Virus record (IMG/VR): IMGVR_UViG_3300029787_000144 | Span: 376-37,166 of that record | Source: a virus | Length of the DNA stretch: 36,791 nucleotides | Reading direction: 5' to 3' (one strand) | In this document: positions 1 to 36,791 of the stretch, piece after piece | Position numbering within the stretch: the first letter of the stretch is position 1 | Layout: each line of letters begins with the position of its first letter | The notes under the pieces: generated by a model | What the model was told of the DNA's origin: nothing | The model's input: the letters and a program-made list of their open reading frames with translations, nothing else | The model's database searches: none | Position numbers and translations under genes: made by a program

Positions 1-509
1 ATGTATAACCATCTGCTTTTGATCTACTAGACCATACAGATGCAAGTAACAATGCAAAACCACCAACACACAATGCAACAATCAACCATGTGACAGCCTC
101 CCCGACTTGTCTCCTTAGTTGTTGTTGTTTGTAAACAGTTTCTTGTCTTTGTTTCCTTATCTGTCCTTCCATAGCCAAAAGCTCTTCATAAGCTCCTGGG
201 CCGTGAGTTAAATTTAAAAATGTCTTGAGTTCATACCTCTGTTCCTCAAGTTTCTTCTTGGCTGCATAGGCTGCCATAGCGGCTTCTTCGATAGAACCAG
301 CTTTAAACAACTTACCAAACAACGGAGGATTTTTAGCTTGTTTTTCTGCGTTATCAACATCTGATACTGCTCCCATCCAGCGTCCAATGTCTCCTGACAT
401 TTGTTCAATATCTCTACCTACTGCAAAACCTTTTTTTATTGCATCAAATGCTTTTGAAGCCACGCCTACGGCTAACGATATTGTTACTGGATCTATGATA
501 GTTCCCCAT
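1..509 (-). CDS. C-terminal membrane-anchored phage protein; partial, apparent 1-nt frameshift at the start
   Basis: The minus strand from about 499 to the window edge is one open frame of about 165 residues. It contains a Trp-Met-Gly-Ala-Val-Ser-Asp stretch, an AKNPPLFGKLF stretch, a charged Lys/Glu/Gln-rich helix and a C-terminal hydrophobic segment (LIVALCVGGFALLLASVW) that should span the membrane. It resembles a protein I remember from other marine phages beginning MGxxIDP. The only good ATG (507-509) is one frame off: it gives MGNYHRS and soon stops, while removing one G from the GGGG run at 504-507 gives MGTIIDPVT, continuous with the long frame. This is a real frameshift, a homopolymer assembly error, or a gene starting at a later GTG (463). 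The 3' end lies outside the window. Function unknown. Confidence 0.6.
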
Positions 510-536
510 TAAAAAACGCCCTCAAACCTTTGCGGT

Positions 537-797
537 CTAGCTATCTTTGAGAACTTTGTTATTATTTTTGCTTTGTTTTTTGGCTTTTGCCTTTTTCTTT
601 GGTTTATCTTTTTCTGTACTTTGTTTCGTTTTTGGTTCGACATTTTCTATAACCTCTAATACTTCCAAAGGATTTTGCTCTATTATTGCTTTTACAACAA
701 CTTCTGGTGGTGTTGTTATTCCTTGTTCAGCAAGTCTAGTTTGTCTTTTCTTTTCTTTTTCTTGTGCAATCATTCCTGCACGAACTGAACTAACCAT
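537..797 (-). CDS. Small Lys-rich phage protein downstream of portal
   Basis: An 86-residue product starting MVSSVRAG; this ATG overlaps the portal stop codon and has GGAAG just upstream, so it is preferred over the ATG at 818. The N-terminal half is a helix rich in Lys, Arg, Glu and Gln with a hydrophobic VVVKAIIEQNPLEVLEVIENV segment near the centre. The last 35 residues are almost all Lys, Ala, Gln and Asn and should be disordered and strongly basic. Position after the portal suggests a head-assembly or DNA-binding accessory role, but no family is recognised. About 27 nt separate it from the next gene. Confidence 0.7.
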   Translation of the reverse strand: MVSSVRAGMIAQEKEKKRQTRLAEQGITTPPEVVVKAIIEQNPLEVLEVIENVEPKTKQSTEKDKPKKKAKAKKQSKNNNKVLKDS

Positions 798-798
798 T

Positions 799-3165
799 TT
801 ACTTCCTTCCCATAGCATTCATAGCTGCTATATCTCTTTGAGTTTCTATTCTATCTTGAGCAATTTGATCTTGTTGCTGAAGACGTTGAGTATCTATCAT
901 TACATCGTTATTTTCTTTTTGCATCTCCATTTCTTGTTTTTGTTGGAATTGCTGTTCTTTCTGTTGTATCTCCTGACCTCTCAAAGCTAATTCTTGTTTT
1001 CTTATTGTAACAAGTGGATCTTCTTGTGCTGGTGGAGTTAACGATTGTGCATATTGTTCACTTACTTCAGCAGATATTTCTGCTGCACGAGAAGCAACTT
1101 GATCTGCAATTTGTTTTTGCATATTTGGATCTTGTTGCATCATCATTTGTTGTTCTGGCGGAATAGATGCCATAACTTCTTGTTGTGCAGTTATCTCTGA
1201 CATCATTGCCATATGCTCAGATATGTGACCTTGTAATGTCATAAGTATAGCAGCGTTTGCTTGTGCAACGGGTGTTGAAATCATAGCTAAGTGAGCTGTT
1301 ATATGAGCTTGATGATTTTGCTCTGGAAATGCTGTTAGCGTTCCACCTCTTAAAGCCTCTTGATTTTCTTTTGCAGGGTTCATGGGCATCGGTTGTGGGG
1401 GAGGCTGCAACACTTGGTCTATATTTGTAACGCCTAATGCTTCGTACATTTTACGATAGGCTTGATACATACCATTCTGCCCATGAATTTCTGGATTGCT
1501 TTGAGCCAACTGTAATTGAGTTTGAGCTAAAGCAATACGTTGTGACATGGAGAATATGTTTGGATCTGAAACAGGTAATATATCTATTCGATCATCAAAA
1601 TCAGTTTGTTTTATTTCTGGTGGCGCTCCTGGTACTTGATATGGATACATCGGAACATCCATAGCAAAGATACGAGCTAATAATTTAAATTCTATTTTTT
1701 GTGAATAATGAAGACGTTTATGAATAGCAGACATGACCTTCGTGCCACGCTCCATAATAGCCATAGTTGTGCCAACAGGAGCGTTGCCTTGCATCTCGCC
1801 AACTTTCATATCAGCCATAGATGCAAAACGTCTGCCAGAATCAATTAATGTTCCCATAAGAGAATATAATGTTTGTGATGGTTCTTTGAATGGTAATGGC
1901 ATGATGGCTGATCTTAGATCACCACCAACCATATCCACATCTCTAAATTCACCAGGATTAAGAGGTGTCTCGTCATCTCTTATTCTAGCTCCTCTAGCCT
2001 TAAAACCTGCTGGTAGGTTAGATAGTGTGCCAGCATCTATTAACTGCCTTAGAATGGACGTAGAAGCTCTGGAAAGACCACCTATAGTGTGCGTGAGACC
2101 AAAACCATAAAACCCAAGACCAGGTAAGAACTTATAATGAATAAAGTAAGGCACTTTCCTACGGAGCGGATCGTTTTCATTGAAATTCCGTTTGATTGAT
2201 AAGACATCCCCAGTGTCCTCCATGATTGTGACGATATAGGGCATCTTCAGTCCTGTCGGTTCACCATCAGCTCCAATATCTTCAAACCCCTCAATATCCA
2301 AATCTGTGTGAACTTCATAAACCATCATCTCTTCATTCTGTGAAGAGCTACTTGTAATACCTTCTATCTCATTGATTGTATCCTTCACATCGCTCATGCC
2401 ATCAGAGTCAGCGCCAGAGCTAGGAAGGTCTATATCTTTGTAAAATCCTGATAATTGTAATTTTTTAATTTCATTTTTGTCCATACGGATACAATGAGTA
2501 ATTCTTGTGGCAGTCGCTAAGTCTGTTGCACTGTATGGAACAATTAAGTCCTCAGAATGCACAAACTTACTTACTGCTCTTTGCATTGTTGGATCAAAGT
2601 AAACTTTTTTAAATGCTGAACCTACTATTGGAAGATAGAATAACATCTGATAATTCATATAATTTTTAACACGCTCTGCTTGAGCTGATGTCTCTGGAGT
2701 TTCTGCTCCAATAATTGCTGTTTTAACTGGTCCTCCAGCGGGTAGCATTTCACGATATGCTTGTGCTTGAAACTGTGTAACGGATTCAGCCAATAGTGGA
2801 TGCACTATACCAGATGCACCCTCGAAAGGTTCTGATCTATCTTCGTAACTCATACCAAGAAGTTCTAATCCGCCTTTATATTGTTCTTCCCAATCGCTTC
2901 TTGAATTGGTGTCATCTTCAATATTGCCTATGATTTCATTAGATATTTCTGACAATACACTTTCATCAATGTGTTCTGCTAGGTTTGCATCGAAAGGAAT
3001 AGTAATAGGAGCTTCTGCTTCCATTTGCATTTCACCAATGATAGCTGATCCATCATCCATCTCTGTGATGCCTTCAAGCATAGGCTGTTGTGCTAATTCA
3101 ACTAAGCTAGATTCTAGCTCTGGAGGAATCGCACCATCAATACCATTTATTTTTTCGATTGCCAT
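799..3165 (-). CDS. Portal protein
   Basis: A 788-residue portal, the dodecameric ring at the capsid vertex through which DNA is packaged and ejected and to which terminase docks. An acidic N-terminal extension of about 90 residues is followed by SDWEEQYKGGLELLGM and EGASGIVHPLLAESV, typical of large portals of podovirus-like marine phages. The central part contains KVPYFIHYKFLPGLGFYGFGLTH, a proline/aspartate-rich wing, and RRFASMADMKVGEMQG. The last 230 residues are Gln/Met/Glu-rich and helical, as in P22-type portals whose C-termini form a long barrel. AGGAT lies 5 nt before the ATG. It follows TerL and three repeat proteins. Family assignment is from overall pattern; high confidence. Confidence 0.9.
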   Translation of the reverse strand: MAIEKINGIDGAIPPELESSLVELAQQPMLEGITEMDDGSAIIGEMQMEAEAPITIPFDANLAEHIDESVLSEISNEIIGNIEDDTNSRSDWEEQYKGGLELLGMSYEDRSEPFEGASGIVHPLLAESVTQFQAQAYREMLPAGGPVKTAIIGAETPETSAQAERVKNYMNYQMLFYLPIVGSAFKKVYFDPTMQRAVSKFVHSEDLIVPYSATDLATATRITHCIRMDKNEIKKLQLSGFYKDIDLPSSGADSDGMSDVKDTINEIEGITSSSSQNEEMMVYEVHTDLDIEGFEDIGADGEPTGLKMPYIVTIMEDTGDVLSIKRNFNENDPLRRKVPYFIHYKFLPGLGFYGFGLTHTIGGLSRASTSILRQLIDAGTLSNLPAGFKARGARIRDDETPLNPGEFRDVDMVGGDLRSAIMPLPFKEPSQTLYSLMGTLIDSGRRFASMADMKVGEMQGNAPVGTTMAIMERGTKVMSAIHKRLHYSQKIEFKLLARIFAMDVPMYPYQVPGAPPEIKQTDFDDRIDILPVSDPNIFSMSQRIALAQTQLQLAQSNPEIHGQNGMYQAYRKMYEALGVTNIDQVLQPPPQPMPMNPAKENQEALRGGTLTAFPEQNHQAHITAHLAMISTPVAQANAAILMTLQGHISEHMAMMSEITAQQEVMASIPPEQQMMMQQDPNMQKQIADQVASRAAEISAEVSEQYAQSLTPPAQEDPLVTIRKQELALRGQEIQQKEQQFQQKQEMEMQKENNDVMIDTQRLQQQDQIAQDRIETQRDIAAMNAMGRK

Positions 3166-3173
3166 TTTAAATC

Positions 3174-3992
3174 CTATCTAATAGAAAAGCCGCCACCTTT
3201 GATTGCTGCACCCATGCCACGACATGACATCTTGCCACCTTTGACAGAACCGCCACCACCGTATTCTTCGACCTTGCCACCCATTTTATATTTAGATGCT
3301 AAATCTGGGTCCATTTTCTGTTGAACTTTTTCAGGTAATTTTGAAAATCCTTTGAATTTTGATGGTACAGCTTCACCACCAACTTTCATTTTCTTTACTT
3401 TACCGCCGTATTTCATTCCTTTTCTAGAACCAATAATCATCATCATTCTCTCACGATCAGCGTCTGAAATGGTTTTTCCAGATTCACCCATCATTTGCAA
3501 CATACTAGCTCTGTCTGCATCACTAATTTTTTTTCCAGATTCACCTAAAATAGCTTGTATCATTTCTCTGTTAGCGTCAGACATTGCACTACCGCCTTCT
3601 CTCATCTTTTTAACCTTGCCGCCAAATTTCATTTTTTTTACATTCTCTGCGTTCTTTTTATTTGTCCTAGCAACATTTTTACTAAATTCTTTATCTAAAG
3701 ATTCGGTTTTGTCTGCCTTCAGACTCTTAGGTCTTAATTTAGGCTTTGGCACATTACCACCATCTTTCATTTCTTTTGCTTTTACTTTTTCTATTGCCAT
3801 CGCAAGACCTCCGTCTTTAAATTTTGAAACACCTTTATTTTTTCTCATTTCCTTATTAAGTCCAGTTCCATAGCCGTAACCCATTTCACGCATTATTTCT
3901 CTAATTGCCGCTCTGTCTTTACCTTTAGTTTGTTTAGGAAAGTTTCTTTTAAACATGCTTTCCATATCTTTAAAACTTTGATCCATTCTCAT
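3174..3992 (-). CDS. Lys/Gly/Met-rich virion-associated protein with ISDADR repeats
   Basis: A 272-residue basic protein with two kinds of internal repeat. The motif MKxGGxV (KFKDGG, EMKDGG, KMKFGGKV, KMREGG, GMKYGGKV, KMKVGGE, KMGGKV) recurs through the chain. In the middle, three copies of a roughly 19-residue unit follow each other, reading GESGK-I-SDADR (first copy SDANR) plus a hydrophobic Met/Ile helix. The C-terminus ends in a Gly-rich RGMGAAIKGGGF tail. GGAG is 6 nt before the ATG. It is third of four linked genes between TerL and portal. The charge and repeats suggest binding to DNA or to other virion proteins sharing the motif; no catalytic residues are visible. Confidence 0.8.
   Translation of the reverse strand: MRMDQSFKDMESMFKRNFPKQTKGKDRAAIREIMREMGYGYGTGLNKEMRKNKGVSKFKDGGLAMAIEKVKAKEMKDGGNVPKPKLRPKSLKADKTESLDKEFSKNVARTNKKNAENVKKMKFGGKVKKMREGGSAMSDANREMIQAILGESGKKISDADRASMLQMMGESGKTISDADRERMMMIIGSRKGMKYGGKVKKMKVGGEAVPSKFKGFSKLPEKVQQKMDPDLASKYKMGGKVEEYGGGGSVKGGKMSCRGMGAAIKGGGFSIR
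3425..3590 (-). repeat. Three tandem ISDADR coding repeats
   Basis: Coding repeat of about 57 nt, three degenerate copies in tandem within the 272-residue protein. Each encodes (I)SDA(D/N)R followed by a Met/Ile-rich helix and Gly. The last two copies are closest to each other. A fourth copy of the motif is in the 594-residue virion protein near 31.87 kb. Confidence 0.7.
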
Positions 3993-3993
3993 A

Positions 3994-4479
3994 TTACTCT
4001 CCTGTCTTTGGGTTAACCATAATTGATCTAGTCATGTTTATAACTTCACCACCATTTTTCATGGTTATGATGTTTTTACTAACGTCAAATGCTCCACCTT
4101 TTTTGGGATCAATATCAAAAGTTTGTGCTTTAACTCTAACTCTTGGAGCTTTACTGCCACGCTTTAATTTTGCCATCATAGCAGCATCAGCTTTTTTCTG
4201 TTTATCAACAGACTTAATGCCCGTTCTGCCACTTTGAATTTGCTCAATAATTTTAGCTACACCTTTTGCAGCAGCGTTTGAATCTTTCTTTTTACTCACA
4301 GAACCACCGTCTTTCAGTAACTTAATTTGTTTCATTTTGGTTGTATCTATTACTTTAACCTTTGGCTCTATCTTCTTTGTCTTAGGTGTCACGCCTTTAC
4401 CAAAGTTCTTACCAGGAACAGCTTGACCACGCCTTGCTAATTCTTGGTAAGTTCTAATTCTATCAGCTTCGTCTGACAC
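3994..4479 (-). CDS. Basic MKxGG-motif phage protein
   Basis: A 161-residue basic protein that starts with GTG; the GTG overlaps the TAG of the previous gene by one base and has AAAGGAG 7 nt upstream, so the non-ATG start is well supported. It is Lys-rich (KIEPKVKVIDTTKMKQIKLL region) and carries KLLKDGGSV and ITMKNGGEV copies of the MKxGG motif shared with its neighbours. No enzymatic motif is visible. Its position between TerL and portal and the shared motif imply a structural or head-completion role. Function unknown. Confidence 0.75.
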   Translation of the reverse strand: MSDEADRIRTYQELARRGQAVPGKNFGKGVTPKTKKIEPKVKVIDTTKMKQIKLLKDGGSVSKKKDSNAAAKGVAKIIEQIQSGRTGIKSVDKQKKADAAMMAKLKRGSKAPRVRVKAQTFDIDPKKGGAFDVSKNIITMKNGGEVINMTRSIMVNPKTGE

Positions 4480-4757
4480 TACCTAACTCCTTTGAACTTC
4501 CCACCTCTGCCGGGAACAACACCGCCCATGTTCATCTTTATAGGCTTGACTTTACCACCGCCCATCATACCAACGGGCATAGACTTGGTTGTGTCCATAA
4601 CTTCGCCACCCATTTCCATTTTTTTAAAAAGACCTGATTTTTTTCCAGCGTCCATCATTATTTTAATCATTTCTTTTTCTGATATAGATCCTCCACCTTT
4701 TCTTATTGCTGAAGATGCTTTATCGTCTAAAATCTTACCTACACTTTTTCCTGGCAT
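4479..4757 (-). CDS. Small Gly/Met/Lys-rich MxxGG phage protein
   Basis: A 92-residue protein. The N-terminal half looks helical (GKILDDKASSAIRKGGGSISEKEMIKIMMDAG); the C-terminal half is a series of MEMGGEV, GMMGGGKV and NMGGVVPGRGGKF repeats like those in the two genes that follow. Its ATG overlaps the TerL stop (TAATG), implying translational coupling to TerL. Such MxxGGxV tails recur in several virion proteins of this phage. Function unknown; probably structural. Confidence 0.75.
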   Translation of the reverse strand: MPGKSVGKILDDKASSAIRKGGGSISEKEMIKIMMDAGKKSGLFKKMEMGGEVMDTTKSMPVGMMGGGKVKPIKMNMGGVVPGRGGKFKGVR

Positions 4758-6241
4758 TAGTAATACTCCATTTTTCTTCTATATCCTGGTTCAAATTCTT
4801 CATCATCAGGTGTGGATATAAAACCACCTTGTCTGAATCTTAGTATAGCCTGTGTCATCGAATCTGCCAAGTCATCATGGTCGCCATGTGGAAAACTAGC
4901 ACATTCTTCAACAACTTCCTCTGCAAAATTAGCATCTGGTCTCCATACCATACCACTTTCAAAGACAGGCGCACAAGCATTCATTCTTGCAAACTTATCA
5001 GCACCTTTACTCGGTGTAAAGGGTGTAACTGGAATACCCATACGTCTAAGCTCTTGTGTTAAAGGCATACCACTAGCTTTTTGCTCTATTAAAATCATGT
5101 CTGGATCATAAGCCTCGCTTAGTTCTTGAGCCTTTAATTTTAATTCTGGAAAATCCCATCTGCCCTTTTCAGCATCAAGTAAAATAATCGCATCACCCTC
5201 ACCCTCTACTGGAGTAAATATCCCCCAAGTAGTAATAGCACTATAGTCAGCACGATCATTTTTACTGAAAGCGGTATCGTATGATTGTATGACGTATGAA
5301 CACGGAGGTGGTTCACTATTATCCCAAACATTCCACCACTCCCTTTTTATAATCGCTCCTTCTTCTGCCGTTGGGTTCTGCATATACTGTGCATTCCACT
5401 TGGCTACGGGAATAGATGCCTTTACACCATCTAATTCGTCTCGACTCCAATATTCGGGCCATAATACATTGTTCGTCTCTGGAAATATTGCTGGAAATTC
5501 CACGACTTCCCATTTGTCTGCGCCTCCTTCAGCTTGTTTTGCAATAACTCTTGCCGTTAAATCCTTAATACCCCATCTCGTCATAACAATGATAATCGAA
5601 CCACCTGGCTGCAATCTCTGTCTTGGACCTGATGTATACCATTCATAAATACCGTCTAAAGCTGTCGGACTCAGTGCGTCTTGTTCAGATACAGGATCGT
5701 CAATAATACACAAATCAGCTCCACGACCAGCTAACGCACCACCAACTCCAACAGCGTAATATTCACCTCCACCATTTGTTGACCATCTACCTGATGCCTT
5801 CGCATCACTAGCTAATTTTATATCAGGAAATATATCTCTGAAATCATCGCTATCAATTAAATTCTTAACCTTACGACCAAAACCCACAGCTAACTCTGCC
5901 GTGTGTGTCGCTTGTATTATCTTTAAATCAGGTCGTTTGCCCATAAGCCACGCTGGAAACAAGTAACTCGCAAACTCTGATTTAGTATGTCTAGGCGGCA
6001 TATTGATAATTAAACGCTTGATTTTACCATCGGCTACTTGCTGTAATTTATTTGCATAAATCTTATGATGCTTACCCTCAATGAAAGAGGGCCAAATCTT
6101 CTTTACAAACTTTAAATAATTATCTTGGTTTTTTTTCTGATCTTCCAACAAAGAAAGTCTATCAAGTAACGGAGCTAGTTTGGATAACTCATCATCACTT
6201 AAATATTCTGCAAATTCCTCTGGTTTGATCTGCTCATTCAT
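4757..6241 (-). CDS. terL: Terminase large subunit
   Basis: The 494-residue DNA-packaging motor: an ATPase that pumps DNA through the portal and a nuclease that cuts the concatemer. ATPase domain: adenine-binding/Walker A-like PPRHTKSE at 82-89, Walker B CIIDD with acids at 181-182, and a TRWG stretch near 221 acting as coupling motif. RNase H-like nuclease domain: SYDTAF with D322, LIEQKAS with E386, and HGDHDDLADS with D456/D457 and D460, giving the expected acidic triad. The PRHTKS form of Walker A is the common one in Terminase_6/RNaseH-like terminases. Start and stop overlap both neighbours (TAATG). The small subunit is separated by about 7 kb of accessory cassettes. Confidence 0.95.
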   Translation of the reverse strand: MNEQIKPEEFAEYLSDDELSKLAPLLDRLSLLEDQKKNQDNYLKFVKKIWPSFIEGKHHKIYANKLQQVADGKIKRLIINMPPRHTKSEFASYLFPAWLMGKRPDLKIIQATHTAELAVGFGRKVKNLIDSDDFRDIFPDIKLASDAKASGRWSTNGGGEYYAVGVGGALAGRGADLCIIDDPVSEQDALSPTALDGIYEWYTSGPRQRLQPGGSIIIVMTRWGIKDLTARVIAKQAEGGADKWEVVEFPAIFPETNNVLWPEYWSRDELDGVKASIPVAKWNAQYMQNPTAEEGAIIKREWWNVWDNSEPPPCSYVIQSYDTAFSKNDRADYSAITTWGIFTPVEGEGDAIILLDAEKGRWDFPELKLKAQELSEAYDPDMILIEQKASGMPLTQELRRMGIPVTPFTPSKGADKFARMNACAPVFESGMVWRPDANFAEEVVEECASFPHGDHDDLADSMTQAILRFRQGGFISTPDDEEFEPGYRRKMEYY

Positions 6242-8259
6242 TAAACTGACGCTAAAAAGTTATCCACAGCACTTATTAAACCACCACCCGCGTATCCAGC
6301 AACTCCACCTCTCGCCATAGATTTAGGAGCAGCAATACCCGTTAAAGATTCTATCAATTTATTTATATCTCCAGCACTAAATCCAACGGGCCTGAAATCG
6401 CCAACATCAGTTGTAAACGGTGAATCAACAATAAAAGGATTTTTTGGAATAGCAACAGGATCTCCACCACCTATTACATTTGGTGGAAGATCAACTGGAT
6501 CTTTTTTATCTTCATCTTTTGGTCTTTTTCTCACAGTTATTGGTCTTTCATTATCATCTCCAGATGGTATTTCAGCATTTGGATCTGTGCCTGAAACAAC
6601 CCTACCACTTGCATCTTTTATAGCAAGAATACGACCACTATCACTTCTAACTACTTGATTCTCTGGTATTGATCTACCCGTTCTTTCATTATATTGTTGA
6701 ATTGTTTCTTGATCTGTTGCTTTTGTTTTTCCCATACCTATGTTGGGCGCTGTATATCCAAATAATGTTTCATCTAATCCCATAGGTCTGCCCATAGCTA
6801 TTTCAGTAGCCATACGCTCTCTGCTAGCCTTCTCAATAGCATCGGCAATCGAAGCTAATGTACCAGGAACTCCTTTAGACTCAAAAAATGTAGGATCTGT
6901 GCCTTTTGAAGAGTCCATGAAATTTGGATCTTTACCTGTACCTACTCCAGCTTGACCAACATCAACATTATACATTCTCTCAATGTCTGCCATACGTTGA
7001 GCATTAAAATCTTTTCCTACTTTTTCCTCAAAATCTACGGGTAAACTTAATCCTGTATTTAAAAATCCTGAATCTAAATCATTTGGAACATTTGTTTGAC
7101 TCGTACCCAAACTAGTGCCAGCCGCCGCCGCAACATTAGAAGTAGGAGGACCGCCAGGCATAGAGCCAGCTGTTATATTAGGCATATTCATGTCCCCCAT
7201 AATGGGAGTGCTAATATCAGACATTAAATTTGCTCTGTCTAACTTGTCTTGCTGTAATCTTGATTGAAAAACTGCTTCCCTTAATGACTTATCTCTCGCC
7301 GCTTGCGCCCTAGCTCTGTCAAGTTCAGCCTTCGCATCAGCAGCTGCCTTATCTCTTGCTGCCTTCGCTGCTTTTTCCGCTCTGTCTGCTGCTTCTCTTG
7401 CCGCCTTTTCAGCCGCTTTACGACCCTCTTCATATGCCCTATCCATGTCATCTTGACCAGTGTCAGTGTCTTGATCTGTATATCCATAATCAGGGTCTGT
7501 GTAATCCATGTCCTGATCTGGATCAGAATCATCGTAATCAGTGTAATCACCACTCGTGCTATCGCTTACATTACCCGTGTCTTGAGTTCCACTGCCGTCA
7601 CTATAATCTTGAGCATCGTCATCATCATCGTCATCACCATAGTTGCCACCAGGATCTGTCGCTTGAGCATCGTCACTAAAGTTATTGTCAGAGCCATCAC
7701 TATCAGAGCCGCCTCCACCACCGCCACCGCCAGTGTCGGTGTCTCCACCTCCCATTCCACCAGTGTCACTGTCTCCATCGCCATAGCCACCATCATCATC
7801 ACCATCCCCAAATCCAAATTGAGGTATGCCCATAGGTCCGGGTTCGCCAGATCCACCTAATGCCTGTAATATCCCACCCTCTTCAGGTGTTATATACGCT
7901 AACATATGATCCTCACCCATGATGTCTGTACGTCTAGGAGGAACATTACCACCTCCAGCCATCATCATGGGTGTCTGCATAGGCGGTTGCATCATAGGAT
8001 TCATAGGCGGCTGATTTATACCCATCATGCCCATAGGCTGATTGAATATATCAATATTCGCCATCGGATTACCACCCATAGGAGGCATAGGGGATGACCC
8101 CATTGGAGGTGGCGGGGTCATATTCGTTGTCTGTGGTAGAGATCTTAAAAAATTGTTGAAATTACCTCTGCTTTCAACCGTAGTCTCAAAATTTACCTGC
8201 GGAGGTTGCGAAGGAGCAGGCGGTGTACCCATATTGCCACCCATAGGACCATTAACCAT
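6241..8259 (-). CDS. Large disordered Pro/Gly/Asp-rich phage protein
   Basis: A 672-residue low-complexity protein just upstream of TerL. Residues 1-110 are Pro/Met/Gly-rich (PMGG-type repeats). Residues of about 130-275 are Gly/Asp-rich with a run of seven Asp. About 275-345 is an Ala/Lys/Arg/Glu helix (AAEKAAREAADRAEKAAKAA) likely to form a coiled coil. The rest is mixed, ending in GGVAGYAGGGLISAVDNFLASV. GGAG sits 7 nt before the ATG. Acidic disordered tracts plus a coiled coil would suit a scaffold, a head-interior or a DNA-mimicking protein, but no homologous domain is recognised. Many other-frame ORFs here are artefacts of its skewed codons. Confidence 0.8.
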   Translation of the reverse strand: MVNGPMGGNMGTPPAPSQPPQVNFETTVESRGNFNNFLRSLPQTTNMTPPPPMGSSPMPPMGGNPMANIDIFNQPMGMMGINQPPMNPMMQPPMQTPMMMAGGGNVPPRRTDIMGEDHMLAYITPEEGGILQALGGSGEPGPMGIPQFGFGDGDDDGGYGDGDSDTGGMGGGDTDTGGGGGGGGSDSDGSDNNFSDDAQATDPGGNYGDDDDDDDAQDYSDGSGTQDTGNVSDSTSGDYTDYDDSDPDQDMDYTDPDYGYTDQDTDTGQDDMDRAYEEGRKAAEKAAREAADRAEKAAKAARDKAAADAKAELDRARAQAARDKSLREAVFQSRLQQDKLDRANLMSDISTPIMGDMNMPNITAGSMPGGPPTSNVAAAAGTSLGTSQTNVPNDLDSGFLNTGLSLPVDFEEKVGKDFNAQRMADIERMYNVDVGQAGVGTGKDPNFMDSSKGTDPTFFESKGVPGTLASIADAIEKASRERMATEIAMGRPMGLDETLFGYTAPNIGMGKTKATDQETIQQYNERTGRSIPENQVVRSDSGRILAIKDASGRVVSGTDPNAEIPSGDDNERPITVRKRPKDEDKKDPVDLPPNVIGGGDPVAIPKNPFIVDSPFTTDVGDFRPVGFSAGDINKLIESLTGIAAPKSMARGGVAGYAGGGLISAVDNFLASV

Positions 8260-8303
8260 GAAAAATCTCCAAAAAAACTAGTCTTTGAAGATATGATATA
8301 CGA

Positions 8304-8711
8304 TTAATTCATTTTTGACAACATCAGTTGCATCTCTTTATCACATTGTAACAAAACTTTGGACACATATACCCTATCATTCATCTTTTCAGCCTCTGGA
8401 ATCATGTGCGATATGGCATTACTCAACTTCCATATCCTCTCTTTGTCAAATTCACTCAACGGATTAGCATTTTCATCAAAATCACGCACTTCAGCATGAC
8501 TCTTACTAGCCTCGCCATCATTCATCAGGTACAAAACTGCATATTTGATCGGTATCGGTATCTGATAAGTGTCAGTCTCATAACACCTATAACCCCGCTC
8601 ACTCAATCCTAGCTTCTGCGCCATCACAATTTGACTCAAACCCAATAACTTACGCTTCTCACGCAGCTCAGAACCATTCCAATCACAATAACTCTTGTCG
8701 TTCTTCTTCAT
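8304..8711 (-). CDS. XRE-family helix-turn-helix regulator
   Basis: A 135-residue protein whose first 60 residues form an XRE/Cro-type HTH: LREKRKLLGLSQIVMAQKLGLSERGYRCYETD. The ATG at 8711 has GGAGGAG 7 nt upstream, better than the ATG at 8735. The C-terminal 70 residues are helical and may dimerise or sense a signal. It overlaps the preceding small gene by 29 nt and lies immediately before the terminase/portal block, so it may control late genes or its own promoter at 8953-8982. In XRE proteins the second helix of the HTH reads DNA bases. No integrase is present, so a lysogeny repressor role is not supported. Confidence 0.8.
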   Translation of the reverse strand: MKKNDKSYCDWNGSELREKRKLLGLSQIVMAQKLGLSERGYRCYETDTYQIPIPIKYAVLYLMNDGEASKSHAEVRDFDENANPLSEFDKERIWKLSNAISHMIPEAEKMNDRVYVSKVLLQCDKEMQLMLSKMN

Positions 8712-8946
8712 TTGGCATCTCCTCCAATATTCCATAACGCATTAAATCTCTAGCAAAGTCCAAATCACTTCCAAACCTCACTGGCTTACCAGTCCAATTG
8801 CACGCAATCGCTGCACAAGTTCTTACAAAGTCTCCCCTTATCGGGTCAGCGCCTACAAACGTCTTGTATAACTCGTCAATGACACCCTCTGGTCCAGGGG
8901 ATTCAAAATAAGACTTCGTTGGATATTCTAGTTTATACTTAGGCAT
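8683..8946 (-). CDS. Small phage protein, possibly from a leaderless transcript
   Basis: An 87-residue product starting MPKYKLEYPTKSYF. It contains GPEGVIDELYKTFVGADPIRGDFVRTCAAIACNW and a C-terminal MPNEEERQELL. No family recognised. The first possible ATG is at 8964 (six more residues) with only a weak AGG upstream. The ATG at 8946 has no Shine-Dalgarno but lies 6 nt after a good -10 box, as in leaderless mRNAs. It is followed with a 29-nt overlap by the XRE gene, so the two form one small operon, perhaps a regulator with its partner. Confidence 0.7.
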   Translation of the reverse strand: MPKYKLEYPTKSYFESPGPEGVIDELYKTFVGADPIRGDFVRTCAAIACNWTGKPVRFGSDLDFARDLMRYGILEEMPNEEERQELL

Positions 8947-8952
8947 AAAATA

Positions 8953-8982
8953 CTTATAGGGCATCAGTGCCTAAAGCGTCAA
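8953..8982 (-). promoter_or_regulatory. Candidate sigma70-like promoter, possibly leaderless
   Basis: On the minus strand TTGACG (8982-8977) and TATAAG (8958-8953) are separated by 18 nt. Initiation about 7 nt after the -10 box would fall on the ATG at 8946, which has no ribosome binding site. Position and boxes fit a promoter for the small gene plus XRE regulator. Confidence 0.55.
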
Positions 8983-9128
8983 TATTTTTTTTATAAAATT
9001 TTTTTTGGGTCGTGTTTTAAAAACATGGTGGGCGTATCTGGGAAACTCGGCGAAAAGAAACACCAGTACAAAAAATATTGTTTTGGGTGGGTGTGGGGTA
9101 CACCCCACCCCGAATTACAGACAAAAAA
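8965..9128. other. Intergenic region with T-runs and a G/C-rich inverted repeat
   Basis: No gene is seen here. The stretch holds the promoter above, long A/T runs, and an imperfect hairpin around 9089-9115 in which GTGGGTGT can pair with ACACCCCAC with one bulged base. Only three G-runs are present, too few for a strong intramolecular quadruplex. Confidence 0.4.
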
Positions 9129-9155
9129 ATAACCTATAAAAATATTATAGGTTAT
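9129..9155 (-). terminator. Intrinsic terminator of the amidoligase unit
   Basis: A perfect 11-bp inverted repeat (ATAACCTATAA / TTATAGGTTAT) with a 5-nt loop; on the minus strand it is followed by a run of T. It starts 26 nt after the amidoligase stop codon. The stem is A/T-rich, so efficiency is uncertain. Confidence 0.7.
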
Positions 9156-9180
9156 CTTAATTAGATTTAAAAATTACACA

Positions 9181-10362
9181 TTAACTAAAATGTGTAATCC
9201 TATTTAATAAGTATGTTTTATATTGATCTTCTAAACCTACTAGAAAATGATCTTCAACACTTTCATCTATTGAGTTACTAGTAATTGAAACCTCAATATA
9301 ATTAGGTATTTTATAACCATTCAAATCATGTTGATCGTTACTAGTTCCATATCTGTGATTGTAGAATTGTTGTGTTAAACATTCTACAGAGTGATGACTA
9401 AACTTTGCTCTAATAGTTGATATTGTTCTTCTTACTGATTTAGCATTATCAATATTACAATGTGCCATAATCTCTCTAGTAGTTGCTCCATTATCTGTCT
9501 TACATAAAGACCATAATAAACCTAATTTAGAATTAGGATTAAATGGCTGATTAGGTAATTGTTGTTGCTCAATTCTAGAGTTATTAGTTAACAATCTATT
9601 GTTAATAGAGTGATTAAACATATTAGCTAACATCATAACAAATGGTTTAATTTTATCTCTTTCAAGTGTTGCAGAATGTTGTCTAAACTCAATAGTTCCA
9701 TATCTTGCATATGATTGAAGATTAACAGAGAAAAATTTGTCTCTTCTGTTTGTTGCTCCATGTCTTTGAATGGCATTTAATAAAGAAGAAATAGAACCAT
9801 CACATGATCTTATTGCATCAATACATAAATCTAGACCTTGGCAAAATCTGTTATTAGTTCTACTAGGTGGAAATATTTTATTTATTTCTAATTGATAAAT
9901 AGCATATCTTAAAACTACATCTTTAATAACTGCATTGTCTAAGACATCATCAAATGATGATGAAGATTGAAGAATATAAGATCTATTATTTCTGTATGTT
10001 TCAATTGATAGTTTTGTAAAAGCATCATTTGTTATATTTGCAGAAATAGGTTTTAAACCTATATGACAATGAACACCACAACATTTTCTAACATTACAAC
10101 CATTATTAACAAGGACTTTTAAAACCTTATTAACATAGTACCATGATAGCTCACTATCGATTGATAATATTGGAAATGCTATTTCGAAATCAACTCCATG
10201 TGTTCCATCTGTTTTGACATTAATAAAATTAAGTTCTTCATCATTATCAAATACAGTTTGTAGTTCATTGATTGATTGAGTATTACCTCTGCTAGTAAAT
10301 ACACCCTCAAATTCTAGTCCCATTGTTAGGCTAGTTCTATTTGTATTTTGTAAAATATCCAT
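9181..10362 (-). CDS. GS-fold amidoligase (Amidoligase_2-like) with C-terminal winged-helix-like region
   Basis: A 393-residue enzyme matching the glutamine-synthetase-like COOH-NH2 ligases, which use ATP to join a carboxylate to an amine, often glutamate to a peptide or amine. Visible motifs: GLEFEG with E17/E19, KTDGTHGVDFE with D52 and E60, CGVHCHIG with H98/H100, and IEFRQHSAT with E225, R227 and H229. These match the family's GxExE, D...E, CGxHxHxG and EFRxHxxT signature. Residues of about 285-325 look like a winged helix, not usual for the family. AAGGAT precedes the ATG by 5 nt. It forms its own unit between a repeat linker and a terminator, and the next unit upstream encodes a gamma-glutamylcyclotransferase. 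Substrate unknown. Confidence 0.85.
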   Translation of the reverse strand: MDILQNTNRTSLTMGLEFEGVFTSRGNTQSINELQTVFDNDEELNFINVKTDGTHGVDFEIAFPILSIDSELSWYYVNKVLKVLVNNGCNVRKCCGVHCHIGLKPISANITNDAFTKLSIETYRNNRSYILQSSSSFDDVLDNAVIKDVVLRYAIYQLEINKIFPPSRTNNRFCQGLDLCIDAIRSCDGSISSLLNAIQRHGATNRRDKFFSVNLQSYARYGTIEFRQHSATLERDKIKPFVMMLANMFNHSINNRLLTNNSRIEQQQLPNQPFNPNSKLGLLWSLCKTDNGATTREIMAHCNIDNAKSVRRTISTIRAKFSHHSVECLTQQFYNHRYGTSNDQHDLNGYKIPNYIEVSITSNSIDESVEDHFLVGLEDQYKTYLLNRITHFS

Positions 10363-10406
10363 AATATATCCTTATTGGCTGTTTGATTTAATTTACTCTT
10401 AGATTG

Positions 10407-10427
10407 TATAGGAAAAATCTTCCTATA
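10407..10427. promoter_or_regulatory. Inverted repeat upstream of the amidoligase
   Basis: TATAGGAA and TTCCTATA flank the 5-nt AAATC, 45 nt before the amidoligase start. It has no T-run, so it may be an operator or a leader hairpin. No convincing -35/-10 pair was found for this unit, though several A/T-rich -10-like hexamers are near 10430-10445. Confidence 0.45.
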
Positions 10428-10441
10428 ACAAGCTATAATAA

Positions 10442-10779
10442 CGAACAATTTCATTTTTTTTGCACTTTTTTTTTAATTGTTCGCAATTTTTTGGAGGTTT
10501 TATTTGGATAATCTGGTCTGAAAATCGGATACCGAACAAGTCCGAACCCGATCCCGACCCGAAGCCCGACCCGATCCCGAGTCCGAAGCTGTTGGCAGCG
10601 GCGCTGGTCAAAAAACCGAACAATTGTTCGCAATTTTAGCTTGATAGCAGCAGCAAGCGGCGACCTGTGCGGTAGAAACGCTTCTGTTTACCTAGCTACA
10701 GGCCCCGAATACCGAACAATTGTTACCAGTTACGGGTACTGGTTCGTCCTTCTGGTTAGAAAAAACGAACAATTGTTCG
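10442..10779. repeat. GC-rich linker 3 with CGAACAATTGTTCG palindromes
   Basis: Noncoding between the cyclotransferase terminator and the amidoligase. CGAACAATT copies lie at 10442, 10475 (reverse), 10713, and as complete palindromes CGAACAATTGTTCG at 10617-10630 and 10766-10779 (the latter extends to 16 bp). Between them is GC-rich sequence unlike the surrounding AT-rich genes. ORFs through it are only repeat translations. The repeat family is shared with the linkers at 11971-12205 and 12893-13220. Confidence 0.85.
10532..10589. repeat. CCCGAN short repeats
   Basis: About ten near-consecutive copies of CCGA(A/C/T) or CCCGA(A/C/T) in under 60 nt, for example CCCGACCCGAAGCCCGAC. The same hexamer family is dense at 13200-13285 and scattered beside each CGAACAATT copy, so it appears to be part of the linker repeat unit. 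Confidence 0.65.
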
Positions 10780-10811
10780 TTCTCGAAGCCCGGCAGAGCC
10801 AGACACCGAGC

Positions 10812-10849
10812 AAAAAAAAACCCAGACGCCTGAAGCATCTGGGGTTTTT
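10812..10849 (-). terminator. Strong terminator after the cyclotransferase gene (bidirectional shape)
   Basis: CCCAGATGC, loop TTCAG, GCGTCTGGG on the minus strand (nine positions, one mismatch) followed by nine T. The plus strand also ends in a T-run, so it could work both ways. It lies about 20 nt after the cyclotransferase stop at 10869 and closes the 11.3-10.9 kb unit. Confidence 0.85.
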
Positions 10850-10868
10850 ACCGAACAAGTTTAACAAT

Positions 10869-11315
10869 CTAACCTGAAGCCCTCCCCATCTTCAAGATCT
10901 CTTGAGTCCGATCAGCTTGATTGTAAGCATCTCGCAAAGCCCAAGCCAAATGATCTTCATCAAGACCAAAGTCCTTGTAGCCTTTTGCTATGCTATCGTA
11001 ATATTGTTTGAATGGTAAGCCCACTCCTTTCCTAGACATAACGTAAGTCATGGCATTCAAACCATCTACATGGATAATTTTCTTTTTATACAAATGAGGA
11101 AAGCCCTCGAATCTATCGAGTGCTTTCTCATCTGCTTTTTGTATTTCCCACAAACCTATCTGAACCTCATCCCCCTTTGAGGGTACAATGTCAGCAACTG
11201 TATTAAAAACTAACTTCCAATCTTTTAAGACAGTCCCATATAAAGGGACTGCCGTTGGGGTTCTTGTTTTCATATTTTTTTTATTAAGGTTTGCACCATA
11301 AGATGCGTATAACAT
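10869..11315 (-). CDS. Gamma-glutamylcyclotransferase (GGCT/AIG2-like)
   Basis: A 148-residue protein of the GGCT fold, which releases 5-oxoproline from gamma-glutamyl amines or peptides. It opens with MLYASYGANL, the YGxN substrate-binding loop at residues 6-9, followed by a typical ADIVPSKGDEVQIGLWEI strand pair and LDRFEGFPHLYKKKIIHV, where E70 is the expected catalytic acid. Length is normal. Its ATG overlaps the previous stop by one base (TAATG). Together with the amidoligase in the next unit it could form and cleave, or cyclise, gamma-glutamyl linkages; amidoligases and AIG2-type cyclotransferases are, to my recollection, linked in comparative-genomic work. Third gene of a three-gene unit ended by the strong terminator. 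Confidence 0.85.
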   Translation of the reverse strand: MLYASYGANLNKKNMKTRTPTAVPLYGTVLKDWKLVFNTVADIVPSKGDEVQIGLWEIQKADEKALDRFEGFPHLYKKKIIHVDGLNAMTYVMSRKGVGLPFKQYYDSIAKGYKDFGLDEDHLAWALRDAYNQADRTQEILKMGRASG

Positions 11316-11572
11316 TATTCTGTTTTCTCCTCATAATTTTGACTAATAAGTTCAACTGCTAATTCGTAAGGATCATCAAGAATATCAAAGATTTCATCAA
11401 TTCTTTTGTTTAATAATTCACATTCCTTTGATGTAAATAATGTATTACCATTTTTGTCTATTTGTTCTGATGGGTCATCATCAAAATGAAACAATTTATT
11501 ATTAATATGAAGTGAAGTAATAAACTTCTCGCACATATCTTTATTTGTAAGAGTTGTCTTATAATTAATCAT
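11315..11572 (-). CDS. Small acidic phage protein of unknown function
   Basis: An 85-residue acidic protein with a KDMCEKFITSLHINNKLFHFDDDP stretch and a helical C-terminus (LNKRIDEIFDILDDPYELAVELISQNYEE). Start and stop overlap both neighbours by one base, so it is translated as part of the same operon as the 89-residue gene before it and the cyclotransferase after it. No family recognised. Confidence 0.7.
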   Translation of the reverse strand: MINYKTTLTNKDMCEKFITSLHINNKLFHFDDDPSEQIDKNGNTLFTSKECELLNKRIDEIFDILDDPYELAVELISQNYEEKTE

Positions 11573-11841
11573 TATTTTTCTCCCATGAATTTTACAACAG
11601 TATCAAAATCATCTGTTTCTAAAACATTAACTTGATAATTATCAGAGTATTCATCATCATTTGTAATTGAGAATCTTTTCCAATCTTCCCCCTCTCTCAT
11701 CTTAGGATTAGGGTGATCGATAAAAAGTTTTTTGTTTTTAAAGCTATAAGATGGACAAGCATCATTTCCATAACTTGTATGCTCCCACTCTTTAGGTATT
11801 TTGTTTTCTAAATCTTTTACACATTCTTTAAAGTAAGTCAT
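11572..11841 (-). CDS. Small phage protein, first gene of the cyclotransferase unit
   Basis: An 89-residue product starting MTYFKECVKDLENKIPKEW. Longer readings start at 11925 or 11970, but a promoter nearly identical to that of the 12.8-kb unit lies inside the longer frame (11875-11903), and GCCAATGGAGAAACGAATG matches the GCCAA-GGAGA-start layout of that unit, with GGAG 6 nt before this ATG. The C-terminal half has ITNDDEYSDNYQVNVLETDDFDTVVKFMGE. No family recognised. It heads the operon with the 85-residue gene and the cyclotransferase. Confidence 0.65.
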   Translation of the reverse strand: MTYFKECVKDLENKIPKEWEHTSYGNDACPSYSFKNKKLFIDHPNPKMREGEDWKRFSITNDDEYSDNYQVNVLETDDFDTVVKFMGEK

Positions 11842-11874
11842 TCGTTTCTCCATTGGCTTGTTTAAGTTAATACT

Positions 11875-11903
11875 AATATAAGCATTGAGTTCCTCCATGT
11901 CAA
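11875..11903 (-). promoter_or_regulatory. Sigma70-like promoter of the cyclotransferase unit
   Basis: TTGACA (11903-11898), 17 nt, TATATT (11880-11875) on the minus strand. AATGCTTATATTA around the -10 box is shared exactly with the promoter at 12810-12838, and AGGAA in the spacer is also shared. It lies just after repeat linker 2 and 34 nt before the preferred start codon. Confidence 0.7.
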
Positions 11904-11970
11904 GGATTAATATATCATATGACATAATTTTTATGTTTAATATTTGCACTAACAAACGTCTGGGAGGCAA

Positions 11971-12205
11971 CGAACAATTGTTCGCTTCTAAAAAACAATA
12001 GGTTGTAATAATGTAGCTGTAGGTTACGGCGCATTAGCTGGTTTACAACTGCTGCCGCTGCATAATACCGAACAATTGTGAACCCGAAGTCGCACTGGGT
12101 AAGCTGGTTAGCCGCGCCAAGCCTTCCCTGGTTGCGTAAGCGAACAATTGTGAACCCCGAACCCGACCTGGAAAAAAAGACCAGTGCTGCTGCAAGCGAA
12201 CAATT
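11971..12205. repeat. GC-rich linker 2 with CGAACAATTGT repeats
   Basis: Noncoding between the terminator at 12220-12247 and the promoter at 11875-11903. It has a full palindrome CGAACAATTGTTCG at 11971-11984, two copies of CGAACAATTGTGAACCC (12069 and 12141) and a half copy at 12197. CCCGAA/CCCGAC hexamers, CTGGTT and GCTGC(T)GC words fill the gaps. No gene is seen in 11842-12267. Confidence 0.85.
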
Positions 12206-12219
12206 TCTGATTCAGGCAC

Positions 12220-12247
12220 AAAAAAAAGCGACCCGAAGATCGCCCTT
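12220..12247 (-). terminator. UUCG-tetraloop intrinsic terminator
   Basis: On the minus strand GCGATC, loop TTCG, GGTCGC (six pairs, one G-U) is followed by seven or more T. The C(UUCG)G loop is the extra-stable form. It lies 20 nt after the stop of the 167-residue gene and separates that unit from linker 2. Confidence 0.8.
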
Positions 12248-12267
12248 TTCTCTTCCAGCCAACGGAA

Positions 12268-12771
12268 TTAGTTGGTTCTATAGATGTAATATGTTTCGTT
12301 GTTATATTCAGGACAGAAGAATTTAAACAAACCTATTTCGTTCTCTTCTCCGTCATAGCTTGACAAGAAGTGACCTCTGCCATCTGACCTAACGGCATCT
12401 TCCACGAAATGATCGAAATCTTTTATTAACTTCAATATAGCTTCGTTTGCTGACTCGCATTTTTCTTGAAGCAACTTAAAAACGTCTTCATCAATACCAC
12501 TATGGCAAGATAAAAAACTTGGATTAAATGCCCAAACAGTTTCCTTAATATATTCTGCTACTTTCTCGTCTGCTTCGTCATCAGTTAGGATCATGTACTC
12601 TTCATTACCAAAACAATAAGTGTCGTTAGACTCGTAATGTATTTCTTTTTCTTCTTCTTCTATTAGCTCTAAATGTTTTGATAAAGCCACAACTCTAAAA
12701 TCTTCTTGATCGTTAGATTGATTGACGATTGGCTCAAGTGCTTTGATTACGTTGTTTTCTAATGTACCCAA
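12268..12771 (-). CDS. Phage protein of unknown function with TTG start
   Basis: A 167-residue acidic protein. The start is TTG (12771), with AAAGGAG six nt upstream and no closer ATG in frame. It contains EIHYESNDTYCFGNEEYMILTDDEADEKVAEYI, a helical central part, and a C-terminal FLSSYDGEENEIGLFKFFCPEY and YYIYRTN, a pattern I associate with an uncharacterised family in marine phages. It stands alone in a transcription unit with its own promoter and terminator between two repeat linkers, the layout of a moron gene. Function unknown. Confidence 0.75.
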   Translation of the reverse strand: MGTLENNVIKALEPIVNQSNDQEDFRVVALSKHLELIEEEEKEIHYESNDTYCFGNEEYMILTDDEADEKVAEYIKETVWAFNPSFLSCHSGIDEDVFKLLQEKCESANEAILKLIKDFDHFVEDAVRSDGRGHFLSSYDGEENEIGLFKFFCPEYNNETYYIYRTN

Positions 12772-12809
12772 TTTAATCTCCTTTGGCTGTTTTTGTTTCT
12801 CTTACTATT

Positions 12810-12838
12810 AATATAAGCATTCAATTCCTGTAAGTCAA
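12810..12838 (-). promoter_or_regulatory. Sigma70-like promoter of the single-gene cassette
   Basis: TTGACT (12838-12833), 17 nt, TATATT (12815-12810) on the minus strand, 39 nt upstream of the TTG start. The AATGCTTATATTA block is identical to that at 11875-11903. It abuts repeat linker 1, which lies upstream of it. Confidence 0.7.
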
Positions 12839-12875
12839 CAACTAAATAATTTTTTTTAACGGCGTTAACCTGGGG

Positions 12876-12885
12876 CCCAGCTGGG
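12876..12885. repeat. CCCAGCTGGG palindrome
   Basis: Perfect 10-bp palindrome at the promoter-proximal edge of linker 1, next to a second inverted repeat TTAACG-G-CGTTAA at 12856-12868. The CCCAGCTGGG word partly recurs at 12988-13005. Confidence 0.5.
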
Positions 12886-12892
12886 TAAATAG

Positions 12893-13220
12893 CGAACAAT
12901 TGTGATATTCCTTCTGCTGGTCATCCCTGGTCGCAGCGTGTGCTGCTGGTTAAAATAGCGAACAATTGTGCGGTATCTCGAAGGATGCCCAGCTTCACAG
13001 CTGGGTGTAAGCTGTGAAAGCGAACAATTGTGAGTTCCTTCATAGCTGGGAGATCCAGGCAGCCCGAACCCGAACAATTGTGATCTCCCTTCAGGGGATG
13101 ACCAGGGCCCCGAAGTCCGACAATCCCGAACAATTGTGCGGTATGCTGCTGCCGTGAACCCGAAACCGAACAATTTTGCGTGGACCAGGGCTATGCTGCT
13201 GCCCGAAATACCGAACAATT
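12893..13220. repeat. GC-rich linker 1: seven CGAACAATT(GTG) repeats
   Basis: Copies start at 12893, 12959, 13021, 13071, 13127, 13167 and 13212, all in one orientation, 40-66 bp apart; the first five read CGAACAATTGTG. Downstream flanks form subfamilies: GTGA-(T/G)-TTCCTTC-GCTGG (12893, 13021, similar at 13071) and GTGCGGTAT (12959, 13127), so the array is a decayed tandem repeat of a roughly 50-60-bp unit. It fills the gap between the small terminase stop and the promoter at 12810-12838. No credible gene is present; ORFs here translate the repeat. Confidence 0.9.
12988..13018. other. Two mutually exclusive hairpins within linker 1
   Basis: CCCAGCT-TCAC-AGCTGGG (12988-13005) and TTCACAGCT-GGGTGTA-AGCTGTGAA (12994-13018) are both perfect inverted repeats and share nine bases, so only one can form at a time. 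It is not in a gene. Confidence 0.55.
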
Positions 13221-13263
13221 CATAGCCCGACCAGCCCGAAAGCCCGACACCCCCGAAACCCGA

Positions 13264-13280
13264 GGGTCAACGCCTGACCC
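13264..13280. other. Hairpin downstream of small terminase
   Basis: GGGTCA-ACGCC-TGACCC, perfect 6-bp stem, 20 nt past the small terminase stop. There is no T-run, so Rho-independent termination is doubtful. Confidence 0.4.
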
Positions 13281-13299
13281 GACACGCCAAGTAAATATG

Positions 13300-13827
13300 C
13301 TATTTAGTGGGTTTCACATTACTTTGTTCTATCGTAATTGGTTCGTTACGGGATTTGTTCGCTATTTTCATGCGTTTATGGGCAATCTCTTGAAATTCCT
13401 GAAGTTTTGACAGTATTTCTTCTCTTGTCATGCTATCTGTACGTTCATGTAGCACATGGGCTTTGTTTACAAGCAGTCCAGTAGCCTTTAAGCGTAGTTC
13501 TTCTGCTCTGATAGCTTCGCCAAATTTACCTGACTCCCATGCTTCGTTACGGATTTTGAGTAGATCACGCACCGACTTATCGATTGTGACCCCGAACCGA
13601 CTTTGTGCTTCGTCACGCATTTCCTGATAACGCTCTTGGACGACTGGGTTACGGAGTAACCTGACGGCATCGACACCTGGATTTGCATATCCTGCTGACC
13701 TAGCTGCTGAAGTTTGCGTCATGTCCTTGTGCATGAAGTTATTCAGAAAGTCTTGTTGTTTATCTGTTAGTCTTTTCCAACCAGCGAGTCGTTGTTCTTT
13801 GGTTAGGTCTTGTGCTACCTTTGGCAT
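13300..13827 (-). CDS. terS: Terminase small subunit
   Basis: A 175-residue protein with the layout of Terminase_2-type small subunits, which recognise the packaging site and regulate TerL. The N-terminal part has LTDKQQDFLNNFMHKDMTQTSAARSAGYANPG, the typical helix-turn-helix in which repeated TxTxAARxAGY is diagnostic, followed by LLRNPVVQERYQEM and a helical oligomerisation region (IRAEELRLKATGLLVNKAHVLHERTDSMTREEILSKL). GGAG is 10 nt before the ATG. It is separated from TerL by three cassette units and an XRE gene, which is unusual as the two are normally adjacent. The array at 13879-14083 directly upstream is a candidate binding site. Confidence 0.85.
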   Translation of the reverse strand: MPKVAQDLTKEQRLAGWKRLTDKQQDFLNNFMHKDMTQTSAARSAGYANPGVDAVRLLRNPVVQERYQEMRDEAQSRFGVTIDKSVRDLLKIRNEAWESGKFGEAIRAEELRLKATGLLVNKAHVLHERTDSMTREEILSKLQEFQEIAHKRMKIANKSRNEPITIEQSNVKPTK

Positions 13828-13878
13828 CTTATTTTATCTCCATTAAAATAGGTTCTATAGGGTAAGGTGGGGTGGTTT

Positions 13879-14083
13879 ACTTACCACCCACCTATACCCC
13901 CCTTTAGGGGGGAAGTTCGGTAAGTAAAAAAGTAGGAGCGAAATCAATGACTTACGACCTAAAACTAACTTACCGTGGTAAGAAGTAACCTCGGTAAGTA
14001 GATATACGCAAACCGAGGCTACATAAGGGTTTGCCAACTTACCGACCAATCTACTTACCGTGGTAAGTTGGTAAGTGGTAAGT
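13879..14083. repeat. ACTTACC/GGTAAGT palindromic repeat array
   Basis: At least nine copies of the 7-mer ACTTACC or its complement in about 200 bp: 13879, 13919, 13968 (paired with a near-complete partner as ACTTACC-GT-GGTAAGA), 13993, 14037, then the perfect 16-bp palindrome ACTTACCGTGGTAAGT at 14053-14068 followed by direct copies at 14070 and 14077. It also holds a CCCCCC-TTTA-GGGGGG hairpin (13897-13912) and CCTCGGT/ACCGAGG (13989-14018). It lies between a zinc-finger gene and the small terminase. A 79-codon frame crosses it (13855-14094) but is probably not a gene. Confidence 0.85.
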
Positions 14084-14086
14084 AAA

Positions 14087-14383
14087 TCACTCATAAAGCA
14101 CCACAATTTTGGGATCATCGGTGCGTTTATAGAACGTACCATTGAGGGTACAAACGTAGCCTAAATATCGCATCATTTGATCGTAATTTCTGTAGCATTC
14201 AGGGCATGAATATACATCATACGAACAATTCATATGGTGCAATACGGAGTGATCCAACTGTTGAGCGATACCTTTTTCGGTTGCACACCCGAGGCAAATT
14301 GTTCGGTTATTCATTACCAGTTCCATGCCTGAAACAATTTTTTCTTGGCAATTTGCACATTTTGTTTGTTTTCTTTTAGTCAT
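14087..14383 (-). CDS. Zinc-binding phage protein (three CxxC motifs)
   Basis: A 98-residue protein with CANC near residue 9, CLGC near 32 and CPEC near 60, plus extra Cys/His between them (HHMNC), enough to bind one or two zinc ions. AGGAGG lies 5 nt before the ATG, immediately after the preceding stop. Many CxxC phage proteins bind nucleic acid or recruit host proteins; nothing more can be read here. Its stop codon lies at the edge of the ACTTACC array. Confidence 0.75.
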   Translation of the reverse strand: MTKRKQTKCANCQEKIVSGMELVMNNRTICLGCATEKGIAQQLDHSVLHHMNCSYDVYSCPECYRNYDQMMRYLGYVCTLNGTFYKRTDDPKIVVLYE

Positions 14384-14692
14384 TTAAACCTCCTGACTCA
14401 CGCTTTGTGTTTCCATTTCTCTGTGGAGAGTGGTGTAGTCACGCCTTTTGGCTATGTTCTCCCACTTTTTCACGGCTTGATCGTAGTTATCAGCTTCTAT
14501 TTCAACCATGTAATACTTTGTTTCTTTACAATGAATAACAAACTTTTCTTTTGGTAGTTTTCTAATCATAACATCTTTTTCCTCTTTAAAATTACGCCAC
14601 CATGATCTAATAAGTTCTTTTCTTATTAGAGTTATTTCCTCCATATTTTTAGATTTTATTGCTTCTTCAATTCTAGTAATTATTTCACTCAT
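14384..14692 (-). CDS. Small phage protein of unknown function
   Basis: A 102-residue protein. The first 45 residues form a helical MSEIITRIEEAIKSKNMEEITLIRKELIRSWW region, followed by a beta-rich KFVIHCKETKYYMVEIEADNYDQAVKKWENIA segment whose end resembles the common phage pattern for small alpha/beta domains that alternate sheet and helix. Adjacent to both neighbours in the same operon. No family recognised. Confidence 0.7.
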   Translation of the reverse strand: MSEIITRIEEAIKSKNMEEITLIRKELIRSWWRNFKEEKDVMIRKLPKEKFVIHCKETKYYMVEIEADNYDQAVKKWENIAKRRDYTTLHREMETQSVSQEV

Positions 14693-14693
14693 T

Positions 14694-14936
14694 TTATGCT
14701 CCCTCGAAACAACCAGCCATAATTTGATGATCTATTGGTTCTTCGCCAAAGTTATCAAATATAGCATCTTCTATTAACAATTCGCTATTTGGTATATCAG
14801 CACGACATTGTTCTATATTATCGTATTGCACTTGGCTTTGGTGCATGACACATATTTGTTCGCCACCGTCATAGCGACTGCCCTCGATCCATACGACACA
14901 TATTAACACAAACATTTTAACTATATATTCCTCCAT
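14694..14936 (-). CDS. Small protein with N-terminal hydrophobic segment
   Basis: An 80-residue product with MFVLICVVWIEG at residues 8-19, short for a membrane anchor but possibly a signal peptide. The rest has several Cys (QICVMH, EQCRAD, AGCFEG) and is acidic. The first ATG has no Shine-Dalgarno; GGAGG lies inside codons 2-3, 14 nt before the ATG at 14915, so the real start is unclear. It follows two tandem hairpins. Function unknown. Confidence 0.55.
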   Translation of the reverse strand: MEEYIVKMFVLICVVWIEGSRYDGGEQICVMHQSQVQYDNIEQCRADIPNSELLIEDAIFDNFGEEPIDHQIMAGCFEGA

Positions 14937-14943
14937 AATTAAC

Positions 14944-14988
14944 GAGATGGGCTACCCTAGAAAGGATTAAAGACCGATAGCCCATCTC
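14944..14988 (-). promoter_or_regulatory. 11-bp-stem hairpin before the 80-residue gene
   Basis: GAGATGGGCTA and TAGCCCATCTC pair perfectly around a 23-nt loop, 8 nt upstream of the next start codon. No T-run follows on the minus strand, so a processing or translational control role is more likely than termination. Confidence 0.6.
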
Positions 14989-22164: not shown

Positions 22165-22953
22165 TTAACCCCAACAAGTCTCTTTATAATTACACCACTT
22201 ACAATCAAACATATCTTTAGATTGAGATATTCGTGGCAACATTTCACCAGCTTTTGTAGCTTGTAATATATTAACTGCTTTATCACTTATTTCTTGAGCG
22301 AGAAACTTATCAAAAGGAACAAGTTCATAATATATTTCGCTAGTATTTTTATTGACTACAGTAAACAAACATGGGTGTTCTGTTAATTCCATATACGCTT
22401 GATACAAAGCAACTTGAGCAGCATATATAGGATTAGTCTTTGCCATACCCTTGGCTTGAAACTCTTTAAACTTTCTGTCATTGGCTGACTTGTTTTCCCA
22501 CAAAGATGGATAGCCCATACCAACAGGTCCTCCACATATTACGCCATCTATGTGACCTCTTATCTGTCCATCAGATATAGAAAAGCCATATTGATCCCCA
22601 TTTTTCTTTTCAGTTCGCAAATCAAATCCTGCTTGTTTTAACCAATTAGCCATACTGTCTTCTATCTCGTGTCCAAATTGGAATATCCTTAATGTCTGTG
22701 GACTAAAGTGTCTGTCTTTATCAACTTCCTGACCCATATAAGTATATTGTATTTTTCTAGAACACTTCTCTCCTAAAGAAGACCCTCCTAAATATGTGCG
22801 CCTTGGGATACTATCTGACTTTTCTTTAATAGCTTTGTCAACAAATTCTGATATTTGTTCTTCAAAACGGTATGTCTTCAAGTCCTTCTGGTTGCCTGAT
22901 TGGGCCGAAGTATTTAATATGAGATTGTGTAACATAGTCGCAGACAAACTCAT
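22165..22953 (-). CDS. Cas4/RecB-like PD-(D/E)XK nuclease with Fe-S cysteines
   Basis: A 262-residue exonuclease. Catalytic residues: GHIDG with D136, LWENKS with E153 and K155. Fe-S cysteines: C64 (GEKCSRKIQY) and the C-terminal CKWCNYKETC (C251, C254, C260), as in Cas4/AddB-type nucleases. GGGAG sits 7 nt before the ATG. It overlaps the previous 79-residue gene by 92 nt, much more than other pairs here. Likely the 5'-3' or 3'-5' exonuclease of the recombination module with SSB and Sak4; no CRISPR array is present, so a Cas role is not suggested. Confidence 0.85.
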   Translation of the reverse strand: MSLSATMLHNLILNTSAQSGNQKDLKTYRFEEQISEFVDKAIKEKSDSIPRRTYLGGSSLGEKCSRKIQYTYMGQEVDKDRHFSPQTLRIFQFGHEIEDSMANWLKQAGFDLRTEKKNGDQYGFSISDGQIRGHIDGVICGGPVGMGYPSLWENKSANDRKFKEFQAKGMAKTNPIYAAQVALYQAYMELTEHPCLFTVVNKNTSEIYYELVPFDKFLAQEISDKAVNILQATKAGEMLPRISQSKDMFDCKWCNYKETCWG

Positions 22954-23101
22954 ATTCTATCTCCCTTGACGATTGTATTACAGATATTAAAGCGACCATC
23001 TGTTCTTCTGTTAAATCGCATAGTCTTTTCTCCCAACCTACTTTGTTAAATACTTTAGCTGCATTCTTTAATGAATTGTTTTCATCGTTGGCTCTATCCA
23101 T
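22862..23101 (-). CDS. Small phage protein overlapping the nuclease start
   Basis: A 79-residue product. AGGAGGT lies 9 nt before the ATG, so translation is likely. Helical NSLKNAAKVFNKVGWEKRLCDLTEEQMVALISVI followed by IKYFGPIRQPEGLEDIPF. Its last 92 nt overlap the nuclease gene in another frame, where both starts have good ribosome sites. Function unknown. Confidence 0.65.
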   Translation of the reverse strand: MDRANDENNSLKNAAKVFNKVGWEKRLCDLTEEQMVALISVIQSSREIEYEFVCDYVTQSHIKYFGPIRQPEGLEDIPF

Positions 23102-23370
23102 CTACTACTAACCTCCTGATCTTCTGATTCGTGAGAATAAAAATCCAATCTTAAAATCTCTTCTTGACCAGACATTACCTTACAAAAACCACCTAATATT
23201 TCATTTTCTAATTCGTCCATAATATCTTCCATAGCTTCAGTTATTGTATTCATCAACTGATCTTGATTATGTATGTTGGCTGTATGCAAAAACATTGAGC
23301 CATCAATAACCTTTTGAACACCAACATCATTAGATACATTTATATTATAATTTAGCGTTAATCTTTCCAT
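23068..23370 (-). CDS. Small phage protein of unknown function
   Basis: A 100-residue product starting MERLTLNYNINVSN; GAGGG lies 6 nt before this ATG, better than the ATG at 23403. It has an acidic helical middle (EAMEDIMDELENEILGGF) and ends SRWIEPTMKTIH. It overlaps both neighbours. No family recognised. Confidence 0.65.
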   Translation of the reverse strand: MERLTLNYNINVSNDVGVQKVIDGSMFLHTANIHNQDQLMNTITEAMEDIMDELENEILGGFCKVMSGQEEILRLDFYSHESEDQEVSSRWIEPTMKTIH

Positions 23371-23638
23371 CTTTACCCTCTGCCCACAAAGCACCATAAC
23401 CAATTACATCTATAGGATTATCAATATTTTTTGGATTTTGTGAATCTCTAACAAGTTTTTGGACAATACAAAATTTATACATATCATCATAAGTCAAATC
23501 AGATTTTAACTTGTGCCTCCATAATACGTTCATAATTTTAGCTATTGATTCATGTGTGTCTTTGGCATCACCATGAGTTCTTGCTCTTGAGCCATTAATT
23601 AATTGTTCTGCTTTTTGTAAAGCCTCACTACGCTGCAT
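23345..23638 (-). CDS. DUF6378-like phage protein
   Basis: A 97-residue protein with the layout of a widespread phage family (DUF6378, from memory): GSRARTHGDAKDTHESIAKIMN, DMYKFCIVQKLVRDSQNPKN, DNPIDVIGYGALWAEG. Members lie among replication and nucleotide-metabolism genes and their function is unknown. It overlaps the helicase end and the next gene's start. Length is normal. Confidence 0.75.
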   Translation of the reverse strand: MQRSEALQKAEQLINGSRARTHGDAKDTHESIAKIMNVLWRHKLKSDLTYDDMYKFCIVQKLVRDSQNPKNIDNPIDVIGYGALWAEGKDGKINAKL

Positions 23639-25304
23639 TTTTTTCTCCTATACTTGCAATTCTGTTATCTATATCTTTTTTATTCCATAAATAATTTAAC
23701 CAACAAGCAGCCTTATACTTGTTCCAACTAAAATCCATAACCCTAACTGTTATACCACAATTCTTTAGTGCTTGTGTTTGTTTAGGTGTAACAGCTTCAT
23801 TTAACCATCTTTTACCTTTCCTTGCGCCATCACTATCTTCAATCTTTCTTAGAAAGTCATCAGCAGCGGCTATGGCTTGTTCCTTAGTTCCAATACTAAC
23901 AACCCTTAATCGTCCATTAGAACGCTTTACAAGGGCTATAGAGACATCATCTAAGTGTGCAACTAATCCAAAGCCATTAAACCCACTAGCACTCACACAG
24001 CGTCCATTATCAAACAAATCTACCCAACGATAAGGCGATCTATCCATAAGGTCAACTTCGGTCATAATGAAGTCTTCTAATACTTCTTTATCTTGCTGAC
24101 CAAACTCATATCCACATAAAGGACATTCACGAGATGATAATGGTACAACTGATTCGCATTGTGGACATGTTTTTTCAGGAGCAGCACCTGTTCCTCTAGC
24201 CTCTGAACCTTCTAAGTCAACTAACTCGTCTAATGATCCATGTGTAAGTACACTTGTCCCAAAATCTAAAACTATACAATCTTTTTTTATAATTCCGGGG
24301 TGTTCTTCAGGATCTATTGTTCGCAGTCCACGACCAATCATTTGCACCATTGTAGATTTATATGAACATGGTCTTGTAAGAACAATGCAACTAACTGGTG
24401 GAGCATCAAATCCTTCTGTAAGCACAGCAACATTAACAACGACCTGAACATCTCCATGTTCTAAATCATGTAATATTTGTTGTCTTTCATCGCTTGGAGT
24501 TTCACCCGTAAGTAGTTCAGACCTAATGCCAGCCCTACGATATTCATCGCAAACATCTTGTGCATGTATAACTGTAGAACAAAAGACAACTGTTTTTCTA
24601 TCTCCCGCTTTCTCTTGCCATTCCTGAACAATACGTTCATTGATGGCTCTTTTATTCATAATACGCTCAACTTCGCCCATATCAAAATCAGATATAGTTT
24701 TGCGAACATTTTCTAATTCTTGTCTGACACCTACATCTACAACAAATGTCTTTGGTGGTACGAGAAAACCCTCACGAATTAATGTGGTGATTTCTATTTG
24801 ATGCGAACAATTATTAAATATGCTACGTAAACCTTTTCTATCTCCACGATTAGGAGTAGCAGTAAATCCAACAATCTCAACTGAATTGTTAGCTTCTTTA
24901 ACTCTATCAATAATTCTTGTATATGTTTCTGCTATTATATGATGGCTTTCATCAACAACAACCATGTCAAAATTACACATGTTTTCTAAATTGTTCGGTC
25001 TTGAAAGCGTCTGAACCATACTAAATATAGTTTCACCAGACCAATCTTTCTCTGATCCATCTACTACACTTGTTGTTATTTTTGGATTTACTCTTGAAAA
25101 CTTTGTTCTGTTTTGCCTGACTAACTCGTCACGATGTTGTAAAATTAAAATCTTTTTGCCTTGCTTGTATCGTTTACCGACTAAAGCTGAAAGCATGATT
25201 GTCTTACCTGCTCCCGTTGGAGCGACAACAATAGTGTTTTTGTGTTTGGTAAGAGCAATAGAAGCATCGTCAACTGCTATCTTTTGATATGGTCTAAGAA
25301 TCAT
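23628..25304 (-). CDS. SF2 DEAD/DEAH-box helicase with C-terminal zinc ribbon
   Basis: A 558-residue helicase in the UvsW/ResIII group. Q-motif-like RPYQ near the start, Walker A APTGAGKT (28-35), motif II DESH (118-121), motif III TAT (148-150), motif V LTEGFDAPPV and motif VI QMIGRGLRT in the second RecA domain (about 300-335). CPQC ... CPLC (about 385-405) forms a zinc ribbon. The last 150 residues are not recognised. Such phage helicases remodel forks and recombination intermediates. It overlaps the zinc-finger gene before it and the DUF6378 gene after it. Confidence 0.9.
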   Translation of the reverse strand: MILRPYQKIAVDDASIALTKHKNTIVVAPTGAGKTIMLSALVGKRYKQGKKILILQHRDELVRQNRTKFSRVNPKITTSVVDGSEKDWSGETIFSMVQTLSRPNNLENMCNFDMVVVDESHHIIAETYTRIIDRVKEANNSVEIVGFTATPNRGDRKGLRSIFNNCSHQIEITTLIREGFLVPPKTFVVDVGVRQELENVRKTISDFDMGEVERIMNKRAINERIVQEWQEKAGDRKTVVFCSTVIHAQDVCDEYRRAGIRSELLTGETPSDERQQILHDLEHGDVQVVVNVAVLTEGFDAPPVSCIVLTRPCSYKSTMVQMIGRGLRTIDPEEHPGIIKKDCIVLDFGTSVLTHGSLDELVDLEGSEARGTGAAPEKTCPQCESVVPLSSRECPLCGYEFGQQDKEVLEDFIMTEVDLMDRSPYRWVDLFDNGRCVSASGFNGFGLVAHLDDVSIALVKRSNGRLRVVSIGTKEQAIAAADDFLRKIEDSDGARKGKRWLNEAVTPKQTQALKNCGITVRVMDFSWNKYKAACWLNYLWNKKDIDNRIASIGEKNAA

Positions 25305-25578
25305 TTTCTAACTCTTTGATTCTTTGTTTTAAATTATTAATTTTATCAATAAACTTTTGTTTATCTCTTTGTCTTTGAGCGGCTGCTCTGCAATTAGAAC
25401 TACAATATTTAAGACCTTGACTGCCTTGATTCATTCTAATTACTAAAATTTTTTTAACTTTTTTACATTGAGGACATGAAAAATCGAAAGTCTTTGTTTT
25501 TTTTATTTTATTAATACGAGCAAATGCTTTTGCAATCTGTTCATCAAACTCTTGTTTGGCTTGTTCGTATGTTTTCAT
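25294..25578 (-). CDS. Zinc-finger phage protein
   Basis: A 94-residue protein from MKTYEQAKQEF; AAAGG lies 7 nt before this ATG, whereas the ATG at 25593 has no ribosome site. CPQC and CSSNC near residues 35-65, in a YCSSNCRAAAQRQRDKQKF context, give a C2-C2 zinc finger followed by a basic helix, resembling CGNR/FCS-type fingers that bind DNA or RNA. It is preceded by the structured RNA at 25606-25675 and overlaps the helicase by 11 nt. It might bind or be controlled by that RNA; this is speculation. Confidence 0.75.
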   Translation of the reverse strand: MKTYEQAKQEFDEQIAKAFARINKIKKTKTFDFSCPQCKKVKKILVIRMNQGSQGLKYCSSNCRAAAQRQRDKQKFIDKINNLKQRIKELENDS

Positions 25579-25605
25579 TGGATTACCTTTCATGGCTGGA
25601 TGAAG

Positions 25606-25675
25606 TGGGTAGTTTGGCGGCGCTCGTACTACCCAAACGAGTTCTAGCAGACGAAGGAAAGTCTTGCCGCTAGAA
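25606..25675 (-). ncRNA. Structured RNA: bulged hairpin plus H-type pseudoknot
   Basis: In a 94-nt gap on the minus strand. P1: TTCTAGC/GCTAGAA (25675-25669 with 25648-25642), a GGCA bulge, AGAC/GTCT and an 8-nt loop. Directly after it: stem CTCGT/ACGAG (25641-25637 with 25627-25623) whose loop TGGGTAGT (25635-25628) pairs with ACTACCCA (25613-25606) to give an 8-bp second stem. That leaves a 1-nt loop 1 and a 9-nt loop 3, good geometry for an H-type pseudoknot. GCC in loop 3 could also meet the GGC bulge of P1. It ends 16 nt before the ribosome site of the zinc-finger gene. I recognise no known riboswitch class. Confidence 0.65.
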
Positions 25676-25687
25676 ATAAGTTACCCT

Positions 25688-26299
25688 TTAAGATGCCCAA
25701 GGTGGCACTACACTACCTGCCGTGGTAGCTTGGGGTTGAACTCCTTGATCGATTGGTTGCTGAACCTGCGGTGCAACCTGAACTACACCACCAGCTATAA
25801 AACCTTTATGATCTGCACATATTGGACCTCTGAGAATATTCTTATCAGCATATCCATTAGTGCCTTTTTCAATACCAATCTTAATGCAAAACTCCTGACC
25901 TTGCAAAGCATCAATACCAGGAATCTTTCTTTTATTATTAGATTCTACTGACACATCTTTAGGGTCAAGACCAAGCATACTATCAACAAGTAAACGTAAA
26001 GTTCTAATACCGTTTACTCTAGCTTTTGATATACCTTGATCGTTTTTAGAATCACCATCAAAGAATATATTTTGCCATACCTTACGCTTATCAAATTGAC
26101 CACCAACAATGGTAAATTCTGTCTCTATATATTTCGCACTTGAATGTGGAGACTCTTTAAACATTGGTGTACTAGCAAATTCTTCAATGATAGTATGATT
26201 AGGTTTAATTAAAAGAATTGCACGAGCAATCGTTCCTTCAGGAATCAATTCAAACTCGTTACTTGTTTCGCTCATGGAAACATTACTTAGGTCAAGCAT
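25688..26299 (-). CDS. Single-stranded DNA-binding protein (DUF669-like)
   Basis: A 203-residue protein with an OB-fold-like core: FELIPEGTIARAILLIKPNH, KYIETEFTIVGGQFDKRKVWQNIFF, QEFCIKIGIEKG. The C-terminal 40 residues are Gln/Pro/Val-rich and end VPPWAS, like the tail by which SSBs recruit partners. It overlaps the Sak4-like gene by 8 nt, the usual pairing of recombinase and SSB in phages. It would coat ssDNA during replication and annealing. Sequence identity with bacterial SSB is not obvious; family from pattern. Confidence 0.75.
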   Translation of the reverse strand: MLDLSNVSMSETSNEFELIPEGTIARAILLIKPNHTIIEEFASTPMFKESPHSSAKYIETEFTIVGGQFDKRKVWQNIFFDGDSKNDQGISKARVNGIRTLRLLVDSMLGLDPKDVSVESNNKRKIPGIDALQGQEFCIKIGIEKGTNGYADKNILRGPICADHKGFIAGGVVQVAPQVQQPIDQGVQPQATTAGSVVPPWAS

Positions 26300-27173
26300 T
26301 ATTCATTTCTCCTTCGTTGCTGGACATTACTTTAGCAGGATCAACAAAAGTCAATTTTCTTTCCGATTGTTTTATCCCACCACTCATTTTAGTCAGTAGT
26401 TTACCTAAATGCGGCTCTTCCAATACATCAAGTCTACCTGATCTATCTTTTGCTGGATACCCCCATTCATTCAACGTCTGACAAACAAAGGCACGATATG
26501 TGCCAGTGTTTTCATCGCCAGTCATTACTGCCATTGTGATTACTTCATCAACAATGCCTGGTAATTCACGACCCGTCTTAGTGCCGTCTATTTGTAGTTC
26601 AAATAGCTTGCGCCCATAATCGTCAATCTTCTCATCAAGAATACCAACAAAAATTACATTCTTACTACGAATATGTTGCAAATGAGTGAGCCAAGACATC
26701 ATCTCTCTACCGTGCATTCCATACACAGCACGAGTATCAACCTTGCCACTTCTCTCTGATTTATTATCAGCATGACCCATGCAATGCTGAAAACATAGAC
26801 GACCAGCTACAGTAATACTATCTACAAATATGCTATCGTATTTGCTCATCATTTCTGATGGATCACCGTATAACGATTTTACATAGTCATAGTGAGCATT
26901 ACTGTAAGGTTGGTCATCTGTAAGTGCTGGGTTTGGGCCGCCTAAAAAACAAGCGAAATCACGACATTCAGCCCATGTTTGTGGTCTTACCATGTCGATC
27001 ATCCACCCCTCAATAGCTGCATCCCCAGCTTCTAAGTCCATAAATAGTGTAGTTGCTGAGTCCAAAGTTCTTGCTAATGTAGTTTTACCAACACCACTTT
27101 GACCACAAATAACAATTTTATGACCTTTCTTTTCAGCCATACGTTCTTCGGCTGTGATTATCTTTAATCCCAT
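26292..27173 (-). CDS. Sak4-like RecA-fold ATPase (recombination annealase)
   Basis: A 293-residue ATPase. Walker A GQSGVGKTT at 24-32; DLEAGDAAIEGWMIDMVRPQTW after it; Walker B YDSIFVDSITV; a GLLDEK-like FVGILDEKIDDYGRKLFELQIDG. This is the layout of Sak4-type phage proteins (AAA_24), RecA-core ATPases that help strand annealing with the phage SSB, here encoded next. Together with the Cas4-like exonuclease and SF2 helicase it makes a recombination module. Overlap with the SSB gene and no gap before it suggest co-expression. Confidence 0.85.
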   Translation of the reverse strand: MGLKIITAEERMAEKKGHKIVICGQSGVGKTTLARTLDSATTLFMDLEAGDAAIEGWMIDMVRPQTWAECRDFACFLGGPNPALTDDQPYSNAHYDYVKSLYGDPSEMMSKYDSIFVDSITVAGRLCFQHCMGHADNKSERSGKVDTRAVYGMHGREMMSWLTHLQHIRSKNVIFVGILDEKIDDYGRKLFELQIDGTKTGRELPGIVDEVITMAVMTGDENTGTYRAFVCQTLNEWGYPAKDRSGRLDVLEEPHLGKLLTKMSGGIKQSERKLTFVDPAKVMSSNEGEMNNA

Positions 27174-27182
27174 ACAATCCTC

Positions 27183-27605
27183 CTAAACTGATATATCTAT
27201 GGTTGTGCCTTTTAGTTCAACAACCCTATGTTCTTGTAACTTAGCTTTAATAGCTGGCTGTGCTGCATTGTATTTCTTCTCTTCAACAGAGTAAGTTAAC
27301 TTTGCAAAATGCCTAGCATCATCAGGGTTCATTTCTGTAAATGCAATGGCAAGACCCTCTTGATCCCAAGTAACTTTCTTGCTTAATGTTACTTTGACCT
27401 TATAACCATCTTCATTGATAGTTACAGTACCATAATCTTTACCCTCGTCTGATAGTCTATCACGAGCTTCATTCTGATACCTCTCTGCTAAGACAATATT
27501 AAGATCATTGATCTTTTGTTTGACTTTATCTAGTTCTTTTTTTAGATCTTCTTTATAATGATAAAGAGATTCAATAGAATTATGAAACATTTTTTCGGCA
27601 TTCAT
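27183..27605 (-). CDS. Coiled-coil phage protein, first gene of the replication operon
   Basis: A 140-residue protein. Residues of about 10-50 (LYHYKEDLKKELDKVKQKINDLNIVLAERYQNEA) form a coiled coil; the rest is a beta-rich domain with YGTVTINEDGYKVKVTLSKKVTWDQE and ELKGTTIDISV. A strong promoter lies 40-70 nt upstream. Neighbours imply a role in recombination or replication, possibly a partner of the Sak4-like protein. AAGGAAGG sits before the ATG. No named family. Confidence 0.7.
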   Translation of the reverse strand: MNAEKMFHNSIESLYHYKEDLKKELDKVKQKINDLNIVLAERYQNEARDRLSDEGKDYGTVTINEDGYKVKVTLSKKVTWDQEGLAIAFTEMNPDDARHFAKLTYSVEEKKYNAAQPAIKAKLQEHRVVELKGTTIDISV

Positions 27606-27643
27606 TGACCTTCCTTTCGTATATTTAAGTTGCTAGAAACCTT

Positions 27644-27672
27644 AAAATAGGAACTGTAAACCAGTTTGTCAA
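27644..27672 (-). promoter_or_regulatory. Strong sigma70-like promoter with spacer palindrome
   Basis: TTGACA (27672-27667), 17 nt, TATTTT (27649-27644) on the minus strand, 39 nt before the operon start at 27605. The spacer is itself AACTG-GTTTA-CAGTT (27652-27666), a perfect inverted repeat lying exactly between the boxes, an ideal place for a repressor. Confidence 0.75.
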
Positions 27673-27681
27673 CAATATTTG

Positions 27682-28059
27682 TTATTTTTTTTTAAAACTA
27701 AGCAAAATGTCAATGTTATGAATGGCTAACATAAGTTTTTTCTTTAACTTAAATTCAGGTGTCAAAACGCCTTTAGCATCTTCAACGATGAATCTGGACG
27801 ACCCATCTTCTTCTATTAATAAATATGTAAAATCAGCAATGTAATCACATATTTTTTGGTCGTTTACCTTTAATTCATACTTAACTTGTCTGTCTAATTG
27901 GTCAACTGCACCAGCTCTTTCCATAGCTTTTAACTGACCCCAACGCTCTGCTTCCCATCTAGAATCAAACTTTAGACCCATAGCTACAGTTTTTTTTGCG
28001 AAATACTTGTTGGGTTTCCCAACTTTTCGGGTTATAATTCGTTTATTATTGTAATACAT
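27682..28059 (-). CDS. DUF1064-family phage protein (nuclease-like)
   Basis: A 125-residue protein from MYYNNKRIITRKVGKPNKYF; a longer frame from 28107 has no ribosome site and would overlap the plus-strand gene more. KTVAMGLKFDSRWEAERWGQLKAMERAGAVDQLDRQVKYEL, DYIADFTYLL and RFIVEDAKGVLTPEFKLKKKLML fit DUF1064, thought to have a PD-(D/E)XK or Holliday-junction-resolvase-like fold (D in YIADF and E-x-K in VEDAKG). The 5' end carries the divergent promoter region of the plus-strand gene. Confidence 0.8.
   Translation of the reverse strand: MYYNNKRIITRKVGKPNKYFAKKTVAMGLKFDSRWEAERWGQLKAMERAGAVDQLDRQVKYELKVNDQKICDYIADFTYLLIEEDGSSRFIVEDAKGVLTPEFKLKKKLMLAIHNIDILLSFKKK
28009..28023. promoter_or_regulatory. 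Operator-like palindrome GTTGGG-TTT-CCCAAC
   Basis: Perfect 6-bp arms with a 3-nt centre, overlapping the -35 box of the plus-strand gene and inside the 5' end of the DUF1064 gene. The only plus-strand gene encodes a ribbon-helix-helix-like protein, so autoregulation at this site is a plausible guess. Confidence 0.45.
28010..28038 (+). promoter_or_regulatory. Candidate promoter of the plus-strand gene
   Basis: TTGGGT (28010-28015), 17 nt, TATAAT (28033-28038), a perfect -10 box and a moderate -35 box, 35 nt upstream of the start codon. Confidence 0.5.
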
Positions 28060-28072
28060 GGGAGTTATTGTA

Positions 28073-28264
28073 ATGGCAGATCCGAAAAAATTCAAGTCCA
28101 TTGGCATAGATACTGATACTTATCATAAACTAAAACGTATATGTGAAGATGAAAGACGTAATATCCGTCAACAAATTAGCATATGGGTTGATAAAGATTA
28201 TTCAAATAGATTTAAAGAAGATGATAATGTTACTCGTTTAGGTTTAGGAACACTTAATAATTAA
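28073..28264 (+). CDS. Ribbon-helix-helix-like regulator, only plus-strand gene
   Basis: A 63-residue protein from MADPKKF; GGGAG lies 8 nt before this ATG and is absent before the ATG at 28058. KSIGID would be the N-terminal strand, then DTYHKLKRICEDERRNIRQQISIWVDKDY the two helices, the pattern of Arc/MetJ-type DNA-binding dimers. It runs against all other genes, has its own candidate promoter and a palindrome, and its stop overlaps the lysozyme stop from the other strand by 4 nt. It could set the switch between early operon and late genes. Regulator role inferred from fold and position. Confidence 0.65.
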   Translation: MADPKKFKSIGIDTDTYHKLKRICEDERRNIRQQISIWVDKDYSNRFKEDDNVTRLGLGTLNN

Positions 28265-28722
28265 GCGACTTGTTCTCTAATACCTATAGCTTCCATTCTT
28301 TTTATTAAACGATTAGCGCGGTTAGTTACCTGCTTATGCCATCTCGAATCTTCCATTTGGACGGCACATTCTAGCCAGTCTTCATCGTCTATGGCAGCAC
28401 GAAATTTAACAAATTTGGATAAACGAGGACGACCCATATTGAACATCATGTTCGCACATATCTTTTGTACTTCTTCAGGTAGATCATCAAAAGTATTAAA
28501 CAATTTTTTACATTCATCTATTGTTACTTCTACGTCTTTAGCAAAGCATTCGTTAACTCGATCTTCTGATACTGGTGTGCCTACTTCTTTGTTATATTCT
28601 TCATCCCATTCTGTTATAAGGTGACCTATCCCATGCGTAGGTAGTCCTAAATGATCTAAGTATATTTCGTACTTACAACCTTCATCTTCTTTTAGTTCTT
28701 CTCTTAATTCATCTATGTTCAT
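28261..28722 (-). CDS. T4-type lysozyme (GH24 endolysin)
   Basis: A 153-residue muramidase that cleaves peptidoglycan for lysis. The T4 lysozyme catalytic triad is present: E14 in KEDEG, D23 in IYLDHLG, T29 in LPTHGIGHL. MMFNMGRPRLSKFVKFRAAI and SRWHKQVTNRANRLIKRM match the C-terminal lobe. Length close to T4 lysozyme (164). Start ATGA overlaps the stop of the 968-residue virion protein. No signal peptide or holin is evident; release would need a holin elsewhere. Convergent with the plus-strand gene. Confidence 0.9.
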   Translation of the reverse strand: MNIDELREELKEDEGCKYEIYLDHLGLPTHGIGHLITEWDEEYNKEVGTPVSEDRVNECFAKDVEVTIDECKKLFNTFDDLPEEVQKICANMMFNMGRPRLSKFVKFRAAIDDEDWLECAVQMEDSRWHKQVTNRANRLIKRMEAIGIREQVA

Positions 28723-31625
28723 GGTGTTATTCGTCCTTGATTTAAACTGCCTCTAATTTGTCTTCCAGCTATCGCTTGATCTGCTGGACTAAGACCTAAA
28801 GCATCACCGATCCCTGGGTCTGTTACATCAATATTGCTAATAATACTTGAAGTTGCTGCGGGTTGAATATTAAAAGTTTCTAAATTTTCATTAGTAACTC
28901 TTGTATCTTCAGGTTGCGGCCCAACTGATTGAGCTATTATTTGTCTTGGTAATGAAGTTGCTATTTGACCTCTAGTAAAATATTTATCTGCTGCAGCGTT
29001 TACAGCATCGGCAACTCTATCATTAACTCCTTCTGGATTATCTCTTCCTGCTTTAGCTGCTTGCACATATTTTCTTGCAATTTCTGGATTTGATCCAATT
29101 ATATTAAAAAGTTTTGCTTGTATTATTTCTTTGTATTTTTTTATTGGGTTGGCTGTATAACTTGCGGCTGCTATTGTACCTTCTCTTGATACGTCACTTA
29201 AAAATTCTAAATCTTTACCAAATTCTTTCAAAGCAATAAATTCATTTTCGCCTAATATCTCTTTCAATACTTTTGGATCAAATCTGTTTATGTGTTTTAA
29301 TAATGCTTGTGCTGTTTGTGTGCTTGAAAAAACATTCCCATCAACAGCAGATAATATATCTTCAACAACAAATTGTTTTAAATTTTGAAATGATGTTGGA
29401 TCGTTTTCAAAAAATTTTTTAATTTTCTTTGCTTCTGCTAAAGATACACGACCAGGCGTAGCAACTAACTGAACAGCTTCTGCAGGGTCTAATATACCCT
29501 GATTCATTCTATTGACTAAACTAATACCTTTAGTTTGTGCAAACGCTTCTTTTGCTTCTGCTAATTCTTTTAATGAATCAACAAGTGGTTTATTTTGTGC
29601 TGTACCTCTAGAAATTATTTGATCTAAAACTTCTTTGTCTAATTTTTCTGTTCCAGATCTAGCTATAATTTCACCAAGATTTTTTAATTCATTCCATTGT
29701 TCTTTAAATAAAACTCTTCCTACATCATTACCGAGTTTTTGTATTTGCGTGTTAAATAATGTACCACTAAACTTTCCTGTCGTTAAATCACCTGATTTTG
29801 CAATGCCTGTTTTTTGTATTGCATTTTCTAAAAATGATCTTGATAGCTCTTGTCTTAATGGTTCTGCTTGATCTCCAACCGTTGTCAATAATTGTTTGAG
29901 TCTTTCTGGTTGATCTGATTTTAAAACTCTATTGAAGAATGTATCTATTTCAAATTTAACATTAGGATTATCAACACCTAAATCTCTTATACTTCTTATA
30001 ACACCAAATCTTTCTAAATCTTCAAATGTTTTTCTTCCAACTTTGTAAGAGTTCATTGCATCTAATCTTAATTCTGATGCTTCTTTTATTTTTTCTTTGG
30101 CTTCTTTGGACAAGCCTTTTAAACCTTCTAATTTAGTAAGGTTAGTTCCATCAACAGCTCTATCTAAACTTTGTCTTAAACTCATCAAACTATCGTCTAG
30201 AACTCTTCTAAATAGAGCGTTTTCAGACATCATAGCATCGTTTAATTGTTTTCTTGCAAGAACAACTTGTCTAAAACTAGAAAATTCATCTAAACCTCTT
30301 ATAGCGTCTACTGCAGCTTGTGTTCTAGGAGTTGTAGCAGCTATACCACCTGCTTCTTCAATCACTGTATCGAGTGATGCTTTTATTTCTGATGTAGGAA
30401 CAACTCGAGCTGTTTGAGCAGAAACACCTCCTGGTAATTCTACTTGTTTTAACAAATCATCAACACGAGCAAAATCTGAAGCTGTTTTATTTTCAAAAGA
30501 TATAAACGCTTGATTAACTCTGTCTAATAATCTTTCATTTATACTTATATCCATATCAACATTTTTTTGTATATAATCTATACTTTGATTAACAGCTTTA
30601 ATTGAAGCTGCTGACGCATCTGTTTGTGCTTTCTTGAGTGTATTAAATTGTTGTTTTGACAAATTACCGAATCCAACAGCTGCCGCATCAGCTTGTGCGC
30701 CAATTAAATTATCAATTAACTCATCTTTATCATTAAAAGCTGCATTTAAATTTCTTCTTAAACGAGTATCATCTCTTAAAACATTTTCAGAAAATTTTTG
30801 TCTATATCCAACCATAGGTGGTGCGCCTATTGCATCTGCACTAGGTATATAGTCTTTATCTAATAATCTTTCTGCTCTTGCTAATTTTTCACCTTCTAGT
30901 TTTGCTGTTGGAGTTCCTGCTTTTCTAGCTAATTGTGTGCCTCCACCAATTATAGCTCTTCCAGCTTTGAATATTAGACCTCCAGCAAATTCAAATCCAG
31001 CAGCTAATGCGGCTTCTGTTGCTACATCTTTTGCCACCTCTTCTGCACTTTGTTTTTGTACGCCTAGTAAACTTTCAACACCTTCTTCAATAGTCTGTCC
31101 TACAGCGGCACCAAGACCAGCGCCAGCAGACGCACCAAATAATCCAAGAGGTAAACCTAATATAGTTCCACCTACAGCTCCAACTGTTTCAGGAACAAAG
31201 CCAGTTAAATCTGCTATATCGCCAAAAGAAAAACCCTCATCTTCTATGACAAGATTTTTTTCTATTGTATCCATACCTCGTCTACGTTGACCTTCTGGAG
31301 TTAAAGCCAATCTACCATCATTATCTCTTGTAAACCCATCTGCACCTACAAGTTTTGTTAGTATAGCTTCTTGATCGTCAGCCGATTCACCAAAAGATAA
31401 TAATGCTCTTAAACTAGAATCTCCACCAGTTTTGTAATCAAAATTTTCTGTGTCTTTATTAGATTGTTGTCCAACTATATCTTCTAAACTTCTTAATTGA
31501 CCAATACGAGGAGAAGGATTGAGAGCTTGTCCAATACGTTGTTGTTCAGCAACAGTGGGTGTGTCTCCCTCTATTCTAAATTGTTTAATTTCACCTTGAT
31601 TATCTCTTACTTTTATTACAGCCAT
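28719..31625 (-). CDS. Large virion / DNA-ejection-type protein
   Basis: A 968-residue protein, the largest here. It opens MAVIKVRDNQGEIKQFRIEGDTPTVAEQQ, a start seen in internal virion proteins of marine phages. Around 130-230 there is a Gly/Ala-rich hydrophobic stretch (TVGAVGGTILGLPLGLFGASAGAGLGAAVGQ) able to insert into membrane, expected of proteins ejected with DNA. The remaining 700 residues are mostly helical with many Lys/Glu/Asp heptads. Its ATG overlaps the previous stop. Role inferred: part of an ejection conduit. No lytic transglycosylase motif was seen. Confidence 0.7.
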   Translation of the reverse strand: MAVIKVRDNQGEIKQFRIEGDTPTVAEQQRIGQALNPSPRIGQLRSLEDIVGQQSNKDTENFDYKTGGDSSLRALLSFGESADDQEAILTKLVGADGFTRDNDGRLALTPEGQRRRGMDTIEKNLVIEDEGFSFGDIADLTGFVPETVGAVGGTILGLPLGLFGASAGAGLGAAVGQTIEEGVESLLGVQKQSAEEVAKDVATEAALAAGFEFAGGLIFKAGRAIIGGGTQLARKAGTPTAKLEGEKLARAERLLDKDYIPSADAIGAPPMVGYRQKFSENVLRDDTRLRRNLNAAFNDKDELIDNLIGAQADAAAVGFGNLSKQQFNTLKKAQTDASAASIKAVNQSIDYIQKNVDMDISINERLLDRVNQAFISFENKTASDFARVDDLLKQVELPGGVSAQTARVVPTSEIKASLDTVIEEAGGIAATTPRTQAAVDAIRGLDEFSSFRQVVLARKQLNDAMMSENALFRRVLDDSLMSLRQSLDRAVDGTNLTKLEGLKGLSKEAKEKIKEASELRLDAMNSYKVGRKTFEDLERFGVIRSIRDLGVDNPNVKFEIDTFFNRVLKSDQPERLKQLLTTVGDQAEPLRQELSRSFLENAIQKTGIAKSGDLTTGKFSGTLFNTQIQKLGNDVGRVLFKEQWNELKNLGEIIARSGTEKLDKEVLDQIISRGTAQNKPLVDSLKELAEAKEAFAQTKGISLVNRMNQGILDPAEAVQLVATPGRVSLAEAKKIKKFFENDPTSFQNLKQFVVEDILSAVDGNVFSSTQTAQALLKHINRFDPKVLKEILGENEFIALKEFGKDLEFLSDVSREGTIAAASYTANPIKKYKEIIQAKLFNIIGSNPEIARKYVQAAKAGRDNPEGVNDRVADAVNAAADKYFTRGQIATSLPRQIIAQSVGPQPEDTRVTNENLETFNIQPAATSSIISNIDVTDPGIGDALGLSPADQAIAGRQIRGSLNQGRITP

Positions 31626-33409
31626 TATTCTGCCTGTTGTGTTCTAACATCAAAAACGCCATCGTCTCCCATAGCAACATTATATGTTGTATCAAATTTA
31701 GGTAAAGATCTTTTAGCATATCTATTTAATTTTGTTAAACCTTGTTGAACATCTAATTTACCTTCAACTACAATTAATTCATAAACTTCTTTGAGAGCGA
31801 GTTTTAATCTTTCTTTATCTTGAACTCCTTCTAATTGTCCTACTATTTGTTGAACTCTTTCTCTATCTGCATCTGATATAGTTTTACCAGCTTCTCCTAA
31901 AATTTGAGGAGCTTTTTGAGCTGCTATAGATCTTAATACATATCGCACTTTATCTGAATCCGTTGCGCCTCCTTTACCCATATCTATTCCAAATGCTCTT
32001 GCAAAACCAGTAACACCATCAGCAATTTGTCCAGGGACATCTACTCTACCTTCATCTGTAATGCTAAAAGCTGTTCCAATTTTTTTTGCTATCTTATCTA
32101 AACTTCTATCAACTTTTACAAGTTTAGCAAAATCATCTTCATAATTAGAGGCATTGTAAAATCCTAATTTTGGCATGTCTGGCCCTTTGTAGTTTTGATT
32201 AACTCTTGCTATAGATATAGTCAAATCATCAGGCGCATCGTTAAATAAAGATATATTTTCTCTTTTTGCTAAATATTTTTCTCCATATTCAGGTGTTTTA
32301 AAATAGGCTTCAGCAGCTTTTTTGTATATTGAACTAGGAACTATCTCATATTGTTCATTGAATTTTTTGCTTTCATTAAGAGAGTTAAGCTCATAACTAT
32401 TAAGCATAACATTTTCACCTTTTTCAAAGTTTTGTGCCAAACCTTTTATACCTTTAAGTTTACCTTTTGGTATAATATAATAATTACTTCTATTCATAGC
32501 TGCTGTTTGATCTTCTTTTTTTCTACTTATTGCAAATTCACCAGCCTTTGCACGAACAGTCTTTGCTTCTGCTACGGCTTTTCTAAAATCAGGCATTGCG
32601 GCTTCGCCAGCCTCACCAGTGGCAGTTAAGATTTTACTTAAATCAAAACCTTTACCTGCTCTGTTTTGCATTAGAGCTAATCCAAAAGACATTAGAGCTT
32701 GTTTTGTATCAGGCTCTCCTGATATATCCAAACCTGTTGCTTCACCAAATTCTTTTATATATTCATCATAATTTTGTGGCTTAATACCAGGTCTTGCTTG
32801 TTCAAGAAATTCACTAAGAGCTGTCTTTGTGGCTGTTTGTGCTGCAGTTAAATTTTCTTCTGTGTCTGTGCTTTCTGTGCTTTCTGCTGTTTCATCAGTA
32901 GCTCCCGTTGATTCTGCTAATCCTGCATCAAAGTCATCAGTTTTACTTGTTCCTATCCCAACAATATCAGACTCAAGACCTTGTAACTTATTATTAATTT
33001 CTGAAGCCTCATTAACTTCTGAAAAATCGTCAACAATCTTACTTGCCTTATCTTGTATTATTTGAGGATTTGTAAGAGCTTCTAAAACTTCTGCTTGTGT
33101 TGTTGCTCCTACAGGGCTTCCAGTTAAGGCTTGACTAAATCCAGGAGAAACTCCTTGGCCCATTATTCCAGAACCTAACATAGAACGAGCTTCAGCAGAT
33201 TGTTTTTTGTCTTCTCCAAGAAATATATTACCTAAACCTTGAGGTCTAAATGGTCTTGGTGTTTCATCTTCTCTTGGAAGTCTTTCTAAAGTTTTTGGAT
33301 CAAATTGCTGTGGTTTTTCTATACCTAAAGCCTTGCGAAGCTCTGGAGAGGTAACCTCTAAAGCTCCTATTCCACTTGTATATCTAGGTCCGCTTTTATA
33401 CATAGCCAT
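31625..33409 (-). CDS. Virion protein with ISDADR motif
   Basis: A 594-residue protein. The N-terminal 200 residues are low complexity, Thr/Glu/Ser-rich near 170-195 (ESTGATDETAESTESTDTEE). The middle is Lys-rich and the C-terminal part contains GEAGKTISDADRERVQQIVGQLEG, almost the same as the repeats in the 272-residue protein at 3174-3992. GGAG is 9 nt before the ATG. It lies in the run of large late genes and is probably an internal or tail-tube virion protein. Confidence 0.7.
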   Translation of the reverse strand: MAMYKSGPRYTSGIGALEVTSPELRKALGIEKPQQFDPKTLERLPREDETPRPFRPQGLGNIFLGEDKKQSAEARSMLGSGIMGQGVSPGFSQALTGSPVGATTQAEVLEALTNPQIIQDKASKIVDDFSEVNEASEINNKLQGLESDIVGIGTSKTDDFDAGLAESTGATDETAESTESTDTEENLTAAQTATKTALSEFLEQARPGIKPQNYDEYIKEFGEATGLDISGEPDTKQALMSFGLALMQNRAGKGFDLSKILTATGEAGEAAMPDFRKAVAEAKTVRAKAGEFAISRKKEDQTAAMNRSNYYIIPKGKLKGIKGLAQNFEKGENVMLNSYELNSLNESKKFNEQYEIVPSSIYKKAAEAYFKTPEYGEKYLAKRENISLFNDAPDDLTISIARVNQNYKGPDMPKLGFYNASNYEDDFAKLVKVDRSLDKIAKKIGTAFSITDEGRVDVPGQIADGVTGFARAFGIDMGKGGATDSDKVRYVLRSIAAQKAPQILGEAGKTISDADRERVQQIVGQLEGVQDKERLKLALKEVYELIVVEGKLDVQQGLTKLNRYAKRSLPKFDTTYNVAMGDDGVFDVRTQQAE

Positions 33410-33421
33410 CGTTTACAGCTC

Positions 33422-34729
33422 CTATTTACCTGTAGTACCACCAAAAGGTGCAATTTGTGACAATGTTGTGTAAGCACCAATACCTTGTAAGAAAGGATTA
33501 GCTGATGGTGTTGCAGTTTGTGCAAATGTAGAAGGTATGCTTGAACTAGGCATTCCTTGTAATAAGTTTTGACCTATTTGTAATCTTGTATAAGGGTCTT
33601 GAACTTTTTGCATTTGATTTTGTCTATAAGCATCTAATTGAGCTTGTTGTTGCTGTTGTCTCATTGCACCTAATTGACTTAGTTGAGATACATCTGCTTG
33701 ACCTAATGCTTGTTGCAAACGACCTATATCTGACGTTGTGCCTGCTAATTGACCAAACTGTTGACCAATAGCGCCTTGTCTGCCTCCAGCAGTGCTATAT
33801 TGCCCACCAATACTGCCTAATGTGCTTCCTAGTTGACCTAAAGATGTTCCTAATTGCCCTCTACCTTGACCTAATTGACCAAATCTAGCACCTAAATCGC
33901 CTCTGCCTTGTCCTAATGCTCCGAATCTAGCACCTAAATCACCTGATGCTTGACCCAATCCAGCTTGTAGTTTTGCTGCATTTTGAGAACCTTGCAATGC
34001 TTGTGCATAATTAGCAGATAATAATTTAGATAATGTATCTGCTTTTGCTTCTTGTAATCCTTTATCTCTTTCAGCTCTTTGAACGCCTTCACGACCACCA
34101 CCAAAAGCTCCAGCTTGTATGGCTCTAGCAGCGTCACCTTGTCTTGCTTTATCAGCCTGCTCGTCAAGTTGCCTCATTGTGGCATCAATAACTTGCTGTT
34201 GAAAAGGATTCATAAATTTAGATATACCTTGCGATGGATCAGCTAAATCAGACGCTTGTCGTAGATAATCAGCACCTTGAGCAACAGCGCCTCTGCCAGA
34301 GGTAAAATCTTGCATACCAGAGCCAATAGCACTTCTACCAAGATCAAAATCTGTTAAGCCACCTCTAGTTACACCTTCTGCTCCAGAAGTCATTCTGTCT
34401 GCACGACCAAGAGTTCCTAATCCAGATCGAAGACTTCCTAATCCAGCAGCTAACGCTTGTTGTCCAGCAAGTGTTTGATCTCTTGCGCCTCTAATAAAAG
34501 GTTGATAAGAACCAGCTAATTGTTCGCCCAAACTTATAGCTTTTTTACGAAGAGGATCTATTCCAGCAATTTGAAATTGTGGTAGACCTAAAGCAGAATC
34601 TAATAATCCTTTAGTGGTTTGCTTACCATCAGCATCAAACTCACCGAATCCTGTTTGCAACATACGTTTTTGCAAACCTTCAAGAAAGGGAGGAAGTCTG
34701 TTTATATTTTCAACGGTTTGAACTGCCAT
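33422..34729 (-). CDS. Gly/Gln/Leu repeat virion protein
   Basis: A 435-residue protein. Residues of about 235-330 are a run of short repeats of the form LGARFGQLGQGRGDLG, LGTSLGQLGSTLG, GQQFGQLAG, about eight copies, which may form a beta-solenoid or elongated helix. A Gln-rich helix (AMRQQQQQAQLDAYRQNQ) and PYTRLQIGQNLLQG follow. The N-terminal half has FRQQVIDATMRQLDEQADKARQ and AAAIQAGAFGGGREGVQR-type helices, as in phage DNA-ejection proteins. Start overlaps the previous stop. Confidence 0.7.
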   Translation of the reverse strand: MAVQTVENINRLPPFLEGLQKRMLQTGFGEFDADGKQTTKGLLDSALGLPQFQIAGIDPLRKKAISLGEQLAGSYQPFIRGARDQTLAGQQALAAGLGSLRSGLGTLGRADRMTSGAEGVTRGGLTDFDLGRSAIGSGMQDFTSGRGAVAQGADYLRQASDLADPSQGISKFMNPFQQQVIDATMRQLDEQADKARQGDAARAIQAGAFGGGREGVQRAERDKGLQEAKADTLSKLLSANYAQALQGSQNAAKLQAGLGQASGDLGARFGALGQGRGDLGARFGQLGQGRGQLGTSLGQLGSTLGSIGGQYSTAGGRQGAIGQQFGQLAGTTSDIGRLQQALGQADVSQLSQLGAMRQQQQQAQLDAYRQNQMQKVQDPYTRLQIGQNLLQGMPSSSIPSTFAQTATPSANPFLQGIGAYTTLSQIAPFGGTTGK

Positions 34730-36405
34730 TATGCCCTAGCCTCCAAGTTATCCATCATGTTATAGGCTCTTTGAATACCTTTTCTTTGATTTCCATCACC
34801 TAATCCTTTAACTGCATCTTTTGTTAAAACAAATTCACCTGCCATAAGCATAGCAGGCACATCATCTTTTCGTCCAGAACCTTCGCTTGGATCTATACCA
34901 CCGTTTCTACGAGGAAAACCCATCTCGCCACCCATGTTAGCATATGTTATACCACCAAGTTTACCACCAGGGCCGCCAAAACCAAAAGGTCTTCTTTCAT
35001 AAGCTGTTCTAGTATCTTCATCTTCATCGCCACCAGCTAGTAGTTGAGCAATTAATCCAGCAGATAATCCTTCACCCATTTGAGTATTTAACAATTTACT
35101 TAATAAATTATCTTCACTTACACCTAATGACTGCAATAATTCTCCAGACATTGTTTTTGGCACAAAGGCTTTTTTAACACCTTCAGCGGCGACATCAGTT
35201 GCTGTTTTTGAAACAGCGTCTGTTATTGCTTGATTACGAGAAATACCTTGTCCAAGTGATTTTCCAACTGTTCCAGCTTGTGATGCTCCTTGTTTTGTAG
35301 CATCTGATCCAATACTAGCTTCTGAGCCTCCAGTTAAAGCACCAATTCCACCTGATAACAATCCAGCCATCAAAGCGTCTTTAGTTTTTGCGCCACCAAG
35401 TTTACTTGTTATAGCTCCAGTTAAAGCTCTACTTACGAAAGGATTAGACAAAAAAGAACCCGCAGTGCTACCTGCTCCAAATAAACCACCAAGACCTGCA
35501 CCAGCCGCAGGTCCTAACATAGCTCCAATAGCTATAGGAGCTGCTTTTTTAAGAAGTTTACCTAAATCAAAAAATTCTTGCTGACCTGTCATTGGGTTTA
35601 TGCTTCCAGCATTAGAGCCAACTATTTGTCTTTGTGGGTCAAGACCTTGATTAACAAGAGCTTGATTTAATCCCATTCCTATTTGTGGGTTTTCTTGTAA
35701 TATAGATTGAGGCACAACCATCTCGCCAGCTTGTGCGTGAACCATTTGATTATCACCAAATCTACCCATATCGGCTAATCCTCCATTTGCATATGATCTT
35801 GCTGTTACAAATTGATTGTTGTTATTAATTAAATTATTTATACCATCACCAATAGAATTAAAATTTGACGGTTGCAAGTTTATTCCTGAATTGGCAAAGT
35901 CCAAATCAATCTTAGATTGTAGTTGACCTGAATTGGCAACGGCTATTTGAGCCTGTTTAAAATCCTCAAAAGACATTTCACCAGGAAGCACAACTCTACC
36001 CATGAAACCTTCGGCTCTTTGTCTTCTTGCGTCTTCTACTGCTTTATCATAATCTGCTCTTAATTGACTTTGTGAGTCAGTTGCTGCGTTTGCAATACTC
36101 ATTGGTTGTTGTGCTGTTAACTCAGCAGGTTTTGGTTTAGGAAAAAGAGGATCGTTATTTATAAGATTATCAATCGCTGATGAACCATCAGAGTTGCTAA
36201 AATTAGGAGTTGATGGGTTTTGTGTAGATAAGGCAGTATTAGTACCTTGATTTTTATTTTGTATTAACTGTAAAAATTCACCATTTTTACTAACTTGTTC
36301 TTGAATGTTTTCTAATAAACCATTGCCGCCAAAAGAAGGATTTATACTAGATCCAAAAGATCCAGCAAATCCGCCTTCTTGCATATACATTGGTCTATTA
36401 TACAT
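34729..36405 (-). CDS. Virion protein with tail-tape-like C-terminal motif
   Basis: A 558-residue protein. NQMVHAQAGEMVVPQSIL near 220 and DDVPAMLMAGEFVLTKDAVKGLG near 525 are forms of the phage motif D-PAxL-xGEFV...AVxxxG found near the ends of tape-measure and tail-associated proteins. The centre (IAIGAMLGPAAGAGLGGLFGAGSTAG) is Gly/Ala-rich and hydrophobic. An MGGEMGFPRRNGG stretch links it to the MxxGG family at 3-5 kb. AAGGAT precedes the ATG. Confidence 0.75.
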   Translation of the reverse strand: MYNRPMYMQEGGFAGSFGSSINPSFGGNGLLENIQEQVSKNGEFLQLIQNKNQGTNTALSTQNPSTPNFSNSDGSSAIDNLINNDPLFPKPKPAELTAQQPMSIANAATDSQSQLRADYDKAVEDARRQRAEGFMGRVVLPGEMSFEDFKQAQIAVANSGQLQSKIDLDFANSGINLQPSNFNSIGDGINNLINNNNQFVTARSYANGGLADMGRFGDNQMVHAQAGEMVVPQSILQENPQIGMGLNQALVNQGLDPQRQIVGSNAGSINPMTGQQEFFDLGKLLKKAAPIAIGAMLGPAAGAGLGGLFGAGSTAGSFLSNPFVSRALTGAITSKLGGAKTKDALMAGLLSGGIGALTGGSEASIGSDATKQGASQAGTVGKSLGQGISRNQAITDAVSKTATDVAAEGVKKAFVPKTMSGELLQSLGVSEDNLLSKLLNTQMGEGLSAGLIAQLLAGGDEDEDTRTAYERRPFGFGGPGGKLGGITYANMGGEMGFPRRNGGIDPSEGSGRKDDVPAMLMAGEFVLTKDAVKGLGDGNQRKGIQRAYNMMDNLEARA

Positions 36406-36468
36406 ATTTTATCCTTATTGTTATAAAATTTAACATCATTTCTCATTTAACACAAGATTATAACTTTA

Positions 36469-36759
36469 TTAACTAACGCTTACTGTCACAGTTCCAACTG
36501 AACCAATTGCCGAAACACTCCCTGATAAGGCTTGACCTGGTTCTAATATTCTTAAAAAACCGCCATCTCCAATGTAAATATCACCAATAGAAAAAGTATT
36601 ACCCGTACCACTACTCGGTATAGAGGGAAAATTAAGTTGAGGATTTTGTAATTGATTTATTATTACTTCTAACGATCTAACTAAATCAACTAAATAACTG
36701 ACACTCACTTCATCTGATGGAGTTGGAAGTCTAGGAAATGGAACAATATTGTTTGACAT
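36469..36759 (-). CDS. Small phage structural-type protein
   Basis: A 96-residue protein: a helical N-terminus (SVSYLVDLVRSLEVIINQLQNPQLNF), a Ser/Gly/Thr turn region, and a beta-rich C-terminus (GTVTVSVS). The ATG overlaps the TAA of the preceding gene. A short A/T-rich gap (36406-36468) separates it from the next gene. Possibly a tail-fibre or head-decoration accessory; unproven. Confidence 0.6.
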   Translation of the reverse strand: MSNNIVPFPRLPTPSDEVSVSYLVDLVRSLEVIINQLQNPQLNFPSIPSSGTGNTFSIGDIYIGDGGFLRILEPGQALSGSVSAIGSVGTVTVSVS

Positions 36760-36791
36760 TATCTTCTACCATCTGGTCTAGCATCAACTCT
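36759..36791 (-). CDS. 3' end of an upstream gene, partial
   Basis: Ten codons (RVDARPDGRR) and a TAA stop that overlaps the next ATG by one base (TAATG), the same junction as most neighbours. The rest lies outside the window; nothing about its function can be said. Confidence 0.5.
   Translation of the reverse strand, partial: RVDARPDGRR

Follow-up and report, generated by a model that had tools for sequence, protein, structure and literature searches.

Linkers between terS and terL as the densest part of a genome-wide repeated word, a putative protein-binding site, in a pelagiphage-related virus

What is the role of the GC-rich linkers that separate short gene units between the genes for the small and large terminase subunits (terS and terL) in the virus record IMGVR_UViG_3300029787_000144? 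We analyzed 36,791 nucleotides of this record (positions 376 to 37,166; hereafter the window), in which an earlier note had described three linkers with repeated copies of CGAACAATT and had read them as joints between acquired cassettes or as binding arrays.

Organization of the linkers and neighboring genes

Our recount agreed with the copy numbers reported for linkers 1, 2 and 3 (7, 4 and 5, at 12893-13220, 11971-12205 and 10442-10779, respectively), and the three complete palindromes were recovered as perfect 14-bp dyads, CGAACAATTGTTCG, at 10617, 10766 and 11971. The contrast between GC-rich linkers and AT-rich genes also held, with GC contents of 0.44–0.49 in the 500-bp bins that contain most linker sequence vs. 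0.27–0.33 in neighboring gene bins. The features of the locus are as follows:

13300..13827, minus strand: terminase small subunit (Terminase_2, PHROG 51)
12885..13299: linker 1, downstream of terS, with 7 copies of CGAACAATT and GC-rich spacers
12810..12838, minus strand: promoter-like TTGACT-17-TATATT of slot 1
12268..12771, minus strand: slot-1 gene, 167 aa, body exchanged in relatives L127, L129 and L130
12220..12246, minus strand: terminator-like hairpin and T-run after the slot-1 gene
11963..12219: linker 2, 4 positions, with 1 perfect dyad at 11971-11984
11875..11903, minus strand: promoter-like TTGACA-17-TATATT of slot 2
11572..11925, minus strand: slot-2 gene, missing from L127, L128 and L130 and different in L129
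11315..11572, minus strand: slot-2 gene, 85 aa, weak PHROG 34896 match
10869..11315, minus strand: gamma-glutamyl cyclotransferase-like (GGCT; GGACT/AIG2) gene
10821..10843, minus strand: terminator after the GGCT gene
10440..10815: linker 3, 5 positions, with perfect dyads at 10617-10630 and 10766-10779
10403..10431, minus strand: promoter-like TTGTTA-17-TACAAT before the amidoligase gene
9181..10362, minus strand: Amidoligase_2 family protein
about 9124-9159: terminator-like sequence
8304..8735, minus strand: HTH_3 (repressor-like) protein
4757..6241, minus strand: terminase large subunit, about 60% identity to pelagiphage TerL

A promoter had been proposed after linkers 1 and 2; -35/-10 pairs with 17-nt spacers follow all three linkers, the third pair being weak. 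The slot-1 and slot-2 promoters match 10 and 11 of 12 positions, and we count only these two as strong because the total of promoter-like matches in the region did not exceed that of shuffled sequences. The terminators said to end the units fared similarly: the one after the GGCT gene is clear, whereas those at ~12220-12246 and 9124-9159 were recognized by eye only. Within linker 1, all 7 copies share one orientation (7/7), reading AATTGTTCG on the gene strand, and are spaced 40–66 bp apart. These spacings vary by a few bp, and no helical phasing of the arrays was seen.

The word is distributed and selected genome-wide

The word is not confined to the linkers. The window contained 29 copies of CGAACAATT, compared with 0.42 expected from dinucleotide shuffles (maximum 3), and no other 8–10-mer of the window was more over-represented. 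The first reading had overlooked 10 further copies outside the linkers, nearly all of them genic, and the linkers are only the densest part of a genome-wide distribution:

14222, 14297, 15900, 19660, 19737, 20053, 20808, 24804 and 24989: single copies of CGAACAATT in early genes
34518: one more single copy
17829..17842: variant dyad CGAACAAATGTTCG

In 300 synonymous-codon shuffles of the window genes, 0.59 copies were expected (maximum 3) and 10 were observed; the genes of a related contig, L196, likewise held 10 copies vs. 0.51 expected. Because genic copies so far exceed these shuffles, CGAACAATT is selected as DNA, and it is kept in genes through codon choice. Genic copies occur on both strands and in all reading frames, with a weak orientation bias (63:45 unique sites). 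This disfavors an RNA element, and no Rfam families were found in the linker zone. The excess over the shuffle null was 12–17 fold in early genes and about 9 fold in late genes, a comparable level that would be less expected of an early-gene repressor than of a genome-wide mark. The recognition word is best read as an asymmetric double-stranded DNA word, (A-rich)-[C/G]CGAACAATT, clustered in the linkers, so that a lone CGAACAATT would be one putative site and CGAACAATTGTTCG two such sites overlapping.

Position and orientation of the sites

Among 116 dyad contexts, many had a T-run 10–30 nt upstream of the dyad. A promoter-like site was present downstream of 47 dyads, its -35 element mostly at a distance of 60–100 nt, and the dyad tends to fall between a terminator and the following promoter. 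An exception is the major capsid gene, where the dyad after the gene precedes the terminator, opposite to the usual order. The distance from -35 is too great for the dyads to be ordinary operators.

Single sites are strongly oriented after terS. Of the 297 unique non-dyad copies within 600 bp downstream of it, 249 show AATTGTTCG when read along the sense strand (249:48); the corresponding ratios were 161:118 beyond 600 bp and 148:105 upstream of terS.

Conservation, dialects and exchange among relatives

Relatives were sampled by a TerS-profile search blind to the motif, which gave at least 498 related contigs. An extensive lineage of uncultured marine phages thus bears the word genome-wide. 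Two or more copies of the word lie downstream of terS in 62 of the 67 TerS-related loci with enough sequence. Three related records of 37.6, 58.4 and 32.3 kb carry 34, 47 and 28 copies, compared with none of a reversed control word in each, and the density in motif-rich phage genomes is roughly 0.3–1.5 copies per kb. Some IMG/VR matches with a single dyad are probably due to chance.

Pooled loci of the clade with the AATT form contained 270 copies of CGAACAATT vs. 2.0 expected, and 31 of the top one-mismatch variant. In a sister clade (AATA), CGAACAATAGTTCG takes the corresponding positions (G002, G003, G005, G006 and G020), and 32 of 32 dyads of this clade read CGAACTATTGTTCG (32:0). Clade dialects of the word therefore exist. 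Other terS families have different repeated words in the terS-terL zone, including families at about 29% identity with differing repeated words nearby.

Between the linkers of the window and those of L130, none of 54 motif bases changed, vs. 65 of 322 spacer bases (20%), a base-level conservation that is consistent with the binding arrays suggested in the earlier note. In linker 1, the motif columns of relatives likewise stayed constant where the spacers varied. In many relatives an array of 5–7 co-oriented copies lies directly 3' of terS. Array length shifts by whole repeat units between relatives, with units lost between direct repeats, and these alignments support internal gain or loss of units.

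Alignment of the locus, which the earlier note had proposed as a check, showed that linkers and motif persist among relatives in which the slot genes have been exchanged or have disappeared. Nor are the GGCT and amidoligase genes random morons, since they recur in 49/76 and 42/76 motif-rich contigs, respectively. The related idea that the linkers are insertion or recombination joints is only partly borne out: slot genes do differ around persistent linkers, but in the few cases of swapped genes homology ends at the start-of-gene leader and the stop codon rather than at the motif, and selection for the word within genes across the genome shows that joints are not its only location. Joints between cassettes are best read as the geography of the linkers and not as their whole function.

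The stronger form of this idea is that the linkers are purely recombination joints, in which terminator-palindrome-promoter blocks spread as mobile boundary cassettes with no binding protein. The PeSL mobile regulatory cassettes of T4-type phages, which are stem-loops with early promoters at gene boundaries, provide the model. As in PeSL, a terminator and promoter lie at gene boundaries (here as a tendency), and the intervening genes are exchanged as modules. The constant feature here, unlike in PeSL, is a 14-bp dyad plus an array word that is also genic, and exchange breakpoints at the block itself, as would be expected of PeSL, were not seen in these few cases. The loss of array units between direct repeats would suit such joints, and the window encodes a Sak4-like annealing protein, a Cas4-type exonuclease and a Holliday-junction resolvase. 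We nevertheless regard pure joints as decidedly unlikely, given a word that is selected at the DNA level in genes, stays constant while spacers drift and lies outside the exchange breakpoints at gene starts and stops.

A separate candidate for packaging or replication

Replication or packaging had also been suggested for the linkers. This role is less likely for them because a separate, compact array lies directly upstream of terS:

13879..14083: GGTAAGT/GTAAGT array, candidate packaging or origin site

The window has 10 GTAAGT copies in 263 bp here, and relatives with TerS at least 85% identical have 7–11 copies upstream of terS. We consider this array the better packaging or origin candidate. 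That the linkers are themselves a pac or origin array, bound by TerS or an initiator, would agree with the co-oriented copies right after terS in many relatives and with the other words near the ~29% identical terS families. It is quite unlikely, however, in view of the better-fitting GGTAAGT array, of dyads that mark further unit boundaries or follow the capsid gene, and of single genic copies. The TerS helix-turn-helix region is, moreover, identical between the AATT and AATA clades. TerS was accordingly rejected as the binder of the word: its helix is the same across dialects, and the GGTAAGT array is its better partner.

Candidate binding proteins and host

Two further possibilities raised by genes of the window were set aside. 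The HTH_3 protein has an ordinary repressor-type fold (no match below E 0.001) and is not favored as the binder, as its recognition helix fails to follow the dialect: the version in the window is shared with the AATA clade and differs in L196 (AATT). The region 19098-19937 matches SspD; phosphorothioation at GAAC was rejected since relatives without an SspD-like gene at the locus (e.g., L131) retain the word.

No enrichment of the word was seen in any of the 385 alphaproteobacterial and 185 gammaproteobacterial genomes sampled; the 11-mer GCGAACAATTG reached at most 13 copies in a single one of them. The 16-mer CCGAACAATTGTTCGG matched at least 117 scattered stretches in GTDB, and in 16 genomes picked from these matches the word was again not enriched. 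TerS relatives were found neither in GTDB genomes by profile search nor in INPHARED by tblastn. The lack of enrichment in the sampled proteobacterial genomes makes the word look phage-specific by contrast with the genomes sampled.

A host factor, LexA-like or another regulator acting on GAAC-N4-GTTC dyads, is highly improbable. The Gram-positive LexA (DinR/Cheo) box is CGAACRNRYGTTCG, and Gram-positive SOS boxes share the half-site plan GAAC-N4-GTTC. Our dyads resemble this plan (CGAAC-N4-GTTCG), and four dyads of the kind, three or more of them intergenic, also occur in L090, a phage contig that is not related. Their AATT or AATA center is unlike that of the box, with AATT mismatching the Gram-positive consensus RNRY; half-site arrays and genic copies are foreign to the SOS pattern; and the dyads mostly sit 60–100 nt upstream of -35 rather than overlapping promoters. 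The missing enrichment in proteobacteria also weighs against a host factor. Nothing found here points to a Gram-positive host, and the nearest TerL relatives are pelagiphages and marine phages.

Alternatively, the word could be one of genome identity, with which a phage machine (packaging, recombination, replication or a self-sparing nuclease) tells phage from host DNA and for which the linkers might be a loading zone, by analogy with DNA uptake sequences. The latter are 9–12-bp words of bacterial genomes (Neisseria, Pasteurellaceae) used in transformation; they occur about once per kb, both inside genes and, in inverted pairs, where genes end, and have dialects. Our word is similar in its huge genome-wide enrichment, genes included, and in its dialects; it differs in being a phage word without enrichment in the bacteria sampled. 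Its density per kb, its presence in genes on both strands through codon choice, the proteobacterial contrast, the clade dialects and the other words of other terS families would all suit an identity mark. We consider it rather unlikely, because a mere mark would need neither the strong clustering at the boundaries of transcription units nor the one-sided orientation after terS, and because the phage/host contrast is one with sampled genomes. The specific version, in which a codon-kept self-identity word in dialects is read by the phage's own machine from loading zones between terS and terL, as a counterpart of bacterial uptake sequences, is unlikely.

A stoperator-like reading

CGAACAATT is probably bound by a protein with which the phage marks its own DNA or controls it. 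Among the literature matches listed for the word in full text, all were unrelated by title, the pelagiphage literature searched made no mention of such repeats, and nothing nearer than stoperators emerged for similar dispersed phage motifs. Stoperators are sites of cluster A mycobacteriophages such as L5 and TipsytheTRex (PMC9283540, PMC6550527); those of L5 serve the known immunity repressor of temperate phages and are placed in promoters and in the short gaps between genes. Like stoperators, our sites are a short asymmetric word in tens of copies across a phage genome, with clade-specific variants and with a prevailing orientation to transcription, which in our case holds after terS. Unlike stoperators, many of our sites are genic, where orientation is only weakly biased, and those at boundaries form perfect dyads within GC-rich arrays. 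No integrase was found among the searched proteins of the window and of G012. The proteins searched also revealed no lysogeny gene, which would make immunity stoperators of the classical kind an odd fit here.

The reading that we tentatively favor is that the linkers are clusters of the asymmetric word bound by a phage-specified protein and act as directional, stoperator-like boundary elements. Such a sequence-specific protein would bind arrays and dyads at unit boundaries, where it may block read-through or set the output of the small units, and the scattered single sites would carry the same control to other genes. Constant linkers and promoters might, as a by-product, double as homology for swapping the intervening genes.

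The presence of a nine-base word in virulent-looking phages, in marine contigs that number in the hundreds, points to an unrecognized DNA-reading protein. Should this protein act in silencing or at boundaries, it would reveal the means by which compact phages keep exchangeable gene slots insulated; if the word is a self mark, it would show how a phage distinguishes its own DNA from that of its host. The word changes in step across the genome between clades, and individual sites also turn over: in the primase gene, two clades have the word within the same 19-codon stretch, in differing codons and on opposite strands.

Selection on the word as DNA

The most enriched word of the window sequence (bases 376-37166 of a virus record 37,166 bases long) was CGAACAATT, with 29 copies against 0.42 expected; two related whole records, of 37.6 kb and 58.4 kb, held 34 and 47 copies respectively. 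Our results show that this word is real, lineage-wide and selected at the DNA level, with clustering at boundaries, a direction near terS and clade-specific dialects. Its genic copies occur in every frame and on either strand. Synonymous-codon shuffling predicted 0.59 genic copies for the right part of the window and 0.51 for L196, a contig of the same dialect, while 10 were observed in each. The excess over the shuffle was 12-17 fold in early genes and about 9 fold in late ones; two control phages showed none. At genic sites, C or G was favoured before the word, with A-rich sequence farther upstream. In the primase gene, the word falls at RTI codons in one clade and a few codons away, on the opposite strand, at GIVR codons in another, a pattern that resembles site turnover. 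Within linker 1, a GC-rich intergenic stretch, 0 of 54 word bases changed between the window and the related contig L130, compared with 20% of spacer bases.

Genomic setting and lineage

Nearly all window genes lie on the minus strand, and the window TerL is ~60% identical to terminases of pelagiphages and marine phages. The terS-terL interval encodes a 167-aa gene, two small genes with a gamma-glutamyl cyclotransferase (GGCT), an amidoligase and a repressor-type HTH protein; the window also encodes a portal protein, Sak4-like annealing protein, Cas4-type exonuclease, helicase, primase-helicase and Holliday-junction resolvase.

Features of the window
4757-6241, terL
13300-13827, terS
13828-14090, array of ten GTAAGT (GGTAAGT in nine cases) immediately upstream of terS
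19098-19937, SspD/DndC-like protein (PAPS-reductase fold), adjoining the primase gene

In the relative G012, the position of the SspD/DndC-like gene is occupied by one for a Mom-like DNA modification protein (L329:15104-15946), and DNA-modification genes therefore seem to be exchanged at this spot.

Scanning IMG/VR for the 14-mer dyad (the palindromic form of the word) and adding close relatives gave 76 motif-rich contigs, a sample selected by the motif itself, of which 60 carried a TerS related to that of the window (49-98% identity), 49 a GGCT and 42 an amidoligase. The last two (window 9181-11315) were found together repeatedly across the lineage. This joint recurrence suggests a peptide or cell-wall modification pathway, as opposed to random morons.

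An unbiased TerS profile search returned at least 498 relatives; of the 67 loci kept, each with 500 bp or more beyond terS, 62 had two or more copies of the word there. No TerS relatives were found in INPHARED or in GTDB genomes; to judge by these collections, the lineage is uncultured. The word occurred twice in 716 kb of the HTVC027P-type TerS family and was absent from 187 kb of the 023Pt-type family, where the terS-terL zones of part of the loci in both families have other GC-rich repeated words (AAGCTTCAAG-type and GAGCGAGC/GGGCCCACCC). Pelagiphage HTVC027P (L125:15918-17165) and phage 023Pt_psg01 (L124:15432-17840) have GC-rich terS-terL linkers bearing repeats of their own (GCTTGAAGCTTG heptads; GGGCCCACCC).

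Cassette exchange and a candidate packaging array

A recount upheld the copy numbers reported for linkers 1-3 in the earlier note, along with their GC-richness and three perfect dyads. That note took the linkers to be insertion or recombination joints, or binding arrays, and held that joints would be supported if cassettes differ while linkers persist, as is indeed the case between the window and L127-L131. In the first slot (the 167-aa gene), L127, L129 and L130 keep the promoter and ~49 nt of gene start, followed by a different gene body up to the stop. Both small genes of the second slot are missing from L127, L128 and L130 and differ in L129. The zone thus does exchange genes, but with breakpoints at gene edges and not in the motif. 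Array length varies by whole units, and deletions end inside the motif. The joint model accounts for the neighbourhood but leaves the genic copies unexplained.

As a packaging or replication origin, which had also been proposed for the linkers, the compact GGTAAGT array next to terS fits better; it is a candidate packaging or origin array and a more natural TerS or origin site than the word. Relatives with at least 85% TerS identity have 7-11 GTAAGT copies upstream of terS, and some distant relatives have ACGGTAA/TAACGTA repeats in its place.

Placement, orientation and possible function

Across 116 unique dyad contexts, T-runs peaked 10-30 nt upstream of the dyad, and promoter-like -35s, found in 47 contexts, peaked 60-100 nt downstream. 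The elements usually run gene, terminator, dyad, promoter, gene; the exception is the dyad after the major capsid gene, which adjoins the stop codon upstream of the terminator.

Dyad at or almost at the major capsid stop codon, terminator next
L014:3370
L069:2925
L073:4279
L082:313
L091:1147
L009:7566

Several of these loci have a second dyad, CGAAG-AATTAA-CTTCG, just past the first.

Within 600 bp after terS, AATTGTTCG was on the sense strand in 249 of 297 unique non-dyad copies; outside this stretch the orientation bias was weak. The sister-clade form, CGAACAATAGTTCG, reads CGAACTATTGTTCG on the sense strand in 32/32, and genic enrichment in that clade resides in the 7-mer CGAACAA.

We infer that a putative sequence-specific protein binds the word, and, with modest confidence, that the word is most likely used as directional boundary or silencing sites. 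Such sites would act in the manner of mycobacteriophage stoperators (PMC9283540, PMC6550527). We do not claim membership of that class because, in contrast to stoperators, no repressor or lysogeny was found among the phage proteins searched and the genic sites are weakly oriented. The main rival explanation is that the word serves as a self-identity word.

With regard to candidate readers, the HTH_3 protein has a repressor-type HTH fold but is not favoured: its recognition helix is common to the other dialect, yet differs in L196 of the same dialect. TerS is not favoured either, given an HTH unchanged between dialects and the GGTAAGT array as its more natural site. By the host-genome search suggested earlier, the word does not belong to the bacteria sampled: none of 385 alphaproteobacteria had more than 13 copies of GCGAACAATTG, and counts were no higher in 185 gammaproteobacteria. 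The 62.6-kb contig L090, whose fetched part had no homologues of window proteins, pairs CGAACAATTGTTCG with TTAGACGTAATTACGTCTAA at three places (419, 1896 and 2507), perhaps a host regulator site that was independently reached.

Follow-up and report, generated by a model that had tools for sequence, protein, structure and literature searches.

A conserved pseudoknot RNA between DNA-replication genes of uncultured tailed phages

The locus and the folded element

The window analysed here, 36,791 nt of the IMG/VR virus record IMGVR_UViG_3300029787_000144, carries on its minus strand an element of 70 nt (25675-25606), which lies in a 94-nt gap between two DNA-replication genes. The gap is preceded by a gene for a predicted single-stranded DNA (ssDNA)-binding protein, hereafter the SSB-like gene, and followed by a zinc-finger-like gene and a helicase gene. 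The features are given below in the 5' to 3' direction of the minus strand.

25688..26299, minus strand: upstream (SSB-like) gene, 203 aa, of the unnamed PHROGs family phrog_2300; predicted OB-fold ssDNA-binding protein
25606..25675, minus strand: whole structured RNA, from P1a to PK'; covariance models R1 and R2 match exactly these coordinates, and covariation supports it
25669..25675, minus strand: P1a 5' strand, UUCUAGC; pairs with 25642-25648, double changes in 6 of 7 pairs
25665..25668, minus strand: bulge GGCA; GGC pairs with GCC of loop 3 at 25619-25621 (helix T)
25661..25664, minus strand: P1b 5' strand, AGAC; pairs with 25649-25652, all 4 of 4 pairs doubly changed
25653..25660, minus strand: hairpin loop of P1, variable among relatives
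25649..25652, minus strand: P1b 3' strand, GUCU; covariation
25642..25648, minus strand: P1a 3' strand, GCUAGAA; covariation
25637..25641, minus strand: P2 5' strand, CUCGU; pairs with 25623-25627, 100% paired in alignment A5
25636, minus strand: loop 1, U; 1 nt here, 1-3 nt among relatives
25628..25635, minus strand: pseudoknot 5' strand, UGGGUAGU; partner strand 25606-25613, 95.8% of cells paired and double changes in 5 of 8 pairs (A5)
25623..25627, minus strand: P2 3' strand, ACGAG; covariation
25614..25622, minus strand: loop 3, CGCCGCCAA; 9 nt, GCC pairs with the bulge, A-rich end
25606..25613, minus strand: pseudoknot 3' strand (PK'), ACUACCCA; covariation
25294..25578, minus strand: zinc-finger-like gene, 94 aa from ATG 25578; optional insert between RNA and helicase
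23628..25304, minus strand: DEAD/ResIII helicase gene, 558 aa; usual next gene, overlapped by the zinc-finger-like gene

All of the helices named in an earlier, sequence-only reading of this DNA (a bulged P1 of 7 + 4 bp, a 5-bp stem and an 8-bp pseudoknot) are present on the minus strand, 25675-25606, with the loop lengths of 1, 0 and 9 nt that it had given. Its placement of the element in a gap upstream of the zinc-finger and helicase genes also stands, on the minus strand. The right border is probably another: the start codon there would be ATG 25578 rather than 25593, because an AAAGG motif (25590-25586), which begins 15 nt past the end of PK', stands 7 nt before 25578. The thermodynamics of the window sequence alone are not decisive and give no proof of structure, with a single-sequence folding energy of z -1.68 and 13 of 200 shuffles folding as well. 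In the pseudoknot-free minimum-energy fold, the longer pseudoknot stem replaces P2, which is what a pseudoknot would give. The plus-strand fold of the region (z -1.57) was rejected as an echo of the minus-strand stems.

Conservation of the fold among relatives

Searches with the helicase, with the upstream protein and with sequence patterns gathered several hundred IMG/VR loci. The same element follows the upstream gene with or without the zinc-finger gene, and loci of distant relatives of the upstream protein have it in different letters. Trained on 8 sequences, model R1 also detects groups outside its seed, at E values of 1e-13 to 1e-3. Compensatory double changes were counted in alignments of 8 seed sequences (A3), 33 distinct leaders gathered with R1 (A5) and 43 distinct leaders (A7). 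They occur in 13 of the 28 pairs of A3 (25 cells, against 5.7 in shuffles) and in 21 of the 28 pairs of A5 (127 cells; 12.7 pairs and 37±4 cells in shuffles), where 94.4% of pair cells are paired; A7 holds 186 doubly changed cells, against 57 in shuffles. None of 500 shuffles reached the count of any of the three alignments, a statistic that takes no account of relatedness among leaders, and a control on A5 with slid partners gave at most 9 pairs and 22 cells doubly changed.

Since only P1a, P1b and P2 guided the fitting of the alignments, the pseudoknot and helix T are the cleaner tests. Across A5 and A7, 97.7-100% of P2 cells and 87-96% of pseudoknot cells are paired, with double changes in both; the A7 pairing percentages of the pseudoknot are underestimates, since an aligner without a pseudoknot model had partly shifted it. 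In helix T, 100% of cells are paired and 2 of 3 pairs are doubly changed (A5). The P2 loop pairs 3' of its stem, loop 1 is short and loop 2 has 0 nt, so that the assignment as an H-type pseudoknot is supported, pair by pair, by compensatory changes. The proposed contact between GCC of loop 3 and the GGC bulge is borne out as well, since helix T covaries from GGC/GCC to CUC/GAG (L292) and GUGGC/GCCAC (L299). The refuting condition set by the sequence-only reading, a lack of compensatory changes in homologues, was examined and did not hold. Outside terminal pairs, G.U cells exceed A.C cells by 15:1 in A5, which indicates that the minus-strand (coding) RNA is what folds.

A separate descriptor, made of P1a, P1b, P2 and the pseudoknot, was applied to 140 distinct leaders and fits 105 of them, and none of 760 dinucleotide-shuffled leaders; its pseudoknot part alone fits 4 of the 760. 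Leaders that fail the descriptor have the RNA farther downstream behind an insert or a slightly different P1, or belong to an RNA-less lineage or to AcaML1, WO or MAnkyphage.

The letters of the helices change freely. P2 has at least 13 self-consistent versions among relatives, for example CUCGU/ACGAG, UCGGU/ACCGA, CUGGU/ACCAG, CGAGU/ACUCG, UAUGU/ACAUA, CUCUG/CAGAG, CACGG/CCGUG, CAAGG/CCUUG and ACACG/CGUGU. The pseudoknot changes from GGGUAGU/ACUACCC to GGGUAGC/GCUACCC, GGGCGGC/GCCGCCC, GGGGAGU/ACUCCCC, GGGGGG/CCCCCC and GAGGGAG/CUCCCUC, and P1a from CUAGC/GCUAG to CUAAC/GUUAG and UCCAAC/GUUGGA. The two stem-loops are separated by 0-3 nt, loop 2 has 0 nt in the window and relatives, and loop 3 has 8-10 nt, nine in nearly all relatives. 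Unpaired bases are hardly conserved, apart from the A-rich loop 3 and the A of the GGCA bulge, which is conserved across relatives without consistent pairing. Free stem letters together with fixed geometry (P2 of 5 bp, loop 3 mostly of nine nt) suggest recognition of shape, and the scarcity of conserved unpaired bases points to shape recognition or a mechanical role rather than to a metabolite pocket. A constant spacing between the upstream stop codon and the RNA was considered and fails, as P1a begins 0-3 nt past the stop in one large group but 6-18 nt past it in others (31 and 74 of 105 distinct leaders, respectively). Because the fold is kept while the letters change across hundreds of related phages, we regard it as near certain that the element in the window is a real, conserved and functional structured RNA.

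Genomic context and distribution

The constant neighbour of the RNA is the upstream SSB-like gene. Pfam gives no family for its 203-aa product, and the name DUF669, considered for the gene, was dropped for that reason. An AlphaFold model of the protein (mean pLDDT 81.8) has as its best Foldseek match the ssDNA-binding protein PrgE (8s4s and 8s4t, E 5e-5 to 8e-5), with Z of 9.1 and 8.9 and rmsd of 6.1 and 2.7 over 122 and 110 residues, respectively; next come other OB folds, among them a portion of the RadD helicase, PriB and SSBs. The modelled fold makes it probable that the upstream protein binds ssDNA.

In all loci read, the RNA is co-directional and has on its 5' side the SSB-like gene or a gene inserted behind it. 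The SSB-like gene is the one it follows in almost every locus, and all readable new loci found through the SSB-like protein carry it; in L209, L229 and L230, a gene of 306/310 aa is inserted after the SSB-like gene and the RNA is 3' of that insert. One copy was found in the record of the window, in each of five contigs of 54-58 kb and in each of two contigs of 34 and 42 kb.

What comes after the RNA is variable. Most relatives have no zinc-finger gene, the helicase stands directly next to the RNA in most, and at least eight different genes may follow it; besides the helicase these include zinc-finger-like, HNH-like (L048, by motif), C-5 cytosine methylase (L258, Pfam) and small helix-turn-helix-like genes and genes for unknown proteins. 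The suggestion that the element is a leader dedicated to the zinc-finger gene is therefore not upheld. Moreover, three lineages (L276/L277, L285 and L287) have an open frame that starts upstream of the RNA, encloses it and overlaps the end of the upstream gene, so that there the RNA is no simple leader of an adjacent start codon. The protein of this spanning frame is related to a small helix-turn-helix protein of an RNA-less lineage, and the RNA coincides with a variable linker. In that sub-lineage (L267, L270, L272, L280, L282, L290, L296 and others), the SSB-like gene and the helicase are kept, no RNA is detectable between them and the small helix-turn-helix gene occupies its place.

The carriers form a large and mainly marine assemblage of tailed phages, all of them uncultured. 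The RNA is absent from nine named phage records (HTVC027P, HTVC023P, 023Pt_psg01, DSL-LC04, CRP-901, GB2A, AcaML1, WO and MAnkyphage), the first three of which have the closest terminase and portal-like proteins, and no DNA-level homology to cultured phages was found. All 10 pattern matches in bacterial genome contigs lack the second half of the element; a search of 398 Pseudomonadota genomes gave one match (L311, E 9.8e-4), which is about chance level and in which the second half was not seen.

Several side observations were made at these loci. A second RNA-like block of 90-106 nt lies just past the stop of the SSB-like gene, between that gene and the pseudoknot RNA, in L225, L232, L255 (about 3901-4003), L257, L262, L263 and L266; it has two hairpins, UCAAUGC...GGUAUUGA and GGGAAGAGCC...GGCUCUUCCC, compensatory changes in 7 of 29 predicted pairs (alignment A9) and no Rfam match. 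Also after the SSB-like gene, L229, L230, L257 and L263 share a conserved short block (UUUUCUGGAAGUYAGGAUUACRGCGAAAGCUGUGCRUCUCCAGA) that could form a closing stem around an internal GAAA hairpin. The spot right 3' of the pseudoknot RNA (25594-25294 in the window and the same place in relatives) is a gene-insertion hot spot with alternating zinc-finger-like, HNH-like, methylase, helix-turn-helix and unknown small genes. Elsewhere in the window, the terminase and portal-like proteins (799-6241) are closest to those of the Pelagibacter phages HTVC027P and HTVC023P and of 023Pt_psg01 (about 50-60% identity), and a phosphoadenosine-phosphosulfate-reductase-like protein adjoins a cytosine methylase-like gene (19098-19937 and 17884-19110; both named by sequence resemblance only).

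Possible roles and nearest known systems

The sequence-only reading had matched the element to no known class, and this agrees with Rfam 15, which gave no gathering match in the window or in 8 loci. At E<=10 the only hit in the window was an opposite-strand match of 15.9 bits (gathering 60), and at E<=1 there was none in L326, L347, L292 or L240. Absent from Rfam 15, the element is a so far uncatalogued family. A literature search found no description of it; an earlier description under another name is possible, for example in a 2017 list of 224 motifs.

We tentatively suggest, with less than even confidence, that it represents a new RNA family of the SSB-helicase operon, an intercistronic pseudoknot acting in cis and after transcription. 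In its fold, P1a/P1b and P2 make neighbouring stem-loops, the P2 loop forms an H-type pseudoknot with the 3' flank, and the covariation shows a further long-range helix between the P1 bulge and loop 3. Independence from the next gene and the tolerated coding context speak for a function in the mRNA (or the transcription complex) as such. We speculate, with more reserve, that the rigid fold works post-transcriptionally within the mRNA, where it would mark the border between the SSB-like message and whichever gene comes next, and would set downstream expression, either as the target of a protein or as a folded obstacle to the ribosome or to RNases. By analogy with the T4 gene 32 pseudoknot, recognition of shape by a protein would be the most likely single variant, and the first candidate ligand would be the SSB-like protein encoded just upstream, a putative role suggested by neighbourhood only. 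Three observations stand against this proposed working: the regulated gene is not constant, with at least eight possible next genes; in L276, L285 and L287 the element is enclosed in a reading frame; and the RNA-less sub-lineage retains the SSB-like gene and the helicase. It is possible, if doubtful, that the element is a functionally new class of phage RNA, multiply knotted, recognised by shape and acting in cis in a replication operon whichever gene comes next, even when translated through; a nuclease- or polymerase-facing RNA or a new ribozyme would be examples.

Among the alternatives, an intercistronic element of mRNA stability or processing survives best, and we consider it unlikely. The knot would stop a 3'-5' or 5'-3' RNase, or be itself a processing site, and the SSB-like and downstream messages would differ in lifetime. 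Such a role fits the indifference to the next gene, the tolerated coding context, the fixed compact geometry with few conserved unpaired bases and the lack of an intrinsic terminator at the element; however, simple hairpins are usually enough for it.

A ribosome-responsive switch is rather improbable. GCUAGA of the P1a 3' strand would pair either with UCUAGC of P1a or with a second copy of it before the Shine-Dalgarno site, so that termination at the upstream stop codon would place a ribosome over the first copy, favour pairing with the second and alter initiation of the next gene. Across 19 clusters, complementarity between the P1a 3' strand and the leader near the Shine-Dalgarno site totals 89, against 61.6 in shuffles (maximum 73 in 500 shuffles), five other tested segments have no such excess, and the start of P1a 0-3 nt past the stop in 31 of the 105 distinct leaders would suit the model, the other 74 having 6-18 nt. 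However, the second copy occurs in about 10 of the 19 clusters, these being related to each other, it does not track sequence changes of P1a, and in the window it is mismatched (UCCAGC). The second UCUAG copy beside the Shine-Dalgarno site, present in about half of the clusters, is nevertheless a specific lead for a ribosome-driven switch.

A further alternative is modelled on the put RNAs of phage HK022, which are about 70 nt long, have two stem-loops and act over 10 kb (PMC9378689). An antitermination RNA of this kind, acting in cis on RNA polymerase for everything downstream, would share with the element the length, the two stem-loops 0-3 nt apart and the bulged first stem, and its position-independent action would suit variable downstream genes. 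Against this improbable reading, put sites are described near early promoters, and the text on them mentions no pseudoknot (PMC9378689), whereas the element is mid-operon; no promoter stands out in a weak consensus scan (16 promoter-like sites, against 25 in shuffles), and freely changing stem letters are unlike a fixed polymerase contact. A replication signal for origin function, whether as an RNA primer with this fold or as a primosome-loading site in folded ssDNA, is quite improbable: the single copy per genome within an SSB/helicase/primase cluster, the indifference to neighbours and the tolerance inside a reading frame are in keeping with it, but GC skew in the window has no sign change at 25.6 kb, and the G.U excess fits a coding-strand RNA.

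The strand order P1a-T-P1b-P1b'-P1a'-P2-P2'-T' equals the HDV order P1-P2-P3-P3'-P1'-P4-P4'-P2', and nested pseudoknots are typical of small ribozymes. HDV ribozymes are marked by a 5' G of P1, a catalytic C between P4' and P2', and P1.1. Ribozymes are enriched near Mu-like phage genes (PMC10085705), which also counts towards a self-cleaving ribozyme. Such a reading is very improbable, since the P1 5' end lacks the G, there is neither GG for P1.1 nor a P1.1 partner, the nucleotide between P2' and T' may be U, G, C or A, so that no C is conserved, and no Rfam ribozyme matches. HDV and put were considered as families and not accepted. A small-molecule riboswitch, one of the roles first proposed, is hardly to be expected: a compact pseudoknot does precede the ribosome site in most phages, but almost no unpaired bases beyond the one bulge A and the A-rich loop are conserved for a pocket, the downstream genes are unrelated and share no common pathway, and there is no universal anti-Shine-Dalgarno helix. 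Programmed frameshifting or readthrough was rejected, as the window has no frame that stays open beyond the stop, an in-frame UAG coming 15 nt on.

To our knowledge, experiments have explained only a few cis-acting phage RNAs, and next to none from uncultured marine phages. The element is small, occurs once per genome, is absent from Rfam and is fully set by covariation, including three interlocking pairings; its indifference to the next gene and its capacity to sit within a reading frame speak against an ordinary riboswitch. It lends itself readily to chemical probing, crystallography and reporter assays.

Of the known systems, the ssNA-helicase motif is an Rfam family that is known from metagenomes only and close to helicase genes, as is the element, which differs in having no Rfam 15 match on its own strand (E<=10 in the window, E<=1 in four other lineages). 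HDV-like ribozymes share the strand order of four helices and the nested double pseudoknot; the element has no 5' G in P1, no catalytic C position and no P1.1, and adds a loop-to-tail pseudoknot. The IncI plasmid ColIb-P9 has, at repY-repZ, a pseudoknot between an upstream stop codon and the ribosome site of a replication gene, a likeness of position, but its control by antisense RNA and a leader peptide has no counterpart seen here, and the fold is another. HK022 put is likewise a phage-operon RNA of about 70 nt with two adjacent stem-loops, the first bulged, and acts in antitermination through the zinc-binding domain of RNA polymerase beta'; it differs by its triplex, by its place near early promoters rather than mid-operon and, as far as the source describes it, by having no pseudoknot. 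We then turn to T4 gene 32, whose ssDNA-binding protein autoregulates its synthesis through a leader pseudoknot on the 5' side of its own gene. The element does not occupy such a leader position: in all relatives read it comes downstream of the SSB-like gene and ahead of the following one, and compared with T4 it has an extra bulged stem-loop and the third long-range helix. In both cases, a phage mRNA pseudoknot is tied to the gene of an ssDNA-binding protein, which here is a predicted one.
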